From: Candidatus Oscillochloris fontis
GTDB lineage: Bacteria > Chloroflexota > Chloroflexia > Chloroflexales > Chloroflexaceae
Assembly (NCBI RefSeq): GCF_004138135.1
Contig: NZ_RYFD01000027.1
Coordinates: 1-63,329 of the forward strand
Reading direction: 5' to 3'
Length of the DNA stretch: 63,329 bases
Shown here: positions 1-63,329 of the stretch, piece after piece
How the letters are laid out: every line of letters starts with the position of its first letter
Numbering within the stretch: the stretch's first letter is position 1
Notes under the pieces: model-generated
Told to the model about the DNA's origin: nothing
Databases searched by the model: none
Seen by the model: the letters and a program-made list of their open reading frames with translations, nothing else
Position numbers and translations under genes: made by a program

Positions 1-248
1 TAGACACTGAACGTATGCCCCGATCCGCTCATGTTTTCAAGTCCAACGTCCGACCACCATTAAGCATACACCTACCCTGTGCTCATCGGGTGGCTCTCTT
101 TCTCGTTAGGGTTGCTATCTCATACGGTTAGTTACCCTTTGGTGTGAATTGTGCTTAGCGGGCGCATCACGATGCGCCCCTACGGATGGGGTATCGGGCA
201 TCCCAATGGCGTAGGGGCTTCGTCGCGACGCGCCCAGGGGTGGTGTGG

Positions 249-311
249 CGTTGGCTTCGGCAAGCTCAGCCAACGCCAGCGCATCGTTGGCTGAGCCTGC
301 CGAAGCCAACG
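249..311. repeat. 27-bp inverted repeat (hairpin)
   Basis: Arms 249-275 and 285-311 are reverse complements with one mismatch, separated by a 9-base loop. It lies in the gene-free first 484 bases together with other GC-rich palindromes (for example GGGCGCATCACGATGCGCCC near 160). It could fold as a strong stem-loop. I see no gene in 1-484. Confidence 0.85.
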
Positions 312-329
312 GCGCATCCCAGGACTAAC

Positions 330-375
330 AAAACAATCTGCGCAATCTGCGCAATCTGCGTCATCTGCGGATAAA
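330..375. repeat. Short tandem CTGCGYAAT-type repeat
   Basis: Three to four near-identical 9-mers of the type AATCTGCGC/T run in tandem and end in ATCTGCGGATAAA. The same unit and the same ending recur at 61384-61414, so this is a dispersed intergenic repeat family of this genome and not a unique site. Confidence 0.75.
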
Positions 376-484
376 GCGTACCTCCCTCCAATCTTCAAAA
401 GATCTCACACCCATTCCAAACAAATTCTAAGGAATGCCTGCTATCCTTAGCCCATCAGGTAAGGATACGACAGGAGCATTCCCG

Positions 485-1411
485 ATGAATCAACGCAGCG
501 CTCTACTGATTGCCGCCGCCCTCACCGCCTTTCTGCTCGTGCTTGCGGGGGGCTTGGCGAGTCGTCTATCGAGTAATGTTGGGGCCACCGATGTCACCCC
601 AACGACCATAAGTACCCTCGAACCAACCGCACTGGTGAGCCTTGACCCGACGGTTGAGGCGCTGATCCAGCAGCGTGAGGCCGCCTACCAGCAGGCGCTT
701 GATGAAGCCAATGCGCGCCTCAATGCGGCCAATGACCAGATTGCCCAGGCGAATGACCAGATTGGTACCTTGGAGCAGAGCCGCCAAGCGATTGCCGATC
801 AAGCCTCGCAGTCTGTGGCGGTGGCGAGCCGCCCGGTGGTGGTGGCTCCGGTGGCGGCACCAACTGTGGTTGTGCCTCCCACCGCCGTACCGGCTCCAGC
901 AGCCCCAACTTATGCGGTCTCTGCCGATCAGGCGCGTGATATTGCGCTGAGTGTGGCCGATGCTGGGGCAACCTTGGTGAAGGCACCCGAATTGGTGAGC
1001 TACCAGGGGGTTGCGGCTTATGAGGTGACGCTCGATAAGGGCGTGGTCTATGTGGATGCGCAGAGTGGCACGGTGCTGCTTAATCAGGCAGTTGCGCCTA
1101 AGCTGATCAGCCAAGAGCAGGCGACCCAGTCGGCTCAGGCATATATGGGCGGCGGAACTGTGCAGAGTGTGCAGTTGCAGCAGGATCAGGGCGGCGCACA
1201 GACTTATGTGGTCATCTTTAGCGATGGTAGCAAGATCTATGTTGATGCGCTGAATGGCCAGGTGGTGTATGCCGAGATCCGTACTCCGCCTGCGCCGCCT
1301 GCGCCGCAGTATGCAGATGATGATGATCACGAAGAGCGCGAGCACGAAGAGCGTGAGCACGAGGATGATCACGAAGAGCGCGAGCACGAAGAGCGCGAGC
1401 GCGACCACTAG
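485..1411 (+). CDS. PepSY-domain exported protein with His/Asp/Glu-rich tail
   Basis: Start chosen at 485 because AGGAG lies 8-9 bases upstream; an in-frame ATG at 434 has no such site. The 308-residue product begins with a hydrophobic segment (about residues 6-24) that should export or anchor it. A short coiled stretch and a Pro/Val/Ala-rich linker follow, then two PepSY-like repeats (around residues 140-195 and 200-260) with the typical ending VDAQSGTVL / VDALNGQVV. The last 30 residues are almost only D, E, H and R in HEEREHEER repeats, which suggests metal-ion binding. PepSY repeats are known from peptidase propeptides and from membrane reductase subunits. The ferric-reductase-like gene at 2211 makes a metal or redox role plausible, but that is inference. 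Immediately downstream sits a palindromic repeat. Confidence 0.8.
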   Translation: MNQRSALLIAAALTAFLLVLAGGLASRLSSNVGATDVTPTTISTLEPTALVSLDPTVEALIQQREAAYQQALDEANARLNAANDQIAQANDQIGTLEQSRQAIADQASQSVAVASRPVVVAPVAAPTVVVPPTAVPAPAAPTYAVSADQARDIALSVADAGATLVKAPELVSYQGVAAYEVTLDKGVVYVDAQSGTVLLNQAVAPKLISQEQATQSAQAYMGGGTVQSVQLQQDQGGAQTYVVIFSDGSKIYVDALNGQVVYAEIRTPPAPPAPQYADDDDHEEREHEEREHEDDHEEREHEERERDH

Positions 1412-1483
1412 TAGGGGCGAAGCATCGCCTACCATGGTGCGTGGGGAATACGAACAACACGGGCGGGCGATGCTTCGCCCCTA
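1412..1483. repeat. 72-bp palindromic element, copy A
   Basis: Perfect 18-bp terminal inverted repeats, TAGGGGCGAAGCATCGCC at 1412-1429 and its reverse complement at 1466-1483, enclose a 36-base asymmetric core related to GGGGAACacGAAC. Related copies lie at 18322-18390 (degenerate), 31779-31849, 44732-44803 and 58801-58872. The element follows the stop codon of the PepSY gene directly and ends just before the ribosome-binding site of the next gene. Confidence 0.9.
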
Positions 1484-1501
1484 TTGAAGGAGCATAGAAC
1501 G

Positions 1502-1963
1502 ATGGCACAGCAACGTAACCCCCGTGTGAAGGGTACACCTGGGATAAAGGCTCTGGTGACGACGACTGCGCTGGCGGCGACGATTGCTGGTTGGGCGACG
1601 TTGAGTTCCGGAACCACCAACATTCAGGCCGCAACCCTGCCAGAGGTCGTGGCAACCCCGACGACAGTACCGCCCCCGGCGTGGTTGTTGGAGGCTCCGC
1701 CGATTGCTGCGCCGCCACCAGTAGCGACGGTTCGCCCGGTGGGTGCGGCTCCGGTCATCACGCTGCCGCGTCAGGAACCGGTGGCTGCCGCCCCGGCGGC
1801 TGCGGCTCCGGCGGCTGCGGCTCCAGCCGCCCCCGCCGCCCCAGCGGCTCCACCAGCCCCGGCGTTGCGTGAGGCGGCCCCACCACCCGTACCGACGGCG
1901 CGGCCTGCTGTCCCGCCCCCGGCGGCTCCGGCTCCGGCAACCAATACGCGCTCGTCGCGCTAA
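1502..1963 (+). CDS. Ala/Pro-rich exported protein
   Basis: Start at ATG 1502, with AGGAG 9 bases upstream; the TTG at 1484 is less likely. The product has 153 residues. The N-terminus is basic, then residues about 15-40 form a hydrophobic segment that could be a signal peptide or anchor. The rest is low-complexity Ala/Pro/Val sequence with runs such as APAAAAPAAP. There is no recognisable enzymatic domain. Such sequence is typical of extended periplasmic or wall-spanning linkers. Its position between the PepSY protein and a ferric-reductase-like protein suggests that the three form one locus. Confidence 0.65.
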   Translation: MAQQRNPRVKGTPGIKALVTTTALAATIAGWATLSSGTTNIQAATLPEVVATPTTVPPPAWLLEAPPIAAPPPVATVRPVGAAPVITLPRQEPVAAAPAAAAPAAAAPAAPAAPAAPPAPALREAAPPPVPTARPAVPPPAAPAPATNTRSSR

Positions 1964-1985
1964 CACTTCCCACTGCTCTGGTATT

Positions 1986-2121
1986 GTAACAGTTCACACT
2001 TCTCCTAGCTTCCAGGTTTTGACGCCAAGACGCAGAGGCGCAAAGCCGACAACAAAACCTTTGCGTCCTTGCGCCTTTGCGTCAACACGAGGTTTCTTTT
2101 ACCCCAAGTGTGAACAGTTAC
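1986..2121. repeat. 136-bp element, copy a
   Basis: Outer inverted repeats of 16 bases (1986-2001 and 2106-2121, one mismatch) enclose inner GACGC(C/A)AAGACGCAGAGGCGCAAAG / CTTTGCG... arms. A second copy of exactly the same length is at 28708-28843. A lone right end is at 44818-44848, and a degenerate right half follows at 2122-2190. Confidence 0.85.
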
Positions 2122-2190
2122 CAACCTTTGCGTCTTGGCGCCTTTGCATCAATATGTGGTTTCTGTTTACCCCAAGCGTGAATGGATACC
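2122..2190. repeat. Degenerate right half of the 136-bp element
   Basis: Reads like the right half of the neighbouring element (CCTTTGCGTC...CTTTGCATCAA...TTTACCCCAAGCGTGAA) with several substitutions. It lies directly upstream of the ribosome-binding site of the next gene, so the real promoter of that gene must be in or beyond repeat DNA. Confidence 0.7.
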
Positions 2191-2210
2191 AATACTGAAA
2201 GGATCGCTCG

Positions 2211-2981
2211 ATGACCGAAGAGAAAGCCGCCCGCTTGGCAGCCATCCGCGCCGCGAAGGCGGCGGCCAAAACCGAGCCAGCCGCGATTGTTGCGCCGCCT
2301 CCGGACGCAGCGCCAATGGTTGATGAGGATCTGGCCGCGATGTCCTTCCCTACCCTGCTGCTGATGCTGTTGGCGGTTGGCGCAGGGGCGTTAGGGGCCG
2401 TGGTGCTCGTACCGCTATGGCTGCCCGGTCTGACGGCTTCGTTATTGAGTGCTGAGCCGAAAGCCTACTGGTATCTGGCGCGCAGTAGTGCCTTTGTCTC
2501 CTATGGCCTGCTATGGCTGGCGATGATCTTTGGCTTGCTGATGACCAGCCGCGCTGCGCGGCTCTGGCCGGGTGGGCCAGTCGCCTTCGATCTGCATCAG
2601 CATGCCAGTCTGCTCGGTTTGGCCTTTGCGCTCTTTCACGCACTTATTCTGCTCGGTGATAACTACATTCAGGCTGATCTGCGGCAACTGCTGGTGCCGT
2701 TTGCCTATACGAGCTATCAGCCGTTCTGGGTGGGTTTAGGGCAGGTGGTCTTCTATCTGATGCTGATCGTCAGCCTGAGTTTCTACCTCAAAGGGATCTT
2801 GGGGCGCACGGCATGGCGCGTCATCCATGTGCTCAGCTTCGCGCTGTTTGCCCTCGCACTGGCCCACGGGGTATGGAGTGGCAGCGATAGCAACACACTG
2901 TGGGCGCAGCAGTTGTATTGGGGCACCGGCGGGAGTGTGCTCTTCCTCACGCTCTATCGGGTGTTGGTGGCGCGACGGTAG
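2211..2981 (+). CDS. Ferric-reductase-like transmembrane protein
   Basis: The 256-residue product starts with a soluble Ala/Lys-rich stretch (about 45 residues) and then has six or so membrane segments. Histidines sit at positions expected for b-haem ligation in the ferric reductase/YedZ family: the HQHASL and FHALILLG helices and the VIHVLSF and ALAHGVWSG helices. It lacks a C-terminal FAD/NADPH domain, so it is the membrane haem part only and would need a redox partner. The upstream PepSY and Pro-rich exported proteins are candidates for a shared trans-membrane electron path, by inference. Weak GGA-type ribosome site at about 2200. Confidence 0.8.
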   Translation: MTEEKAARLAAIRAAKAAAKTEPAAIVAPPPDAAPMVDEDLAAMSFPTLLLMLLAVGAGALGAVVLVPLWLPGLTASLLSAEPKAYWYLARSSAFVSYGLLWLAMIFGLLMTSRAARLWPGGPVAFDLHQHASLLGLAFALFHALILLGDNYIQADLRQLLVPFAYTSYQPFWVGLGQVVFYLMLIVSLSFYLKGILGRTAWRVIHVLSFALFALALAHGVWSGSDSNTLWAQQLYWGTGGSVLFLTLYRVLVARR

Positions 2982-2988
2982 GCGACGT

Positions 2989-3052
2989 AAGATGGTGCGG
3001 CGCAATCTACCGCCGCAAAATGGTGCGGCGGTAGATTGCGCCGCACCATCTT
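2989..3052. terminator. Perfect 28-bp inverted repeat between convergent genes
   Basis: Arms 2989-3016 and 3025-3052 are exact reverse complements around an 8-base loop. It lies between the 3' ends of the ferric-reductase-like gene (+) and the PBP gene (-), and so is placed to act as a bidirectional transcription terminator. There is no long T-run on either side. Confidence 0.75.
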
Positions 3053-3058
3053 GCGGCG

Positions 3059-6000
3059 CTACCAACTATTTGGTGGTGGTGGAGGTGCCGGGAAGGGTAA
3101 CGGATCGTTCGGGGGTGGTGTTGGCACCACCGGTTCCGCTGTGGGTAGAGCCGGGGCCGGAGCCGTGTCGGGGGCGCGAATCCCCAGCACCACCGTCGTC
3201 CCTGGTATGATCCAGTCGCCCGCTGCCGGTAAGGTACTTACCACCGCGTAGGGTACAAAGCGGTCATAGTCGCTGGGGATGCGCTCGCGGGTCTGGTAGT
3301 CCACATAGATCTGCCAACTGGGGATGCCCAGTGCTGCCAGGGCTTCCTTGGCTTGGTTCTCACCCAGACCTTTGAGGTTGGGCATGAGGATGGCCCCGGC
3401 TACGGGTGGTATGGGCACGGGTGGCTCGAACATGTCCGGGGTACATTCGGGTAGCCCGGAGAGGCTCATGCCGCCTGAGGCCGCCGATCCGCCGCTCCAG
3501 ACGTAGCGCACCCGCTCATTCAGATCGGGCGGGGGAATCTTCCAGATGTAGATCGTTTTGCGCAGTCCGTCAGGGTAGGTTTGTCCGGCCACCGGACGAC
3601 AGTAGTTGCCCTGGCTGAGCATACTCATATCGGCAACGCTATTGTTCTCATCGCTGCTGGGAACCTGGATCTGCAAGATGCCGTCGTCGCTCCATTCTTC
3701 TTCACTCGGAATACGCACCACATCGGCCTTGGTGAAGGCGCTACATGGGATTTGGATGCTGTTCAGGCGCGCATCCAACGCGGGGCCGGGGGCGAGGGTG
3801 TTGGTGGGGGTGATCAGTGCGGTGAGCATGGGTTTGGTGAAGAGTTCTTCGTTATAGCCCCCAAATGGCCCTGGAAGCGCACAGATTGGCCTGCGAATGA
3901 TCGAGCCATCATCGGGTAGGCTGAAGCTGGTCGGCATCGCGGCTCCGTCAAAGGGTGCGGCGAAGAGTTGCTGGTAGCGCGGCTTTTCGGCGATCCAGAC
4001 GAAGATCTCCTCCATCACATTGCGCCAGATGATCCCGCCGCCGGTGAGGCTCTCCACCTTTTCGGTCGGTTCGTTATTGTTGTTGCCCGTCCAGACCGCC
4101 ACGGTGACAAATGGCGTGAATCCGGCTGCCCAGGCATCGCGCCAGTCGTTGGAGGTTCCGGTCTTGACCGCCGCTGGCAGGCTGAGTTGGAGCGGGCTGT
4201 TCAGCCCCCACACGGGTGCGCGGGCGCGGTCGTCGCTCATCATGTCGGTGATGATGGCGACGAGGCTCTTATCTACCACCTGCGGGCCGGGGCTGGGCGT
4301 GAAGTGTTCGAGAACCTCACCCGTTGCGTCGCTAATCTCTAGAATAGCGCTGGGGGCATAGTAGCGCCCACCACTGGCTAGTGTATTGTAGGCGGTGGTC
4401 AACTCCAGCGGCGTCACCTCGCCGCCTCCCAGCGTGAGCGAGAGGCCATAGAAGGACTCGCCACGCTTGAGGCCGCTCTTGATCCCTACGCGGTCAAGCA
4501 GATCGAGGGTGTTGCTAATGCCCGCCAGCTTCAGTGCCCGTACAGCGGGAATGTTGAGCGAGTTGGCGAGGGCATTGCGCATGCGCACCGGGCCATTAAA
4601 CTTGGCGTTGTAGTTGAGCGGGGCGTACCATTCACCGCCACTCAGTGGGAACTCAGTGGGCACATCCCACAACACCGTTTCGGGGCTGATCCCCTGCTCC
4701 ATCGCCGCCAAGTAGGTGAAGGGCTTGAGCGCCGAACCGGGCTGCCGCTCGCGGGTGGCCACATTCACTTGGCCATCAATCACATTGCCGCTCTCGCCGG
4801 GGGTGCGGGTCGTCTCGACCGCGTTATAGTCAATACTACCCACCATGGCCAAGATCTGGCCGGTGTTGGGCTGCATCACCACCACGGCTGCATTATGGAT
4901 GTTGCGCGCCCGGATCTCGGCGATGCGCTCGGCGGCAGTGCGTTGCACCATCATTTGCAGATCGAGATCGAGGGTGGTGGTGATGCGCAAGCCACCGCCG
5001 GTAAGCACCGCCTGGCCGTACTGCTCCTGAACCAGATCACGCACATAGAAGACGAAGTGCGGCGCATTGAGCGGTACCTCCTGGGCTGCGAAACGTAGCG
5101 GTTGGCCGACCGCGATCCGCGCCTGATCGGCATTCACATAGCCATCCTCGACCATACGCCGCAGCACGGAAATCTGGCGCCAGCGCGGGGCACTCAGATT
5201 GGCGGGCAGTGGGTAGTCGGGTTGCTCCCAGCCCTCGCTCAGGTAGACACCGGGCAGGAAGCCGCCCTCAGCATCGCGTTCCAGATAGTTGATCGGGTTG
5301 TAGACACTGGGGAGTTGGGGCAACCCGGCCAAGAGCGAGGCTTGGTTGAGGGTTAGGTCTTTGGCTTGCACCCCAAAATAGACCTCGCTGGCCGCTTCGA
5401 TACCATAGGCGAGGTTGCCATAGAAGTTCTCGTTCAGGTAGAGTTCGAGGATCGCCTCTTTGGTATAGAGCTTATCTAGCTCTTGGGCCAGCAGAATCTC
5501 TTTGACTTTGCGTTCGTAGCGTCGCTCTGGATCACGCTCTTCACCCGTCAGGACATAATTCTTGATCACCTGTTGGGTGATCGTCGAAGCCCCACCCGTC
5601 TCTTCACCCGCTTGCAGGCTGCTCATCGCGGTACGCACAATCCCGTTGAGGTCAATCCCCTGGTTGGTGAAGAAGGTCTTATCCTCAATCGCCACGGTGG
5701 CGTGGATCAACAGCGGCGAGATCTGATCAATACTGACGTTAGTGCGCTTACCAGCATCGAAGAACTCATAGAGCAGCGTGCCATTGCGGTCGAAGATGCG
5801 CGAGGTTTGGAAGAGATCGCGCTCATTGAGCGCATCGAGGCGCGGCTTGAGGCTGGCGGTCGTCTGCGCGTAGGCGCTATAGGCCGCTCCCAAGACGCCA
5901 CTTATTATCAGGACAACCAAGAGCGTGAGTGCGACGAAGAGTTGGGCCAGAATGCGGGGCAGCCGAGCCGGTGGGCGCGGCTTGGGCCGCAACAGCCGAG

Positions 6001-6073
6001 GATAGGCGGGGCGGCGGGGTGTCGGGTGTCCGCCATAGGTGCGGCGGGTGAAGCGATCACGCGGTAGTGACAT
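3059..6073 (-). CDS. Class A penicillin-binding protein (transglycosylase/transpeptidase) with C-terminal PASTA domain
   Basis: Builds and cross-links peptidoglycan at the outer face of the cytoplasmic membrane. The start at 6073 gives MSLPRD, a basic Pro/Arg-rich tail, then one membrane helix (residues about 41-65). A 48-residue upstream extension is open but unlikely. The product has 1004 residues. Glycosyltransferase 51 domain: catalytic Glu130 in EDKTFF and the GASTITQQ motif near 161. Transpeptidase: S447-A-L-K450, S505-L-N507 and K637-TGT. After a long linker there is one PASTA-like repeat (MPNLKGLGENQAKEAL...) near residue 900 and a Pro-rich tail. PASTA domains bind muropeptides and are commoner on Ser/Thr kinases. 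Here a kinase gene without PASTA is divergently transcribed next door. Confidence 0.95.
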   Translation of the reverse strand: MSLPRDRFTRRTYGGHPTPRRPAYPRLLRPKPRPPARLPRILAQLFVALTLLVVLIISGVLGAAYSAYAQTTASLKPRLDALNERDLFQTSRIFDRNGTLLYEFFDAGKRTNVSIDQISPLLIHATVAIEDKTFFTNQGIDLNGIVRTAMSSLQAGEETGGASTITQQVIKNYVLTGEERDPERRYERKVKEILLAQELDKLYTKEAILELYLNENFYGNLAYGIEAASEVYFGVQAKDLTLNQASLLAGLPQLPSVYNPINYLERDAEGGFLPGVYLSEGWEQPDYPLPANLSAPRWRQISVLRRMVEDGYVNADQARIAVGQPLRFAAQEVPLNAPHFVFYVRDLVQEQYGQAVLTGGGLRITTTLDLDLQMMVQRTAAERIAEIRARNIHNAAVVVMQPNTGQILAMVGSIDYNAVETTRTPGESGNVIDGQVNVATRERQPGSALKPFTYLAAMEQGISPETVLWDVPTEFPLSGGEWYAPLNYNAKFNGPVRMRNALANSLNIPAVRALKLAGISNTLDLLDRVGIKSGLKRGESFYGLSLTLGGGEVTPLELTTAYNTLASGGRYYAPSAILEISDATGEVLEHFTPSPGPQVVDKSLVAIITDMMSDDRARAPVWGLNSPLQLSLPAAVKTGTSNDWRDAWAAGFTPFVTVAVWTGNNNNEPTEKVESLTGGGIIWRNVMEEIFVWIAEKPRYQQLFAAPFDGAAMPTSFSLPDDGSIIRRPICALPGPFGGYNEELFTKPMLTALITPTNTLAPGPALDARLNSIQIPCSAFTKADVVRIPSEEEWSDDGILQIQVPSSDENNSVADMSMLSQGNYCRPVAGQTYPDGLRKTIYIWKIPPPDLNERVRYVWSGGSAASGGMSLSGLPECTPDMFEPPVPIPPVAGAILMPNLKGLGENQAKEALAALGIPSWQIYVDYQTRERIPSDYDRFVPYAVVSTLPAAGDWIIPGTTVVLGIRAPDTAPAPALPTAEPVVPTPPPNDPLPFPAPPPPPNSW

Positions 6074-6219
6074 GCGAGTATGTGCGAGGGTCGGGTACAG
6101 GCTGCGCCTGACACCGACGATATCCGTATTGTTACACGAGAAGAGTATACCATGGCGGTATGTTACAATACCAATTGGTGCGGGTGTGAGGGTGTGAGCC
6201 TTAACGTTGAACGCCACCT

Positions 6220-8121
6220 ATGCTGAATTCGCTCATCAATCAGCGCCTCGGTCGGTATGAGATCACTGCGCTCCTTGGTCGTGGTGGGATGGCGGCGGTC
6301 TATGCTGCGACCGACACGTTGCTCCAACGGGCGGTGGCGCTCAAGGTGCTCTACCCGCAGTATAGCGATGATCCGACGCTGATCGAGCGCTTTAGCCGCG
6401 AGGCGGTGATCGCTGCCAGTTTGGAGCATCCGCATATTGTCCCGGTCTATGATGTTGGCGAGCATGACGGAATGGCCTATATGGCTATGAAGTTGCTCCA
6501 CGGCGAGACGCTTCAGGATCTTCTGCAACGGGCTGGTGCGTTACCCGCCGCCGAAATCTGCGCCCTGCTCCAGCCCGTCGCCGCTGCGCTCGACTACGCG
6601 CATTGTCGCGGCGTGGTTCACCGCGATATTAAGCCGGGGAATATCTTCCTCTGCGCGACCTCCGCCGGGCCACCCCAGGTGATGCTCACCGACTTTGGGA
6701 TCGCTAAACGCCTCGACGCCCCCGGCCTGACGACCACCGGCTCACTGTTGGGCACCCCCGACTATATGGCCCCAGAGCAGATCGCTGGGCAACCAGTGGA
6801 TGCGCGCACCGATGTGTATGCGTTGGGGATGCTCGTCTTTCGCGCTCTTACCGGGCGGCGCGCTTTTGAGGGCAGTACCCAGGATATCTTGCTGGCGCAT
6901 CTCTACCAGATGCCGCCCGCGCCGAGTAGTGTCGTGTCGGGGCTTGATCCAGCTTTCGATCCGATTATTATGCGCGCGGTCGCTACCGATCCGGCCAACC
7001 GTTTCCCGACTGCCAGCGCCTTTGTGGCCGCCCTCGCGGCACTTGATGTGGGGCAATCCACGGCGGTGGGGGTTCCGCCATTGCTGCCAGCGGCTCCGGC
7101 ACTGATCAACAGCGCCCCAACGCTGGGGAACGTGGTGCGGCCACTGGCCACTGCGGATTCATCCCCGTCACCCCAGATCCCCGTAACCCCCACACCACTC
7201 GCGGAGGTGCGGCACAGTAGCAATCTGCCCTGGATCATTGCGATCATCCTCGCGCTCTTGGCGGGTGGTTTGGCGGTGGCCATGGGGATGATCGTGGGAA
7301 CACCGCCGAGGGCGGAGCCTTCGAGTGTGGCCGTGGTGGATACGCCGACGGCGAGCTTCACGCCCCAATCAACTCCCGTGCCAACCCTCGAACCGACCCC
7401 CGTACCGGCGGGTGTGCTTGAGCCGCCTAGCCCAAGCCCAAGTCCAATCCCTAGTGCGATGCCCACCACCACCCCGCTGCCCACGGCTGCGCCGGTAGTG
7501 GTGGTGGTGACGGCAACCCCCAGTATGACCTCTAGCTCCACGCCGATTCCGCCCACCGCGACCGCTACACTAACCCCAACCGCGAGCGCCACGCCCACGC
7601 CGACGGTGGATTGTACCGAGGGCATGCTTCAGGGCGGTTTTGGGCGGCTCTACCGCGAGGAGGTCAGCATCCGTACCCGTTTGGGTTGCCCCTTGGCGGG
7701 CGAACAGGGCGGCCATGCCGCGATCCAGTTCTTTGAACGCGGCACCATGTTCTATTGGGGACTCAACCCGACCAAGATGAAAGATACGATTGTCGTCTTC
7801 TATGGCTTGAATAACGGTGACTACACGTTGGTCCCGGCCACCGAAGCCGCTTCCTACCCCGATGTTACCCCAGAACCGACTCCAAACTACCCGGTGCGTG
7901 GCTTTGGCCGCGTTTATTTTGGCAAAGCGGGCGTGGCTGAGGCGTTGGGGAACTGGCGTAGCGCTGAGATTGAGTTGAAGGATACGAATCAGGGCGTGAT
8001 CCAGTTCTTTGAAGGTGGCACCATGATCTTCACCCCAATCTACCAACAACCCGGTTCAGGCACCAAAGCCATCTTTATACTCTATACAGATGAGGGGTTT
8101 GAACGGTATAATGACCCATAG
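6220..8121 (+). CDS. Membrane-anchored Hanks-type Ser/Thr protein kinase
   Basis: The 633-residue product has a complete N-terminal kinase domain: G-loop GRGGM (20-24), Lys42, catalytic HRD (134-136) with DIKPGN, DFG (158-160) and an APEQ motif. One membrane helix lies at about 337-360, followed by a Thr/Pro/Ser-rich extracellular linker. The external C-terminus carries two related repeats, each with a GFGR(L/V)Y start and an IQFFE(R/G)GTM centre. These are not PASTA; they may be a ligand or wall-binding module, and I cannot name the family with certainty. The gene is divergent from a class A PBP, which suggests control of cell-wall synthesis. The 146-base gap between them should hold both promoters. 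Confidence 0.92.
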   Translation: MLNSLINQRLGRYEITALLGRGGMAAVYAATDTLLQRAVALKVLYPQYSDDPTLIERFSREAVIAASLEHPHIVPVYDVGEHDGMAYMAMKLLHGETLQDLLQRAGALPAAEICALLQPVAAALDYAHCRGVVHRDIKPGNIFLCATSAGPPQVMLTDFGIAKRLDAPGLTTTGSLLGTPDYMAPEQIAGQPVDARTDVYALGMLVFRALTGRRAFEGSTQDILLAHLYQMPPAPSSVVSGLDPAFDPIIMRAVATDPANRFPTASAFVAALAALDVGQSTAVGVPPLLPAAPALINSAPTLGNVVRPLATADSSPSPQIPVTPTPLAEVRHSSNLPWIIAIILALLAGGLAVAMGMIVGTPPRAEPSSVAVVDTPTASFTPQSTPVPTLEPTPVPAGVLEPPSPSPSPIPSAMPTTTPLPTAAPVVVVVTATPSMTSSSTPIPPTATATLTPTASATPTPTVDCTEGMLQGGFGRLYREEVSIRTRLGCPLAGEQGGHAAIQFFERGTMFYWGLNPTKMKDTIVVFYGLNNGDYTLVPATEAASYPDVTPEPTPNYPVRGFGRVYFGKAGVAEALGNWRSAEIELKDTNQGVIQFFEGGTMIFTPIYQQPGSGTKAIFILYTDEGFERYNDP

Positions 8122-8189
8122 TCAGATAGCTCTGCGTGGGTAGTGCATGCCCGCCAACTACTAGGAATATTCCAGGGCAGAGACTTCTT

Positions 8190-11100
8190 ATGACTGAGGT
8201 TGTTCAGCACAGCAGTGTGGCCGAGTCGCGAATGGCGCTCTTGCCACTCAAGTTCACCCCGCCGCCTATGCGCAGCGAGGTTCTATTACGCCCCGATCTC
8301 CATGCGTTACTGGCTGAGGTGCGCCTCCGTCCGGCAACTCTGGTGACGGCACCCGCCGGTTATGGGAAGACCACCCTTCTGACGCAGTGGGTGGCCGATT
8401 TGACGCTTACCGGGGCTGATGTCTGCTGGTTGAGCCTGGATAGTGGCGATAGTGCGCCCGCGCTTCTCTTGGCGTACCTGATCAACACCGTTCAGCGTCG
8501 TTTACCAGAGGTGGGTGTTGAGGCATGGCGCTTTTTGCAGAGTGCGGCCAATGTCACCCGTGATTGGCCATTGGTGGCGAGTGCGCTGCTGAGTGATCTC
8601 CAGAGCAGCCTAACAACCCCAACCTTTCTGGTGATTGACGACTTTCACCAGATTGCCGATGGGCCGATCACGGCGGCGCTGATCGGCTACTTGTTGCGCA
8701 CCGCGCCACCCGCGCTGCATATCATTATCGCCTCGCGCCGCCCATTGAGTATGGCCCCCTTGCCACGGATGCGTGCTGAGGGCCAGTTGGTGGAGGTTGA
8801 ACGGGCCGATCTCTCGCTTACTCATGCGGAAGTGGCCGACCTTTTGGCGCGGAATGGGGTTGAACTGGATGCGGTGGATCTGGAACTCTTGCTCAATCGC
8901 ACTGAAGGCTGGGTGCTTAGCCTGCAACTTGCGGCTCGTGCCTTAGCTCGTCAAGCCCCGGAGCAGCATTCGGCCTACCTACACGCGCTCGACAACAACC
9001 AGCAACATCTCTTTGATTACCTCGCCTCCGAGGTGATGGCCGACCTTCCATCTGAACTGGTCGCTTTTCTTGCCCACGCCGCACTGGCGGCCCACATGGA
9101 GAGCGATGTCTTGGCGGAGGCATTGCCGATGCCAGATGCCGAGCAGATGTTGGGGCGCTGTGTCCAACTCGGCTTGCCGATCACGGTGGTCGAGACAAGC
9201 GAATGCCCCGTGCGCAACTACCGTCTGCACCCGCTTTGGCAGCGGCTGCTCCGTGAACGTGCCGTACAGATCTCCTCGCGTGAGGAGTTGGTGGCGCTGC
9301 ATCAGCGCTATGGGCGCGCCTTTGAGCAACGCGGCAACCTTGAAGCCGCGATCAGCCACTACGTGCAGATCGAGGATCATGCGGCGATTGCGTATGCCAT
9401 CCGTAGCCATGCCTGGCCGCTGATCAACACGCCCCAGCGCGAGAGCATCCGGGCTTGGATCGAGCATCTACCTACCGCGATCCGTGATCGTGATCCAGAG
9501 TTGCTGCATATGTGGGGCCAGAGCTTTGCGGTGACCAGCCGCAGGCAGGCGATGGAGTCGATCAGTCGGGCTGCCGAGATCTACCAGACGCAGGGCAACC
9601 CGCAGCGCGAATTGCGGGCACTCAGTGATATGGCGGCGCTCATCTTCTGGGAGGATCGGCCCACCGAGTTTGCCGCGATCTGTATTCGGGCGGTACGGGC
9701 TGCCAACCGCGACCGTGATGCATGGGCGCGGGGGGCGGCGCTGGCGAGTGTGGTGGCGCTGCTCTACAACCAGGGGCGCTATGCAGCGGCCTTGCGGGTT
9801 GCTACCCAAGCTGCCCGCCATCCGCGTGGCCTCTTTTGGCAGTGGCTCTTGGCCATGATCGTCAGTTCGATCCATATTGAACAGGGCTACCCGGCGGCGG
9901 CCTTGGCAACCATCACTGCTGCACTAGAAAGTCCGCAGATTGATCGTGATGATCGCATGCGCCAGAATCTGCTGCGCCTCCAAGCGATGGCACTCTATCT
10001 CCAGGGCCATTTGCAGGAGGCGACCGGGGTGGCGCTGGATGTGCATCGTCGTCTGGGCGATTTTACCAACGAGGGCGTGCTTGGGCGCAGTGCGCTCTTC
10101 TTGGCGTTGCTGATGTTCGATCAGGGCCGCACGGAAGAGGCCGCAACCTATTTGGCACGGGCAAGATCGGTCGCTAATCGGGTTGGTACGGGGGCGTTGC
10201 TGACGCGGGTGCAGGTACTCGATACTTACGCGCTTCTTAAGACGGAGCAGCCAACCCAGGCCGCAGCAGCAGCCTCGCACATGTTGCGCCGGATGCGGAG
10301 CAGTGCGGCTGAGACGGTCATCGAGCCACCATGGCATGATCATTCTGAAGATGCTGAATCGCCCTTCAATACCATGTCCACCCATGATCTCTGGATGCAG
10401 TTGCTCCTGTTGATTGGATTGGGTGAAGGTGGTGAACTGGATCGGGCGGCACTGCTGGCTGATGATATTGTCGCGGCGATGGCGGTACGTGGCGATGGTC
10501 TCTTCCTGGCGCTGGCGCGTTTCTACCGCGCCGCACTTAATCAACGCCGCAACGAGCTGAATATGGTTGATGAGGATATGCAGAATGGCTGGCAGATCTG
10601 CGATGAGTATGGCTTTGGCTATCTGCCCTTCCTCCCCGCCGCAACCATTGAGGTCGCAGCAGAACACAACCTGCGTCTCGGCATCGCCACCCGTGCGGTG
10701 GGGGATGTGTTGCGCCGTCATATGCCCACCGAAGCTCCGAACTTGCTCATGCGGATGTTAGAGACAGGGCCAGGCCCGAATGCACGGGTGCGCATTGCCC
10801 AGTTGCTCGGTGATGCCGGAGCGGCCTCGGCCTACCCGGCGCTGCGGGCGATGCTCAAGGATCGCCACGGGCCGGTGCGGCTGGCCGCCGAACAAGCGAT
10901 TGAACGCCTCGTCTACCGTCCGGCCTATACGCTGCATATTCGTAGTTTAGGCGGCTTTGGCGTCTGGCGCGGTGATGTCGAGATCCGTGACCGGGATTGG
11001 CGGAGTATCAAGGCGCGCCAATTGCTCCAACTGCTCTTGGTCGAGCGGGGCCGTATGTTGCCCCGCGACCGCATCATGGATATGCTCTGGCCCGGCCTTG

Positions 11101-11711
11101 AGTCGGAGGCGGCGGCGAATAATCTGCGCGTTACTCTCTCGCGGCTGACCAAAGCGATTGAGCCTAATCGCCCTGAGGGTGCGCCGACCTACTATGTGGT
11201 GCAGCAGGGCGATACGTATGGCTTCAATATCGAGAGCGACCATAGCTATGATGCGGCTGATTTCTCGGCCCAAGTTGAACAGGCCCGTAGTACCTACCAC
11301 CAAGGTCGGCACAATGAGTCCCTACCCCTCTACCAGCGTGCGGTGAGTCTCTATGGTGGTACCTTCCTCCCCGATTGTCTCTATGAGGATTGGTCGGTGG
11401 TGGAACGTGAACGCCTGAGTCTGCTCTTTACCGAAGCCTCAATCCGCTTAGGCAACCTGCTGCTCTATGATGGCCAACCCCATGAGGCGATTGGATTGGC
11501 GTGGCGGGTGCTGGAGTATGATCAGGCCCAGGAGGAGGCGTATCAATTACTGATGCGTGCGTATGGGGGCTTGGGCGAACGCAGCACGGCCCTGCGTCTC
11601 TATGCGCGCTGTGTGACGGCATTGGAGCAGGAGTTGGGGGTGGAGCCGCTGCCAGAGACGGTGGCGATCTACGCGCAGATCAAAGCCGGGGGTGATCTTT
11701 TGCGAACGTAG
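8190..11711 (+). CDS. MalT-type STAND ATPase with HEAT-like repeat and C-terminal winged-helix/BTAD activator domain
   Basis: 1173 residues from the ATG at 8190, the first good Met before the conserved PLKFTPP start. Walker A APAGYGKTT is at 54-62, followed by the rest of a MalT/STAND NTPase and helical repeats. Around residues 865-905 there is a HEAT-like unit (RIAQLLGD...YPALRAMLKD). From about 913 an OmpR/SARP-type winged helix follows (LGGFGVWRG...RARQLLQLLL-like), then a bacterial transcriptional activator domain. MalT proteins normally end in a LuxR helix-turn-helix; here a SARP-type output is attached instead. Likely a ligand-sensing transcription activator with unknown targets. Confidence 0.88.
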   Translation: MTEVVQHSSVAESRMALLPLKFTPPPMRSEVLLRPDLHALLAEVRLRPATLVTAPAGYGKTTLLTQWVADLTLTGADVCWLSLDSGDSAPALLLAYLINTVQRRLPEVGVEAWRFLQSAANVTRDWPLVASALLSDLQSSLTTPTFLVIDDFHQIADGPITAALIGYLLRTAPPALHIIIASRRPLSMAPLPRMRAEGQLVEVERADLSLTHAEVADLLARNGVELDAVDLELLLNRTEGWVLSLQLAARALARQAPEQHSAYLHALDNNQQHLFDYLASEVMADLPSELVAFLAHAALAAHMESDVLAEALPMPDAEQMLGRCVQLGLPITVVETSECPVRNYRLHPLWQRLLRERAVQISSREELVALHQRYGRAFEQRGNLEAAISHYVQIEDHAAIAYAIRSHAWPLINTPQRESIRAWIEHLPTAIRDRDPELLHMWGQSFAVTSRRQAMESISRAAEIYQTQGNPQRELRALSDMAALIFWEDRPTEFAAICIRAVRAANRDRDAWARGAALASVVALLYNQGRYAAALRVATQAARHPRGLFWQWLLAMIVSSIHIEQGYPAAALATITAALESPQIDRDDRMRQNLLRLQAMALYLQGHLQEATGVALDVHRRLGDFTNEGVLGRSALFLALLMFDQGRTEEAATYLARARSVANRVGTGALLTRVQVLDTYALLKTEQPTQAAAAASHMLRRMRSSAAETVIEPPWHDHSEDAESPFNTMSTHDLWMQLLLLIGLGEGGELDRAALLADDIVAAMAVRGDGLFLALARFYRAALNQRRNELNMVDEDMQNGWQICDEYGFGYLPFLPAATIEVAAEHNLRLGIATRAVGDVLRRHMPTEAPNLLMRMLETGPGPNARVRIAQLLGDAGAASAYPALRAMLKDRHGPVRLAAEQAIERLVYRPAYTLHIRSLGGFGVWRGDVEIRDRDWRSIKARQLLQLLLVERGRMLPRDRIMDMLWPGLESEAAANNLRVTLSRLTKAIEPNRPEGAPTYYVVQQGDTYGFNIESDHSYDAADFSAQVEQARSTYHQGRHNESLPLYQRAVSLYGGTFLPDCLYEDWSVVERERLSLLFTEASIRLGNLLLYDGQPHEAIGLAWRVLEYDQAQEEAYQLLMRAYGGLGERSTALRLYARCVTALEQELGVEPLPETVAIYAQIKAGGDLLRT

Positions 11712-11716
11712 ATCGT

Positions 11717-11804
11717 AGCAGGTAGCCGAGGACCAAAGAAGGAGTACGAGGGCAGGCGAAGGGGCGGGGATAGCATAGACCTGGGGATGAAATGGCTACC
11801 TGCT
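11717..11804. repeat. Inverted repeat AGCAGGTAGCC downstream of the STAND regulator
   Basis: 11-base arms 11717-11727 and 11794-11804 are exact reverse complements 66 bases apart, in the space between convergent genes. It might bring together a weak terminator or be a remnant; no T-run is present. Confidence 0.4.
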
Positions 11805-11826
11805 AACAATCACCACAACCATACAT

Positions 11827-12048
11827 TCATTCAGCCGTTCGTGTCGGCTCGAAGGTAAATTCACGTGTACCACCATGGCCACTGAGGTGGTTGGAGATGA
11901 AGGTTACCGCCTGAGCAAGCTCGTTGATCTGCTGCTCAGCCCCACTGGCAACATGCTGGATGCGTCCGCGCCACTGGGGTGGCTCGGATCGTGATTCGTC
12001 CGAGACGACAATCCGTAAAAGAAACGACTCGATCCGTCGCGTTGCCAT
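11827..12048 (-). CDS. Small conserved hypothetical protein
   Basis: 73 residues, preceded by AGAGGAAA seven to ten bases before the ATG. The sequence RIESFLLRIVV...WRGRIQHVASGAEQQ...FISNHL looks like a compact alpha/beta protein. I recall similar short proteins in Chloroflexota but know no function. There is no membrane segment. It is divergent from leuB, with about 150 bases between them. Confidence 0.65.
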   Translation of the reverse strand: MATRRIESFLLRIVVSDESRSEPPQWRGRIQHVASGAEQQINELAQAVTFISNHLSGHGGTREFTFEPTRTAE

Positions 12049-12202
12049 GGGTTTCCTCTTTAGGTACGGCTCGTTCTATACGCTACAGCGTAGTTGTTTC
12101 CTGTGTTCGCAGTATACCTAGTAAAAGTTACCCGTTCGTTACCACAAGAGATCGTGTGGTATCATCGGGCTGATATTCGGCTTGAACTGAGAGGTTGAGG
12201 AC

Positions 12203-13273
12203 GTGGATTACACAATAACCGCCCTACCGGGCGATGGGATCGGCCCGGAAGTGGTGGCTGAGGCGATCAAGGTGCTGCATGCGGTGGGGGTGCGCTATGG
12301 GCACACCTTCACCATCCGTGAGGCGCTGATTGGTGGGATCGCGATTGATCAGACCGGTACCGCACTGCCTGAGGCGACGATTACGGCGTGCCAGGATTGT
12401 GATGCGGTTCTCCTAGGGGCGGTGGGTGGCCCGAAGTGGGATGACCCCAACGCCAAGGTGCGCCCCGAACAGGGTCTGCTCGGTATCCGTAAGGCGTTGG
12501 GGTTGTATGCCAACCTGCGCCCGGTGACGCTGCACCCCTTGTTGCTCGATGCCTCGCCGTTGCGCCCGGAGCGCCTGGTGGATGTGGATCTGCTCGTGGT
12601 GCGCGAACTGACCGGCGGGATCTATTTTGGTGAGAAGCGCCGCGACCATGATGCTCAGGGCGAGTGGGCCAGCGATCTGTGTGTCTATACTCAGGCTGAG
12701 GTGGAGCGGATTGTGCGCCTCGCGGCAGGCTTGGCCCGGCAGCGCCATGGCCATCTGACGTTGGTGGATAAGGCGAATGTGTTGGAGACGAGCCGCCTCT
12801 GGCGCAGTATTGCGACCCGCATTATGCACGAGGAGTTTAGCGACTTGCAGTATGACTGGATGTTGGTGGATGCGTGTGCGATGCACCTGCTGCGCCGCCC
12901 CAGCGATTTTGATGTGATTGTCACCGAGAATATGTTCGGCGACATCCTGACTGATGAGGCTTCGATGTTGGCGGGTTCGATGGGCATGTTGCCGAGTGCT
13001 TCGCTGGGTAGTGGCAAGATGGGCCTCTATGAGCCGATCCACGGCAGTGCGCCGGATATTGCTGGCCAGGGCAAGGCCAATCCGCTGGCGACTATCCTGA
13101 GTACGGCGCTGCTGCTGCGCTACTCGCTCGGCTTGGAGCAAGAGGCGCGGGCGGTTGAGGCGGCGGTGAGTGCGGTGCTTGAGGCCGGGATCGTGACCGG
13201 CGATATTACCCGTGGTGCGCAGCGTGCCCATAGTACGGTTGAGGTGGGTAGCGCGGTGGCGAGTCGGATCTAA
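12203..13273 (+). CDS. leuB: 3-isopropylmalate dehydrogenase
   Basis: Catalyses NAD-dependent oxidative decarboxylation of 3-isopropylmalate in leucine synthesis, in the cytoplasm. The 356-residue length is normal. Family landmarks are present: [10 protein letters not shown] at the start, [22 protein letters not shown] with the substrate-binding region, DKANVLE, the metal-binding VDACAMHL...TENMFGDI...EAS, and [10 protein letters not shown]. Start is GTG 12203 after GAGGTTGAGG. The gene stands alone, without leuA/C/D neighbours. A strong hairpin follows at once, and the stop codon overlaps the tail of a broken HEPN reading frame on the other strand. Confidence 0.97.
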
Positions 13274-13404
13274 CTAATGGGGCTTTTGTGGCAACACCGG
13301 CTTCTAGCCGGTGTTGCCACAAAAGCCAAATCATCACGAGTATAGTCTTCGATTCGTTGAATGCAATCAATGATATGGCCAAGATAGGTGCGGTCATCAG
13401 TCAT
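13270..13404 (-). pseudogene. Truncated HEPN (DUF86-type) toxin, N-terminal remnant
   Basis: Starts at ATG 13404, overlapping the stop of the nucleotidyltransferase by ATGA, as is typical of MNT/HEPN pairs. The first 28 or so residues (MTDDRTYLGHIIDCIQRIED, then YTRDDLAF) match the N-terminal helix of DUF86/HepT toxins. The frame then runs into the leuB hairpin and stops after 44 codons. The RX4-6H ribonuclease motif, normally near residue 100, is absent, so the product cannot be an active toxin. Confidence 0.8.
13281..13327. terminator. 21-bp perfect hairpin after leuB
   Basis: Arms 13281-13301 and 13307-13327 are exact reverse complements around TTCTA. It lies 8 bases after the leuB stop and is placed as its terminator. 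The same DNA has replaced the body of a HEPN toxin gene read from the opposite strand. Confidence 0.8.
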
Positions 13405-13691
13405 AATGCTACCGCTTCGCTCAGGACGCGATCACGGATACGCACATGCAGCCCGCGTTCAGTAATCACATCAACCTTGCACCCCAAGAGATCTTCAAGA
13501 TCTTGCCAGAGGCCAATAAGATCGAGCAAGCTCCGGTCGTCGGCTAATGCAACAAGCAGATCAATATCACTCGCAGGTCCAGCCTCGCCACGGGCAACCG
13601 AGCCAAAGATGCGTAGGTTGGAAGCACCATATTGGGCTGCGATGGCGAAGATTTCGCTCCGTTTAGCACTGAGCAGTTCGCTATACTCCAT
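13401..13691 (-). CDS. MNT-type nucleotidyltransferase antitoxin
   Basis: 96 residues from the ATG at 13691, preceded by GGAGG. It has the minimal nucleotidyltransferase signature GSVARGEAGPASDIDLLV (GSxARGE...SDIDL) near residues 31-48 and the third acidic strand KVDVIT. In known MNT/HEPN modules this enzyme AMPylates the HEPN ribonuclease and neutralises it. Here its partner, coupled by ATGA, is only a remnant, so the antitoxin is an orphan. Confidence 0.88.
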   Translation of the reverse strand: MEYSELLSAKRSEIFAIAAQYGASNLRIFGSVARGEAGPASDIDLLVALADDRSLLDLIGLWQDLEDLLGCKVDVITERGLHVRIRDRVLSEAVAL

Positions 13692-13719
13692 TGCATCCTC
13701 CGGTGTTGAGAAAATCTTC

Positions 13720-13760
13720 TTTGGTGGTATTTGGTGGCGCAGCCGCCAAATACCACCAAA
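13720..13760. repeat. TTTGGTGG palindrome
   Basis: Arms 13720-13738 and 13742-13760 form a hairpin with one mismatch. A longer relative is at 20929-20974. It lies between the small NHLP-like peptide gene and the antitoxin on the same strand and may separate their transcripts. Confidence 0.7.
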
Positions 13761-13764
13761 ATGT

Positions 13765-13983
13765 CTAAATGAATCCTTTACCGGCGGTCTTGGTGATACG
13801 GACATCAAGGCTGCCGGCGAAGACCTTGAGGCTCTCGGCATCGAGCGCTTCGAGCGCCTCCAACTCTTCGGGGGTCAGATCGTAGCCTTTGCATGCCGCT
13901 TTGGCATTGTCAATGAGCTGCTGGCGGAACGCTGCGTCGGTGACGGCACGGCCAATGATCTGCTGGACGGCTTCTTGTGACAT
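13765..13983 (-). CDS. Os1348/NHLP-clan-like small peptide
   Basis: 72 residues. AGGAG stands 9 bases before the ATG at 13983, inside the 3' end of the cyclase gene, whose stop is only 4 bases away, so the two are probably co-translated. The pattern SQEAVQQIIGRAVTDAAFRQQL, a central Lys/Cys-Lys-Gly-Tyr and then LTPEELEALEALDAESLKVFA matches my memory of the Os1348 / Franean1_4349 type NHLP-clan peptides, some of which are leaders for ribosomally made modified peptides. The C-terminus (DVRITKTAGKGFI) is short and poor in Cys/Ser/Thr, and no maturase is nearby. A small regulatory partner of the cyclase protein is as likely as a RiPP precursor. Confidence 0.6.
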   Translation of the reverse strand: MSQEAVQQIIGRAVTDAAFRQQLIDNAKAACKGYDLTPEELEALEALDAESLKVFAGSLDVRITKTAGKGFI

Positions 13984-13987
13984 GGGG

Positions 13988-16900
13988 TTACTCCTGTCTC
14001 TGCTGGGTAGTACGGTACGCGATTAAGTGATGTAGTTCGGCGTTGGCTTCAATCCGGCGGAAGGTTTCTTCGGCTTGTATAAGATACGTCGTTGCCGCCG
14101 CCGGGTTGCAGGAACTCAGATAGGCACCATAGGCTGCCCACGTGCGGGCCAGTTCCAGGCGGCTCTGGATCTGGTGGAAGGTCTGTTCGGCGGCGAGGAA
14201 GTGTTCGTCTGCGGGGAGGTTCTGGGCGGCGGCGATCTGTCCGAGCAGACGGCGGGCTGTGCCGTAGTTGGCGCGGCTGCCGATCTGTTCGGCGAGCGTG
14301 GCGGCTTGGGTGGCCTGCGCCACCGCTGCGGTCAGCGCGGCGCTGCGCAGATCAGCCTCGGCGAGGGCGATGAGTGCCTCGACGAGGAGTTGGGGCGCTT
14401 GGATGCGCTCGCCAATCGCGTAGGCTTGTTGGGCCAGTTCGCGGGCCTCGGCTGGGCTGTTGAGCGCGTTGCGCATACTGGCGATCAGCGCGAGCGTATT
14501 GCCCTCCTGGTAGCTGCTATCGAGTTCGCGGTGCAATCCTAACGCGGTCTGGTAGTGGGTGAGGGCTTGGCTATATTCGCCCCGACTATCGGCAATAAAC
14601 CCCAAGGTATCGTACACTTTGGCGATCCCATCACGGTCGCCCATCTCTTGAAACAGCGCCAGCGCCTCTTTGCAGGTATACTCGGCCTCAGCGTAGCGAT
14701 CCAAGCGGCAGTAGGAATCGGCGAGGTTGAGCAGGACACTACTCAATACATACTTGGATTGCACCTTGCGGGCTAGTTCTTGGGCCTGCTCGTAGTGGCC
14801 AACAGCGCGTGCATAGTCGCTCTCCAACTGGGCCAGATAGCCCAGGTTGTTGTGGGAGCGGCTGCATCCGAAGAGGTCGTCAATCTCTTCTTGGGCGGCC
14901 AGCGCATTCTCAAAGTGGAAGCGCGCCTGATCATACTGGCCACGCATGGCGTGGATCGTGCCGATCTGGCGTTGCAGATCGGCCTCAATCCGCTCATCTT
15001 CGGCACTGCGGCGATTATTGCGGATCTTGGCCAGCCCGGTCTGACAGATACTCAGCGCCTGCTCATACTCACCGATGCGGAAGAGCACCATGCCCATATC
15101 GGCATAGATCGCCGAGAGCAGCAGGGGTGGTACGGTATTGAGCGCCTGTTGACAGAGCGACTCGGCTTGGCGCAACTTTTCCAACGCCTCGGCATAGCTG
15201 CCCTGCTTCTCCAGTGCATCGCCCCAGGAGCGCAGCACCTCGGCGGCGACGGCGGGCGGCAGGGGCGTGCCGGTATCCACGAGGAGTGCGGCATATTCAC
15301 GCTGGGCCTGATCGTAGTTGCCTAGGGTGCAGAGGACATCGCCCATCGCCTCGCGGGCTTCCCACATCTGCGGGTCGTGTCGTTTGTCGCCGAGGGCTTC
15401 GAGTGCCCACTGGTAGAACTGGAGTGCCTGTTCGTTGGCGTAGTCATCGCGGGCGATATGGCCAGAGAGCAGCAAGTAGGGCACCGCACGGTCGGGGCGG
15501 TCGCTATTGCGGTAGTGGTGGGCCAGCAGGAAGATCGCATTCCCATTGGCGCGGGCGGCCCGGCTGAGGAGTGAACCATTGCGCCCGATCTGCACGAGGT
15601 ATTCGCGGCTGGCATCGCCATACTCGGCACGTACCTGGGCCAACTCATGTGTGTACTGGTGCTCCAGGTATTCCCCGATGCGGCGATGCAACTCGCGCCG
15701 CCGGGAATAGAGCAGGCTCTGATAGATCACCTCCTGCATCAACCCGTGGCGGAAGAGGTGGATGTGATCAGGGAACTCGCGTTCGAGACGGGTCAGTTCT
15801 TGTGCATCAAGGTTCGCCAATTGGTTGAGCAGAACGCTCTGTTCCTCAAGGTAGACGGCACGCAGCACACTGATCGGGAACCGCTGGCCGATGACTGCGG
15901 CCACCCGCAGGAGGGCGCGGGCGCGTTCATTCAGGCGATCAATACGTGCTAGGAGCAGCCCGCTCAGGCTATCGGGGAGGGCATCGAGGGCCGTATTACT
16001 GCTGCGTAGGGCGTGGAGCAACTCTTCGAGGAAGAGTGGATTGCCACCCGCACGGGCAATGATCTGGTAGCGCAGATCATCACTCAAGGTATGATCGCGG
16101 GCGAGACTCGCCAGCAGACGAGCGCAATCGGCATCGGCGAGCCGCCCCAGATCCAATTCGTCGGCGGCATCCCCTTGGGGGCCACCGCCCCAGTTGAGTT
16201 CGCCGCGATGCAGTCCGAGGAGCATGATCGGCATGGAGTCCAGATTGGCGGCCAGGTACTGCCAGAGATCAAGCGAGACCTGATCGGCCCAGTGCAGGTT
16301 ATCGAAGGTGATCAGCACCCCATGTTCAGTACGGGCCACCGTATGCACGAGGCTGGTGATGATCTCGAAGCGGCGCACTTGGCGTTGTTGGGGATCGAGC
16401 GCCCGGATGATCGCCGAGTCCCCAACCTCAATGCGTAGCAATTCAGCGAGAAGGGGCAACCAATCCTCAGCCGGGATATTGCTGGCTTCAAGTGCGCTGC
16501 TCAGGCGGGCGATACGAGTGGTGTGGTCATCAGTCGGTTCAACCCCACAGATGGTGCTCAGGAGATCGGCCCATGGCGTGTAGGGCGTATTGGTATTGAA
16601 GGAGAGGCAGCGCACATGGATGGTGTGCAGATGCGGATGATCATCGAAGAGTTCGCTCACCAGGCGGGTCTTGCCGATACCGGCCTCGCCACTTACCCGC
16701 ACCACCCGACCGCTACCGGCGAGCATCTGGGCGACATGTTCGCGTAGCCAGATCAACTCCCGTTCGCGGCCCACCAGAGGTGTTCGCACCTCCAGTTGAT
16801 CGGCATCCACGCCGCGCTCACCCACCAAGCGCAGGAGTTCGAGTGGTTCGGCTTTGCCCTTCACCGCAACATGCTGCGGATCTTCGCACTGCAAGGTATG

Positions 16901-18307
16901 GCTGATCAGCGTCGCGGTGGCAGCGGAACAGCGGATCTCGCCCCATGCCGTCTTGACCATCACGCGCGCAGCGACATTGACCGCATCGCCCATGACGGTA
17001 TACTCTTTGCGTTCGGCGGTACCGACATTCCCGGCAAAGACATTGCCCGTATTGAGGCCAATCCGCAGGTGCAAGGGCGGGAACTGGCCGAGGACACTCT
17101 TGGTGAGATGTTCATGTTGCAGCGCGACCTGCATTGCCAGCGCCGCCCTGGCGGCGCGTTCAGCGTGATCTTCATAGGCAATTGGGGCACCGAAGATCGC
17201 CAACAGCTTATCGCCCTCATCGGCCAGATCGAGCTTATTCACAAACCCGCCATACTGCTGCACCGCAGCCTGAAGTGGCTGGAGGAAGGCATCCACCACT
17301 GCGGCGGCATGGTGGGCGGGGAGTTGCTCCACCAGATCACTCAAGCCGATCACCTGAGCGAAGAGCACCGTCACCGGACGCAGATCGGCCTCGATCACCG
17401 GGCGCTGCGGGTCGGCGAGGATACGCAGCATGAGACTAGGGGGCAAGTAGGGGCTAATCTGGTCAATCTGGCTCATGAGCCGGGTGATCGCCGCCATATC
17501 GAAGCTCGTGATCGGCTCATCCAGGGGAGCAGGCGTGATCGTTGGCGCACTCTGGAAGTGGTGGACGCGCACATAGCCGGGGTACACCTCTTCGCCCTGA
17601 GCCTCGGCAGCGACGATGGGCCAAGCGAGTGGGCCTAGCACCAGTTCGCCCCGACCGCCGTAGCCTTCGGCGAGGGCCACACAATTGACGGTATGGCCCA
17701 TTGCGCTGTAGCGTAGGGCTTGGGGTTGGCCAGCGCTCACCAGGGCGATCCGCCCACGTTCGACACCGATGTGCATACTGAGGGGGAAGGTGCCGATACC
17801 CGGAACATGGCGTTGGAAGTCGCTCAGTTCATGCAGCAGATTCAGGGCGGTAGCGGTTGCAACTTGGGTATGGTTGGCACCCTCAAAGAGCACCAGCAGC
17901 GCATCACCGCCGAAGGTGATCAGATCGCCCCCGGCGCGCTGGATACTGCGGATCATCGTGCCGAAGTAGGAGTTGAGCGTATCGGTGACAATCTCGGTAC
18001 CCTCGCGGCCCAGGGTCGAGAGGCGTTCGGCGAGCGCAGTTGAGCCGCTCACATCGGCAAAGAGCAGCGTGCCCTCAACCCATTCGAGCCAGGGTTGCGC
18101 ACACTGATCGTGGAGTTGGTGTTGGAGCAGACGACGGGGCAGGTAGGTCGTCAGGGCATAGCGCACACTCGCCAGATGGGCCACCGCAGCGAAGAAATCC
18201 TGGTCGCGGGCGGCACCACTGAGCAACCGATCCGCCAGATCAGCACCGAGGTAGCGGCGCAAGACATCGGGTGAAGGGGAAGTCGTGATGTGGGCATTCT
18301 CAGGCAT
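13988..18307 (-). CDS. Double class III adenylate/guanylate cyclase - AAA/STAND ATPase - TPR protein
   Basis: 1439 residues. Start at 18307 with GAGGAAG upstream. The first cyclase domain (about 70-230) keeps the metal aspartates (FADVSGST and FGGDALLV). The second (about 300-460) reads LFAQVIGLSD, with Gln instead of the first metal Asp, and later GLNTGNVFAGNVG...VMGDAVNVAARV. The pair may therefore be asymmetric, with one intact and one damaged metal half. An ATPase follows, with Walker A SGEAGIGKTRL near 540. From about 950 to the end there are TPR repeats (NNLGYLAQLESDYARAVGHY type). Soluble; a signalling hub, perhaps regulated through the ATPase and TPR part. A 72-aa peptide gene is tightly coupled behind it. 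Confidence 0.9.
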   Translation of the reverse strand: MPENAHITTSPSPDVLRRYLGADLADRLLSGAARDQDFFAAVAHLASVRYALTTYLPRRLLQHQLHDQCAQPWLEWVEGTLLFADVSGSTALAERLSTLGREGTEIVTDTLNSYFGTMIRSIQRAGGDLITFGGDALLVLFEGANHTQVATATALNLLHELSDFQRHVPGIGTFPLSMHIGVERGRIALVSAGQPQALRYSAMGHTVNCVALAEGYGGRGELVLGPLAWPIVAAEAQGEEVYPGYVRVHHFQSAPTITPAPLDEPITSFDMAAITRLMSQIDQISPYLPPSLMLRILADPQRPVIEADLRPVTVLFAQVIGLSDLVEQLPAHHAAAVVDAFLQPLQAAVQQYGGFVNKLDLADEGDKLLAIFGAPIAYEDHAERAARAALAMQVALQHEHLTKSVLGQFPPLHLRIGLNTGNVFAGNVGTAERKEYTVMGDAVNVAARVMVKTAWGEIRCSAATATLISHTLQCEDPQHVAVKGKAEPLELLRLVGERGVDADQLEVRTPLVGRERELIWLREHVAQMLAGSGRVVRVSGEAGIGKTRLVSELFDDHPHLHTIHVRCLSFNTNTPYTPWADLLSTICGVEPTDDHTTRIARLSSALEASNIPAEDWLPLLAELLRIEVGDSAIIRALDPQQRQVRRFEIITSLVHTVARTEHGVLITFDNLHWADQVSLDLWQYLAANLDSMPIMLLGLHRGELNWGGGPQGDAADELDLGRLADADCARLLASLARDHTLSDDLRYQIIARAGGNPLFLEELLHALRSSNTALDALPDSLSGLLLARIDRLNERARALLRVAAVIGQRFPISVLRAVYLEEQSVLLNQLANLDAQELTRLEREFPDHIHLFRHGLMQEVIYQSLLYSRRRELHRRIGEYLEHQYTHELAQVRAEYGDASREYLVQIGRNGSLLSRAARANGNAIFLLAHHYRNSDRPDRAVPYLLLSGHIARDDYANEQALQFYQWALEALGDKRHDPQMWEAREAMGDVLCTLGNYDQAQREYAALLVDTGTPLPPAVAAEVLRSWGDALEKQGSYAEALEKLRQAESLCQQALNTVPPLLLSAIYADMGMVLFRIGEYEQALSICQTGLAKIRNNRRSAEDERIEADLQRQIGTIHAMRGQYDQARFHFENALAAQEEIDDLFGCSRSHNNLGYLAQLESDYARAVGHYEQAQELARKVQSKYVLSSVLLNLADSYCRLDRYAEAEYTCKEALALFQEMGDRDGIAKVYDTLGFIADSRGEYSQALTHYQTALGLHRELDSSYQEGNTLALIASMRNALNSPAEARELAQQAYAIGERIQAPQLLVEALIALAEADLRSAALTAAVAQATQAATLAEQIGSRANYGTARRLLGQIAAAQNLPADEHFLAAEQTFHQIQSRLELARTWAAYGAYLSSCNPAAATTYLIQAEETFRRIEANAELHHLIAYRTTQQRQE

Positions 18308-18321
18308 CAGGCAACTTCCTC

Positions 18322-18390
18322 AGGGTCGAAGCATTGCCCACCAACCCAGTTCGTGTTCCCCAGAACCTATGGTGCGCGATGCTTCGCTGT
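18322..18390. repeat. Palindromic element, degenerate copy B
   Basis: Inverted ends AGGGTCGAAGCATTGCC and GCGATGCTTCGC... are diverged, but the core (GGGGAACACGAACTGGGTTGG on the minus strand) fits the family of the copies at 1412, 31779, 44732 and 58801. It sits between the cyclase and beta-helix genes. Confidence 0.7.
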
Positions 18391-18399
18391 TATAGGTGA

Positions 18400-20052
18400 T
18401 TAATGGGGCGGGGCGCAGGCAGGCGCTTCAGTCAGCCAGGGGGCAAAGAGGATATTACTGCCCACCGAATCGCCGCGACCCTCTGGGTTGGCATCGGGTT
18501 CATAGGGGCCAGAGGAATCGCCCCACCAGTTGTTGCGCATATCGAGCAGCACTTCGCTGGTCGCCCCCCGGCCCAGGCCATATTTGAGATAGACCGGTTC
18601 GATGGGTGGAACGTGCTCATCAAGCAGGTTATTGATCACATTCAGTTGCCCGAAGGTCGGCACACCATTCGGCGCGACCTGAATGGTCTGGGTGCGTAGC
18701 CCAAAGCCGAGGCCATCACCAATCAGGGTATTACAGGTGACATTCCCCTGGATCGGGCCATTGGTGAGCAGTTGCAGATTGGGCGTCCCACCGCGTACCA
18801 GATTGCCAGCAAGATCGAGCAACAGGGCACTAAAGGTACTCTGGTTCGCGATCCGCACCATGGGCGCACCATCGCTCAGCCGGTTCCCGGCGATGCGGTT
18901 GCGGTGCAGGGTGACATTGGTACCCAGGCTATAGCTGGCATCAAGCGCAGCACCAAACGGCACATCATTCCCGGCGATCTCGCTATCCTTGATCTCCAAC
19001 TGGGAGTCATTCACCAACACCCCGCCGCCATTCTCGGTGATGCGCGTGTTGCGCAAGGTCAGGCTGCCCGACTCAACCGCCATCAGCGTACCGCCCGCTC
19101 CCCCGCCACTAATCTGGGTATACTCCATCACAAGGTAGCTACCGGGGCGACCGAAGATACCACTCCAGCGGGCGCGGGTAGTACCAACAAAGCGTACCGG
19201 TTGTTGCGCCGTCCCCATCACCAACAGGCGACCGCCATCAACATAAATTGAGACCCCTGGATCGAGGCGCACCTCAACCCCCGGCTCGATCACCAGTTCA
19301 GCGCCGGGCGGGATCTGAACATCGCGACGTAGCGTAATCGGGCTTTGCCCAGTTTGCCAGTGGACATCCCCGCGCACCACATCAGCCGGGATGGCTGTGG
19401 GCAGCACCGATGTGGGCGTGCGGGTGGGTGGTGGCTCCTTGGGATCGGCGGGGATGGGCGTATTGGCGGGAGCGTCGGCGGCGACCACCGAATGGGTAGG
19501 GGTGGGCGGATTGGTCGGCAGTGGCGGGCTTGTCGGTTGAACCACCCGAGTCGGCGCAGGTGCCTGGGTTGGCACCGGCAGAACCGTCGGGCTAGGTCGC
19601 AGCGTCGGCTGGGTTGGCGGTGTTCCTTCGGGTTCCACAATGGGGTACGCGCTGGTGCTACTCGTTGGCGACTCGAGAGCGTTGGAGGTGGCGAGGGCCG
19701 CATTCGTGGTTGCATCCAACCCTGGGTAAGCACTGACCGTTGCACTGGGATTGACCGGGCTGGGATTGACCGGGCTAGGATTGACCGGGCTAGGATAGAC
19801 CAGATCAGTTGATGTGGGGGTAAGCCCCGCCATTCCTGGATCGGTGGGCGTAATCAGGGCGACACTCGACGGTTCCAGCCCACCGGACGTACTCGTTGGC
19901 GGGATCGGTGGGGTACTCAGATTAGGGGTGAAGAAGAAGGTCAGTCCCAATGAGAAGAAGAGAAAGACCAGCGCACCGATCAAGATCAACCGTTCGCGGC
20001 CGATATGTGGGGTGGAGGATGGATTTGGTGGTGGCGTCTCTTCATCAGACAC
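18400..20052 (-). CDS. Membrane-anchored right-handed beta-helix (NosD/pectate-lyase-like) protein
   Basis: Start taken as GTG 20052, because AAAGGAAAG lies upstream; a longer TTG-initiated frame would begin inside a palindromic repeat. 550 residues. One membrane segment (about residues 18-40, ILIGALVFLFFSLGLTFFF) and then some 140 residues of Pro/Thr/Ser-rich linker with VNPSP repeats. The external domain has parallel beta-helix features: GDVHW...LRRDVQIPPGAELVIEPGV, repeated TLRNTRITENGG and LEIKDSEIAGND strands, and a closing NNWWGDSSGP, the typical ending of NosD-like repeats. Probably a surface protein binding or acting on polysaccharide. Confidence 0.78.
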   Translation of the reverse strand: MSDEETPPPNPSSTPHIGRERLILIGALVFLFFSLGLTFFFTPNLSTPPIPPTSTSGGLEPSSVALITPTDPGMAGLTPTSTDLVYPSPVNPSPVNPSPVNPSATVSAYPGLDATTNAALATSNALESPTSSTSAYPIVEPEGTPPTQPTLRPSPTVLPVPTQAPAPTRVVQPTSPPLPTNPPTPTHSVVAADAPANTPIPADPKEPPPTRTPTSVLPTAIPADVVRGDVHWQTGQSPITLRRDVQIPPGAELVIEPGVEVRLDPGVSIYVDGGRLLVMGTAQQPVRFVGTTRARWSGIFGRPGSYLVMEYTQISGGGAGGTLMAVESGSLTLRNTRITENGGGVLVNDSQLEIKDSEIAGNDVPFGAALDASYSLGTNVTLHRNRIAGNRLSDGAPMVRIANQSTFSALLLDLAGNLVRGGTPNLQLLTNGPIQGNVTCNTLIGDGLGFGLRTQTIQVAPNGVPTFGQLNVINNLLDEHVPPIEPVYLKYGLGRGATSEVLLDMRNNWWGDSSGPYEPDANPEGRGDSVGSNILFAPWLTEAPACAPPH

Positions 20053-20075
20053 GGGGACTTTCCTTTGTCCGGCTG

Positions 20076-20108
20076 AGCTTCCGGGAAGCTTCAAGCTTCT
20101 CGGAAGCT
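20076..20108. repeat. AGCTTCCGGGAAGCT palindrome
   Basis: A compound palindrome of two AGCTTCC(G/C)GGAAGC halves around TTCAAGCTTC. Related copies are at 20837-20866 and 41811-41840, and a half copy at 36991-37005. It is another short dispersed repeat of this genome. Confidence 0.75.
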
Positions 20109-20119
20109 AGGAGGTTGCC

Positions 20120-20779
20120 TTAATTCAGATCCTCAACACTATTGGTAGACAAAAAGATCACCCGCTCACCAATGTTTGTGGCTCGGTCAGCGGTACGTTC
20201 GAGGGCGTGGATGGCATCAAGCATATCAATTGCGGCTTCGACCTTGTCTGGATCAGCCTTGACGAGGCCGATAATCTCACTACGCAGTTGATCTTCGAGT
20301 TCATCAACCCGTTCATCGCTCTGCGCCAGACTGTGAGCGAGGGCCACATCCTGACGGATGAAGGCTTCGAGGCTGGTATTGAGCATTTGGATGGCCAACG
20401 TAGCCATCTCCTTGATCGCCGGGGGTGGCGTGACTAGCACCGGACGACGGGTTGCACGGCGGACGCGGCGGGCAATAATATTGGCATAATCGCCAATCCG
20501 CTCCAACTCGCTCGCAATTGCGTTGGCGACGGTGATGAGCCGCAGATCGCTGGCGACAATCGGCTGCTGGGTGGCCAGCAGATGGATAGTGCGTTCTTCT
20601 AACGAACGCCAGACCTCGTCGATCTGCGCATCATCGTGGATGATTTGCGTGGCTATCGTCGAGTCCCACGTATCTAGGCTGGTGATGGCCCGCAGCAGGG
20701 CTTGTTCGACCATGCTGCCCATACGCAGCAGGTCTTCGCGTAGGCTGCTGATCTGCCGGGTGTAGCGCTCGCGCACCAT
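20120..20779 (-). CDS. phoU: PhoU-family phosphate-signalling protein
   Basis: 219 residues. GAGGAG stands about 10 bases before the ATG. Two PhoU repeats are visible: an N-terminal RQISSLREDLLRMG...ALLRAITSLDTWDSTIA and a second EMATLAIQMLNTSLEAFIRQDVALA. The metal-binding signatures occur as E(E)RTIHLLA...LRLITVANAIASELERIGDYANIIARRV and a second IHALERTADRATNIGERVIF (ERxxD...N). PhoU links the Pst phosphate transporter to the PhoR kinase and represses the Pho regulon when phosphate is plentiful. No pst genes are adjacent. Confidence 0.93.
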   Translation of the reverse strand: MVRERYTRQISSLREDLLRMGSMVEQALLRAITSLDTWDSTIATQIIHDDAQIDEVWRSLEERTIHLLATQQPIVASDLRLITVANAIASELERIGDYANIIARRVRRATRRPVLVTPPPAIKEMATLAIQMLNTSLEAFIRQDVALAHSLAQSDERVDELEDQLRSEIIGLVKADPDKVEAAIDMLDAIHALERTADRATNIGERVIFLSTNSVEDLN

Positions 20780-20836
20780 GGGCGTTGCTCCTCAAACTCA
20801 ACGAGAAGTATGCCCATAGGATAGCACATTTTCTGT

Positions 20837-20866
20837 GCTTCCGGGAAGCTTCAAGCTTCCCAGAAG
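20837..20866. repeat. AGCTTCCGGGAAGCT palindrome, second copy
   Basis: Same family as 20076-20108, lying upstream of phoU. With the TTTGGTGG hairpin at 20929-20974 it fills most of the 314-base gap before the hydrolase gene; the rest of the gap carries that gene's promoter. Confidence 0.7.
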
Positions 20867-20928
20867 TAGGGCATGCGCAAAGTCACCTCCGGTGGGGTTC
20901 GGGGGGTGGCGACGCCGCCCCGAAGATC

Positions 20929-20974
20929 TTTGGTGGTGTGTTTTGGCGGCGAAGCCACCAAAACACGCCACCAA
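20929..20974. repeat. TTTGGTGG palindrome, long copy
   Basis: Imperfect 21-22-base arms 20929-20950 and 20954-20974 around GAA. Related to 13720-13760. It could act as a terminator-like hairpin upstream of the hydrolase promoter. Confidence 0.65.
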
Positions 20975-21026
20975 TTGGGGCCTGGGGCTTGCCCCAACAA
21001 CGTTGCATATGCCCCGAAATAGGAAC

Positions 21027-21055
21027 TTGACAACCACCGTTGGGGGATTTATAAT
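21027..21055 (+). promoter_or_regulatory. Consensus sigma-70-type promoter
   Basis: TTGACA at 21027-21032, exactly 17 bases, then TATAAT at 21050-21055. Both boxes are perfect matches. It would start transcription near 21062, about 32 bases before the hydrolase ATG. No other promoter in the window is this close to consensus. Confidence 0.85.
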
Positions 21056-21075
21056 TAGTGTCAATAATACACTAA
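21055..21075. promoter_or_regulatory. Putative operator palindrome TTAGTG-N9-CACTAA
   Basis: A 6-base inverted repeat overlaps the last base of the -10 box and the likely start site, the classic place for a repressor. The regulated gene is nicotinamidase-like, so an NAD-related repressor (for example NrtR) is a guess; I cannot confirm the motif from memory. Confidence 0.5.
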
Positions 21076-21093
21076 AATCAATCGGAGGCTCCT

Positions 21094-21807
21094 ATGACCC
21101 GCGAACTCAACCTCTGCCGCACCGCGCTACCCTTCTTGGCCTACGTGGATGCTTGGTACGCCAACTTGCCCGCCGGGGATCTGGCTACTCTGGTTGGCGA
21201 TCAGCCGGAGCGGGTGGCGATCTTCTCGATTGATCTGATCAACGGCTTCTGCACGATTGGGCCATTGGCTGGGCCACGTGTCGCGGCGCTGATTCCCGGC
21301 GTGGTTGATCTCTTCACCCGCGCCTATGCGTTGGGGGTGCGTAACTTTGTTCTCACTCAGGATACCCACGATCCGCAGGCACCGGAGTTTGCCTGTTACC
21401 CCCCACACTGCCTCGCCGGAACCCCGGAGAGTGCGACGGTCGCTGAGTTAGCCGCGTTACCCTTTGCGGATCAGATCACCACGATTGCCAAGAACTCGCT
21501 CAGTTCGCACCTCGGCACAACCCTTGGCGCATGGATGGCGGCGCATTCAGCGGTAGATACCTTTGTGGTGGTGGGGGATTGTACCGATCTGTGTGTCTTT
21601 AGTGCGGCTATGCACCTGCGCCTAGAGGCGAATGCGCTCAACCTCCAGCGGCGGGTGATCGTTGCAGCCGCAGTGGTAGACACCTTTGATACGCCGGTGG
21701 AGGTGGCGCAGCAGTTGGGGATCATGGCGCATGATGGTGATCTGCACCATGCGCTCTTCCTGCACTCGATGGCCCAGAACGGGGTTGAGGTAGTGGCGAG
21801 CCTGTAG
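21094..21807 (+). CDS. Isochorismatase-family cysteine hydrolase (nicotinamidase-like)
   Basis: 237 residues; GGAGG is 5-9 bases before the ATG. The catalytic triad of the family is present: Asp47 (FSIDLINGFC), Lys133 (AKNSLSS) and Cys167 (GDCTDLCVFSAA), with the cis-peptide region before the Cys. Such enzymes deamidate nicotinamide or split isochorismate and related amides. Metal-binding DxH, which PncA has after the first Asp, appears as TQDTHD near residue 90. I favour a nicotinamidase-type amidohydrolase but not strongly. Expressed from the near-perfect promoter and possible operator just upstream. Confidence 0.85.
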   Translation: MTRELNLCRTALPFLAYVDAWYANLPAGDLATLVGDQPERVAIFSIDLINGFCTIGPLAGPRVAALIPGVVDLFTRAYALGVRNFVLTQDTHDPQAPEFACYPPHCLAGTPESATVAELAALPFADQITTIAKNSLSSHLGTTLGAWMAAHSAVDTFVVVGDCTDLCVFSAAMHLRLEANALNLQRRVIVAAAVVDTFDTPVEVAQQLGIMAHDGDLHHALFLHSMAQNGVEVVASL

Positions 21808-21810
21808 GCG

Positions 21811-23412
21811 CTACTCCTCAATAATGAAGATACTCCCCGGCATGTGTTTGGCGCGTTTTTTTGGATCGACTGAGCGCTGGGCGACTTCGCCGGGGTGGCT
21901 GGGGTGGCGCAGGCGCGAACTGACCGCAATGATCGAGATGCTCACGAGCGGGTAGATGCTAGGATGGCCCTGGCGGTCGTGGCCACTGATATAGCCGCGT
22001 TGGCGTGCCTCGCGGTCGTAGAAGAGCGGGGCTGTGGTATCGAAACGAGTGATAGCGTTGTGGCAGATCGTCTCAAGCCGATCAAGGCTGGTGATCACCA
22101 CAAAATCATCACCGCCAATATGGCCAACAAAATCGTCGGGGTTGCCAAACTCGCGCACGGCATCGAGCAGGATCTGGGCGGTGCGTTGGATCACCGCATC
22201 GCCCTTGAGGAAGCCGTAGGTGTCGTTATAGGCTTTGAAGTTGTCCAGATCGCAATAACAGACGGCAAAAGGAGGATCGCGCTGCTCAATCCGTTGGCTA
22301 ATCGCACGTTCGATGGCGATATTCCCCGGTAGGCGGGTGGAGGGATTCGCGCCACCTTCGCGTTCACTGCGGCGCATCGCGGCTTGGACGCGCGCATTCA
22401 ATTCAACATCGCTAAAGGGTTTGGTGATGTAATCATCGGCTCCAAGCTGCAATCCGCGTACCTTGTCGGCAGGTGAATTGATCGCCGACAGCAGAATGAT
22501 CGGGGTGAGTTGGGTTTCGGGTTGGACACGCAAACCGCCTAGCACCGTAAAGCCATCTATATCGGGCAGCAACAGATCGAGCAGTATGAGATCAAACTGC
22601 TGCTTGCGCACAATCCGCAACGCCTCGGCACCACTACTCACCACCGTCGTCATGTAGCCTTCGCTAGAGAACTGCGCGGCGATCAGGTAGGCGATGTCGG
22701 GTTCATCCTCAACGATCAGGATGTGGGGCATACTATGGCGATGGTTACAGGTGAGGTGAAGACAGATCTCGATCTGTTCGAGGAGCCAGGTATCATCGTT
22801 GCTTGGTCTAGTGGCCGTATCAGGCAGCAAGATGAGCGGGATCATCTTGGTTTCGGGATCTTCGTTGAGGATCTGGCCGATCAGATTAGCTTGGGCATCC
22901 AGATGCGGATCGAGAATGATGATCCCCGGTCGTACTTGGCGCGCCAGATCGATCCCGGCGCTGGTCTCGTTGGCCCAGATCAGGTGGTGCCCGCGCACCT
23001 CTAGCTCCATGATCAGGTTCGCAGAGATGCTGGTCGGGTTCATGATCAGGAGCAGATTCTGGTGCTGTGAGGGCTGGTTAGGGGTCGCAAGCGGGCCATG
23101 GTAGTGGGTCGCAACCGGGCTGCGCTGTGTTGCTGGCGGCTGTACCGGGTTGGTTGGGCTATGCGTCTTGCCGATCATCCCCGTTGGCAACTCGATGCGG
23201 ACGTGGCTATCCACGATCTGCGCGTGGGTCAGAATCTGATCACAAGCGAGGCGGAGACGTTCAATATTGCGCTCAATGGTTGCCAAGAGCAGGAGCGCAC
23301 GCTGCTCATCTTCGCGTGAGCGGCGCAATAAGCCTACCGCCCCTTGGAGTGCCGTAAGCGGTGAGATCAGCGTATGGACAAAACGATCTAGATCGACCGA
23401 GCTAGAGTTCAT
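21811..23412 (-). CDS. Response regulator with REC domains and GGDEF-type domain
   Basis: 533 residues. The N-terminus (HTLISPLTALQGAVGLLRRSR) resembles a histidine-kinase dimerisation helix without kinase core. It is followed by a degenerate receiver (NLLLIMNPTS...IIILDPHLD), a good receiver (HILIVEDEPD, phospho-Asp in LILLDLLLPD, Lys in ITKPFS) and a diguanylate-cyclase-like domain. The signature loop is GGDDF, not GGDEF. Both AVCYCDLDNFKAYND and the KGDAV region are conserved, so activity is possible but uncertain. Its start overlaps the end of the hybrid kinase gene by 11 bases: last gene of a four-gene operon. Confidence 0.88.
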   Translation of the reverse strand: MNSSSVDLDRFVHTLISPLTALQGAVGLLRRSREDEQRALLLLATIERNIERLRLACDQILTHAQIVDSHVRIELPTGMIGKTHSPTNPVQPPATQRSPVATHYHGPLATPNQPSQHQNLLLIMNPTSISANLIMELEVRGHHLIWANETSAGIDLARQVRPGIIILDPHLDAQANLIGQILNEDPETKMIPLILLPDTATRPSNDDTWLLEQIEICLHLTCNHRHSMPHILIVEDEPDIAYLIAAQFSSEGYMTTVVSSGAEALRIVRKQQFDLILLDLLLPDIDGFTVLGGLRVQPETQLTPIILLSAINSPADKVRGLQLGADDYITKPFSDVELNARVQAAMRRSEREGGANPSTRLPGNIAIERAISQRIEQRDPPFAVCYCDLDNFKAYNDTYGFLKGDAVIQRTAQILLDAVREFGNPDDFVGHIGGDDFVVITSLDRLETICHNAITRFDTTAPLFYDREARQRGYISGHDRQGHPSIYPLVSISIIAVSSRLRHPSHPGEVAQRSVDPKKRAKHMPGSIFIIEE

Positions 23413-26008
23413 GGTGGTCCTCGTCGGGCATCCGAGGCGACATCACCATACTGATTAGCCGCTCGTAGGTGATTGGCTTTTCCAGATAGCCGTCGGCTCC
23501 CAGACGCAGTACCTGTGACTGAAGCGACTCGCCAAGGTCATTGGCGGTCAGGATGATCACTCGTGTCATTGCCGTCAGCGGATTCTCCTTGATCCGGCGC
23601 AGGACTTCGGTACCATCAATACCGGGCATCTTGATATCGAGCAGAACCACATCGGGGCGGGCCTGCTCAATGATCGTCAGAGCGGTCAGGCCATCAGCCA
23701 CATTGGTGACGCGCAAGCCGTGGCGTTGGAGCAGCCGCACCAGCACCGGGCGCACATAGCGGTCATCATCGACCACAAGAACATGCAATTGTCGGGTGGC
23801 AACCACTGCCAACGCCTCTTGGATGATCTGATCACCATGGGTGGAGATGCCAGGGGCGACCGGCAGGGTGAAGGAGAAGGTACTACCGTGGCCGAGGTTA
23901 CTCTCTAACCAGATCCGCCCGCCCTGTTCTTCCACCAGCGCCTTGGAGATCGAGAGGCCCAGCCCTGTCCCACCCACATCACGGGTGGCCGAGCTATCAA
24001 TCTGCACGAACTTATGGAAGATCCGCTCCTGATTCGCAAGATCAATCCCGCGCCCCCAGTCGCGTACCGAGAAATAGACCATACTCCCATCGGTGCGCGC
24101 ACTGAGCAGAACCGACTGGCCACTGGATGAGAACTTGATCGCATTAGAGAGCAGATTGATCAGGATTTGGGTCGAGCGGTCATGATCGGCGAGAACACTG
24201 GGTATCCCAGGTTGCAGGTCAATATCAATACTAATCCCGCGATGATTCGCAAAGGCGTGCATCTCGGCGGCGGCAGCGCGACAGAGTTCATCCACGGACA
24301 GGGTTTCACGGCGCAGTTCGATGCGGCCCTGTTCAATCTTGGCCACATCAAGAATATCATTGATCAGCCGGATCAGCCGTTCGGTATTATTGAGCGAGAC
24401 GCTGAGCAGATCGCGGGCACGTTGTGGTAAGCCCTCGCTGCCGGTGCGTTTTGGCCCTAACACCAGTTGCAGGGCACCCTGGATGCTCGTCAGCGGTGTG
24501 CGCAATTCATGCGAGACATTCGAGACAAACTCACTCTTCATGCGTTCCACCTCGCGTTCGCGGGTGATGTCGCGGAAGACCAAGATCCGCCCCAGGTAGC
24601 GGTCGTGTACATCCATAACGGGGGCCGAGAAGCATTGCAGCAGGCGTGGTTCGGGGCGGACGATACGGAACTCGGCGACCACGCGCTCGGTAGGCGAGCG
24701 CAACAGTTGGCGTAGCCAGCCATGGAAGCGTGGCGGGTCTTCAAAGATCCGATTGAAGATGACACTCAGTTGGTCGAGATCCTTCTCTTGCAACTCGCGC
24801 TCCGCGATCCCAAAGAAGAAGCGCGCCCGCCGGTTGATGATCATGACCCGGCGGCGCTCATCGAGCATCAGGATGGCATCATTAGTTGCATCAACCACAG
24901 CGCTGGTGCGTTCTTGATCGTTGCGGGTCTGGGCAAAGAGGCGCGCATTCTCTATCGCCACCGCTGTCTGGCGGGCCAGAATATGGAGGATCTGGGACTG
25001 ATACTGGTTGATCGAGGTATGATCATTCGTCACCACCTGCAACACCCCGGTGAGCCAGCCGCCGGCCAGCAGTGGCACACTGATCAACTGGGCCACTCCT
25101 AGATGACACTGGAAGCCTTGCAGATCGCTACTACTACTCACCAAGACCTGGCCTTGGTTGGCGGCCTTGCGGGCCTCGGCGATGCTGGTGGGGAGGAGCG
25201 CCGCTTGCCAGAGGGTGATGAGGTCGCTATGCTGGCCATGCTGGCTACTCACCAAGGCCGAGGCGACCTCCAGATCCTCCGATTCATCGTTATAGAGCAG
25301 GATGGCCCCGGCGGCGAGGTTCAATGCATTGAGGATCTGATTCAGGATCGCATTGAGCATTTGGTCAATGACATTACTGTAAAGCAGGCCGATATCGGTA
25401 ACGGCATTGACCGCTGCGAGAATGCGGTTAGAGTGGCTCAGGTTGGTATCGTGCCAGATCGCTTCAGCGCGGGCGATGCGATCCAGCGCCCGACAGGCAT
25501 CGCTCACCAGATTCAGCAAGGCGGCGTGTTGGGTGGATGCGAGTGGCCCTTTGGTATGGGCGACGATCAGCAGAGCGTGGGGTTGGGGCGGGATCGTTAC
25601 TGGCAATATCAGCCATGGCCCACTCGTGCACATACTTGTGGCGAGGGTGGCCCATTCTGGCGAACGCTCATCGGCTACCAGCGCACCACGAACATCAAGC
25701 ATGGCCACGATGTGGGGGGCGAGTTCAATTTCGGTGTGGGCACCAGCAGGGAGATGGAATTCCGCTGTGCGCCGCAGCCGCTCGGATGTTGATGTAGAGG
25801 CAAAGATCGCATTCGGCATGCCGGTGAGTGCATACACCCCATGGACGAGCAGATCGAGAATTTCGCTGCGGTTGGTAGCGCAGGCAAATTGACGACTGGA
25901 CGCATAGAGTGTGCGGAGGGCGGCTGATTCGAGGATGTCGAGGCTAGCGACCCATTCAGGGTCGCCACCCCCACACCCCTCTGATGGGCTACGTGGTGGA
26001 ATGATCAT
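23402..26008 (-). CDS. GAF/PAS hybrid histidine kinase with C-terminal receiver
   Basis: 868 residues, no membrane segment. Two GAF-type regions (about 20-190 and 200-370), then a PAS domain (MLDERRRVMIINRRARFFFG), HisKA with the phospho-accepting His in FVSNVSHELRTPLTSIQG, and an HATPase with the N-box NLLSNAIKFSS and G-boxes DWGRGID and GGTGLGLSISK. A receiver closes the protein (LHVLVVDDDRY, Asp in VVLLDIKMPG, Lys in LEKP). It probably phosphorylates its own receiver and the stand-alone regulator encoded just upstream, with the GGDDF protein as a further target. Confidence 0.93.
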   Translation of the reverse strand: MIIPPRSPSEGCGGGDPEWVASLDILESAALRTLYASSRQFACATNRSEILDLLVHGVYALTGMPNAIFASTSTSERLRRTAEFHLPAGAHTEIELAPHIVAMLDVRGALVADERSPEWATLATSMCTSGPWLILPVTIPPQPHALLIVAHTKGPLASTQHAALLNLVSDACRALDRIARAEAIWHDTNLSHSNRILAAVNAVTDIGLLYSNVIDQMLNAILNQILNALNLAAGAILLYNDESEDLEVASALVSSQHGQHSDLITLWQAALLPTSIAEARKAANQGQVLVSSSSDLQGFQCHLGVAQLISVPLLAGGWLTGVLQVVTNDHTSINQYQSQILHILARQTAVAIENARLFAQTRNDQERTSAVVDATNDAILMLDERRRVMIINRRARFFFGIAERELQEKDLDQLSVIFNRIFEDPPRFHGWLRQLLRSPTERVVAEFRIVRPEPRLLQCFSAPVMDVHDRYLGRILVFRDITREREVERMKSEFVSNVSHELRTPLTSIQGALQLVLGPKRTGSEGLPQRARDLLSVSLNNTERLIRLINDILDVAKIEQGRIELRRETLSVDELCRAAAAEMHAFANHRGISIDIDLQPGIPSVLADHDRSTQILINLLSNAIKFSSSGQSVLLSARTDGSMVYFSVRDWGRGIDLANQERIFHKFVQIDSSATRDVGGTGLGLSISKALVEEQGGRIWLESNLGHGSTFSFTLPVAPGISTHGDQIIQEALAVVATRQLHVLVVDDDRYVRPVLVRLLQRHGLRVTNVADGLTALTIIEQARPDVVLLDIKMPGIDGTEVLRRIKENPLTAMTRVIILTANDLGESLQSQVLRLGADGYLEKPITYERLISMVMSPRMPDEDHHEL

Positions 26009-26034
26009 GGTAGGTTGGCCCGTGTTGGAACGGC

Positions 26035-26406
26035 TTATGGGTTGTGGTTTCCGAGGATAGCGCTGATTCGATCAACGAGACTAAAAACATCAAAGGGCTT
26101 GACAATATACCCGCGTGCGCCTATCTCCAGGCCGCGTTGAACCTCAAGTTCCTGCGATTTGGCGGTGAGGAAGATCACCGGTATGTGGCAGGTTTGTGGG
26201 TCGGCGTGTAGGCGCGCACAAGCGGTAAAGCCATCAATCCGTGGCATCATCACATCCAGCAAGATCACATCAAAGGTTTCGTTACGAACCCGTTCAAGCA
26301 CTGCTTGACCATCGCTGACCGCCACGACGGTGCATCCGCCATCTTCGAGGGCCATGCGGGTGATCATCTGGATGTCGGGTTCATCTTCGGCCAAGAGTAC
26401 TCTCAT
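26035..26406 (-). CDS. Single-domain response regulator
   Basis: 123 residues, receiver only: acidic pocket LAEDEPD, phospho-Asp in DVILLDVMMPRIDG, Thr in VIFLTAKS and Lys in YIVKPFD. There is no output domain. Its ATG overlaps the stop of the 7TM-GAF-HTH gene by ATGA, and the hybrid kinase gene follows after 26 bases. It is a likely shuttle in a phosphorelay. Confidence 0.92.
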   Translation of the reverse strand: MRVLLAEDEPDIQMITRMALEDGGCTVVAVSDGQAVLERVRNETFDVILLDVMMPRIDGFTACARLHADPQTCHIPVIFLTAKSQELEVQRGLEIGARGYIVKPFDVFSLVDRISAILGNHNP

Positions 26407-28322
26407 GATTCACTGCCCTCCATCAGCGTGAGTTGGCGAGCGACCTCTTCGACCGCGATACGTTGCTTGCGGTAGAAGTCCGACTCACTCATGGATAAGC
26501 GATGCGCGACATCCCGCACGGTCTTGCGTTGCAAAAAACGACCCTCAAGCAGATTATAGAGCAACCACTCCTGGGCTGAGGGATCGAGTTGTTCGTGCGG
26601 GCGCAGGTTGGCGATTGCTTGACGTAATACTGCTTGGAGCGCACGGGTCGGGCTGCCGCCTTGTTCGTGGAGCAGGCGTTGCACGGTGCGCAATCCGAGC
26701 AAGGGGCTATCGGAGAGTTTGGGGCCGCCCCAAAACTGGGTTAGGGCATCCTTGACCATCTGCGCGAAGTCGGGATTAAGGATGAGATCGTTATCAATCT
26801 TGGCCAACTCAGCCGGAGTTGCCTGTTCAATGCGCGAGGAGATCTGTTGCAGCGACTGGATCTCCGGGCTAAGCCCGCGCAGGGCGTCGAAGATGAGTTG
26901 CTGCATCTGCACGGTCGAGAGTGCCAACTCCATCTGGTGGGCCAAGACGCCGATCAGGTGGCGCACACTGGGATCAATCGTACTTGCCTGACGCATCTGA
27001 TCGGGGGGTAAGGCGATGCCGAGTGCTCCCAAGAAGGCTCCATCGGGGCTGCGCAGCGGCATCAGGCAGAAGTTGTTACAGTCGAGAAAGGCGTCGGTTG
27101 GTAGTAGCCCCTCGGTATCGTGAGGAGGCAGGCGCTCGATCTGGGGCACCAGCGTATCGAGGGGATGCTCGCCAACAAAGCGCTTCACCTCGCGGCGTGA
27201 GCCAGAGATGGCCTTAACCGTAAAACCATCATTGCCGGGCGCAACCACAAACCCCGTCTCGACCCGCAGCGCTCCACAGATCGCCACCAGCGAGTTCTCA
27301 AGCAGTGAACGCAGATCGGCGCGCGTAAAGGTGCTGCGCGGCAGATTGCGCAGGTAGTCAATCTCGTCATGGTCTTGATGATAGACTAGTGCATCCAACA
27401 AGGGTCGGATGCGACTCACAAAGATCGGCATGAGTACGGTCATGATCATTACCCCAAAGGTGAGCAGCGTATCGCGGGGGAGTCCTAGTAAGCGCTCAAA
27501 GACGGGCATAGATTGGATGAAGAGAATGATCATGATGCCGACGAAGGGGCCATAGAGCCACCAGCGGATGAAGTCCTGTTTGATCAGGCGGTCCGGCAGG
27601 AGCACGCCGTGAAACGCGACGCTGTAGGTCATCACGGTGATCATCACGATCACGATCAGGCTGGCGATGGCCTGAAGGATCATGATGATGCTCTCCGGCA
27701 GGATGGCGGGAATCCCAAAGACAAGGAACGGGAAGACCCCAATGCCGGGAGCGGCAAAGGTGGCTCCGAGGTAGGTCATGCGTCGCCGCTGGGCCGGGGT
27801 GAGGGCGCTGCGCCACGAGTCGATCACCGCCAGCAGGGTACTGACCATCCCGATCAGAAAGAAGAGCGTATACGACCAGAAGAGCGGGCCAGCACTGAAT
27901 TGGGCAACCGGGCCACTGGGCAGTTCACCACTAATAATCAGATCGGTACCGAGCAGCACTAGACCCAAAAAGACGGCACTCCCGGCATACGCGAACCAGA
28001 CCAACCAGCGCAGCCGGATGGCGATCTCGCGGTGCGAGCTGAGGGCAAGCAGCGCACTGGCCAGATGGATGTAGGCGGCGGGTACAATCGTGATGCCGAA
28101 CCACTGGCTCCGCCCCAGAAAGAGTGTGGTGGCGGCGTTGTTCGCCCGGCTGATCAGTAAGTCACCGCCATAGACAACCACCACACCACTCAGTAACAGC
28201 AGAAGCGACCGAGTTATATCGTTACGCCAGTTTTGCAGTGTGATGTAGGCTAAGAGTGAGAAGGTGACAATCAAGACTGCTGCGGAGAGCAGTTGATTCA
28301 GTTGCTCAAGGACGTGTGTCAT
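26403..28322 (-). CDS. 7TM-type membrane sensor with GAF-like domain and C-terminal helix-turn-helix
   Basis: 639 residues. Seven to eight hydrophobic helices in the first 300 residues resemble the 7TM sensor module found on histidine kinases. A GAF-like domain follows (TRADLRSLLENSLVAICGAL... to about 470). There is no HisKA or HATPase. The C-terminus is helical and ends with a helix-turn-helix-like stretch (RKTVRDVAHRLSMSESDFYRKQRIAVEEVARQL), so the protein may be a membrane-bound DNA-binding sensor. It heads the operon, coupled by ATGA to a receiver and then to a kinase and a GGDDF protein. I do not know a named family with this exact architecture. Confidence 0.75.
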   Translation of the reverse strand: MTHVLEQLNQLLSAAVLIVTFSLLAYITLQNWRNDITRSLLLLLSGVVVVYGGDLLISRANNAATTLFLGRSQWFGITIVPAAYIHLASALLALSSHREIAIRLRWLVWFAYAGSAVFLGLVLLGTDLIISGELPSGPVAQFSAGPLFWSYTLFFLIGMVSTLLAVIDSWRSALTPAQRRRMTYLGATFAAPGIGVFPFLVFGIPAILPESIIMILQAIASLIVIVMITVMTYSVAFHGVLLPDRLIKQDFIRWWLYGPFVGIMIILFIQSMPVFERLLGLPRDTLLTFGVMIMTVLMPIFVSRIRPLLDALVYHQDHDEIDYLRNLPRSTFTRADLRSLLENSLVAICGALRVETGFVVAPGNDGFTVKAISGSRREVKRFVGEHPLDTLVPQIERLPPHDTEGLLPTDAFLDCNNFCLMPLRSPDGAFLGALGIALPPDQMRQASTIDPSVRHLIGVLAHQMELALSTVQMQQLIFDALRGLSPEIQSLQQISSRIEQATPAELAKIDNDLILNPDFAQMVKDALTQFWGGPKLSDSPLLGLRTVQRLLHEQGGSPTRALQAVLRQAIANLRPHEQLDPSAQEWLLYNLLEGRFLQRKTVRDVAHRLSMSESDFYRKQRIAVEEVARQLTLMEGSES

Positions 28323-28405
28323 AGAACATCAGTGCAGACGTAATGACGGTGTCCAATAACCGCCGGGGGTAGTAGGATGCCCAGATTATACCATAGTGAG
28401 CTTTC

Positions 28406-28702
28406 GGGAGGGTGTCACGTAACGTTTTGCGGTAACGCATTGCCCAGTAAGGAACATGGAGGGGCGCATCGTGATGCGCCCCATGCATCCCTAAGCGAAG
28501 ACAAGGTTCGTCGCAATGTGACTCATTGCCGCCCGATGCCCTCACCCCCGGCCCCTCTCCCGCACGCGGGAGAGGGGTGATTCCGCAGCGCGATGGGTTC
28601 GATCCCCCCCTCTCCCACGCAGTGGGAGAGGGGGCTAGGGGGTGAGGGCCGCCCACCGCGCACGCATGGACGGTTCCGTGCAACGTTACGTCACACCCTC
28701 CC
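28406..28702. mobile_element. 297-bp MITE-like element
   Basis: Terminal inverted repeats of 21 bases (28406-28426 and 28682-28702) differ at a single position. Between them is no gene, only nested palindromes. The size, ends and lack of coding content suit a non-autonomous element. No flanking duplication is obvious. It fills about half of the gene-free stretch 28323-28926. Confidence 0.65.
28538..28649. repeat. Nested GC-rich palindrome (CCCTCTCCC type)
   Basis: Outer arms GCCCTCACCCCC (28538-28549) and its complement (28638-28649) enclose two further hairpins, CCCCTCTCCCGC/GCGGGAGAGGGG and CCCTCTCCCAC/GTGGGAGAGGG. It sits inside the MITE-like element. Repeats of this kind are scattered in many Chloroflexota genomes, to my knowledge. 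Confidence 0.8.
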
Positions 28703-28707
28703 AGAAC

Positions 28708-28843
28708 GTAACTGTTCACACTTCTCCTAGCTTCCAGTTTTTGACGCAAAGACGCAGAGGCGCAAAGCCTGCAACAAAACCTTTGCGTCCTTGCGCCTTT
28801 GCGTCAATACGAGATTTCTTTTACCCCAAGTGTGAATAGTTAC
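28708..28843. repeat. 136-bp element, copy b
   Basis: Same length and same outer ends (GTAACTGTTCACACTT / AAGTGTGAATAGTTAC) as the copy at 1986-2121, and the same inner GACGCAAAGACGCAGAGGCGCAAAG palindrome. It directly abuts the MITE-like element and ends about 40 bases before the copper operon's promoter and operator. Confidence 0.85.
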
Positions 28844-28886
28844 CCCAGAACTTCTTCGCGCTAACAAAGATCTTTTTGTGCTATAC

Positions 28887-28915
28887 TATACCCCTCCCCC
28901 CAGGGGAGGGGTATA
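28887..28915. promoter_or_regulatory. Probable CsoR operator
   Basis: A perfect 13-base inverted repeat, TATACCCCTCCCC (28887-28899) and GGGGAGGGGTATA (28903-28915) with 3 bases between, ends 11 bases before the csoR start codon and overlaps a TATACT -10-like box at 28882. CsoR operators are known as C/G-tract pseudo-palindromes flanked by TA, which this fits. Autorepression relieved by Cu(I) is therefore likely. Confidence 0.8.
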
Positions 28916-28926
28916 GGAGCCACCCG

Positions 28927-29199
28927 ATGCGCAGCGAACACCAACAAGACCTGATCAATCGCCTCAAGACCATCGAGGGTCATGTGCGTGGTGTGCAACG
29001 AATGGTAGATGCCGATACCTATTGTATCGATCTGCTCAAACAGACACGCGCTATTCAACAATCCTTGGCCAAGCTCGACAGTATTATTCTGGCCGAGCAC
29101 CTGCGCACATGTGTCACCACGGCTATTCGGAGCGATGCGATCAGTGAACGTGAACGGGTCGTCAACGAGTTGTTACAGGTCTTTGAGAAGTTGCAGTAA
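28927..29199 (+). CDS. csoR: CsoR-family copper-sensing repressor
   Basis: 90 residues from the ATG at 28927; an upstream open extension would run through the operator. All-helical DUF156 family protein with the Cu(I)-binding Cys33 (DTYCIDLLKQ), His58 and Cys62 (AEHLRTCV), the canonical C-H-C triad. Represses the downstream copZ-copA operon until copper is bound. Ribosome-binding GGAG just upstream lies within the operator region. Confidence 0.92.
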   Translation: MRSEHQQDLINRLKTIEGHVRGVQRMVDADTYCIDLLKQTRAIQQSLAKLDSIILAEHLRTCVTTAIRSDAISERERVVNELLQVFEKLQ

Positions 29200-29211
29200 G
29201 GAGGTTGCCCC

Positions 29212-29430
29212 ATGATCAGTGCCAAGTTTCTGGTGCCCGCCGTCTCGTGTCAGCACTGTGTCCGCGCCGTCACCACCGATGTAAGTTCGTTGGCGGGGGT
29301 GCAGCGGGTTGAGGTGGATCTGGCGACTAAAATCGTCACGGTTGAGCATGATCAGGATCTGGAGGCAGCAACGATCATCGCCGCCATTCAGGAGGCGGGC
29401 TATGATGAGGTGCAGCGGCTTGAGGCGTGA
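29212..29430 (+). CDS. copZ: Copper chaperone (HMA domain)
   Basis: 72 residues with one heavy-metal-associated fold and the Cu(I) site VSCQHC (Cys13, Cys16). AAGGAGG precedes the start. It carries copper to the CopA ATPase encoded next and can pass it to CsoR. The motif begins PAVSCQHC instead of the usual GMTCxxC, a common variant among CopZ-like chaperones. Confidence 0.9.
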   Translation: MISAKFLVPAVSCQHCVRAVTTDVSSLAGVQRVEVDLATKIVTVEHDQDLEAATIIAAIQEAGYDEVQRLEA

Positions 29431-29442
29431 CAGAGGCTTTCT

Positions 29443-31722
29443 ATGTCTGAGCAGATCAACATTCCTGTCACCGGGATGACGTGTGCCTCCTGTGTGATGC
29501 GGGTGGAGCGGGCCTTAAAGAAGGTTCCCGGCGTCTTGGAGGCGCGGGTCAATCTGAGTACCGAGGGGGCGAGCATCACCTTTGCGCCGGAGCATGTCGG
29601 GCCGGATGAGATCAAGACGGCGATTGAACGTGCCGGGTATGGGGTGATCGAGACTAGTGCGACTGATGCCAGCCCGCCGGAGGATGTCGAGGCGGCGGCG
29701 CGGGCGCACGAGTTGGCCGACAAGCGCCGCAAACTGGTGGTGGGTGTGGCGTTTGGTCTGCCGCTCTTCTTGCTCTCCATGAGCCGTGATTTCGGCCTGC
29801 TCCAACCGTGGTGGATCGGGGCTGCGGCCAGTATGGCTGGCCACTCCGCCATGGAGTCGCTCCCCGCCCGCAATGATCTGCTCAACTGGCTCTTCTTGGT
29901 GCTCGCGACGCCCGTCCAGTTCTATAGTGGGCGCGACTACTATGTGCATGCCTGGAAGGCGCTGCGCGCCCGCACGGCCAACATGGATAGCCTGATTGCC
30001 ATGGGTTCCTCGGTGGCCTATCTCTACAGTTTGTTGCTGCTGCTGAGTGGTGCGCCGGGGCATGTCTACTTCGAGACCGCCGCGATGATCATTACGCTCA
30101 TCTTGGTGGGGAAGTACCTTGAAGCACGCGCCAAGAGCCAAACCGGCGCGGCCATCCGGGCGCTGATCGGGCTACAGCCCAAGCTGGCGCGGGTGTTGCG
30201 TGGCGGCCAGGAGGTGGATGTGCCGGTGGCCGAGGTACGCAAGGGCGAGATCGTCATTGTGCGCCCCGGTGAGAAGATCCCGGTGGATGGCATGATCATC
30301 AGCGGCGAGTCGGCAGTTGATGAGAGTATGGTGACGGGCGAGAGCCTGCCGGTGGAGAAGCGCCCCGGCGATCAGGTGATCGGGGCCACGCTCAACCGCA
30401 GTGGCAGCTTCCAACTGCGCGCCTTACGCATTGGCAACGAGAGCGCCTTGGCCCAGATCATCCACCTCGTGCAAGAGGCGCAAGGCTCGCGTGCCCCGGT
30501 GCAACACCTGGTAGATCGCGTGGCAGCGATCTTTGTGCCGGCGGTGATCGGCCTAGCGCTGCTCACCTTTGGGGTGTGGTGGGGGATCGGCGGGGTGGGG
30601 GCGACCCAGGCGATGCTCTTTGCGGTGGCGGTGCTGGTGATTGCCTGCCCGTGCGCCCTCGGTCTGGCCACACCCACCGCGATCATGGTCGGCACGGGCA
30701 CCGGCGCGGCGCGCGGGATTCTCATCCGCAACGCCGAGAGCCTCGAACGGGCCGCGCACATCCAGGCGGTGATTCTCGACAAGACCGGCACGATCACTCA
30801 GGGCCAACCGGCTGTTACCGATGTGCTCCAGATTGCCCAGGAGGCGCAGGTGCATATGCTCGCGCTGGCCGCCTGCGCCGAGAGTCGCTCCGAGCATCCC
30901 TTGGGGGCGGCGATTGTGGCCGCAGCGCGGGCACAGGGCGTGGCGTTGGTGGCCCCTGCCCATTTTATGGCGGTGGCGGGTGCTGGGGTGGTGGCGACGG
31001 TGGAGGAGCGCCAGATCGTGGTCGGGACGCTGCGCATGCTCCAGGAGCATGGGATCGCACTCGGCGATCTTTCGGCCCATGTCGAACGGCTTCAGGCTGA
31101 AGGGAAAACCGCTATGCTGGTGGCGCTGGATGGGGAGGCGCTCGGCGTGATCGCCGTCGCCGACACGATCAAGGTCACCTCGCCCAGCGCCATCGCCGCA
31201 CTGCGCACGCAGGGCATTGTGGTGACGATGCTCACCGGCGACAACCGCCGCACCGCCGAGGCGATTGCGGCCCAAGTGGGGGTGGATCGGGTACTCGCCG
31301 AGGTGCTGCCGCACGAGAAGGCCGCCGAGGTGAAGCGCATGCAGGCCGAGGGCGTGGTGGTGGCGATGGTCGGCGATGGGGTGAACGATGCGCCCGCGCT
31401 GGCTCAGGCCGATGTGGGGATCGCCATTGGTACCGGCGCGGACGTGGCCATGGAGGCCGCCGATATTACCCTGATGCGCGGCGACCTGCACAGCATTACC
31501 CAAGCCATTCGGCTCAGCCAAGCCACCATGCGCACGATTCGCTGGAATCTCTTCTGGGCCTTCCTCTACAATGTGGTTCTGATCCCAGTCGCGGCGGGTG
31601 TACTTTACCCCTTGTTGGGTTGGCAACTCAGCCCCATCCTGGCCGCAGCGGCGATGGCCTTCTCATCGGTCTTTGTGGTGAGTAATAGTCTGCGGCTGCG
31701 CTGGGCTTTGGGGGCACGTTGA
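29443..31722 (+). CDS. copA: Copper-translocating P1B-type ATPase
   Basis: 759 residues. One N-terminal HMA domain with GMTCASC, eight predicted membrane helices, the translocation motif CPC ([12 protein letters not shown], about residue 401), phosphorylation Asp in DKTGT (about 446), SEHPLG in the nucleotide domain and [10 protein letters not shown] (about 644). It exports Cu(I) from the cytoplasm. It is the third gene of csoR-copZ-copA, all within 12-13 bases of each other. Confidence 0.96.
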
Positions 31723-31778
31723 CCTGCGGTGGGTGTTCGGGGGCGGCAAGCCGCATGGGCATTACGTTCGGTACATTG

Positions 31779-31849
31779 TAGGGGCGAAGCATCGCCTACC
31801 AACCTTGATCGGGTTCCCTTGCTCCATGGAGGGCGATGCTTCGCCCCTA
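31779..31849. repeat. Palindromic element, copy C
   Basis: Ends TAGGGGCGAAGCATCGCC and its complement at 31832-31849; the core is in reverse orientation compared with copy D. It lies between copA and the DUF190-CBS gene. Confidence 0.9.
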
Positions 31850-31928
31850 CGGGATGATCGGGGTACCCCACCGCTTGTGGTAGCATGGAAGGAGGCGTAG
31901 CGTCCTCCCTACCATGTGGAGCCTTCCC

Positions 31929-33218
31929 ATGAACATCCCACCCTCCCAACAACTCTGGATCTACATTACCGAGAGTGATACTCACCGTGGCCGCTCGACC
32001 GCTATGCAGATCATTGAGGCGCTACGGGAGGCTGGTTGCCCCGGCGCAACGGTCTTGCGGGGCGTGGCGGGGTATGGTGGGCATCACGTTCTGCACAGCG
32101 AACTGGCGATTGAGGTGGCCAGCCATCTGCCGCTGGTGATTACGGTGATTGACCACGCCGAACGTATTGCGCAGGTCTTACCGACGCTGCGGGCGTTGGT
32201 GCATGATGGCATGATCACGATCACTCCGGTGGAGGTGGTGCATGTGTGTCACCGCGAGCGTGACCCCTTCCCGCGCCACTTGATGGTCGGGGATGTGATG
32301 AGCCGGGCGGTGGTGAGTGTCTACCCCGATGATTCGCTGAGTACGATTGTGAGTCTGTTGATCGAACGGCGGTTGCGTGCATTGCCGGTGATTGACAACG
32401 AACGCCGGGTCGTGGGCATCATCACCGATGGCGACCTGCTCAACCGGGGGACGCAGGGTTTGTCGGTGCGGTTGCAACGCTGTCTGCCCTTGACTATGCA
32501 GATGACTGAGGCGACTGATTTGGAGACTCATCCGCAGACCGCCGCCGATCTGATGACGCCCAACCCTGAGACGTTGCCCGAACAGATGCCCTTGGCGCAA
32601 GCGGCTACCGTCATGTCGGGCCATGATCGCAAGCGCATGCCAGTGGTGGGGCCGGGTGGCGTGTTGGTGGGGATGGTCAGTCGTTACGATCTGCTCAAGA
32701 CGGTGGCTGAGGGGATGCGTCAGCATCCCGAAGAGGCGATCCACCTGCCTGAAGGGGCACCTGCTACGATAGCTGATCTGATGATCACCACCTCGGCCAC
32801 CGTCTTGACCGATGCCCCGGTGGTGGAGGTGCTCAATGCGTTGATGCTCTCGCCACTACGGCGGGTGGTGGTGTTGGATTCCAACCATACGGTGCAGGGA
32901 ATCATCACCGATGGCGACGTGCTGCGGCGCGCCTCGCGGCGCATGCAGCCGAGTGCTTTGGGGCGCTTGGTGGCTTGGTTGAGTGTGAGTAAGGCTCCCG
33001 CCGCGATCCAGGTCGAGGGCTATGATCGTATGGCCTCGGAGATCATGAGTTGTCCGGCAATCACGATTCGTGCCGATGCCTCGGTTGCTGAGGGGGTGCG
33101 CCTGATGATGGCGCACAAGGTCAAGTCGCTGCCGGTGATCAATGCCTATGGCGCATTTGTGGGCATGGTGAATCGTTCAGGGCTGCTGGCCGCGTTGAGT
33201 AGCCCGAACAGTTTCTGA
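31929..33218 (+). CDS. DUF190 (PII-like) protein fused to four CBS domains
   Basis: 429 residues from the ATG at 31929, with GGAG 8 bases before it; the ATG at 31914 would place that site inside the gene. Residues 1-110 match DUF190, a small PII-like trimeric fold (LWIYITESDTHRGRSTAMQII...VLRGVAGYG...SHLPLVITVID). Four CBS units follow, starting with MSRAVVSVYPDD, MTPNPETLPE, MITTSATVLTD and MSCPAITIRAD. CBS pairs usually bind adenine nucleotides, so this may be an energy or nucleotide sensor. The TGA stop codon is the first three bases of a palindromic repeat. Confidence 0.85.
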   Translation: MNIPPSQQLWIYITESDTHRGRSTAMQIIEALREAGCPGATVLRGVAGYGGHHVLHSELAIEVASHLPLVITVIDHAERIAQVLPTLRALVHDGMITITPVEVVHVCHRERDPFPRHLMVGDVMSRAVVSVYPDDSLSTIVSLLIERRLRALPVIDNERRVVGIITDGDLLNRGTQGLSVRLQRCLPLTMQMTEATDLETHPQTAADLMTPNPETLPEQMPLAQAATVMSGHDRKRMPVVGPGGVLVGMVSRYDLLKTVAEGMRQHPEEAIHLPEGAPATIADLMITTSATVLTDAPVVEVLNALMLSPLRRVVVLDSNHTVQGIITDGDVLRRASRRMQPSALGRLVAWLSVSKAPAAIQVEGYDRMASEIMSCPAITIRADASVAEGVRLMMAHKVKSLPVINAYGAFVGMVNRSGLLAALSSPNSF

Positions 33219-33277
33219 CGCAAAGACGCAAAGACGCAAAGTTATACAAATCTTTGCGTCTTTGCGCCTTTGCGTCA
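33216..33277. repeat. TGACGCAAAGACGCAAAG palindrome
   Basis: Arms TGACGCAAAGACGCAAAG... and ...CTTTGCGCCTTTGCGTCA close on an AT-rich loop. It supplies the stop codon of the DUF190-CBS gene and separates it from the convergent MaoC gene, so it can serve as a terminator. The same repeat type is at 60349-60427 and inside the 136-bp elements. Confidence 0.85.
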
Positions 33278-33293
33278 AAAAACGCATGCCTCT

Positions 33294-33692
33294 CTACGTC
33301 AACATCACCAGTGACTCGCCCTCCAAGACCACCTCCCCATCCTGGTTGGTGATCGTGGTTCCGAGCGTCGCAATCGGCTTATCGCTACGCAGTTCCTTCA
33401 CCTCCACGGTTGTTGTAACGGTATCGTTGATGAAGATCGGGCGGCGGAAGGTCAGGGTCTGCTTGAGGTAGATCGTGCCGGGGCCGGGCAGTTGCATGCC
33501 CAACACCGCCGAGATGAGTCCGGCGGCGAGCATGCCATGGGCGATGCGCTTGCCAAAGCGTGAGTCGCGTGCGGTAATGTCGTCGGTGTGGAGTGGGTTC
33601 ATGTCGCCAGTGACACAGCCGAAGAGCACCACATCAGCCTCGGTGATGGTCTTACGGATGCTGGCCTTTTGTCCAATGTAGAGTTCGCGCAT
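33294..33692 (-). CDS. MaoC-like (R)-specific enoyl-CoA hydratase
   Basis: 132 residues, the usual length for single hot-dog R-hydratases (PhaJ type). Catalytic Asp/His pair in VTGDMNPLHTDD, then a hot-dog helix ...SRFGKRIAHGMLAAGLISAVLG. GGAGAAG precedes the start. Likely hydrates trans-2-enoyl-CoA to (R)-3-hydroxyacyl-CoA; whether for polyhydroxyalkanoate or another pathway cannot be told from the neighbours. Confidence 0.88.
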   Translation of the reverse strand: MRELYIGQKASIRKTITEADVVLFGCVTGDMNPLHTDDITARDSRFGKRIAHGMLAAGLISAVLGMQLPGPGTIYLKQTLTFRRPIFINDTVTTTVEVKELRSDKPIATLGTTITNQDGEVVLEGESLVMLT

Positions 33693-33706
33693 CGCATTCT
33701 TCTCCG

Positions 33707-34534
33707 TTAGGCTAGATGATGATCAATCACCCACTGCTGAATGGCGTGTGCCATCGCGGCAGGTTGTTCAAGCGGTACCATATGTCCGCCATCCAATTCA
33801 ACGAACCGCGCTTGGGGGAATCGGCGCTGGAGTTGGTGCCAAGAGCGGTCAACCATGAGGTCGGAGCGCCGCCCACGGATGATCAGCAGCGGCAAGCGCA
33901 GGGATTCGAGGGCGTGCCAGGTATCCACCGGCACCAGACTAAAGATGTGCGCTTCCCAGGCTTTCGGCCATGCCAGCGTTACCCCGTCGCCATCGGGTTT
34001 GAGGCCACCATCCAGGTAGCCCTCCAACGCAGCGGCGTCAAGGTCGGCAAAGATGCCGCGCCCGGTATAGCGCGAGCGCGCCTCATGCGTACTGGTGAAG
34101 CGGTCGCGGCGACGGGCAGCACCTTGGGCGAGGGGTGAGCGGTGGTGTTGGCCGATCTGGCGTAGCGCCCAGAGCAGGGGGAGCATGTGGCGTGGCATCA
34201 CCACTGGGTCAATCAGCACCACCCCCCGGAAGCGTTCGGGTTGGTGGACAGCGGCATAGAGGCTCAGAATGCCCCCCAGCGAGTGACCTGCTGCGATGAA
34301 GGGGCCATCGCTCCGGGCGTGCAGATCGCTGAGCAGATCCACGGCCAGATCGCGCCACGAAGTCACCTCGGCAGGGACACTACCCGGCCAGAGCGGGCGT
34401 GGGCGGTAGCCGATGACGTGTAGTTGGGTACTGAGGGCGGTTGCGAGTGGACGGTAGGCTTCGGGGGGGAAGCCATTGGCGGGGGCCAGCGCCATGGTTG
34501 GGCCAGTACCGCCAAAATCGAGGAAGTGTTGCAT
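33707..34534 (-). CDS. Alpha/beta hydrolase
   Basis: 275 residues from the ATG at 34534, which begins MQHFLDFGGTGPTMALAPANGFPP; upstream codons come from the pnp terminator. Nucleophile elbow AAGHSLGGIL, an Asp region LPLLIIRGRRSDL and the final His in LDGGHMVPLEQP make a complete Ser-Asp/Glu-His triad. There is no signal peptide. Substrate unknown. It shares its direction with the MaoC gene 14 bases further on, so the two may be co-transcribed. Confidence 0.85.
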   Translation of the reverse strand: MQHFLDFGGTGPTMALAPANGFPPEAYRPLATALSTQLHVIGYRPRPLWPGSVPAEVTSWRDLAVDLLSDLHARSDGPFIAAGHSLGGILSLYAAVHQPERFRGVVLIDPVVMPRHMLPLLWALRQIGQHHRSPLAQGAARRRDRFTSTHEARSRYTGRGIFADLDAAALEGYLDGGLKPDGDGVTLAWPKAWEAHIFSLVPVDTWHALESLRLPLLIIRGRRSDLMVDRSWHQLQRRFPQARFVELDGGHMVPLEQPAAMAHAIQQWVIDHHLA

Positions 34535-34544
34535 AGTGATACAA

Positions 34545-34575
34545 AAGGCGCAGCAGACTTGGTCTGCTGCGCCTT
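34545..34575 (-). terminator. pnp intrinsic terminator
   Basis: 14-base perfect arms AAGGCGCAGCAGAC and its complement around TTG. Read on the minus strand, the stem ends in CGCCTTTTGT, a short T-run, 9 bases after the pnp stop codon. The alpha/beta hydrolase gene starts a few bases later. Confidence 0.85.
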
Positions 34576-34583
34576 CCACATCT

Positions 34584-36824
34584 TTAATCGCGTCGGCGCG
34601 GACGCGGGCGGTCGCCACGGTCACCACGGTCGCTACGCTCACCCCGATCACGCGGCGGGCCGCCCTCACGCGAACGTGGAGCAGCACCCGCCGCCTTGCG
34701 ATCATCCGCCGACTCGCCAGTCAGGATGGCGCGGCGGCTGAGGCTAATCTTGCCACTCATGCGGTCAACATCAATCACCATGACATTGATCTCATCGCCG
34801 AGCTGAATGACATCCTCAACATTCTCGATCCGGTTCTCGGACAGTTCGGAGATATGCACCATCCCGTCCTTACCGGGCATAATGTTGATGAAGGCACCGA
34901 AGGGCTTGATGCTAACGACCTTCCCAAGGAAGACATCGCCGATCTTGGCTTCGCGGGTAAGCCCCTCGACCATTGCGACGGCCTTCTTCGACGCCTCACC
35001 ATCGGCGGTAGCGATGAAGACGCGCCCATCGTCCTCGACATCAATCTGGGCACCAGTGGCCTCAATGATGCTGCGGATCGTCTTCCCACCCGGCCCAATC
35101 AGGGCACCGATCTTCTCGACCGGGATCTGCATGGTGATGATACGCGGTGCGAAGGAAGAAAGCTCCGCACGCGGGCTGCTGATCGCCGTACTCATCTTAT
35201 TGAGGATGAAGAGGCGGCCATCACGAGCCTGGGCGAAGGCTTGGCGCATGATGTCGTAGGTAATACCAGTGGTCTTAATGTCCATCTGGAGGCCGGTAAT
35301 ACCCTCGGAGGTACCGGCAACCTTGAAGTCCATATCACCCAGGGCATCTTCAAGCCCCTGAATGTCGGTGAGTACCGTCCAGCGGCCATCGGGGTCGGTG
35401 ATCAGACCCATGGCGACACCGGCGACGGGGCGCTTAATCGGCACACCGGCGTCCATCAGGCTGAGCGAGGAGCCACAGACGGAGGCCATCGAGGAAGAGC
35501 CATTGGACGAGAGCACCTCAGAGACGAGGCGCATGGTATAGGGGAACTCCTCTAGGGAGGGCAGAACGGCATAGAGCGAGCGCTCGGCGAGGGCACCGTG
35601 GCCAATATCGCGGCGGCGCGGCGACCCCATGCGCTTGGCTTCGCCGGTGCTGAAGGGCGGGAAGTTATAGTGATGGATATAGCGCTTGCTGGTCTCGATA
35701 CCCAGATCATCAAGGCGCTGCTCCTCACCGGGCGAACCGAGCGTCGTCACCGTCAGAACCTGAGTCTGGCCACGATGGAAGAGGCCAGTACCGTGGACAC
35801 GCGGGATCACCCCAACATCCACACTAATCGGACGGATCTCGGTGGTAGCACGGCCATCAACGCGGATACCTTCATCCAGGATCGCGTTGCGGACTTCCTC
35901 TTTGAGCAACTTCTCAAACGCCTTACTGACATCCTTAATCCGGGTGGGCAGTTCCTCTTCAGGCTCATCGGCGCTAAAGTGGGCCACCACCTCGGCCTTA
36001 AGCGCCGCAGTGCGCTCCTCGCGCTCCTGCTTGCTCTTGCTGCGCACGGCCTCGCGCAGGCGCTTGCCCATCCACGAACTAATCGTCTCCTCCAAGGAGG
36101 TATCAATCGCCGGGGGCACAAACTCCCGCTTGGGCTTGCCACATAAGCGCACGAGTTCTTCTTGCAACTCACAGAGCTGCTTACAGACGGCATGCCCCTG
36201 CATGACCGCATCGAGCATCTCATCTTCGGTCAGTTCATAGGCTCCCGCCTCAACCATCAACACCGCGTCCTTGGTTCCCGCCACCACCAGATCGAGGCGG
36301 CTGCGCTCCAATTCAGACATAGGCGGATTGGCGGCCAGTGCGCCATCGAGGTGGGTCATCTGCACGGCACCGACTGGCCCCTTGAACGGGATGTCGCTAA
36401 TCGCCAGTGCCGCCGAGGCCCCAATGATCGCCATAGGGCCGGGGTCATTGACCATATCAATCGAGAAGGTGGTGATGATCACCTGGACTTCGTTGTAGTA
36501 GCCTTTGGGGAAGAGTGGGCGCAGCGGGCGGTCGGTGAGGCGCGAGGTGAGGATCGCGGTTGTGGTTGGGCGGCCCTCACGCTTAAAGAAGTTGCCAGGG
36601 ATCTTCCCCGCCGAATACATCCGCTCCTCATAATCCACCGTGAGCGGGAAGAAATCAATACCCTCACGCGGCTCCTTCGCCGCGACTACCGTGGCCAGCA
36701 GGACGGTATCGCCATAGCGTACCGTTACGGCACCATCGGCCTGCTCGGCAAACCGGCCTGCTTCCAGGGTGAGAGTTCGGCCAGCGATCTCGGCGCTGAC
36801 CGTATAGACTTGATGCTCGGTCAT
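34584..36824 (-). CDS. pnp: Polynucleotide phosphorylase
   Basis: 746 residues from the ATG at 36824, preceded by GGAGG. Two RNase PH-like cores (residues about 15-230 and 330-550), a KH domain ([19 protein letters not shown], about 560-620) and an S1 domain ([20 protein letters not shown], about 625-695). The C-terminal tail is rich in Arg, Gly, Asp and Pro, as often seen in RNA-binding tails. Degrades RNA 3'-5' with phosphate in the degradosome. Lies downstream of rpsO in the classical rpsO-pnp order. Confidence 0.97.
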
Positions 36825-36990
36825 CTGAATACAATCCTCCACATAGCACAATGTTCGGCCAGTATGGCCGGGCCAGCGACCCATGTCGTCTGGCCGTTGT
36901 CGGAGGGGAGTTCGGCACTGGAGCCTACAAACAGCGGGTCACTCTTTGCACGCTCCAATCCCGAACGTTCACCCTCCGACCCTGATGCCT

Positions 36991-37005
36991 AGCTTCCCGG
37001 AAGCT
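36991..37005. repeat. Half copy of the AGCTTCCCGGAAGCT repeat
   Basis: A 15-base perfect palindrome, AGCTTCCCGGAAGCT, between rpsO and pnp; the same unit builds the repeats at 20076, 20837 and 41811. Confidence 0.7.
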
Positions 37006-37031
37006 CAATAGCAGATGGGATGCTCAAACGC

Positions 37032-37069
37032 GCAAGAGCACCGGCGACAGCATTCGCCAGTGCTCTTGC
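37032..37069. terminator. Hairpin between rpsO and pnp
   Basis: GCAAGAGCAC (37032-37041) pairs with GTGCTCTTGC (37060-37069), and an inner GGCGA/TCGCC extends the stem. Without a clear T-run it may be a partial terminator or an RNA-processing hairpin like the one known between rpsO and pnp in other bacteria. Confidence 0.7.
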
Positions 37070-37102
37070 ATCATCCGCAGTTGCTGGGCATATGATCCAA
37101 TG

Positions 37103-37372
37103 TTAGCGGCGCAGACCGAGACGCTCGATGACGCTACGGTAGCGATCCTTGTCACGGCTCTGCAAGTAGTTTAGCAGGCGGCGACGACGGCCAACAAGCT
37201 TCAACAGACCACGCCGGGAGTGATGATCGTGAATATGGGTGCGCAGGTGGTCAATCAACTGGTTAATTCGTTCGGTCAACAGCGCTACCTGAACCTCAGG
37301 GGAGCCGGTATCGGTACTGTGTACCTGATAGTCACCGATAATCGAACCCTTCTCATCTTTTTCAAGCGCCAC
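37103..37372 (-). CDS. rpsO: 30S ribosomal protein S15
   Basis: 89 residues, the exact family length. [37 protein letters not shown]... with the conserved [25 protein letters not shown]. Binds 16S rRNA in the small-subunit platform. The gene is followed by a hairpin and pnp. Confidence 0.98.
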
Positions 37373-37496
37373 AGGAGTGTCTCCTTCGGTAATCGCGCAC
37401 AGGCCGGCGCAGCCTGGCGTTCTGATAATATGGTTGGCTGATTATACCATAATTTTGAGGAGCCTTGTGAGGGGGGGAGCGGCTGTGATGCCCACC

Positions 37497-37526
37497 TTGC
37501 CGCCTGCCTAAACGCTATGCTATACT
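37497..37526 (+). promoter_or_regulatory. Putative promoter of the kinase/regulator pair
   Basis: TTGCCG at 37497-37502, 18 bases, TATACT at 37521-37526. It lies 46 bases before the kinase start, in the divergent space shared with rpsO, where a minus-strand TATAAT (37441-37446) probably belongs to rpsO. Confidence 0.55.
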
Positions 37527-37571
37527 TGCCCAACAGGGCGAACCATAGATCAAGAAGACGGAGAGATCCCC

Positions 37572-38597
37572 ATGAGCGCCGAGCCATCAGCGCTGCTCGA
37601 TGCCGCCCATGCGATCATTGCCGAGCAGTTGACGCGCCTCCGCGAACTGCATCAGGTGGCACAGCAGCGCCATGCCAAAGTTGAGGCCGATCTGCGTCAA
37701 TCGGCGCGGCTGCTTGATGAGGCCAGTATGCAACTGCGTTTTGCGGCTGAGCGTGGTTTGACCAATGCCGCTGCGCTGGCTGAACGCGAACAGCAATTAC
37801 GTAGTGAGCATGATCTGCTCAACCGCGAGTATGTGGCTGGGCGGCGCGCCTTGCGCCAACTCGATCTGCTTATCCGCCAGATTGATATGAGTAGCACCAC
37901 CCTCAATGGCGATACTGAGAACGAACCCGATGACCCGTGGGTACAGGCGCTGCGCTCGCAGGTGGTGATGGGTCGTGAGGATGAACGCTCACGCCTCGCC
38001 CGTGAGGTGCATGATGGCCCCGCCCAAGTTTTGGCGAATGCGTTGATGGGTCTCGAACATTGCCAAAATCTGCTCAAGTCTCAGCGCATGGAACGGCTGG
38101 CCGAAATACTCCTCCAGTTGAGTGAAGCTGCCCGCGAGGGTCTGCGCGAGGTGCGGCGCTTCATCGCCGATCTGCGCCCCGGCAAGCTCGATGAACAGGG
38201 GTTACATGGTGCCCTCACCGAGTATGTCCGCCGTTACCACGATACAGTAAGTGCTCAGGTGACGTTTGAGGCCGATCCGCTACCACGTCTCGCTAACGAA
38301 ACGGAGATTGTTCTCTATCGAATTGTCCAAGAAGCACTCCAAAATGCTCACAAACATGCACGTGGTGCTCCCGTTCATGTAGTCATCAGTGCGCGCAATG
38401 GACAACTCCATTTAACGGTGCGTGATGAGGGGCCGGGCTTCGATACCCGTGCGGTGGCCCGTCGCGCTGGCCGTGAGAGTTGGGGCTTAACCAGTATGCG
38501 CGAACGGGCTGAGTTGGTGGGGGCGCAGTTTGTAGTAACGACCCGTCCTGGCCACGGTACTGAGGTCACAGTGACGATGCCACTGGTACGGCGATGA
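37572..38597 (+). CDS. Cytoplasmic NarL-type sensor histidine kinase (DegS-like)
   Basis: 341 residues. A long N-terminal coiled coil (about 1-115) replaces a sensor domain. HisKA_3 has the phospho-His in RSRLAREVHDGPAQVL (about residue 147), then an HATPase with ETEIVLYRIVQEALQNAHKHA and DEGPGFD...GLTSMRERAEL. GGAGAG precedes the start. It overlaps the next gene by ATGA, so the two form a two-component pair. The lack of membrane helices points to an internal signal, as in DegS. Confidence 0.92.
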   Translation: MSAEPSALLDAAHAIIAEQLTRLRELHQVAQQRHAKVEADLRQSARLLDEASMQLRFAAERGLTNAAALAEREQQLRSEHDLLNREYVAGRRALRQLDLLIRQIDMSSTTLNGDTENEPDDPWVQALRSQVVMGREDERSRLAREVHDGPAQVLANALMGLEHCQNLLKSQRMERLAEILLQLSEAAREGLREVRRFIADLRPGKLDEQGLHGALTEYVRRYHDTVSAQVTFEADPLPRLANETEIVLYRIVQEALQNAHKHARGAPVHVVISARNGQLHLTVRDEGPGFDTRAVARRAGRESWGLTSMRERAELVGAQFVVTTRPGHGTEVTVTMPLVRR

Positions 38598-39340
38598 TTG
38601 TGAGATGGATTATGCCCACAAGTGCAAAAATCAAGGTGCTGATTATTGACGATCACCCGCTCTTCCGTCAGGGTATTCGTTGGAGTTTGGAAGATGCTCC
38701 CGATATGGAAGTGGTCGGTGAGGCCGAAAATGGGCAGGAGGCGATCAAGCTTACCGAACGCCTTAGCCCTGATGTGGTGCTGGTGGATATTAACCTCCCC
38801 GGCCTTAATGGCCTTGAGGTGGCGCGGGTGATCAAACGCCGCGACCCGCGCATCGGGATTGTTGTCCTGAGTGTCTATGAGGATGACGATCAACTCTTTC
38901 AGGCGATCAAGGTTGGCGCGGCGGCCTATTCCTCGAAGGATGTCAATCCCGAAGATCTGCTCTATTACATTCGTACTGTTGCGGCTGGTCGCTATCTGAT
39001 CAATGATTCCGTTCTCGCCAAGCCAAATGTGGCCACCCGTGTCCTGCATCAGTTCCGCGAACTAGCTGCTACCGAGGATGAGCAGACGAGTGTGCTCTTC
39101 GCCCCGCTTACCAGCCGTGAGATTGAGATCCTCGATTGTATTGCCCGTGGCCTCTCCAACAAAGAAATTGCCAATGAACTGAATATCAGCGGGCAGACGG
39201 TCAAGAACCACATCACTTCAATTCTCTCTAAGCTTCAGGTGAATGACCGTACCATGGCGGTGATCTATGCGATCAAGCGCGGCTGGGTGCGCTATGGTTA
39301 CCCCGAACAGGGTCGGGTGCATGAGAATCTTGAGGGGTAG
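38594..39340 (+). CDS. NarL/DegU-type response regulator
   Basis: 248 residues if it starts at the ATGA overlap (38594); an alternative ATG at 38612 (MPTSAKIKVL) gives a more typical N-terminus. Receiver: IIDDHPLF, phospho-Asp in DVVLVDINLPG, Lys replaced by SKDV (AYSSKDVNPE). C-terminal LuxR helix-turn-helix LTSREIEILDCIARGLSNKEIANEL...TVKNHITSIL. Cognate regulator of the kinase before it. Confidence 0.93.
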   Translation: MIVRWIMPTSAKIKVLIIDDHPLFRQGIRWSLEDAPDMEVVGEAENGQEAIKLTERLSPDVVLVDINLPGLNGLEVARVIKRRDPRIGIVVLSVYEDDDQLFQAIKVGAAAYSSKDVNPEDLLYYIRTVAAGRYLINDSVLAKPNVATRVLHQFRELAATEDEQTSVLFAPLTSREIEILDCIARGLSNKEIANELNISGQTVKNHITSILSKLQVNDRTMAVIYAIKRGWVRYGYPEQGRVHENLEG

Positions 39341-39343
39341 GGG

Positions 39344-39402
39344 GTAGAGACGGCCCGGTGGGCTGTCTCATCCCGGAAGACGGCCCGCCGGGCCGTCTCT
39401 AC
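39344..39402. terminator. Hairpin between convergent genes
   Basis: GTAGAGACGGCCCG (39344-39357) is the exact complement of CGGGCCGTCTCTAC (39389-39402), flanked by GGGGTAGGGG and TTACCCCCT, which extend it. It lies between the response regulator (+) and the GAF/PAS kinase (-) and is placed as a bidirectional terminator. Confidence 0.75.
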
Positions 39403-39405
39403 TTC

Positions 39406-41604
39406 TTACCCCCTAAGATTGGTGGTAATTGGCAACGCAAACGCAAAGATGCTTCCCACGCCCTCGGCACTCTGCAACCAGATCTTCCCGCCATGCGACT
39501 CAATCGCCAGCTTACAAAACGTTAATCCAAGCCCTGTACCACGTACCTTACGCCCGCGCACCTGGCCAAACTTCTCAAAGATACGTTCGTGATACTGCAC
39601 CGGAATACCTGGCCCTTGGTCTTGCACCCAGAAGATCAGCCACTTACCGTGGTGTAACGGCGGGACTTCAAGCGGGATCGGGAGGACGTGCGGATTACTC
39701 CACACATCATCACTCATCTCCAACACCGCCCCTCCCAAGGTTACGGTCTTACCAGTTGGAGAGAACTTAATCGCATTATCTAATAAATTCTGGAGCACCC
39801 GCACCAGTTTATCCCGATCTGCTTCGATCAGGGGTAAATCGAGGGCCAGGTGTTGTTCTAAGAACACTTTATGGTTACGGGCCGAGGCGACTAAGCGGTC
39901 TAAGGGCTGATCCACGAGGGCATAGGGCGAGATCTGCTCAACATCCAAGGCCATGTGACCCTGCTCCATCTTCGAGATATCGAGCAGCGTATTCACCATC
40001 TCCAACATCGCTTGGCTACCCTGATGTGCAATGGACAACAACTCTTGTTGTTGCTCGGAGATCGGCCCACCCAAGCCGCGCTTCACCATCATAATCCCGT
40101 TCATAATCGCAGTCAGCGGGGCACGCAGATCATGCACGAGCATACCGGTATAATCCTCGCGCAGTTGGGCCAGTTCGCGCTCCTTCGAGATGTCTTGGAA
40201 CAGTGCTAGTCGCCCCATCTCGGCCCCATTCGCCTCGCGTACTGGCAGCGTATAGTGGCGAATGAAGCGTGAGGGCGGCAATTCCACATCAACCACCTGT
40301 TCACTACCGTTCTGATCATTCAGCCACGAGGGGCTACTCACCGCATGCGCACGGGACTTCAGTTCGGCCAGCAATTCACTGAAGGGCCGACCGATCAATA
40401 GTTCTTTACCACAACCAAAGAGTTGTGCCGCCATTGGGTTGGCCGTCACCACCGTCCCATGCATATCGGCCATCAGAATGCCATCGTTGGTCGAATTGAG
40501 GATGGCTTCAAAGCGATCCCGCACCGTCGTCACCTCTTGGAAGAGATGGGCATTCTCCAACGCTACACCAATCGTGGCCGCCATACGCATCAGCCGGTCG
40601 GCCTCCTGCTCGGTAAAGACTCCATCGCGCTTGTTGAGCAGCTCGATCACTCCAATCGTGCGCGCCTTAACAATAATCGGCACACACAGGATCGTATGGA
40701 CGACATAATTGACCGACTCGCTCACCTTGGCGTAGAAGCGCGGATCTTGCTGCGCATCATGGATGATCGCGTAGCGTTGTGTCTGTGCGACGAGGCCCAC
40801 AATACCCTGGCCCTGTGGCACGCGCACCCCAAACAGCTTCTCCTCCCCCGCCTCCAGGGTCATCACAAAGACCAGTTCATCGGTTTCGGGATCGATCATC
40901 AAGAGCGAACCAGCATCAACCTGAAAATACTCGTTCAGTTTCTCCATCACCAGATGGTAGATGTCACGCGCATTGAGAGAAGAGGTCACCGCTGCCGAGA
41001 TCTCATTCAGGGTACCCAGTTCAGAGGTACGCCGTTCGGCTTGCTCGGTGATGCGGAACGAGGTGATCGCCGCTGCCAGTTGCCCCGCCATCAGTCGCGC
41101 CAGGGCCACCTCGCGCTCGCTGAAGTGGCGTGTCTGATCCACCGTCGCAAAGATGATCAGCCCGATGACCCGATCCTGCGCCACCAATGGCAAGAGGAGG
41201 AGTGAGCAGAGATGCTCCTGATCAAGCAGTTGCATGAGCAGGTGCGCCGCTTCACTCTGCACTTCTACCAGCGGGGTCGCGTGAATATTGGTAATCTGTA
41301 CCACCCGCCGTTCACTGATCGCCTGGAGTAAGAGCGGTGCTTCGGCCAAATCAATCGCCGGGGGCAGGTTGACACGCGGGGGATGAGCATTCACCAGCCG
41401 CGCACTCACCCCATCTTCACTCACAAAGAGCACACCACTGAAGGCAATAGTGAGGAGTTGGGCAAATTCTATCTGACCAAGAAGAAGCAACTCATCCAGC
41501 GTCGCAGCCGTCTCGATCACCGAAGCGATCCGTAACAATGCGCTCGTGCGCATATCGGAGCTGGGATCACTACTGGAATGTTCTAGTGAATTGCTTCCAC
41601 TCAT
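39406..41604 (-). CDS. GAF-GAF-PAS histidine kinase
   Basis: 732 residues from the ATG at 41604. No membrane segment. First GAF (about 25-195), second GAF (about 205-365, YFQVDAGSLLMIDPETDELVF), PAS (ILNSTNDGILMADMHGTVVTANPMA), HisKA with LVHDLRAPLTAIMNG, HATPase with LLDNAIKFSPTG, DQGPGIP, GTGLGLTFCKLA. The H-box is the HDLRAPL variant. No response regulator follows in the same direction, so it is an orphan kinase or serves a nearby regulator. Confidence 0.93.
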   Translation of the reverse strand: MSGSNSLEHSSSDPSSDMRTSALLRIASVIETAATLDELLLLGQIEFAQLLTIAFSGVLFVSEDGVSARLVNAHPPRVNLPPAIDLAEAPLLLQAISERRVVQITNIHATPLVEVQSEAAHLLMQLLDQEHLCSLLLLPLVAQDRVIGLIIFATVDQTRHFSEREVALARLMAGQLAAAITSFRITEQAERRTSELGTLNEISAAVTSSLNARDIYHLVMEKLNEYFQVDAGSLLMIDPETDELVFVMTLEAGEEKLFGVRVPQGQGIVGLVAQTQRYAIIHDAQQDPRFYAKVSESVNYVVHTILCVPIIVKARTIGVIELLNKRDGVFTEQEADRLMRMAATIGVALENAHLFQEVTTVRDRFEAILNSTNDGILMADMHGTVVTANPMAAQLFGCGKELLIGRPFSELLAELKSRAHAVSSPSWLNDQNGSEQVVDVELPPSRFIRHYTLPVREANGAEMGRLALFQDISKERELAQLREDYTGMLVHDLRAPLTAIMNGIMMVKRGLGGPISEQQQELLSIAHQGSQAMLEMVNTLLDISKMEQGHMALDVEQISPYALVDQPLDRLVASARNHKVFLEQHLALDLPLIEADRDKLVRVLQNLLDNAIKFSPTGKTVTLGGAVLEMSDDVWSNPHVLPIPLEVPPLHHGKWLIFWVQDQGPGIPVQYHERIFEKFGQVRGRKVRGTGLGLTFCKLAIESHGGKIWLQSAEGVGSIFAFALPITTNLRG

Positions 41605-41810
41605 GCTGCTGTCCGCTCTTCTTCTATACACCGGTCAGATCTTCGGTTGTCTCAGACCTATCAGGTGGCCGTATCTACGGTTCGTACTCAGCACACAGTT
41701 CATCACAATGATGAACGCGGTCTTGCTTTGAGTTTGCAACTCGTGGAAGTGCGGCCCACTACAGTATAGAGGGATGCGCAAGGGGCTGCAAGGGGATCGG
41801 CGGGTTCTTG

Positions 41811-41840
41811 AGCTTTCGGGAAGCTTCAAACTTCCCGGAA
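41811..41840. repeat. AGCTTYCGGGAAGCTT palindrome, third copy
   Basis: AGCTTTCGGGAAGCTTCAAACTTCCCGGAA-type repeat, diverged from the copies at 20076 and 20837. It lies after the 3' end of the response regulator at 41848 and may double as its terminator. Confidence 0.65.
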
Positions 41841-41847
41841 TAGGGTA

Positions 41848-42528
41848 TCAGGTAAGATTCTGGATTGCCCAGAGCGCGGCCTGGGTACGGTCACGCACAT
41901 CCAACTTACCAAGGATACTACTAATATGATTCTTCACCGTTCCGACACTAATGATCAACGCATCGCTAATCTCCTGATTCGAGCACCCCTTGGCCAACAT
42001 CTGAAGGATACTGCGTTCGCGCTCAGTCAGGAGTTCGGCGCGTGCGGGGGGCGGGGAGGCGGTCGGTGGGGGAGTCAGGTCTGATGGTTGGTCGGCCAAA
42101 CGACCGAGGTAGGGCAAGATCTGGGCGGTAATCTCCGGGTTGAGCAAGGCACCCCCAGCGGCGACGGTGCGGATGGCATCGGCGAGGGCGCGGTGGTCTA
42201 CGTCCTTGAGCAGGTAGCCACGGGCACCAGCGGCGATTCCCCGAAAGACATATGCATCATCGCGGAAGGTGGTGAGGATGATCACCGCTGCCTGGGCACC
42301 CGAAGCCAACAGGCGACGGGTAGCTTCAACCCCATCCATGCCGGGCATCATCACATCCATCAGCACCACATCGGGGTTGTGGGTGGCAACCATCCGCAGC
42401 GCCTCGGCACCATCGGCGGCCTGCCCCACCACCTCCATATCGGCCTTGCGGTTAAGCAACGTTTGAATACCGGTACGGATCAGGGCTTGGTCATCAACAA
42501 TCAGCACCCGGATCTTCTTCTCACTCAT
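41848..42528 (-). CDS. NarL-type response regulator
   Basis: 226 residues from ATG 42528, inside the end of the kinase gene (8-base overlap). Receiver: RVLIVDDQAL, phospho-Asp in DVVLMDVMMPGMDG, Lys in YLLKDVD. A Pro/Ala-rich linker (SDLTPPPTASPPPARAE) leads to the LuxR domain LTERERSILQMLAKGCSNQEISDAL...TVKNHISSIL. Partner of the membrane kinase encoded upstream. Confidence 0.94.
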   Translation of the reverse strand: MSEKKIRVLIVDDQALIRTGIQTLLNRKADMEVVGQAADGAEALRMVATHNPDVVLMDVMMPGMDGVEATRRLLASGAQAAVIILTTFRDDAYVFRGIAAGARGYLLKDVDHRALADAIRTVAAGGALLNPEITAQILPYLGRLADQPSDLTPPPTASPPPARAELLTERERSILQMLAKGCSNQEISDALIISVGTVKNHISSILGKLDVRDRTQAALWAIQNLT

Positions 42529-44557
42529 GGCGTGCCCTCTCAACTGGTAGAACCAGCCGCAGACGAAAGCCGCCTTCAGCCAGCGGTCCCGCTTCACATG
42601 ATCCGCGCAAGGCATCGGCGCGCTCACGCAGCCCCACGAGGCCATAGCTCCCGCAGCGGGCTTCATGATCAGAAATGCTCGTTCCCGGCTGGGTATCATT
42701 CCAGATCGTCACGCTGATCTGGGCCTCAGATTCAAGCACCTCAATCGTAATCTGCGTGGGGCGAGCGTGCTTCCATGCGTTTGTCAGCCCCTCCTGCACG
42801 GTGCGATAGATCGTACAGGCCAGCGGCGGACTCAGATCTTCAACCTTGGCGTGGATCGTCAAGCGCACCTCTCCGGCGGTTCCCTGGCGCGATTGCGCCA
42901 CCAGATCTTCGAGGGCGTTACGCAGATTCGCCCCAGTGAGCGGCAACTCCGCATCCGCCACTGCCAGCACACTGCGCCACGCTGCATGCAGTTGGTCGCG
43001 GCTGGCCTGGAGTTGGGCCAGTGCTTCATCCGAACTCTCGTTGATCAACTCCTCGGCCAACTGAAGTTGCAGATTGATCAACATGAGGCGCGATCCCAGA
43101 TCATCGTGGAACTCACGGGCCAAGCGCGAACGCTCGGCAGCAACGGCCAGCGAGCGGTTTTGGGCGGTCTGTTGCTCAATCTCACTCGCCAGAAGCGCAG
43201 CGCGCAACTCAGCTTGGTGGCGATGTTCGAGCTGTCGCCGGGCCAACAAGAGCGGCCCCAGCACCGTCACCGCCGCAACGGCTGCGATCAGGAGGCTTGT
43301 GGCATCGAGGGCCAGGGATTGAGTGCGCACCAGCAGCAGGCCCACCAGGGATGAAGCCGTAGTCAGAAAGAGCATGATCTGAGCCAACGGCAAACGCAGC
43401 GCGATCTGCCAGAGCACCAGCAACAGCCCCAGCATAATCGGCAGCGCCTGAGTCATGATCGCCAACGCCACCACCGCTAAGGTCTGACCGGTGAGGCCAA
43501 TCTGAAGCAAGAGCGGGTGGCGTGCGCGCTGGGTATAGATATAGGCCAGGAGGAGCAAGGCATCAAGCAGCAACAAACCCTGGATAAGTTCGGACGTAAA
43601 TGCATGTTGGGTCAGCGTCACCAACAACGAGAGCGCAACAAAGATCAGCGGCAACACCCAATTGAGGATGCGGTAGGAGTGCGAGGTAATGATCAACTCA
43701 TCGAAGGGAGTCGTGAAATGGAGGGCAAAGATCGGTGCGCGGGGCGGCTGTTCAAGCTCCTCACTCCGGCGCAACATCGTGATCGCACTGCGCAGGCGTT
43801 CCACCGCAGTCCCCGCCGCATCACGGGTCTGGGTAATTGCGCTCTGCAACCACGCCAGATTATGCTGCGCCTGACCGAGTGTGGTGGCAATACTCTGCTC
43901 GGTACGTGCTAGGGCCGCTTGCACCTCAGAGGTAATCATCTGGGCCAAGCGTTGCCGCTCTTCGAGGGCTACAATCTGTTGCATCTCGCGCAGCGCAGTC
44001 GAGAGGCTATCGTAGCGTTGCTGCATCTGCTGAAGCATCTGCTGCGCCTGCTCACTGCGGCGGTGCTGGCGCAGGTAGATCGTAGCGGCGATGATAGCGC
44101 AGGTAGCCGGGAAGGCGAGCGTGAGATTGCTCTGCACCCACGCAAGCGCACTGGCGGTGGCCATCATCACCCCGCCACTCCAGACAGCCCACACGCCAAG
44201 GGCGAAGATCAGCGCCAGCCAGGGGGTGAAGAGCACCAGGGCTTGCAGGACAATTACGAGGTAGACATAATCAAATAGAGGCGTAGGAAAGAGCATCTGA
44301 GCGAGTGCCGTGCCCCCAACCTGAAGGCTGAGATAGAACATCTGGCCCCAACGCGGCATACGGCGTGCGGGCAGGGTGAGTGTCGCGAGGAGGTGCAGCG
44401 CGACCAGCAGGCACATGGCCCAATAGTGGGAACTACCGACATGGGGCAGGCTCAAGCCACTCAGCGGGGTCATGATCAACACCAGCGCAACAACCCCCTG
44501 GAGAGCCAGAGGGTAGGGGGTGAGGCGTTCGATTGTGGTGCGGATCATGGTGCGCAT
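42521..44557 (-). CDS. Membrane NarL-type histidine kinase with a duplicated, degenerate first module
   Basis: About 678 residues (ATG 44557, or 44548). First half: five or six membrane helices, then a coiled helix VALEERQRLAQMITSEVQAALARTEQ that resembles a HisKA_3 helix but lacks the His. Second half: another block of membrane helices (from about residue 300), then VAAERSRLAREFHDDLGSRLMLI with the phospho-His and an HATPase (YRTVQEGLTNAWKHA, GLVGLRERADAL). This looks like two sensor-kinase modules in tandem, of which the first lost its catalytic part. Overlaps the response regulator gene. Confidence 0.85.
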   Translation of the reverse strand: MRTMIRTTIERLTPYPLALQGVVALVLIMTPLSGLSLPHVGSSHYWAMCLLVALHLLATLTLPARRMPRWGQMFYLSLQVGGTALAQMLFPTPLFDYVYLVIVLQALVLFTPWLALIFALGVWAVWSGGVMMATASALAWVQSNLTLAFPATCAIIAATIYLRQHRRSEQAQQMLQQMQQRYDSLSTALREMQQIVALEERQRLAQMITSEVQAALARTEQSIATTLGQAQHNLAWLQSAITQTRDAAGTAVERLRSAITMLRRSEELEQPPRAPIFALHFTTPFDELIITSHSYRILNWVLPLIFVALSLLVTLTQHAFTSELIQGLLLLDALLLLAYIYTQRARHPLLLQIGLTGQTLAVVALAIMTQALPIMLGLLLVLWQIALRLPLAQIMLFLTTASSLVGLLLVRTQSLALDATSLLIAAVAAVTVLGPLLLARRQLEHRHQAELRAALLASEIEQQTAQNRSLAVAAERSRLAREFHDDLGSRLMLINLQLQLAEELINESSDEALAQLQASRDQLHAAWRSVLAVADAELPLTGANLRNALEDLVAQSRQGTAGEVRLTIHAKVEDLSPPLACTIYRTVQEGLTNAWKHARPTQITIEVLESEAQISVTIWNDTQPGTSISDHEARCGSYGLVGLRERADALRGSCEAGPLAEGGFRLRLVLPVERARHE

Positions 44558-44569
44558 GGTCACTAGTGT

Positions 44570-44716
44570 AGCACAGGTGGGGGTGGGCTGAATGCGACCA
44601 ATATCGCCGCCTACGCAGCGACCGGGGTTGATGTATTGGCTACATCGTGGCCATATAGTGGCCCACCCGCCGATATTGCTGTCGCGATGAGTCTGTTGGA
44701 GGGAGAAACGGGGTAG
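44570..44716 (+). pseudogene. C-terminal remnant of a ModD/NadC-type phosphoribosyltransferase
   Basis: Translating 44570 onward gives STGGGGGLNATNIAAYAATG, then VDVLATSWPYSGPPADIAVA, ending at a TAG at 44714-44716. That matches the end of quinolinate phosphoribosyltransferase-like ModD/NadC proteins (GGIN...N..aYA.TGVD....SwPy..ppaDI). The rest of the gene is missing; upstream is the start of the divergent kinase gene. Its last 30 bases occur again at 44850-44878, beyond two repeat elements. Confidence 0.65.
44680..44709. repeat. Direct repeat of the remnant's 3' end, left copy
   Basis: TGTCGCGATGAGTCTGTTGG followed by AGGGAGAAAC; the copy at 44850-44878 differs by one substitution and one missing base. 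The two copies bracket the palindromic element and the 136-bp-element end. Confidence 0.75.
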
Positions 44717-44731
44717 GGCCACATCATTGTG

Positions 44732-44803
44732 TAGGGGCGAAGCATCGCCCTCCATGTGCTAGGGGAACCCGAACGAGGTTGGAAGGGCGATGCTTCGCCC
44801 CTA
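44732..44803. repeat. Palindromic element, copy D
   Basis: Perfect 18-bp ends at 44732-44749 and 44786-44803. The core CCATGTGCTAGGGGAACCCG, then AACGAGGTTGG, is the best match to the family consensus. Confidence 0.9.
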
Positions 44804-44817
44804 CTCGGTGATGATGG

Positions 44818-44848
44818 GGTTTCTTTTACCCCAAGTGTGAATAGTTAC
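44818..44848. repeat. Lone right end of the 136-bp element
   Basis: GGGTTTCTTTTACCCCAAGT, then GTGAATAGTTAC, equals the right terminus of the elements at 1986 and 28708. The left part is absent, so this is a truncated copy. Confidence 0.8.
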
Positions 44849-44849
44849 C

Positions 44850-44878
44850 TGTCGCGATGAGTTTGTTGGGGGAGAAAC
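44850..44878. repeat. Direct repeat of the remnant's 3' end, right copy
   Basis: See 44680-44709. The copy begins exactly two bases after the lone right end of the 136-bp element, as if repeat insertion and local duplication had happened together. Confidence 0.75.
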
Positions 44879-44930
44879 TCCAGCACCTGAATGAACTGAT
44901 GATCGGGCTATACCGTTCTATAGCAGCATC

Positions 44931-44965
44931 TACGGCCTCTATCTAGCTAAAATATAGAGGCCGTA
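44931..44965. terminator. 12-bp perfect hairpin
   Basis: TACGGCCTCTAT (44931-44942) and ATAGAGGCCGTA (44954-44965) around an 11-base AT-rich loop. It separates the debris region from the promoter of the next gene cluster. Otherwise 44717-45127 shows no gene. Confidence 0.6.
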
Positions 44966-45057
44966 TGATCTTGTTGGGTGGCGCAAGAACGTTCGTGCCG
45001 CCGATGTTGAATAGGAGTTGGTAACATGCCAAAATAAGTTACTTGCCTTGGTAATAG

Positions 45058-45086
45058 TTGAAGTGTATATTTCATGTGGCTACAGT
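45058..45086 (+). promoter_or_regulatory. Putative promoter of the AT-richer gene cluster
   Basis: TTGAAG at 45058-45063, 17 bases, TACAGT at 45081-45086. It would give a leader of about 35 bases before the ATG at 45128, which has GAAGGAG upstream. Confidence 0.5.
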
Positions 45087-45127
45087 GAACTGAATTTATT
45101 ATCAGATAGCTCTGAAGGAGTAACGGC

Positions 45128-45808
45128 ATGTGGCAAGAACCAATCTACAAGAATATCGATTCGCTCAAGCCCATCGAGAAGTTGGTCATAGAAGCTAGTT
45201 CAGCAGTCTCTGATCCGTTACGGGTGACATCAGACGACCAGGGAATCAATGAAGCCCTCGCCGCAACGGGCGGCATTGGTGCCGGTGCCGCTCTCGGGTT
45301 TGCCCCCTTAACGCCCCTGCTCTTGTTTCTTCAATTCGGAACCATCGGCAATAAACAGTACACAATAGGCGAGGTCGCTCGGCAAATGTACCGTAGCGGT
45401 TATGATTTCCGTCACTTTATGGCTAGTTCAATAGCCGTGATGGTCACAGAAATCATCATCAGACTTGGAAATGTTATTGAATCACTCAGTGAGGGAAAGA
45501 CCCTTACCGAAGCAACACCGTTGGACTCCTCATTGAAACTCAGGCGGCAACTTTTGTTGGCTCACGGTGTTGCCACACTGATCAATGCCGGTAAGGTCTC
45601 TGTGACGCAAAACCCACTGGCGCTCAATTGGCCACAAGTACTGGCATTTATTCATTATGTTATGCCAGAATTAGCCTTTTTGCTCTATGGCCAGGAGGCT
45701 ATACGATCACAGTTGGTAGAGGGTGAGATTCTTCGCGACTATCACGCTATTAACAGCGAGATAGACACATTCCTAAGAAGCCAGGATAATTTTTTCCTCG
45801 TAATATAG
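45128..45808 (+). CDS. Protein of unknown function with hydrophobic glycine-rich segment
   Basis: 226 residues, good GAAGGAG site. The segment ATGGIGAGAALGFAPLTPLLLFLQF (about 49-72) is hydrophobic and glycine-zipper-like, and the rest is mainly helical (EVARQMYRSGYDFRHFMASSIAVMVTEII). I do not recognise the family. Codon usage and lower GC differ from the surrounding genes and agree with the next two genes, so the three may have arrived together. It might associate with a membrane. Confidence 0.65.
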   Translation: MWQEPIYKNIDSLKPIEKLVIEASSAVSDPLRVTSDDQGINEALAATGGIGAGAALGFAPLTPLLLFLQFGTIGNKQYTIGEVARQMYRSGYDFRHFMASSIAVMVTEIIIRLGNVIESLSEGKTLTEATPLDSSLKLRRQLLLAHGVATLINAGKVSVTQNPLALNWPQVLAFIHYVMPELAFLLYGQEAIRSQLVEGEILRDYHAINSEIDTFLRSQDNFFLVI

Positions 45809-45823
45809 TAAAGTGATTCGTAT

Positions 45824-46690
45824 ATGCACGACGATATCGTCATTGTCCTCTCGCAAACCATGCTCCAAGTTGCGCTAGAAGCATACACCGCCGAGAATTT
45901 TACTGATCAAGTTTTTCATTTCACGAGCCTTGGCGTATCGTTTCTGGGTAAAGATATTCGATTAGAGATACAATCAGATAAAGCGATACTCTTTATCTCG
46001 GTTTTGAGTAGATTTCAAGTAAAGGTCTGGAACAAAGCTCTTACGGAGCGTCGAGCACCACTGGTTGCAGAAGTCCAAGTGTCATTTACGGTGCAAGATG
46101 GACAGCTTTTTGTTCAAATAGGCGAGGGAGTTGTGCGTATCCAAGGAGCGGAACTTATCGAGAAAGTTGCCACCTCCGCAGTAAATATCCTCGTACAGCA
46201 GTTATTCTCCAAGCCAATCATCCAACTTCCTATCCAGATCGACACAGTAACGAAACATGCGAATAGCACCGATGAATCACATATAGCCCTGCAATCGGTT
46301 ACCCTTCAACGCGGCGCACTACGGGTTGCGTTCATCCTCAAAAATGAAGTAGTACCCTATCCGACAGCGTTTCATGGATCAACACAGCAACGCTACCAGC
46401 GATCCCGTGCGATTAATGTAACCGCAAGTGCCGTGGAATCCTATAATCAAGGGATGGTTGGCCGTGCTGCCGGTCTCTTGATCAAAGCGGTGTGCGAAGC
46501 TGATCCATCATACGAACTTGGCTGGTTATGGTTGTCGCTGCTTGTAAAAACGCAACCAGAGCGAAAATATTGTCTCGAACGTGCGCTTCAGATCAATCCG
46601 CTTAATAGTAAATTGTCTCAAGAATTAGACGCACAGAAGTATATTACTGCGGTTGCACCCAATCTTAACGATTATGATATGTTCTCGTGA
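45824..46690 (+). CDS. Protein of unknown function with possible lipid-binding-like N-domain and helical repeat C-terminus
   Basis: 288 residues, starting 15 bases after the previous gene. The N-terminal half alternates hydrophobic strands (FTSLGVSFLGKDIRLEIQSD...ILFISVLSRFQVKVW...AEVQVSFTVQDGQLFVQIG) in a way that recalls lipid-binding TULIP/LmeA-type proteins, but this is only a resemblance. Residues about 215-275 look like one or two TPR-like units (WLWLSLLVKTQPERKYCLERALQINPLN). No signal peptide. Probably acts with the preceding protein. Confidence 0.6.
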   Translation: MHDDIVIVLSQTMLQVALEAYTAENFTDQVFHFTSLGVSFLGKDIRLEIQSDKAILFISVLSRFQVKVWNKALTERRAPLVAEVQVSFTVQDGQLFVQIGEGVVRIQGAELIEKVATSAVNILVQQLFSKPIIQLPIQIDTVTKHANSTDESHIALQSVTLQRGALRVAFILKNEVVPYPTAFHGSTQQRYQRSRAINVTASAVESYNQGMVGRAAGLLIKAVCEADPSYELGWLWLSLLVKTQPERKYCLERALQINPLNSKLSQELDAQKYITAVAPNLNDYDMFS

Positions 46691-46759
46691 TGTACTGCTC
46701 GAAGGGCTTAGGTCGCAGGGAAGTAAAAATCAAGTACCTGTTTGATTAAGGAGGTTTCG

Positions 46760-46993
46760 ATGATAAACGAACAGCCTGAACTGCGCTTTGTTATTTGTAT
46801 TGAAAATACCGAGTATCCCGTTGCTCTTGAGCGACGGAAGATTTATCAAGTGCTCCCGGATGATCGTGCCGAAACACAGCACTTGTTGCGGGTGATTGAT
46901 GAATCCGGTGAGGATTATTTGTATCCCCAAGGGTATTTCATTCCAGTTGATTTTGCCCCAAGCATTCAAGAAGCGTTGCTCCACGCTGCGTAA
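46760..46993 (+). CDS. Small conserved hypothetical protein
   Basis: 77 residues from the ATG at 46760, with AAGGAGG 5-11 bases upstream; an earlier in-frame codon at 46742 precedes that site. The sequence LRFVICIENTEYPVALERRKIYQVLPD...LLRVIDESGEDYLYP is a compact beta-rich protein. I recall similar short proteins in cyanobacteria and Chloroflexota without known function. Closes the AT-richer cluster. Confidence 0.65.
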   Translation: MINEQPELRFVICIENTEYPVALERRKIYQVLPDDRAETQHLLRVIDESGEDYLYPQGYFIPVDFAPSIQEALLHAA

Positions 46994-47079
46994 GGCGATG
47001 CGGGTTTCCGATAGACGCATCACTGAACCAGAAAACTCGGCTTCTCGTGATCCATGTCGTATCTATGCTGGAGGCCCCC

Positions 47080-47907
47080 ATGAATATCACGCTGATCTAC
47101 TTCTCGCAGACCGGGAATACCCGCCGGGTTGCCCAGGCGATGGCTGAGGTGTTTCGTGGTGCGGGGCATACCACACGGTTGGTTTCGTTGAAGAAGGCGT
47201 CTGCTCAGGATGTTGTCGCATGCGATCTGCTGGGGATAGGAACACCATGTTTCTCTAGCCAAGCCCCTACGCCGATCAAGACCTTCCTCCAGAACCTGCC
47301 AATGTTGCATAAGAAGCGTGCCTTCGTCTTTGCGACATCCGGCGGTGCGCCTGGCCGCGTACTCTACGATCTGGCCCACCTGCTGCAACGCAAAGCGGTT
47401 GATGTGGTGGGTGGCGTACTCGTCCGGGGCGTGTCGCACCACCCAGCCCCCTGTCTGTATGGCCGCATGCCGGATCGCCCGAATGCCGAAGATCTGGCCC
47501 ACGCCCAACACTTTGCCACCGCTGTCATGGAGCATGTCGCCGCGAACCGCCCCGGCCCTATCGCCGTGAACCGCCCCGATGTATTGACACCGGGACGAGG
47601 TTTCTATGATCTGGTGGCGGCGATCAGTACGGATGCGTTCTTGCGCCGGACGTTGCCGGAACCCAATGTTGATCCTGCTCTGTGTACGCAATGCCAGTGG
47701 TGTGTCTACGAGTGCCCGACTCACACTATCAGCCTGCAACCCTACCCAACGCTGGGCGATGCGTGTATTCGCTGCTATCGCTGCCTGAACGGCTGTCCCC
47801 AGCATGCGTTTCGTGCCGATTGGCGGGTGAGCAATCTGGCGGTTTGGGCCTTCTATAATACAACGTTTGAGCGTTGGTTTGGTGATCTAAAACCAGGCGA
47901 ACTGTAG
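47080..47907 (+). CDS. EFR1-type flavodoxin/ferredoxin protein
   Basis: 275 residues from ATG 47080, with GGAGG just before. Flavodoxin-like N-terminus (ITLIYFSQTGNTRRVAQAM, FMN phosphate loop SQTGNT) and a C-terminal ferredoxin with two [4Fe-4S] motifs, CTQCQWCVYECP and CIRCYRCLNGCP. Such EFR1 proteins are predicted electron carriers or reductases. It ends 13 bases before jetA; I know of no link to Wadjet, so co-location may be chance. Confidence 0.88.
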   Translation: MNITLIYFSQTGNTRRVAQAMAEVFRGAGHTTRLVSLKKASAQDVVACDLLGIGTPCFSSQAPTPIKTFLQNLPMLHKKRAFVFATSGGAPGRVLYDLAHLLQRKAVDVVGGVLVRGVSHHPAPCLYGRMPDRPNAEDLAHAQHFATAVMEHVAANRPGPIAVNRPDVLTPGRGFYDLVAAISTDAFLRRTLPEPNVDPALCTQCQWCVYECPTHTISLQPYPTLGDACIRCYRCLNGCPQHAFRADWRVSNLAVWAFYNTTFERWFGDLKPGEL

Positions 47908-47920
47908 TACAATCTAGTTC

Positions 47921-49309
47921 ATGCCGCTCTTCACTACCATCCCGCCCCACCTCTTTAAGCCCCTCGCCTCACCGGGGGCGGCGGTCTATGCGGGGGTGCT
48001 GCTGGCGATCTTTGCGGAGACCCGTCGCCATCAGCAGCCACTCTCGCGTGATCTGGCGCTGCATCTCGTGGCTGAGACGTTGTTGGTGCTTGAGGATGGT
48101 CTCGCTGCGACCCAGGATGCCGAGGAGGAATCTCCTCCGCCCGATGATGATCCGCTGAATGCGCGCGCCGGGGCGATTCTGCGCTATTTGGCGCGTTCGG
48201 GGTGGTTGCGGATCGAGACCCAGAGCGATTTTACGCAGTCCTATACGTTGCCCGATTATGCCTTCCGCCTGCTGAATGTCTTCCACGAGATTGCTTCTGA
48301 TGAGCCGCTGCCTATCCAGGGGCTGATCTTTTCGATCTATAGTCTGCTTCAAACCTCGTTGCGCGAGGGCAATGCGCATATCTCGCTGCCAGAGGCGCAT
48401 CGCCAAACGGCCAGCCTGATGAGTGGCCTCAAAGAGCTTCAGCACAATATCGGTGTGCATATTGAGCAGGTGCTACGCCAGTTGCAGGCGCGTGATGTGT
48501 TGGAGCAGGTCTTTACGCTCTATCACGGCGAGGTTATGGATAAGGCGTATCATCAGTTGCGTACCACCGACCATGTTTCGCGCTTTCGGCCCGGTGTGTT
48601 GGAGGCGTTGACGCAGCTCTCTACCGATCAGCAACTGCTTCAGATTGCGCAGAGTCTGCGTGCGAGTGGCCTCGATCCGAGTGTTGAAGCAGCGGCGGCG
48701 CGTCTGCACGAGCAGATCCGCGAGATTCGCGATCAGTTTGAACTGCTCGATTATCTGCTGCAAGCGATTGATGTGCGTCATAGTCAGTTTGTCGATTCGG
48801 CGGTGCGCACCATTGAACTCCAATTGACGGCGAGTACGACCACGAGTGGCCAATTGCATGCGATCTTGTCGCATCTCTTGGCTGATTCGGATGCGGAACT
48901 GCATGATGATCTGGATGCGAGGATTGATCTCTTCGCGCTGAGCTGGCCCGATGCTGAATCGCTGGCTGCGCCGGGGCGCACTGCGACGCCGTTTGTCTCT
49001 GTGCCCGTACCAATTGTGCAGCCCTCGGCGCAGGCGATTGCGGCGGCGCAGCAGCGCACGCTCGAACAACTTCAGCGCAGTATCAGCCGTGAACGGGTGC
49101 GGCGGTATGCCCAACACCTGCTGGGTGCGCAGAACGAGGTGCGGGTGGGGGCGTGTGCGCATCCCGACGCGGATAATCTGCCGCTCTTGATCTACCTGCG
49201 CCAGTATGGTGATGGTGCGTTGGGCTATCGGGTTGAGGATCTTCCCGATGGGGCTTGGGTTGAAACTGATGGAATTGGATTCCGCGATTTTATGATTCGA
49301 CGCTCATGA
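47921..49309 (+). CDS. jetA: Wadjet subunit JetA (MukF/MksF-like kleisin)
   Basis: 462 residues. N-terminal winged-helix-like part beginning LFTTIPPHLFKPLASPGAAVYAGVL, the start typical of JetA, then long helices and a C-terminal winged helix. In type I Wadjet, JetA and JetB bridge the SMC-like JetC and control loop extrusion on small circular DNA, and JetD cuts the plasmid. The ATG of jetB overlaps its stop (ATGA). Confidence 0.9.
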   Translation: MPLFTTIPPHLFKPLASPGAAVYAGVLLAIFAETRRHQQPLSRDLALHLVAETLLVLEDGLAATQDAEEESPPPDDDPLNARAGAILRYLARSGWLRIETQSDFTQSYTLPDYAFRLLNVFHEIASDEPLPIQGLIFSIYSLLQTSLREGNAHISLPEAHRQTASLMSGLKELQHNIGVHIEQVLRQLQARDVLEQVFTLYHGEVMDKAYHQLRTTDHVSRFRPGVLEALTQLSTDQQLLQIAQSLRASGLDPSVEAAAARLHEQIREIRDQFELLDYLLQAIDVRHSQFVDSAVRTIELQLTASTTTSGQLHAILSHLLADSDAELHDDLDARIDLFALSWPDAESLAAPGRTATPFVSVPVPIVQPSAQAIAAAQQRTLEQLQRSISRERVRRYAQHLLGAQNEVRVGACAHPDADNLPLLIYLRQYGDGALGYRVEDLPDGAWVETDGIGFRDFMIRRS

Positions 49310-49938
49310 GTCTGCTCCAGTTTGCGCAAGAATATAGCCAACTCGCTAGTTCCGAACAGGCCCAGTTTGCCCATGCGCTGCGCCGCTTGCTTGCTGATGG
49401 CCTGATCTGGCGCGAAGATGAGGCGGATCGCTCGATCTACGCCTTCCTCATCCGCCGCCGTGAGTTGGTGGCCGATTATCTGGCGGTGGTGGGGTGGGAG
49501 TTGCGCTTCGCTGAGCAGGTGGGGGTCTTTCATGTGGTGCATCGTGATGGTGCGCACCGCCGCCGCTTTAGCCGCGAGATGACAATCTGGCTGCTGCTTT
49601 TGCGCCTGATCTATGCCGAGAAGCGCGAACGTCTGGAGGTGATCCTGACGCGCTACCCGGTGATCGAGACCGGTGAGGTGGCGCGCCGCTATGCCGAGTT
49701 CTTCCCCGGCCAACAGGTACGTAAACGGTCGAGTCTGGCCGATGCGTTGCGCACCTTTCAGACGCTCAAACTGGTGCGTGTCGCCGGTGGCGGTGCGATC
49801 CGCACGGGTCAGGCTGAACAACTGATCGAGCTACTGCCCACGCTGGAGATTATCGTGCCGGCTGCGGGAATCACTGCGCTGGCCGAGCGGCTGCGCGAGT
49901 ATGAGCGTGGGCGGGGCGAGGAGGAGGGGGAGATGTGA
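49306..49938 (+). CDS. jetB: Wadjet subunit JetB (MukE/MksE-like, DUF4194)
   Basis: 210 residues. Winged-helix protein with the DUF4194 pattern: FAHALRRLLADGLIWREDEADRSIYAFLIRRRELVADYLAVVGWEL...HVVH, then FSREMTIWLLLLRLIYAEKR. Translation coupled to jetA through ATGA. jetC does not follow at once: about 1.8 kb of inserted DNA lies between. Confidence 0.9.
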   Translation: MSLLQFAQEYSQLASSEQAQFAHALRRLLADGLIWREDEADRSIYAFLIRRRELVADYLAVVGWELRFAEQVGVFHVVHRDGAHRRRFSREMTIWLLLLRLIYAEKRERLEVILTRYPVIETGEVARRYAEFFPGQQVRKRSSLADALRTFQTLKLVRVAGGGAIRTGQAEQLIELLPTLEIIVPAAGITALAERLREYERGRGEEEGEM

Positions 49939-50025
49939 TGTTGACGCTAAGGCGCAAAGGTTTTAAGGTTTGACATTTGGCCTATAATTGAAACACAGAT
50001 ATATAAGGCGTGAGAGGAGTCTTCA

Positions 50026-50349
50026 ATGCTCCCCCGACCAGTGATGGATATTGCGCAAGTGAAAGACCTGCTCCAGCACCATCTGCCCGCGATCAAGCAT
50101 CGCTATCACATCAAATCGCTCGGTCTATTTGGTTCTTATGTTCGCAATGAACAAACCGCCACCAGTGACCTAGACGTGCTCGTGGAATTTGATCAGATTC
50201 CAGGGCTATTAGCGTATGTAGAATTGCAACAGACTCTCTCTGATTTGCTCCACCTGCCGGTTGATCTGGTGCATCGCCCCGATTTGAAACCGTTGATTGG
50301 TGAGCGGATACTTCGTGAGGTTGTGCCATTGTCAGATACCCAACGCTGA
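50026..50349 (+). CDS. MNT-type nucleotidyltransferase antitoxin with altered C-terminus
   Basis: 107 residues, GAGGAG upstream. Signature GLFGSYVRNEQTATSDLDVLVEF (GSxxR...SDLDVLV) and third acidic strand PVDLVH. The family normally ends near ILREVVPL; here the frame runs five codons further (SDTQR) into the inserted TnpB element. In MNT/HEPN modules the enzyme AMPylates and silences its HEPN ribonuclease. The partner survives only as a C-terminal piece beyond the insertion (51545-51706). Confidence 0.88.
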   Translation: MLPRPVMDIAQVKDLLQHHLPAIKHRYHIKSLGLFGSYVRNEQTATSDLDVLVEFDQIPGLLAYVELQQTLSDLLHLPVDLVHRPDLKPLIGERILREVVPLSDTQR

Positions 50350-51498
50350 AGCTGTTGGGCTTGTGCTCGCTCCTCCACCCAAAGGTGGCGCAGCACCATA
50401 GGCCGTCTGACGTGCGGCCCGAAAGGCGATATTCACGGCAGCGTTCGTGTCAGCGGCAGCCGTATGGCCGCAAGAGAGGCAACGAAAATGGGCTTGATTG
50501 GGACGGTTGGCTTTCTCGCAGTGACCACACACGGCACAGGTACGGCTGGTGTTGTGCGGATCTACCGCAATCACCAGTACGCCCGCTTGCTGCGCCTTGT
50601 AGGTGACAAAGCTCCGCAACTGCCGAAAAGCCCAACTAGTGCGAAGACGACGCTGCGAACGTCTACAACCATTGTCTGTGCGCTTGCGGATATGGCTCAA
50701 CTCTTCAAGCGCAAGTGCCTTCCGTTCCGTCTTCGCTTTTGCCACCAGCTTCTTGCTGATGCAGTGATTCGCATCCCGCTGAAAACGCGCCTCACGGCGG
50801 GCGTTCTTCCGCAACCGCCAGCGGGCGCGACGCGTGTTGGCTTTCTGAAGTCGCTGACGGTGGCGGAAACGCCGTTCACGAACCCGCTTCACATCCTCGC
50901 CGCTATACGTCTCACCATCACTATCGGCGGCAAGGTTGACGATGCCGAAATCAACCCCCAGGAAGCCGGTCGGCTCGTCGGGCGCGGGGTTGGCCTTGGT
51001 CTGCGTGATGTGCAAGAAGAACTGCCTGTCCCGCTGCACAAGCTCCGCCCCGCCAATCTTCCAACTCGTGTCGTACAGGTAGCGTCGCTGAAAATCGCCC
51101 AACACCAGTTGACCCATGACCCGCCCCGTCAGGGTGTTCAGGCTCACGCGGTCGAGGCTCATCAGGCGGTAGGTGCGTGCGTCGTAGCGGATCGCGCTAT
51201 CCGGCTTAAAGGTAGGACATGTGTCCGAACCATGCGCCCGCACCGCTCGCACCGCTTCAGCCGCCTTGTCCCTGGCGCAACAGGCCAGTTGCGCCCCCAG
51301 CCCGTACTGGACGCGGGTGGGAACGTAGACGATGTGGTGCAGCGTGTTTTTGTTGGTGATGCGCTCCTCCCACGCGACCGATGCGCAGTAGGTAGCTGCC
51401 GCGTTGAACGCTTCAGCCGTGGCTTGAAGAGCGGCTGCGGCATCAGCGTCAAGCGACAGCTTGCAGCATACGGTTCGTGTGGAGAGCGTCTGCGTCAT
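50332..51498 (-). CDS. tnpB: IS200/IS605-family TnpB RNA-guided nuclease
   Basis: 388 residues from ATG 51498. The RuvC-like triad is present: Asp183 (GVDFGIVNLA), Glu265/266 (ALALEELSHIR) and Asp350 (AAADTNAAVNIA). The zinc finger has Cys321, Cys324, Cys340 and Cys343, and the OrfB helix-turn-helix is at the start. No tnpA is adjacent, so the element is TnpB-only and moved in trans. Looks intact. Known TnpB proteins cut at the donor site with an omega RNA made from the element's right end, which here would lie at the low-coordinate side (see 50335-50470). Inserted inside a MNT/HEPN module between jetB and jetC. Confidence 0.93.
   Translation of the reverse strand: MTQTLSTRTVCCKLSLDADAAAALQATAEAFNAAATYCASVAWEERITNKNTLHHIVYVPTRVQYGLGAQLACCARDKAAEAVRAVRAHGSDTCPTFKPDSAIRYDARTYRLMSLDRVSLNTLTGRVMGQLVLGDFQRRYLYDTSWKIGGAELVQRDRQFFLHITQTKANPAPDEPTGFLGVDFGIVNLAADSDGETYSGEDVKRVRERRFRHRQRLQKANTRRARWRLRKNARREARFQRDANHCISKKLVAKAKTERKALALEELSHIRKRTDNGCRRSQRRLRTSWAFRQLRSFVTYKAQQAGVLVIAVDPHNTSRTCAVCGHCEKANRPNQAHFRCLSCGHTAAADTNAAVNIAFRAARQTAYGAAPPLGGGASTSPTASALGI
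50335..50470 (-). ncRNA. Presumed omega RNA region and right end of the TnpB element
   Basis: In known TnpB elements the omega RNA overlaps the 3' end of tnpB and stops at the right end, with the guide taken from flanking DNA. Here the right end carries a stem CCCAAC/GTTGGG (50339-50344 and 50354-50359) next to the stop codon. The exact limits are unknown; the guide would come from the antitoxin's 3' end below about 50333. Confidence 0.45.
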
Positions 51499-51544
51499 AA
51501 AACCATGTATACCACAATTAGAACGCCCGTGCAAGTATGCGCTA

Positions 51545-51706
51545 GTACCTTGGTCACTGATGATTGGGATGCGGAATGTCATCGTTCATGGGTATTTTGC
51601 TATCAATCTACAGATTATCTGGAAAACAATCATTGAGGAACTTCCGCAACTAAAAGCGAGCCTTGTTCCCATCCTGAGTGCTATCGAATCGGGCAACGAG
51701 GTATAA
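51545..51706 (+). pseudogene. HEPN (DUF86-type) toxin, C-terminal remnant
   Basis: The frame PWSLMIGMRNVIVHGYF, then INLQIIWKTIIEELPQLKA, matches the last third of DUF86/HepT toxins, including the catalytic RX4H (RNVIVH). The N-terminal ~70 residues and any start site are missing; the sequence meets the TnpB element's left end about 50 bases upstream. An insertion alone would leave both halves, so DNA was also deleted. The piece ends 19 bases before jetC. Confidence 0.75.
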
Positions 51707-51724
51707 AAGCATGGGAGCTGCAGG

Positions 51725-54700
51725 ATGAAGCCTAATGGTGTGCTGGCCTTGTCGCGCATCTTCCTCCATAACTGGCACCGCTTCAATCACCACCTGATTG
51801 ATGTGCAGGATGGCCTCTATCTCGCTGGACATAATGGATCGGGCAAGTCATCGGTGCTCGATGCGCTTCAGTTTGTGTTGATCGCTGATCAGCAGCGCAT
51901 TCGCTATAACAGCTCGGCCCAAGAACGCTCGGCGCGCACCCTGGATAGCTACGTGCGCGGCAAGATCGGCGAGAATCGCTACCTGCGCCCCGGCAATACC
52001 GTGGCCTATATTGCGCTAGAGTTTACCCACGCCCAGACCCAGATCACGCTAGGGGTGTGTATCGAGGCGACTGATGGCCAGACCCCGGAGCGCACCTTCT
52101 TCATTCTGCTTGAACCGATTGATCCGGGCCTCTTTGTGGTCGAGGGTCGCCCGCTGCTGCGCCGCGAACTGCGGGCTGTTCAGCGTGGGCGGCGCGGCAT
52201 GCGCATCTACGATCAGGTGGGTGAATATCAGGCCGATCTGCTCAACCGCCTCGGCGGTCTGCATGAGCGCTTCTTCGATCTCTTTCTGCGTGCGCTCACC
52301 TTCCAGCCGATCCGCAACATCAACACCTTTGTTGAACAGTGGCTCCTTGATGGCCGCCCGCTCGATGTGGATGCGTTGCAGAAGGTGGTCGAACGGCTCG
52401 ATCAACTGCGGGTGACCGCTCGCGAGGTGCAGGAGAAGATCGCCGCTTTGCAGGCGATTGAGAACCAGCAGGCCGAGGTGCGTAACCGGCGCGATCTGCA
52501 TACCGAGTACCTGTTGCTGGTGGCCTTTTTGCGGCTGGAGGATGCGCGTTCGTATGCGGCGACCCTAGCGACCCAGCGGTCCGATCTGCTCCAGCGGATT
52601 GCCGCTGCGGAACGGGCATGCACCGAGGCCGCAGCGGCGCGCCAGGGCGCGGAGACCGCGTGGCAAGATGCGGTCAAACGCCTGGGCCAACTGGATGTGG
52701 TGCGCCGCCGCGATGAGTTGCAGAAGCGTATCGCCCACCTGCGCCGCGATGCCGATCAGATTCACCACGTCTACAAGGTGTTGCGTGAGGATCTTCAGCG
52801 CGAGGCGGACGCCCTGGGCGATCTGGCTCTGCCGAGTGTGGTGGGGTTGTGCGCGGCGATCCGTGGCCTCACCCCGGAGGTGCCGCCTGCCCCCGATCTG
52901 CCCGATCTGCTCGATCAGGCGGTCGTCGATCTCGATGCTTTGCTCCCGACGACCCAGGAGCGCCGTTATGAACTGACGCTGCGCAAGCGCACATGGGAGG
53001 AACGCGCCACAACCTTGGAGCAGGAGTTGAAGCGGCTGCGTGAGAACCGCCGTTTGGCCTACGCCCCGGCGCTCGAACGCCTCCGCGACCTGCTGACCCC
53101 GATTGTTGGCGAGCGCCCGCCGCTCCTGTGCGAGTTGCTCGAAATTCCCAACGAGCGTTGGCAGAATGCGGTCGAGGCGATGCTCGGTGCCCGTCGCTTC
53201 AACATCATTGTGCCGCCGGAGTATTTTGAACGCGCCCTCGATACGCTTGACAGTGCGCGGGCGAACGAGCGGATCTACGATGTCGGCTTGCTCGATCTGG
53301 CCAAGGTGCAGCACGAGGCGCGTCCGGCCCAACCCGGCTCGTTGGCCCAGCAGGTGCGGGCGAAGGCCGAGCGCATCCAGAAGTATGTGGATAGCCTGCT
53401 GGGCGATGTGATCACCTGTGCCGCCCCGCGTGATCTGCGCCGCCATCGGCGCGCCATCACCGCCGAGGTGCTGGTCTATAGCGAGTGGACAGTACGCGCC
53501 ATCCCGCCGGAGCGTTACCAACCCTGGTTCATTGGGGAACGGGCGCAGCGTTCGCAGATCGACATTCGCCAGCGCGAACTGGATACGGTGCGCGCCGATC
53601 TCTTGGCACTGACTCCCCAACTTGCCGCTGCTGAAGCCGAACTGAAGCGTCTTGAACGTGGGCGCAACCTCTCCAACCTACGCCAGCGCCTCGATGCCCC
53701 CCTCGATGAGCGCCCGTTGCGCAGCGAAATTCAGGAATCTCAGGCCGAGTTGCAGGCACTTGACACCAGTGGGGTAGCCGCGCTAGAGGCCGAGATTGCG
53801 CGTCTGCGCACACTCGCCGACCACGAGCAACAGGCTGAACAGGCCGCAATCCGCGCCCAAGAAGGCTTGAAGAGCCAACTACCCCAGTTGGAAGAGAAGA
53901 TCCAGCGCAACACCACCCGGCTCGCCGAGGCGGAACAGAAGGCCGAGGAACTGCGCGTGGCCCACCCGCAGCGCGTCGTCCCCGCCGAAGAGCGCTTGGC
54001 CGAACGGCTTGCCCGGGGCGATCTGGCGGAGGCGCTGCGCAACGCCGAGAGCACCGTCACCAACTTTGAATCGCGGGCCAACAACGAACTCCAACGCCTA
54101 ATCGAGATGGCCAGCGCCTTCAACACGCGCTTCCAGTTTGCGGCATTGCCGAGCAATGTGGATGAAGGGCGCTATACCACCGAGCTTGAGCGGTTACAAG
54201 CGACCGAACTGCCCAAGTATATCGAGCGTATTGATCAGGCCCAGCATGAAGCCGAGGAAGAACTGCGCGAACACGTCCTCCACCGTCTGCGCGAGCAGAT
54301 CATCCATGCCCGCAGCAAACTGGATTGGATCAACGACGCACTCGAACGGCTCGCCTTCCACGGCGAGCGCTACCGCTTCCGCTCCCAACCCTCTGAAGAT
54401 GCACGCCACTTCTATGATCTGATCAACGACTCGCAACTACTCGGTAGTGGCTCGCTCTTCGCGAGCGACTTCTACCAGCGCCACAAGACCACCTTCGACG
54501 AATTCTATGCACGGCTCACCCGCACTCCCCAGTCGGACGCCGAGCGGCGCGAGCAGGAGCGCCTGGTTGATTACCGCCGCTACCTCAACTACGACATCGA
54601 AATCACCCACCCCAACGGCCAAGTCTCGCGCCTGAGCCGCATCATGGGCCAGACCTCCGGCGGCGAGACCCAGACCCCCTTCTACCTGACGATTGCGGCC

Positions 54701-54988
54701 TCCTTCGTGCAACTCTACCACATCGGTGAGCGCCAGAACCGCCCCACCATCCGCCTCGTCGCCTTCGACGAAGCCTTCTCGAAGATGGATCAGGATCGCA
54801 TCGGTGCCACCCTAGATCTCTTCCAGCAATTTGGCCTCCAGATCATCACCGCGACGCCCCTGGAGCGCTGCGAATACCTCGTACCGAAGATCTGCACCAG
54901 CCTCGTGCTCTCAGCGGTAGACGACGGCGTCTGGGTCGAGCCATACCGCAACTACGCAGCGCGGCTGAGCGGGGAGGGGGGGATGTGA
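51725..54988 (+). CDS. jetC: Wadjet subunit JetC (SMC/MksB-like ATPase)
   Basis: 1087 residues. Walker A GHNGSGKSS (35-43), long coiled-coil arms (about 200-450 and 600-830) with a hinge-like middle (LLCELLEIPNERWQNAVEAML), ABC signature MGQTSGGETQTP (about 975) and Walker B RLVAFDEAFSK (about 1013). It is the loop-extruding motor of the Wadjet complex, homologous to MukB/MksB. GCAGG-type site before the ATG. Its promoter and coupling to jetB must have been rebuilt after the insertion. Confidence 0.93.
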   Translation: MKPNGVLALSRIFLHNWHRFNHHLIDVQDGLYLAGHNGSGKSSVLDALQFVLIADQQRIRYNSSAQERSARTLDSYVRGKIGENRYLRPGNTVAYIALEFTHAQTQITLGVCIEATDGQTPERTFFILLEPIDPGLFVVEGRPLLRRELRAVQRGRRGMRIYDQVGEYQADLLNRLGGLHERFFDLFLRALTFQPIRNINTFVEQWLLDGRPLDVDALQKVVERLDQLRVTAREVQEKIAALQAIENQQAEVRNRRDLHTEYLLLVAFLRLEDARSYAATLATQRSDLLQRIAAAERACTEAAAARQGAETAWQDAVKRLGQLDVVRRRDELQKRIAHLRRDADQIHHVYKVLREDLQREADALGDLALPSVVGLCAAIRGLTPEVPPAPDLPDLLDQAVVDLDALLPTTQERRYELTLRKRTWEERATTLEQELKRLRENRRLAYAPALERLRDLLTPIVGERPPLLCELLEIPNERWQNAVEAMLGARRFNIIVPPEYFERALDTLDSARANERIYDVGLLDLAKVQHEARPAQPGSLAQQVRAKAERIQKYVDSLLGDVITCAAPRDLRRHRRAITAEVLVYSEWTVRAIPPERYQPWFIGERAQRSQIDIRQRELDTVRADLLALTPQLAAAEAELKRLERGRNLSNLRQRLDAPLDERPLRSEIQESQAELQALDTSGVAALEAEIARLRTLADHEQQAEQAAIRAQEGLKSQLPQLEEKIQRNTTRLAEAEQKAEELRVAHPQRVVPAEERLAERLARGDLAEALRNAESTVTNFESRANNELQRLIEMASAFNTRFQFAALPSNVDEGRYTTELERLQATELPKYIERIDQAQHEAEEELREHVLHRLREQIIHARSKLDWINDALERLAFHGERYRFRSQPSEDARHFYDLINDSQLLGSGSLFASDFYQRHKTTFDEFYARLTRTPQSDAERREQERLVDYRRYLNYDIEITHPNGQVSRLSRIMGQTSGGETQTPFYLTIAASFVQLYHIGERQNRPTIRLVAFDEAFSKMDQDRIGATLDLFQQFGLQIITATPLERCEYLVPKICTSLVLSAVDDGVWVEPYRNYAARLSGEGGM

Positions 54989-55013
54989 TGGTGATACGAG
55001 GCTAGTAGCTTTG

Positions 55014-56081
55014 CTAGACTGAGGCTGGTGTCGGGCCACTCTCTTCAATATCTTCAGGTAGTCCATCTTCAGTAGAGGGGATTTCCTCAGGAGTATTTCT
55101 TTGTATATAAATGTACTCCTTACCTACTTCCATGACAATTTTACCTGACTCAATTCTTAAAGTTAGGCTTGGCAATTGCTCTGGGCTTTCCTTCACCAAA
55201 GTTGATAATGGGTCATGAACATAGAGTTCTAGAAACCTAAACATAGTTGGCCCTGCTATTTCTGATAGATGTTTCCAAGCTTGTTCACCGATATACGCAG
55301 ATCCACCAACTGATATAAATGCTCTACTCAATTCTTCTAATTTCATATTTGGAGTAGGATCAAGTACAACTAATATAGGTGTATAACCACTCGACTGACA
55401 ATCCCTTGGAAATTCGAGTTCTTCTCCCCATCTACCTTGACCCGAAGCAGCAATAGTAACACGAATCTTAAATTCATAAGCTTTCTTGTTAATAATACAA
55501 TCAACTTGTCTACCCGCTGTTCCTTGTCCACCTCGTTTTATTGGACTCTTCTTTGCGCTATAAGGAACACCTCCTATTGCATAGGCAATAATTGGCTCAA
55601 AGACATATCCTGTTTCTTGAGCGGATCTATTATCAATATCGTACATCCACTTGCGCCAAAACAATAGTGCAATGAGAGCGGAAGGGCTTAACGTTCCATA
55701 CTGTAACAGACCACGAGGCCCTACCTGATCTACAGTAGGAATAGCCTGAGATTGAAGAATTCTTTCATACTTTAATCGAGCTTTATGAAGAGTAGCTAGA
55801 CAGAAAAAATATGTATCAACATCTGTCTTTATTGCAATAAGCCTTTCAAAAAAACTTTCGAACGCTACTCCGGCTAGCTTTAAATTTTGAAAGCTTTTGG
55901 ATCCAAAAAAGGGAGCAACATTTAGAGGAATATCACGAAATTCCTCTTCTAAGTTGAGGTCTTTGACAATTGTCGCTAACAGATAACAGCACACCGCATC
56001 ATCAAGCGATACAGCAAGATCACTTCCCCCTCCTGTTCGTGCCTTTGTGATAAGTGCTCGCTGTTGCGCAGTTAATCCCAT
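55014..56081 (-). CDS. Putative type II restriction endonuclease
   Basis: 355 residues. Its start overlaps the methyltransferase stop by 10 bases, the usual linkage in restriction-modification systems. Core: GRQVDCIINKKAYEFKIR, with Asp194, Glu203 and Lys205 forming a PD-(D/E)XK-type site (D-X8-E-X-K). I recall a resemblance to ApaLI-type enzymes (FEPIIAYAIGGVPYSAKKSPI...) but cannot confirm it, so the cut site is unknown. GC is far lower than in the jet genes around it: recent transfer. Confidence 0.75.
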   Translation of the reverse strand: MGLTAQQRALITKARTGGGSDLAVSLDDAVCCYLLATIVKDLNLEEEFRDIPLNVAPFFGSKSFQNLKLAGVAFESFFERLIAIKTDVDTYFFCLATLHKARLKYERILQSQAIPTVDQVGPRGLLQYGTLSPSALIALLFWRKWMYDIDNRSAQETGYVFEPIIAYAIGGVPYSAKKSPIKRGGQGTAGRQVDCIINKKAYEFKIRVTIAASGQGRWGEELEFPRDCQSSGYTPILVVLDPTPNMKLEELSRAFISVGGSAYIGEQAWKHLSEIAGPTMFRFLELYVHDPLSTLVKESPEQLPSLTLRIESGKIVMEVGKEYIYIQRNTPEEIPSTEDGLPEDIEESGPTPASV

Positions 56082-57292
56082 AAAGGTAGCCTTTCTATGA
56101 TTGGTTGCTTGAAATATCGCTGCTTCACTAAAGCAATTACTTGTTTAAGAGCAGGGCTAAAACCAGAAGAGAGAGTTGGAACAAAACTTAAAATCTCCCC
56201 TTCTATAAAAAGATCTGATTTAAACATATATTTTTGCAGATCAGCAAATAAACTTCTAGCTATGATTTCACTCATTAATGGTGGAACAGCATTGCCTATT
56301 AATTGCATTTGATCAGCTATACTTCCAAAAAATAGGAAGTCATCAGGAAAGGTTTGTAATCTAGCACATTCTCGAATCGTAAGCGGCCTATGCTCTAAAG
56401 GATGCAAAAATTCTCCTTGCATCCCACCAGTAACGGCTTTTGAAGGTTGATTAGGTTTTAGCCGCTTCACTCCTGATGGTGCACCTCCGCGTTTCTCTGA
56501 TGGGGTACCATCCTTTACTCGGCGAAAAGCACGGCGTCGGAAACTCTCATGCTGCAACTCTTCTGGGAGATCTTTCATGCTTTGACCTGGAGCTAATGAC
56601 AGAGCACGTTTTAATTCTAACCCCTCAAGTTTACGAAAAAAATGCCCTTGTACTATGCCTGGAGCAGAAGTACTAGCAGCGGGGAGATCTGCTAGAGCCT
56701 CCATCACAGAAGGGGTCAATGGCAATTCTTGAGAAGCTAGGTGTGCTCCCGGCGCACCATAAGCTGTATGGGTATACTCTGGGAACGATGGCGACCACCC
56801 TAACCCACCAATTGCAATAACCCGTTTTCGGTGTTGAGGCACTCCAAAATTCGCAGCGTTAACTTTTCGGAGATGAATTTTATATCCCACCTCTATAAGA
56901 GGATCTAGTAAATCTACAACCTTATTTCCATGCTCTGATGTTAAAAATCCTTCTACATTTTCAAATATGAATGCACGAGGTTTTAATTCTGCGATAATCC
57001 GAGAAAATCTTTCGACTAAACTGTTTCTAGCATCATTAATTTTTCGCAATCCCGCTGAAGAAAACCCTTGGCAAGGAGGGCCACCGATAACAACATCTAC
57101 ATGTGGAAATTGGTAATCCTGTGATAGATCTAGATTTTCTATATGAGAACCTAGATTATAGTTATAAGTACTAATTGCTGGTTTGGAATTGTCAACCGCT
57201 TGTATTATCTTAAATCCAACTCTTTGAAAACCAAGAGACAGACCTCCTGCTCCAGAGAATAGATCCAAGACGGTGTAAGATGAATCCATCAT
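56072..57292 (-). CDS. C5-cytosine DNA methyltransferase
   Basis: 406 residues with all main motifs: I (DLFSGAGGLSLGF), IV (GGPPCQGFSSAG, nucleophile Cys74), VI (FENVEGF), VIII (VPQHRKRVIAIG), IX/X (RECARLQTFPDDF, QLIGNAVPP). The target-recognition region lies about 220-290. Protects the host against the endonuclease encoded next. AT-rich codon use, antisense to the Wadjet operon. The preceding small ORF overlaps its start by ATGA. Confidence 0.95.
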   Translation of the reverse strand: MMDSSYTVLDLFSGAGGLSLGFQRVGFKIIQAVDNSKPAISTYNYNLGSHIENLDLSQDYQFPHVDVVIGGPPCQGFSSAGLRKINDARNSLVERFSRIIAELKPRAFIFENVEGFLTSEHGNKVVDLLDPLIEVGYKIHLRKVNAANFGVPQHRKRVIAIGGLGWSPSFPEYTHTAYGAPGAHLASQELPLTPSVMEALADLPAASTSAPGIVQGHFFRKLEGLELKRALSLAPGQSMKDLPEELQHESFRRRAFRRVKDGTPSEKRGGAPSGVKRLKPNQPSKAVTGGMQGEFLHPLEHRPLTIRECARLQTFPDDFLFFGSIADQMQLIGNAVPPLMSEIIARSLFADLQKYMFKSDLFIEGEILSFVPTLSSGFSPALKQVIALVKQRYFKQPIIERLPLWD

Positions 57293-57462
57293 ACAGTTGT
57301 ATACTCCTCATGCCATGCTCTTACTTGAGAAATAGTAACATATGTTCTGTTTTCTGACAAGAGCCGGGTTGTCATTTCGGGCTGAGACAGTCCAACTTTC
57401 TGTTTAACGTACCACATTGCGGAATAGTTGCCCCTCTCTCTCACCGGGATACTGAGACCCAT
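57289..57462 (-). CDS. Small HTH-like ORF at the head of the restriction-modification cassette
   Basis: 57 codons, short enough to be missed by length cut-offs. From ATG 57462 (or an internal GTG/ATG at about 57444 or 57417). The sequence WYVKQKVGLSQPEMTTRLLS followed by ISQVRAWHEEYTTV resembles a small helix-turn-helix protein. Its stop overlaps the methyltransferase start as ATGA, so it is translated first. A role as controller of the cassette is inference; I see no classical C-protein signature. Confidence 0.55.
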   Translation of the reverse strand: MGLSIPVRERGNYSAMWYVKQKVGLSQPEMTTRLLSENRTYVTISQVRAWHEEYTTV

Positions 57463-57567
57463 TCAGTTCATCGCAATGCGGTAAGCCGCTTCACCAGCTA
57501 ACCGTTCTATCCGCACGTACACGATATGACAAATGATGTTTCGCCCCTGCCCCGTAGGAGAAGTGTG

Positions 57568-58803
57568 ATGCACAAGAATCCCCTCCCCGCCGTGGCCGCG
57601 CTGCTCCTCCACACCCTGCTCGATCGCGCCGAACAGCCGGGGCGCCAACAGGTGATCCGGGTGCGTCTTGTGCCGGCGCAGCACCCCGATTACTTCTCGC
57701 CAGAAGATGTGGCTCCGCGCCAGCAGACCAACCAGATCGTGCAGCAGCTTGCCGACGCCGGGGCGCTGCGTCTACATTGGCAGAAGTGGGAGCAGGGGAA
57801 TTGGTTGGAGGCGCTCGATCTGCTGCCGGAGCGGGCGAGTGATCTCTACCACTTGCTGCAACGCCAACCGCGTACTGATCAGGTTGCCGATCTGCTGGCT
57901 TTGCTCGATACCCAACACCCGCCTCCCGGCTGGTACGCCCGCTTCCTCGCCGGGGTGCGCGATCAGATTGCGGCTGGGCGTGCGCCTACCCCCTTGGTGC
58001 TGGGCGATGCTGCCTTCAATGCCGATCTGCTGCGGCTCCTCGGTACTCTTGCTGAGCTTCAGGCACCCATACTGGAGCGCTCGCTCAGTACGCGCCTCTT
58101 TGGCGATAGCAAGCGCCTGGAGGAGTTGCGCTCGCCTCTGCTGAGTGTCTTGCGTGGCTATGCCCCCGATGCGGCGAGTTTTGCGGGTGATGATGCGGCG
58201 CTGCTGCGTGCCTATGGTATCGAGCGAACCCCCGAATATATCCCGCTGGCCGGGCCGCTGATCTTACAGCCTACGCAGGGCGCGGCGATTGATCTGGCCC
58301 ACTTCAGCCCCTCGCTGGCGCTCTCGGCTGCGATGCTGCGCCAGATTGATGTGGCGGCGTGTTCCGCTACGCGGCTGCTTACGGTGGAGAATGCGACCAG
58401 TTTTACCGAACTGCTCGCGCTCCGCCCGCCCGATCTTCTTCTGCTCTATACCGGCGGCTTTGCCAGCCCGACGCTGCTCGTGTTCCTGCGCTCGATCTGT
58501 CAGCTTCGCCCCGATCTGCCCGTGTACCACTGGGGCGATCTTGATGCCGGGGGGCTGCGTATCCTGGCTCATCTGCGCACGCACCTCGGCGCTATCTCGC
58601 CGCTGGCGATGGATGTAGCCACCCTCCGCGCTTACCAACACCACGCCAAGCCGCTTACTTCCAGCGATCAGCGTGCGCTGCTGGCGCTGAAGAGCCAGCC
58701 CTTGCTCGCCGACTGTCTGCCCCTGATTACCACGCTGCTCGAATTGGGCTGCAAATTGGAACAGGAGGCTCTGGATGTGCGAACAGTGGTGGGCATGCTG
58801 TAG
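57568..58803 (+). CDS. jetD: Wadjet subunit JetD (Toprim-type nuclease)
   Basis: 411 residues from ATG 57568, with TAGGAGAAG upstream. The C-terminal Toprim fold shows the catalytic Glu in LTVENATSF (about 273) and the Asp cluster in YHWGDLDAGGLRIL (about 320-327). The N-terminal part has winged-helix features (LLLHTLLDRAEQPGRQQVIRV...). In Wadjet, JetD cleaves small circular DNA after JetABC has extruded it. The TAG stop is the first three bases of a palindromic element. Confidence 0.92.
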   Translation: MHKNPLPAVAALLLHTLLDRAEQPGRQQVIRVRLVPAQHPDYFSPEDVAPRQQTNQIVQQLADAGALRLHWQKWEQGNWLEALDLLPERASDLYHLLQRQPRTDQVADLLALLDTQHPPPGWYARFLAGVRDQIAAGRAPTPLVLGDAAFNADLLRLLGTLAELQAPILERSLSTRLFGDSKRLEELRSPLLSVLRGYAPDAASFAGDDAALLRAYGIERTPEYIPLAGPLILQPTQGAAIDLAHFSPSLALSAAMLRQIDVAACSATRLLTVENATSFTELLALRPPDLLLLYTGGFASPTLLVFLRSICQLRPDLPVYHWGDLDAGGLRILAHLRTHLGAISPLAMDVATLRAYQHHAKPLTSSDQRALLALKSQPLLADCLPLITTLLELGCKLEQEALDVRTVVGML

Positions 58804-58872
58804 GGGCGAAGCATCGCCTGTCATATAGTTTGGGAAACACAAACTGAATTGGTGGGCGATGCTTCGCCCCTA
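58801..58872. repeat. Palindromic element, copy E
   Basis: Ends at 58801-58818 and 58855-58872; the core is more diverged (TTTGGGAAACACAAACTGAATTGG). It supplies the jetD stop codon and lies 5 bases before the -10 box of the amidase gene. Confidence 0.9.
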
Positions 58873-58877
58873 CAGGG

Positions 58878-58883
58878 TATAAT
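58878..58883 (+). promoter_or_regulatory. TATAAT -10 box of the amidase gene
   Basis: Perfect TATAAT 38 bases before the ATG at 58921. No good -35 stands at 16-18 bases; the nearest TTGGTG (58849) is too far. The position excludes the earlier in-frame ATG at 58882 as the start. Confidence 0.55.
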
Positions 58884-58920
58884 GAATGCACCATTTCCTT
58901 ATAGTCTGAAGGGTTCCCCT

Positions 58921-60351
58921 ATGCACCCATTACTTAGTCTTTCTGCGAGCCAGTTGGCTCAGGCCATCCAACAGGGTACATTTTCGCCCTCTACGGTGGT
59001 AGATGCCCATATTGCCCGTATCGAAGCGGTCAATCCGGCGCTGAATGCGGTGGTGCAGCAGCGTTTTGCGCGGGCACGCCAGGAGGCGCGTGAGGCCGAT
59101 GAGCGTGTGCGCCAGGGTGCGTCGCTTGGCCCGCTCCATGGTGTACCGATCACGATTAAAGAGGCGTTTGATGTGGCTGGTACGCCCGCAACCTGTGGCC
59201 TCTTGAGTGCCAAGGTGCATCTGCCGCAGCAGGATGCGGTGGCGGTGGCGCGGCTGAAGGCGGCGGGGGCGATTGTGTTGGGGAAGACTAATACGCCCGA
59301 TAATTGTTGGGATCAGGAGACGATCAGTTACCTCTTTGGGCGTACCAATAACCCCTGGGATCTGGCGCGTAGTCCCGGTGGCTCAACTGGGGGCGAGGCG
59401 GCGATCCTGGCGGCGGGTGGCTCGCCACTGGGCCTCGGCTCGGATATTGCCGGGAGCATCCGGCTGCCCGCTGCATGGTGCGGGATTGTCGGGCTACGCC
59501 CCACGAGTGGCCTGATCAACGAGGTGGGCTTCTGGCCGCCCTCGGTGGGTCGTCTCGCCGATCTGAATGCGGTTGGCCCGATGGCGCGCCGAGTCGAGGA
59601 TGTGGCACTCGCGTTTGCTATCCTTAGCGAGCAGCCTGCCCAACCCCTCGATAGCGCTTCGCTTGCGGGCCAGACCTTTGGCTTCTGGTTGGATGATGGT
59701 CTCATTCCCAGTAGTGGTGCGGTGCAGGGCGGGGTGAATGCCGCAGTGCGCGCCCTTACCGACAGCGGCATGCGTGCCCACCAAGCCGCCCCCGATCATC
59801 GCCGCTTGGCTGTGGCGGGCTGGTTGGCCAGGATCAATGAGGATGAGCGTGAGGCAATCTGCCGGGGCTTTGGTGGTGGTGAGCTTTGGTCGCCGCTGCG
59901 CGAATTGCAGAACAACCTCACCGATCAGCCGCGCATTGCCACCGGGGCGCTGCGTTATTGGCTCTCTTCCCACTATGGCTCGCTCCTGATGAATCGCCTG
60001 GGGGTTGATGGTCAAATCTGGCGCCACCAACTACGCGCCGAGTTTACCGAGCTTGTGGGTGAGGATGGCTTCGCGATCTGCCCGGTCTTCCCCACGACTG
60101 CCCCGCGTCACGGCTGGAGCGTCATCTTCCCGCTCACCATCAGCTATCAGACCTGGGTTAACCTGGCGGGTTTGCCCGCGCTGGTGGTGCCGGTCGGGCG
60201 TTCGGGGAATGGCATGCCGGTGGGGGTGCAATTGGTCGGTGCGCCCGGCACGGAGTGGACGTTACTCAAGGCGGGGTATGCGATCCAGCAGGCGTTGATG
60301 CCGGTGGCGATGAACTGTTTACACTTGGGAGAAAGCGGTTTCGCTGCTTGA
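58921..60351 (+). CDS. Amidase-signature-family hydrolase
   Basis: 476 residues from ATG 58921. Ser-cisSer-Lys triad: Lys80 (TIKEAFDV), Ser155 (GGSTGG) and Ser179 (DIAGSIRLPA). Glycine-rich signature around 150-185. It resembles fatty-acid-amide-hydrolase-like amidases rather than GatA: gatB/gatC are not nearby and the C-terminal half is diverged. Cytoplasmic. The TGA stop codon is the first three bases of a TGACGCAAAGG repeat. Confidence 0.88.
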   Translation: MHPLLSLSASQLAQAIQQGTFSPSTVVDAHIARIEAVNPALNAVVQQRFARARQEAREADERVRQGASLGPLHGVPITIKEAFDVAGTPATCGLLSAKVHLPQQDAVAVARLKAAGAIVLGKTNTPDNCWDQETISYLFGRTNNPWDLARSPGGSTGGEAAILAAGGSPLGLGSDIAGSIRLPAAWCGIVGLRPTSGLINEVGFWPPSVGRLADLNAVGPMARRVEDVALAFAILSEQPAQPLDSASLAGQTFGFWLDDGLIPSSGAVQGGVNAAVRALTDSGMRAHQAAPDHRRLAVAGWLARINEDEREAICRGFGGGELWSPLRELQNNLTDQPRIATGALRYWLSSHYGSLLMNRLGVDGQIWRHQLRAEFTELVGEDGFAICPVFPTTAPRHGWSVIFPLTISYQTWVNLAGLPALVVPVGRSGNGMPVGVQLVGAPGTEWTLLKAGYAIQQALMPVAMNCLHLGESGFAA

Positions 60352-60427
60352 CGCAAAGGCGCAAAGACGCAAAGGGTATGATTTGGAGGCTATATTGAAT
60401 CCTTTGCGCCTTTGCATCTTTGCGTCA
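60349..60427. repeat. TGACGCAAAGGCGCAAAG palindrome
   Basis: Arms TGACGCAAAGGCGCAAAG... and ...GCATCTTTGCGTCA around an AT-rich loop. Same family as 33216-33277. It overlaps the amidase stop codon and may terminate its transcript. Confidence 0.85.
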
Positions 60428-60460
60428 ATCCTGGGTGCCAGAGAAACTGTGAAATACAAA

Positions 60461-60492
60461 GAGCGCGATGACAATCACGTGTCATCGCGCTC
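60461..60492 (-). terminator. Terminator of the tRNA gene
   Basis: GAGCGCGATGACA (60461-60473) and its exact complement (60480-60492) form a 13-bp stem with a 6-base loop. Read on the minus strand it ends in TTTGTATTT, a T-run, 8 bases after the tRNA. Confidence 0.85.
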
Positions 60493-60500
60493 TCTGATTC

Positions 60501-60575
60501 TGGTAGCGGCGACAGGATTCGAACCTGTGACCTTCGGGTTATGAGCCCGACGAGCTGCCACTGCTCCACGCCGCG
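60501..60575 (-). tRNA. Initiator tRNA-fMet (CAT anticodon)
   Basis: 75 bases with encoded CCA. The minus strand begins CGCGGCGTGGAGCAG and contains CTCATAA as anticodon loop, flanked by the three G-C pairs (TCGGG / CCCGA) that mark initiators. Position 1 is C facing T at 72, an unpaired first acceptor pair, the other hallmark of bacterial initiator tRNA. The T-arm TTCGAAT is normal. Confidence 0.96.
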
Positions 60576-60621
60576 TCACCACAGGCAGTGTAGCAGGGTT
60601 CTAGGGTGGCGTCAAGAGAAG

Positions 60622-61257
60622 TTATGACAACAGATCGGCCACGATTCGATGTGTCACGCCGCGAAACTGGCCCCAGGCGCGCCAACTGCCACTGATCACC
60701 CGTGATTGGCTGGCGTCCAGGTGCTCCATAAAGGCGGCCTGAGCATAGAGTTGTGGGATCTCCACCTCTTCAAATGCCTCGATCCGCTCGTCGGGATCTT
60801 GCACCTGTAACTCGCCACTCAGTTCATCCAGTAAAAAGGCGAAGGTGAAGAAGGTAAAGTCATCACGGGGCGGCGTGGGGGCGCGGTAGGCGATCAGGCT
60901 GAGGAAGCGCCGCACCGCCACCTCTAGGCTGGTCTCCTCGGCTACCTCGCGCATCAGTGCTTCGGCAATCGGCTCGCCCGGATGGATGCCGCCAGTCAGC
61001 AGGCGCATCACGCCGGGCGGGTAGATCTCTTTGCGGCATGTGAGGATGCGCCCGTTGCGCCGCCGCAACACCATGCACACCTCGCCGATGCGGTCGGTCT
61101 TGATCAGTGGATCGAAGAGGCCATCGGGCAGATCGGCCAGGACGAGGCTGGGTTGGCCATAAGCCGTGGTCAGGTCATCAAGCTGCGCCAGGATCTCCTG
61201 GGGCAATCCGAGTTCGTCGCGGGTGACGTGGCGTACCGCGAGGGCTGAGTCGTGCAT
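60622..61257 (-). CDS. Nudix hydrolase
   Basis: 211 residues, GGAG upstream. Nudix box GGIHPGEPIAEALMREVAEETS (GX5EX7REVXEE), where the usual final Gly is Ser. Four putative zinc or strand residues of NADH pyrophosphatases are absent. The substrate (ADP-ribose, NADH, nucleotide) is unknown. Direct tandem repeats lie upstream. Confidence 0.85.
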   Translation of the reverse strand: MHDSALAVRHVTRDELGLPQEILAQLDDLTTAYGQPSLVLADLPDGLFDPLIKTDRIGEVCMVLRRRNGRILTCRKEIYPPGVMRLLTGGIHPGEPIAEALMREVAEETSLEVAVRRFLSLIAYRAPTPPRDDFTFFTFAFLLDELSGELQVQDPDERIEAFEEVEIPQLYAQAAFMEHLDASQSRVISGSWRAWGQFRGVTHRIVADLLS

Positions 61258-61280
61258 GGGTGTGGCTCCTCTCCGTAGAG

Positions 61281-61414
61281 TGTCCGCAGATGACGCACCG
61301 GATGATATGTCCGCAGATGACGCACCGGATGATATGTCCGCAGATGACGCAGATTACGCAGATTTTTAGGATAAAATAAAAACAATCTGCGTCATCTGCG
61401 TAATCTGCGGATAA
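61281..61414. repeat. 27-bp tandem repeats and CTGCG inverted repeat
   Basis: TGTCCGCAGATGACGCACCG + GATGATA occurs at 61281-61307 and 61308-61334; the start of a third unit at 61335 runs into CAGATTACGCAGATT. The opposite arm AATCTGCGTCATCTGCG... is at 61384-61414. The units relate to the repeat at 330-375. Only two full units, so no CRISPR. Confidence 0.8.
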
Positions 61415-61438
61415 ACATCTGTACCGGGGAGTCTGTGT

Positions 61439-62490
61439 ATGTCGGATGATCTCGCTACGACGCTTCAGCAACTCCGCGATCTGCTCGCTAAAGGTGTGTT
61501 GGACGCGGATGAGTATGCGCAGAAGCTTGATCGCCTGCGCAGTAAGTATACCCCCGCAGCGGTCAATGCGCTCCTCGCTGCCGATACTTTACAACCTGCC
61601 CCGGCGGGCAATACCCAGACCATCAAGGATGAGGCTAACGTCGGTGTTGCTGTTGCCGGGCACGTCTATGGCCACATCTTCATCAATGGCAAGCGCGACG
61701 CGGATGCCAGCACACTGATCGCCACCTACCTGACTCAAGTGGCGCGTTTGTGCGAGGTGATGCCGCTACAGGGGGTCTCCCACGAGCGCGAACGTGACGA
61801 TACGCTGCGCCTGGGGCTTGATCAGGTCTACACCCAGTTGGCGACGACGGCACTGTGTGATCGTGAGCAGTTTGCGGTTGCCGATCTGAGCAAAGAAGCG
61901 CTGGATGCCTATCTCCAAGCCCATACCGGGGCGGCGTGTATGCCCGCGCACCGGCGCACCACCTTCCGCAGCCTAGAGCCACACCGCACCGAGGGGATGC
62001 TGGCTGAGTATCGTAGCCCCGATCTCGAACAGACCAGCGCCGCAGATCTCTTGCAGATGGTTGCTACCTGGGAGGGCGATCACCTCACGCTGGTGTTCCA
62101 GGGGCCACAGATTGTCACCGAGGCTATCGCCGCGCAGCGCCATGTGGTATTGATGGGCGAACCCGGCGGGGGTAAGAGTACGGTCTTGCGCTACCTTGCC
62201 CGCCATTTGGCGCGTGCCGGGATCGAGGCGGCGTATGATCTGGCGGCGCATCTTGACGGCTGGGGCGAGCTTGGCCGCCTCTTGCCGATGGTTGTGCCGC
62301 TCTTACCCCTGGCGCGGCTGCTCCAGAGTAGCCCCAAGAATTGTGGCACGGCCAGCGATCTCTGGAACTACCTCGTTGACCACCTCCAACCCAAAGGCAC
62401 CGCCACCGGCCTCGCCGATGCGGTCTGGGCTGAAGTGGAGGCGGGGCATGTCATGCTGCTGCTCGATGGGCTGGACGAAGTGGCCGGACC
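61439..62490 (+). CDS. NACHT/STAND NTPase, interrupted at its Walker B region
   Basis: GGGGAG precedes ATG 61439. The N-terminal 30 residues (LRDLLAKGVLDADEYAQKLDRL) resemble a short SHOCT-like helix pair. A Gly-rich strand region and a helical region follow, then the NTPase with Walker A GEPGGGKST near residue 240 and Walker B LLLDGLDEVAG at the end (about 340-350). NACHT proteins of this size usually continue for hundreds of residues with a sensor region. Here the sequence changes abruptly at about 62490, and the last 14 codons (PLRPPEKSG...) come from another gene's DNA. Possibly a defence NTPase; its sensor part is not in this window. Confidence 0.8.
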
Positions 62491-63329
62491 TTTACGACCC
62501 CCGGAAAAATCTGGATGCCACTATAGGGGCTAAGGCAGAAACAACCTTGGCTATGACTGCGCAGCCCGATCAGGACTTGCGGGTGTACGGTTCAGTGGGC
62601 GTAGATTTGGATCCCGCTTCCGGTCAATATACTTGGTCGGACATTACGTTGGGCGAACTCTACGCAGACTACTATGGAGTTCCCCTAGCCTTCATTCGCG
62701 TCGGCAAATTTTCGGTTAACTGGGGGCAGGGTAGACTTTTTACACCCGGCGACATCATGGCCGACAGCGACGAGGGAACAGCCTTCCGCCTGAGCCTTCC
62801 AACCATGCTGTCCGGCATTTCGGCTATTGCGCTCGCCCAGAAGGATTTTTTTGCCGAGCCGAAGAATCCTTCCTACAGGGAGTTGGCCTACGGCCTGAGC
62901 GCCGACCTGGTGTTCGGTTATCTGAGAACAGGTTTCGGTGCCCGTTATAGGGGAGCCGAAGGGCTCAGAACAGTGTCGTCCCTAAAGACAGTACTCGGGG
63001 GAACTGATTTCTTTACAGACATCATTTTCAATTATTGCGACGGCGAATCCGACTTTGGGCTCCTTTCCGGGTTTTATCGTAGCTGGGGGAACTTGCTTTC
63101 CTATGGAGAGTATTATATCGACGCAACAATCCCGGGAAAGATCGGACATAGTGTCGGTCTTGCACTAGGCTACAGCGGCCTTTTCAGCAAGCCCCTGGAT
63201 GCCGGTGTAAAATGGTTGCACACATGGCAAGACGATTCGGGCTCCTTTACTGCCGGACTCGTTTGGCGTCATCGCTCCCATCTGAGTATAAGCGCTGCCG
63301 TGCCGATTACCTATGGAGCAGAGAGCACG
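62490..63329 (+). CDS. Partial outer-membrane beta-barrel protein (foreign sequence)
   Basis: An open frame without stop to the window end, read as LYDPRKNLDATIG...; it has no start here. It consists of alternating polar/hydrophobic strands ending in aromatic residues, with VGKFSVNWGQGRLFTPGDIM, which is typical of outer-membrane barrels of diderm bacteria (spirochaete-like by feel; not certain). Chloroflexota do not normally carry such porin-like proteins. GC is visibly lower and codon choice different (AGA, GTA, TCC). The join to the NACHT gene is out of frame and within a catalytic motif. Most likely an assembly chimera. Confidence 0.8.

What the first reader, a model, noticed from the sequence alone, without database searches (positions are those of the whole stretch)
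62475..62505. Probable chimeric join inside the NACHT NTPase gene
The frame reads into Walker B (LLLDGLDEVAG) and then loses all NACHT character. Another frame simultaneously becomes an outer-membrane beta-barrel, with lower GC and different codons, open to the contig end. A Chloroflexota cell lacks the outer membrane such a protein needs. The window end therefore probably belongs to another organism.
Basis: partly seen in the sequence, partly recalled or inferred. Interest (0 to 1): 0.7.

Follow-up and report, generated by a model that had tools for sequence, protein, structure and literature searches.

The report
Contig end glued to spirochaete gene
The last 840 or so bases of this Chloroflexota contig are almost certainly a piece of a spirochaete's outer-membrane porin gene, wrongly joined during genome assembly inside an immune-type NACHT gene whose other half sits on another contig, so the join is an error and not biology.

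Summary
NACHT homology ends at 62488; a spirochaete porin fragment runs from 62469 or earlier to the contig end, 63329. The missing C-terminal part of the NACHT–FGE-sulfatase gene lies at the start of contig C98 of the same genome, behind 77 bases of an IS66-type end. The 9 left ends of that IS found at contig ends pair by target duplication with 9 of its 11 right ends; C98's is one of two without a partner, as expected if C95 (this window) lost its true end to a foreign tail. The tail has relatives in 71 of 392 genomes of the spirochaete phylum (best 50% identity) but, of 301 Chloroflexota genomes, only in this one; its model is a porin-like barrel. The join lies in 20 nt, 62469–62488, that code conserved residues of both proteins in different frames (LDEVAG; GWTKWP); 0 of 2000 random replacements scored as well on either side. 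A short-k-mer collision between two genomes in a mixed sample would leave this. Reads were not available. Ordinary assembly artefact.

The parts
61439..62488 (+). N-terminal third (350 aa) of a NACHT/STAND-type NTPase gene of the Chloroflexota host; truncated here
   Evidence: The 11 best relatives match to residue 347-350 and 9 of 11 read through run on to 982-1068 aa; Pfam NACHT, AAA_16, AAA_22, SHOCT and two others hit at E 5e-6 to 5e-4, all below their curated cut-offs
62156..62182 (+). Walker A, GEPGGGKST
   Evidence: read from the sequence and frame; motif name recalled
62456..62488 (+). Walker B region, LLLDGLDEVAG
   Evidence: LDGLD present in the 11 relatives aligned, with changes in some around it; motif name recalled
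62469..62488 (+). 20-nt junction tract GGCTGGACGAAGTGGCCGGA that fits both genes: LDEVAG in the NACHT frame, GWTKWP(D) in the porin frame
   Evidence: profile gains on both sides, 0 of 2000 random controls each; codon comparison with relatives of both families
62489..63329 (+). foreign tail: internal fragment of a spirochaete porin-like beta-barrel gene, running off the contig end (its reading frame reaches back to 62469 or earlier); 14 relatives have 80-255 more residues before it (counted from the preceding stop, so upper limits) and 26-38 after it

Best explanation
The end of the contig is an inter-species assembly chimera. The Chloroflexota genome continues from 62488 through about 27 further nt of the NACHT gene, then an IS66-type insertion, then the rest of the NACHT-FGE gene on contig C98. 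The assembly instead runs from the Walker B codons into a spirochaete porin gene from the same sample, through about 20-21 nt that the two genomes share by chance in different reading frames. Shown: two lineages in one contig, the missing half on C98, the IS end on C98 with an unpaired target duplication, and a tract that fits both proteins. Inferred: that C95 and C98 are neighbours, that a short k-mer was the bridge, and that a spirochaete was in the sample.
For: The C-terminal part of the closest relative finds its 69% partner at G000:C98:79-1983 (E 4e-282; the next best place in the genome by E-value is 36%). C98:1-77 is an exact 77-mer at 11 contig ends; a complete copy of a related element in another genome has a DDE_Tnp_IS66 transposase (L093). 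The 9 left ends found pair by target duplication with 9 of 11 right ends; C98 (GGCGATCA) and C111 are unpaired. Tail relatives: 71 of 392 genomes in the spirochaete phylum, 0 of 40 other genomes among the nearest relatives, 0 of 300 other Chloroflexota genomes; in the own genome nothing else but a match at E 0.24. Both genes are cut inside a domain at one point and the tail lacks the N-terminus of its family. Junction tract: NACHT profile +13.1 bits for LDEVAG (best of 2000 random +7.0); porin profile +12.8 bits for GWTKWP, +17.8 for the 16-codon extension (best of 2000 random 16-codon extensions +10.5). About 24 chance 20-mers and 6 chance 21-mers are expected between a 4.46-Mb and a 3-Mb genome under uniform composition.
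Against: No reads or assembly graph were available, so depth and pairing across the join are untested. The spirochaete itself was not found (best relative 50%), so that its DNA has the 20-nt tract is inferred from protein conservation; by my count, relatives L058 and L068 have 17 and 18 of the 20 bases, others fewer. About 5 of the 17.8 bits come from ten codons further upstream that are plainly NACHT sequence, so part of that gain is unspecific. It is not clear why the true continuation into the IS was lost. Composition alone does not separate the tail from the window. C111 shows that a left end can be missing for other reasons. That C95 and C98 are neighbours rests on the two gene halves and the target duplication, not on synteny or reads.
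Confidence: 0.95

Rival explanations
1. A real acquisition: a piece of spirochaete DNA recombined into the NACHT gene of this Chloroflexota genome at a 20-nt microhomology, with the IS66-type copy on the other side of the break.
For: The tail's frame has no stop over 287 codons; about 27 nt of the NACHT gene are on neither contig; C98's IS copy lacks a duplicated partner, which an IS-mediated rearrangement could also cause.
Against: The foreign piece begins inside a porin gene and runs off the contig; no relative in 300 other Chloroflexota genomes; the IS's terminal 13-mers are not in this contig; a real rearrangement should leave that IS copy's left end next to other DNA, yet the 9 left ends found all pair with other copies.
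Confidence: 0.03
2. The same false join, but made in the laboratory: a ligation or amplification chimera of Chloroflexota and spirochaete DNA, not an assembler error.
For: Would also give two lineages in one contig that ends blindly (no second place in the genome at E 0.001 or better for 61500-63329, 40 of 47 candidates scored).
Against: A random chimera does not need the porin homology to run 20 nt back into the Walker B codons; template switching at a microhomology would, so this is not excluded.
Confidence: 0.15
3. The barrel is a native Chloroflexota gene next to a decayed NACHT gene.
For: Same contig, open frame.
Against: Relatives are in spirochaetes and none in 300 other Chloroflexota genomes; the missing part of the NACHT gene is open and well conserved on C98; monoderm cells have no outer membrane for a porin (recalled).
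Confidence: 0.01

Closest known systems
Inter-genome chimeric contigs of metagenome assembly (PMC7881036, passages seen, some from its abstract)
   Same: Two species joined in one contig; [quoted passage not shown]
   Different: Here the bridge can be placed to 20 nt and the probable true continuation is identified
STAND/NACHT NTPases with a C-terminal FGE (C-type-lectin) domain, some diversified by retroelements, in multicellular bacteria (PMC10907252, passages seen, some from its abstract)
   Same: NTPase of NACHT/STAND type and C-terminal FGE-sulfatase domain
   Different: Split over two contigs and interrupted by an IS66-type element; no retroelement was looked for
Porin-like barrels of Spirochaetota (e.g. 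in DYPP01000004.1, a MAG from a sample named SulCav; 50% identity)
   Same: Aligns over residues 4-279 of 281; motif WGQGRLFTPGD shared
   Different: Only an internal fragment here; no Pfam family was reached
IS66 family
   Same: Inverted terminal GTATCCGTTC, 8-bp target duplication, and a relative's complete copy with a PF03050 transposase
   Different: The interior of the element is not on any contig that carries its 77-base end, so its transposase was not seen in this genome

Membership tests
Inter-species assembly chimera | two lineages on either side of one point | tested here: met
Inter-species assembly chimera | true continuation found elsewhere in the assembly | tested here: met
   C98:79-1983, in keeping with its unpaired target duplication; adjacency itself inferred
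Inter-species assembly chimera | drop in read depth and broken pairs at the join | not testable with these tools
   no reads held
Inter-species assembly chimera | shared short sequence at the join | tested here: inconclusive
   20 nt fit both protein profiles, but the spirochaete's own DNA is not at hand
NACHT/STAND NTPase with FGE domain | Walker A and Walker B motifs | tested here: met
   GEPGGGKST and LLLDGLDE in the frame
NACHT/STAND NTPase with FGE domain | NACHT/STAND profile above its cut-off | tested here: inconclusive
   fragment: NACHT 24.6 bits against 26.7, all six hits below cut-off; full relative L011: NACHT 27.8 against 26.7, nSTAND1 31.7 against 27.1
NACHT/STAND NTPase with FGE domain | C-terminal FGE-sulfatase domain | tested here: met
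   on the C98 fragment, E 1.1e-50
Spirochaete porin-like barrel | sequence relatives in Spirochaetota | tested here: met
   71 of 392 genomes at E 0.001, 14 at E 1.3e-20 or better; four named spirochaete MAGs
Spirochaete porin-like barrel | transmembrane beta-barrel fold | tested here: met
   VIA Z 17.7, rmsd 3.9 over 234 residues; Foldseek E 3.3e-7, TM 0.52; model confidence moderate
Spirochaete porin-like barrel | signal peptide | not testable with these tools
   N-terminus not in the fragment; relatives L058, L059 and L064 as printed have hydrophobic stretches near the N-terminus
IS66 element on C98 | inverted terminal repeats and 8-bp target duplication | tested here: met
   9 pairs of ends, 8 bp in seven and 9 in two; for C98's own copy only one end is known
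IS66 element on C98 | IS66 transposase | tested here: inconclusive
   met in a relative's copy (L093); not seen in this genome

The most novel reading that the evidence does not exclude
A Chloroflexota bacterium really received a fragment of a spirochaete porin gene by microhomology-mediated recombination into a NACHT defence gene.
Probability: 0.03. Interest if true: 0.4.

Novelty: not a real feature. Interest (0 to 1): 0.15.

Why it matters
A genome scored 99.99% complete and 0.06% contaminated still carries about 840 foreign bases at a contig end. Left alone they would credit a porin to a monoderm phylum and a truncated NACHT gene to surveys of bacterial immunity. Seeing that C95 and C98 probably flank one IS66-interrupted NACHT-FGE gene corrects the record.

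Tried and rejected
Composition as sole proof: rejected, since 6-9% of window slices are as deviant. Tail as phage, plasmid or viral DNA: no match to 62400-63329 in plasmids (distant blastn) or to its protein in phage records (tblastn); in viral contigs 3 stretches fitted a peptide pattern, none a relative; one weak phrog hit at E 0.094. Tail as a known family: no Pfam hit even at E 10, NCBIfam TIGR04551 at E 0.018 only. The first scan of genome contigs, with exact peptides, met 42 stretches, none a relative; a degenerate W-G-x-G-x-x-F-x-P-G-D-x-M pattern then found four spirochaete MAGs. Direct overlap between the C95 end and the C98 start: no shared word of 12 nt or more between 62301-63329 and C98:1-400 on either strand. 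The idea that C98 simply abuts C95 was dropped once C98:1-77 proved to be a repeat end. The first search for the IS's other end with the exact 13-mer returned only the 11 known ends; with two mismatches GTATCCGTTCACG appeared at 14 places, of which 9 lie at contig ends and were used and 5 are internal, belong to another repeat and were left out. Other places, with different letters, were not examined. Naming the source genome from the literature did not succeed: the two SPAdes-assembled relatives in PMC6180586 (passages seen) differ in size and contig number. That 77 and 21 are common k values of short-read assemblers is recalled.

Full report
What is there. The window is the whole of contig C95 (63329 bases) of a 4.46-Mb, 139-contig genome, and it ends where the contig ends. 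ORF 61439-62533 shows a short SHOCT-like stretch and a P-loop NTPase of NACHT/STAND type; all its Pfam hits lie below the curated cut-offs. Of 41 genomes searched, the own one included, 32 have a match to it. The 11 best matches outside the own genome end at query residue 347-350, that is at 62488 at the latest. Of the 11 relatives I read through, 9 have open frames of 982-1068 aa; L010 is cut by its contig end and L006 stops at 486 aa within its contig. A second frame, 62469-63329, is open for 287 codons to the contig end.

What the tail is. In 301 Chloroflexota genomes, drawn evenly from a larger group, only the own genome has a match, and likewise in the own genome plus 40 nearest relatives. 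A degenerate pattern on the tail's WGxG..F.PGD.M motif found four stretches in the collection of 84,980 species' genomes, all named as spirochaetes, and all four align with the tail (L038 48%, L035 38%, L037 39%, L036 37% by tblastn). Among 392 genomes of the phylum of the best one, 71 match at E 0.001 and 14 at E 1.3e-20 or better, the best at 50% identity over residues 4-279. That best record is titled Treponema denticola, isolate SulCav; the species label looks doubtful to me. Fourteen relatives carry 80-255 more residues before the tail's start (counted from the preceding stop, so upper limits) and 26-38 after its end, so the tail is an internal fragment. AlphaFold2 on the tail with four relatives gives 16 strands, mean pLDDT 70.2, pTM 0.65, only the best of five models being of that quality. 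Foldseek and VIA-align rank porins first (OmpU, OmpT, OmpF; VIA Z up to 17.7; Foldseek TM about 0.5).

Where the NACHT gene goes. The C-terminal part of the closest relative (G016, the 668 residues after Walker B) matches G000:C98:79-1983 at 69% (E 4e-282) from its tenth residue on; of the 12 other matches in the genome the best by E-value is 36%. That fragment carries the FGE-sulfatase domain. So the host's gene is probably a NACHT-FGE protein of about 1000 aa, of which C95 holds residues 1-350 and C98 about the last 640; some 27 nt between them, judged from the relative, are on neither contig.

Why the contigs break there. C98:1-77 is not part of the gene. The same 77 bases stand at the ends of 11 contigs of this genome, and the sequences diverge right after them. 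In relatives the same end belongs to complete elements with inverted repeats GTATCCGTTCAGG (L093, L096), and the transposase of L093 is of the IS66 family. The other end in this genome reads GTATCCGTTCACG and stands at 9 contig ends, in 8 of them exactly 77 bases from the end and in one 75; five further internal places with these 13 bases belong to another repeat. Equal stubs of 77 bases are what a de Bruijn assembler with k = 77 leaves at a collapsed repeat (recalled). Pairing by target duplication: each of the 9 left ends matches one right end, by 8 bp in seven cases and 9 in two. Two of 11 right ends stay single: C98 (GGCGATCA) and C111 (GTTACAGA). Hence the NACHT gene very probably carries a real IS66-type insertion, and the contig that should carry its left end, C95, carries the spirochaete tail instead, starting about 27 nt plus the duplication before the IS.

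How the join was made. The codons of the Walker B region, GGCTGGACGAAGTGGCCGGA (62469-62488), read LDEVAG in the NACHT frame. In the porin frame they read GWTKWP(D), and spirochaete relatives have GWTDWPD (L058), GWTDWPE (L068) or GWKEWP (L070) at that place; others differ more, such as GWTDEP or GWIGFP. A profile of 14 spirochaete relatives gains 12.8 bits from these six residues and 17.8 from the 16 upstream codons; 2000 random 48-nt stretches of the window in their place gained 0.5 on average and 10.5 at most. The last 5 of the 17.8 bits come from codons that are plainly NACHT sequence, so that part is unspecific. A profile of 11 NACHT relatives gains 13.1 bits from LDEVAG; 2000 random hexapeptides gained 1.1 on average and 7.0 at most. 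So both genes have a claim on the same 20 nt, and the crossover lies in a stretch that both genomes probably share. Under uniform composition about 24 shared 20-mers and 6 shared 21-mers are expected by chance between genomes of 4.46 and 3 Mb; observed sharing at k = 8-17 is 1.2 to 2 times the uniform value. A collision at the smallest k of an iterative assembler is therefore an adequate cause; this step is inferred. A template switch in the library at the same microhomology would look alike.

Results against. No reads, depth or graph were available. Composition is only mildly deviant: GC 53.9% (8.7% of 309 overlapping slices as low), tetranucleotide distance reached by 6.1% of slices; only a likelihood ratio against one spirochaete locus sets the tail apart (0 of 309 slices as low). 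Why the true path into the IS was lost is not explained. C111's missing partner shows that missing ends have other causes too. The spirochaete itself was not found, and the neighbourhood of C95 and C98 was not checked by synteny.

Comparison with what is known. Inter-species chimeric contigs are a known product of metagenome assembly; PMC7881036 (passages seen, some from its abstract) says species of low to intermediate coverage are more likely to enter them. Related Chloroflexales genomes were assembled from enrichment-culture metagenomes with SPAdes and 150-bp reads (PMC6180586, passages seen); whether this genome was made so is not known. STAND/NACHT proteins with FGE-type lectin domains are discussed as putative diversified sensors of multicellular bacteria in PMC10907252 (passages seen, some from its abstract). 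Nothing here is a new kind of system.

Verdict. Confidence 0.95; interest 0.15.

Noticed in passing
G000:C98:1-77 and 19 other contig ends: A multi-copy IS66-type element breaks this assembly at 20 contig ends; one copy interrupts the NACHT-FGE gene. Contig C111's right end (GTTACAGA) has no partner either, so another contig end may be lost or false.
   Followed up: partly
G000:C6:2954, C34:31799, C34:221389, C84:5223, C98:43852: Five internal places share GTATCCGTTCACGATGG(G/A)GGTAAACGGATTG and near-identical sequence over the 90 bases printed: a repeat with the IS66-like terminal sequence, perhaps a non-autonomous relative.
   Followed up: no
G000:C98:1851-2010 and C98:about 132690-132849: The 3' ends of two FGE-type genes on the same contig are 85.6% identical over 160 nt around LRGGSW...GFRL, with scattered changes, as in variable regions of diversity-generating retroelements. 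No reverse transcriptase or template repeat was looked for.
   Followed up: no
window 55014-57292, - strand: Low-GC (about 40%) pair: cytosine-C5 DNA methylase and an ApaLI-like restriction endonuclease (below Pfam's cut-off), perhaps an acquired restriction-modification module.
   Followed up: no
window 57526-58803, + strand: Protein with a Wadjet JetD C-terminal domain (E 5.2e-25); partners not examined.
   Followed up: no
window about 61280-61420: Direct repeats of a tgtccgcagatgacgcaccggatgata unit followed by an inverted copy of part of it, just upstream of the NACHT gene (seen).
   Followed up: no
L006 (G006:C125), about 1120-2577, - strand: The NACHT relative in G006 stops at 486 aa inside its contig while 9 of 11 relatives run to 982-1068 aa: perhaps another broken or shortened copy.
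   Followed up: no
L038 = DYPP01000004.1: The closest relative of the tail sits in a 3.3-Mb MAG titled Treponema denticola from a sample named SulCav; the species label looks doubtful.
   Followed up: no
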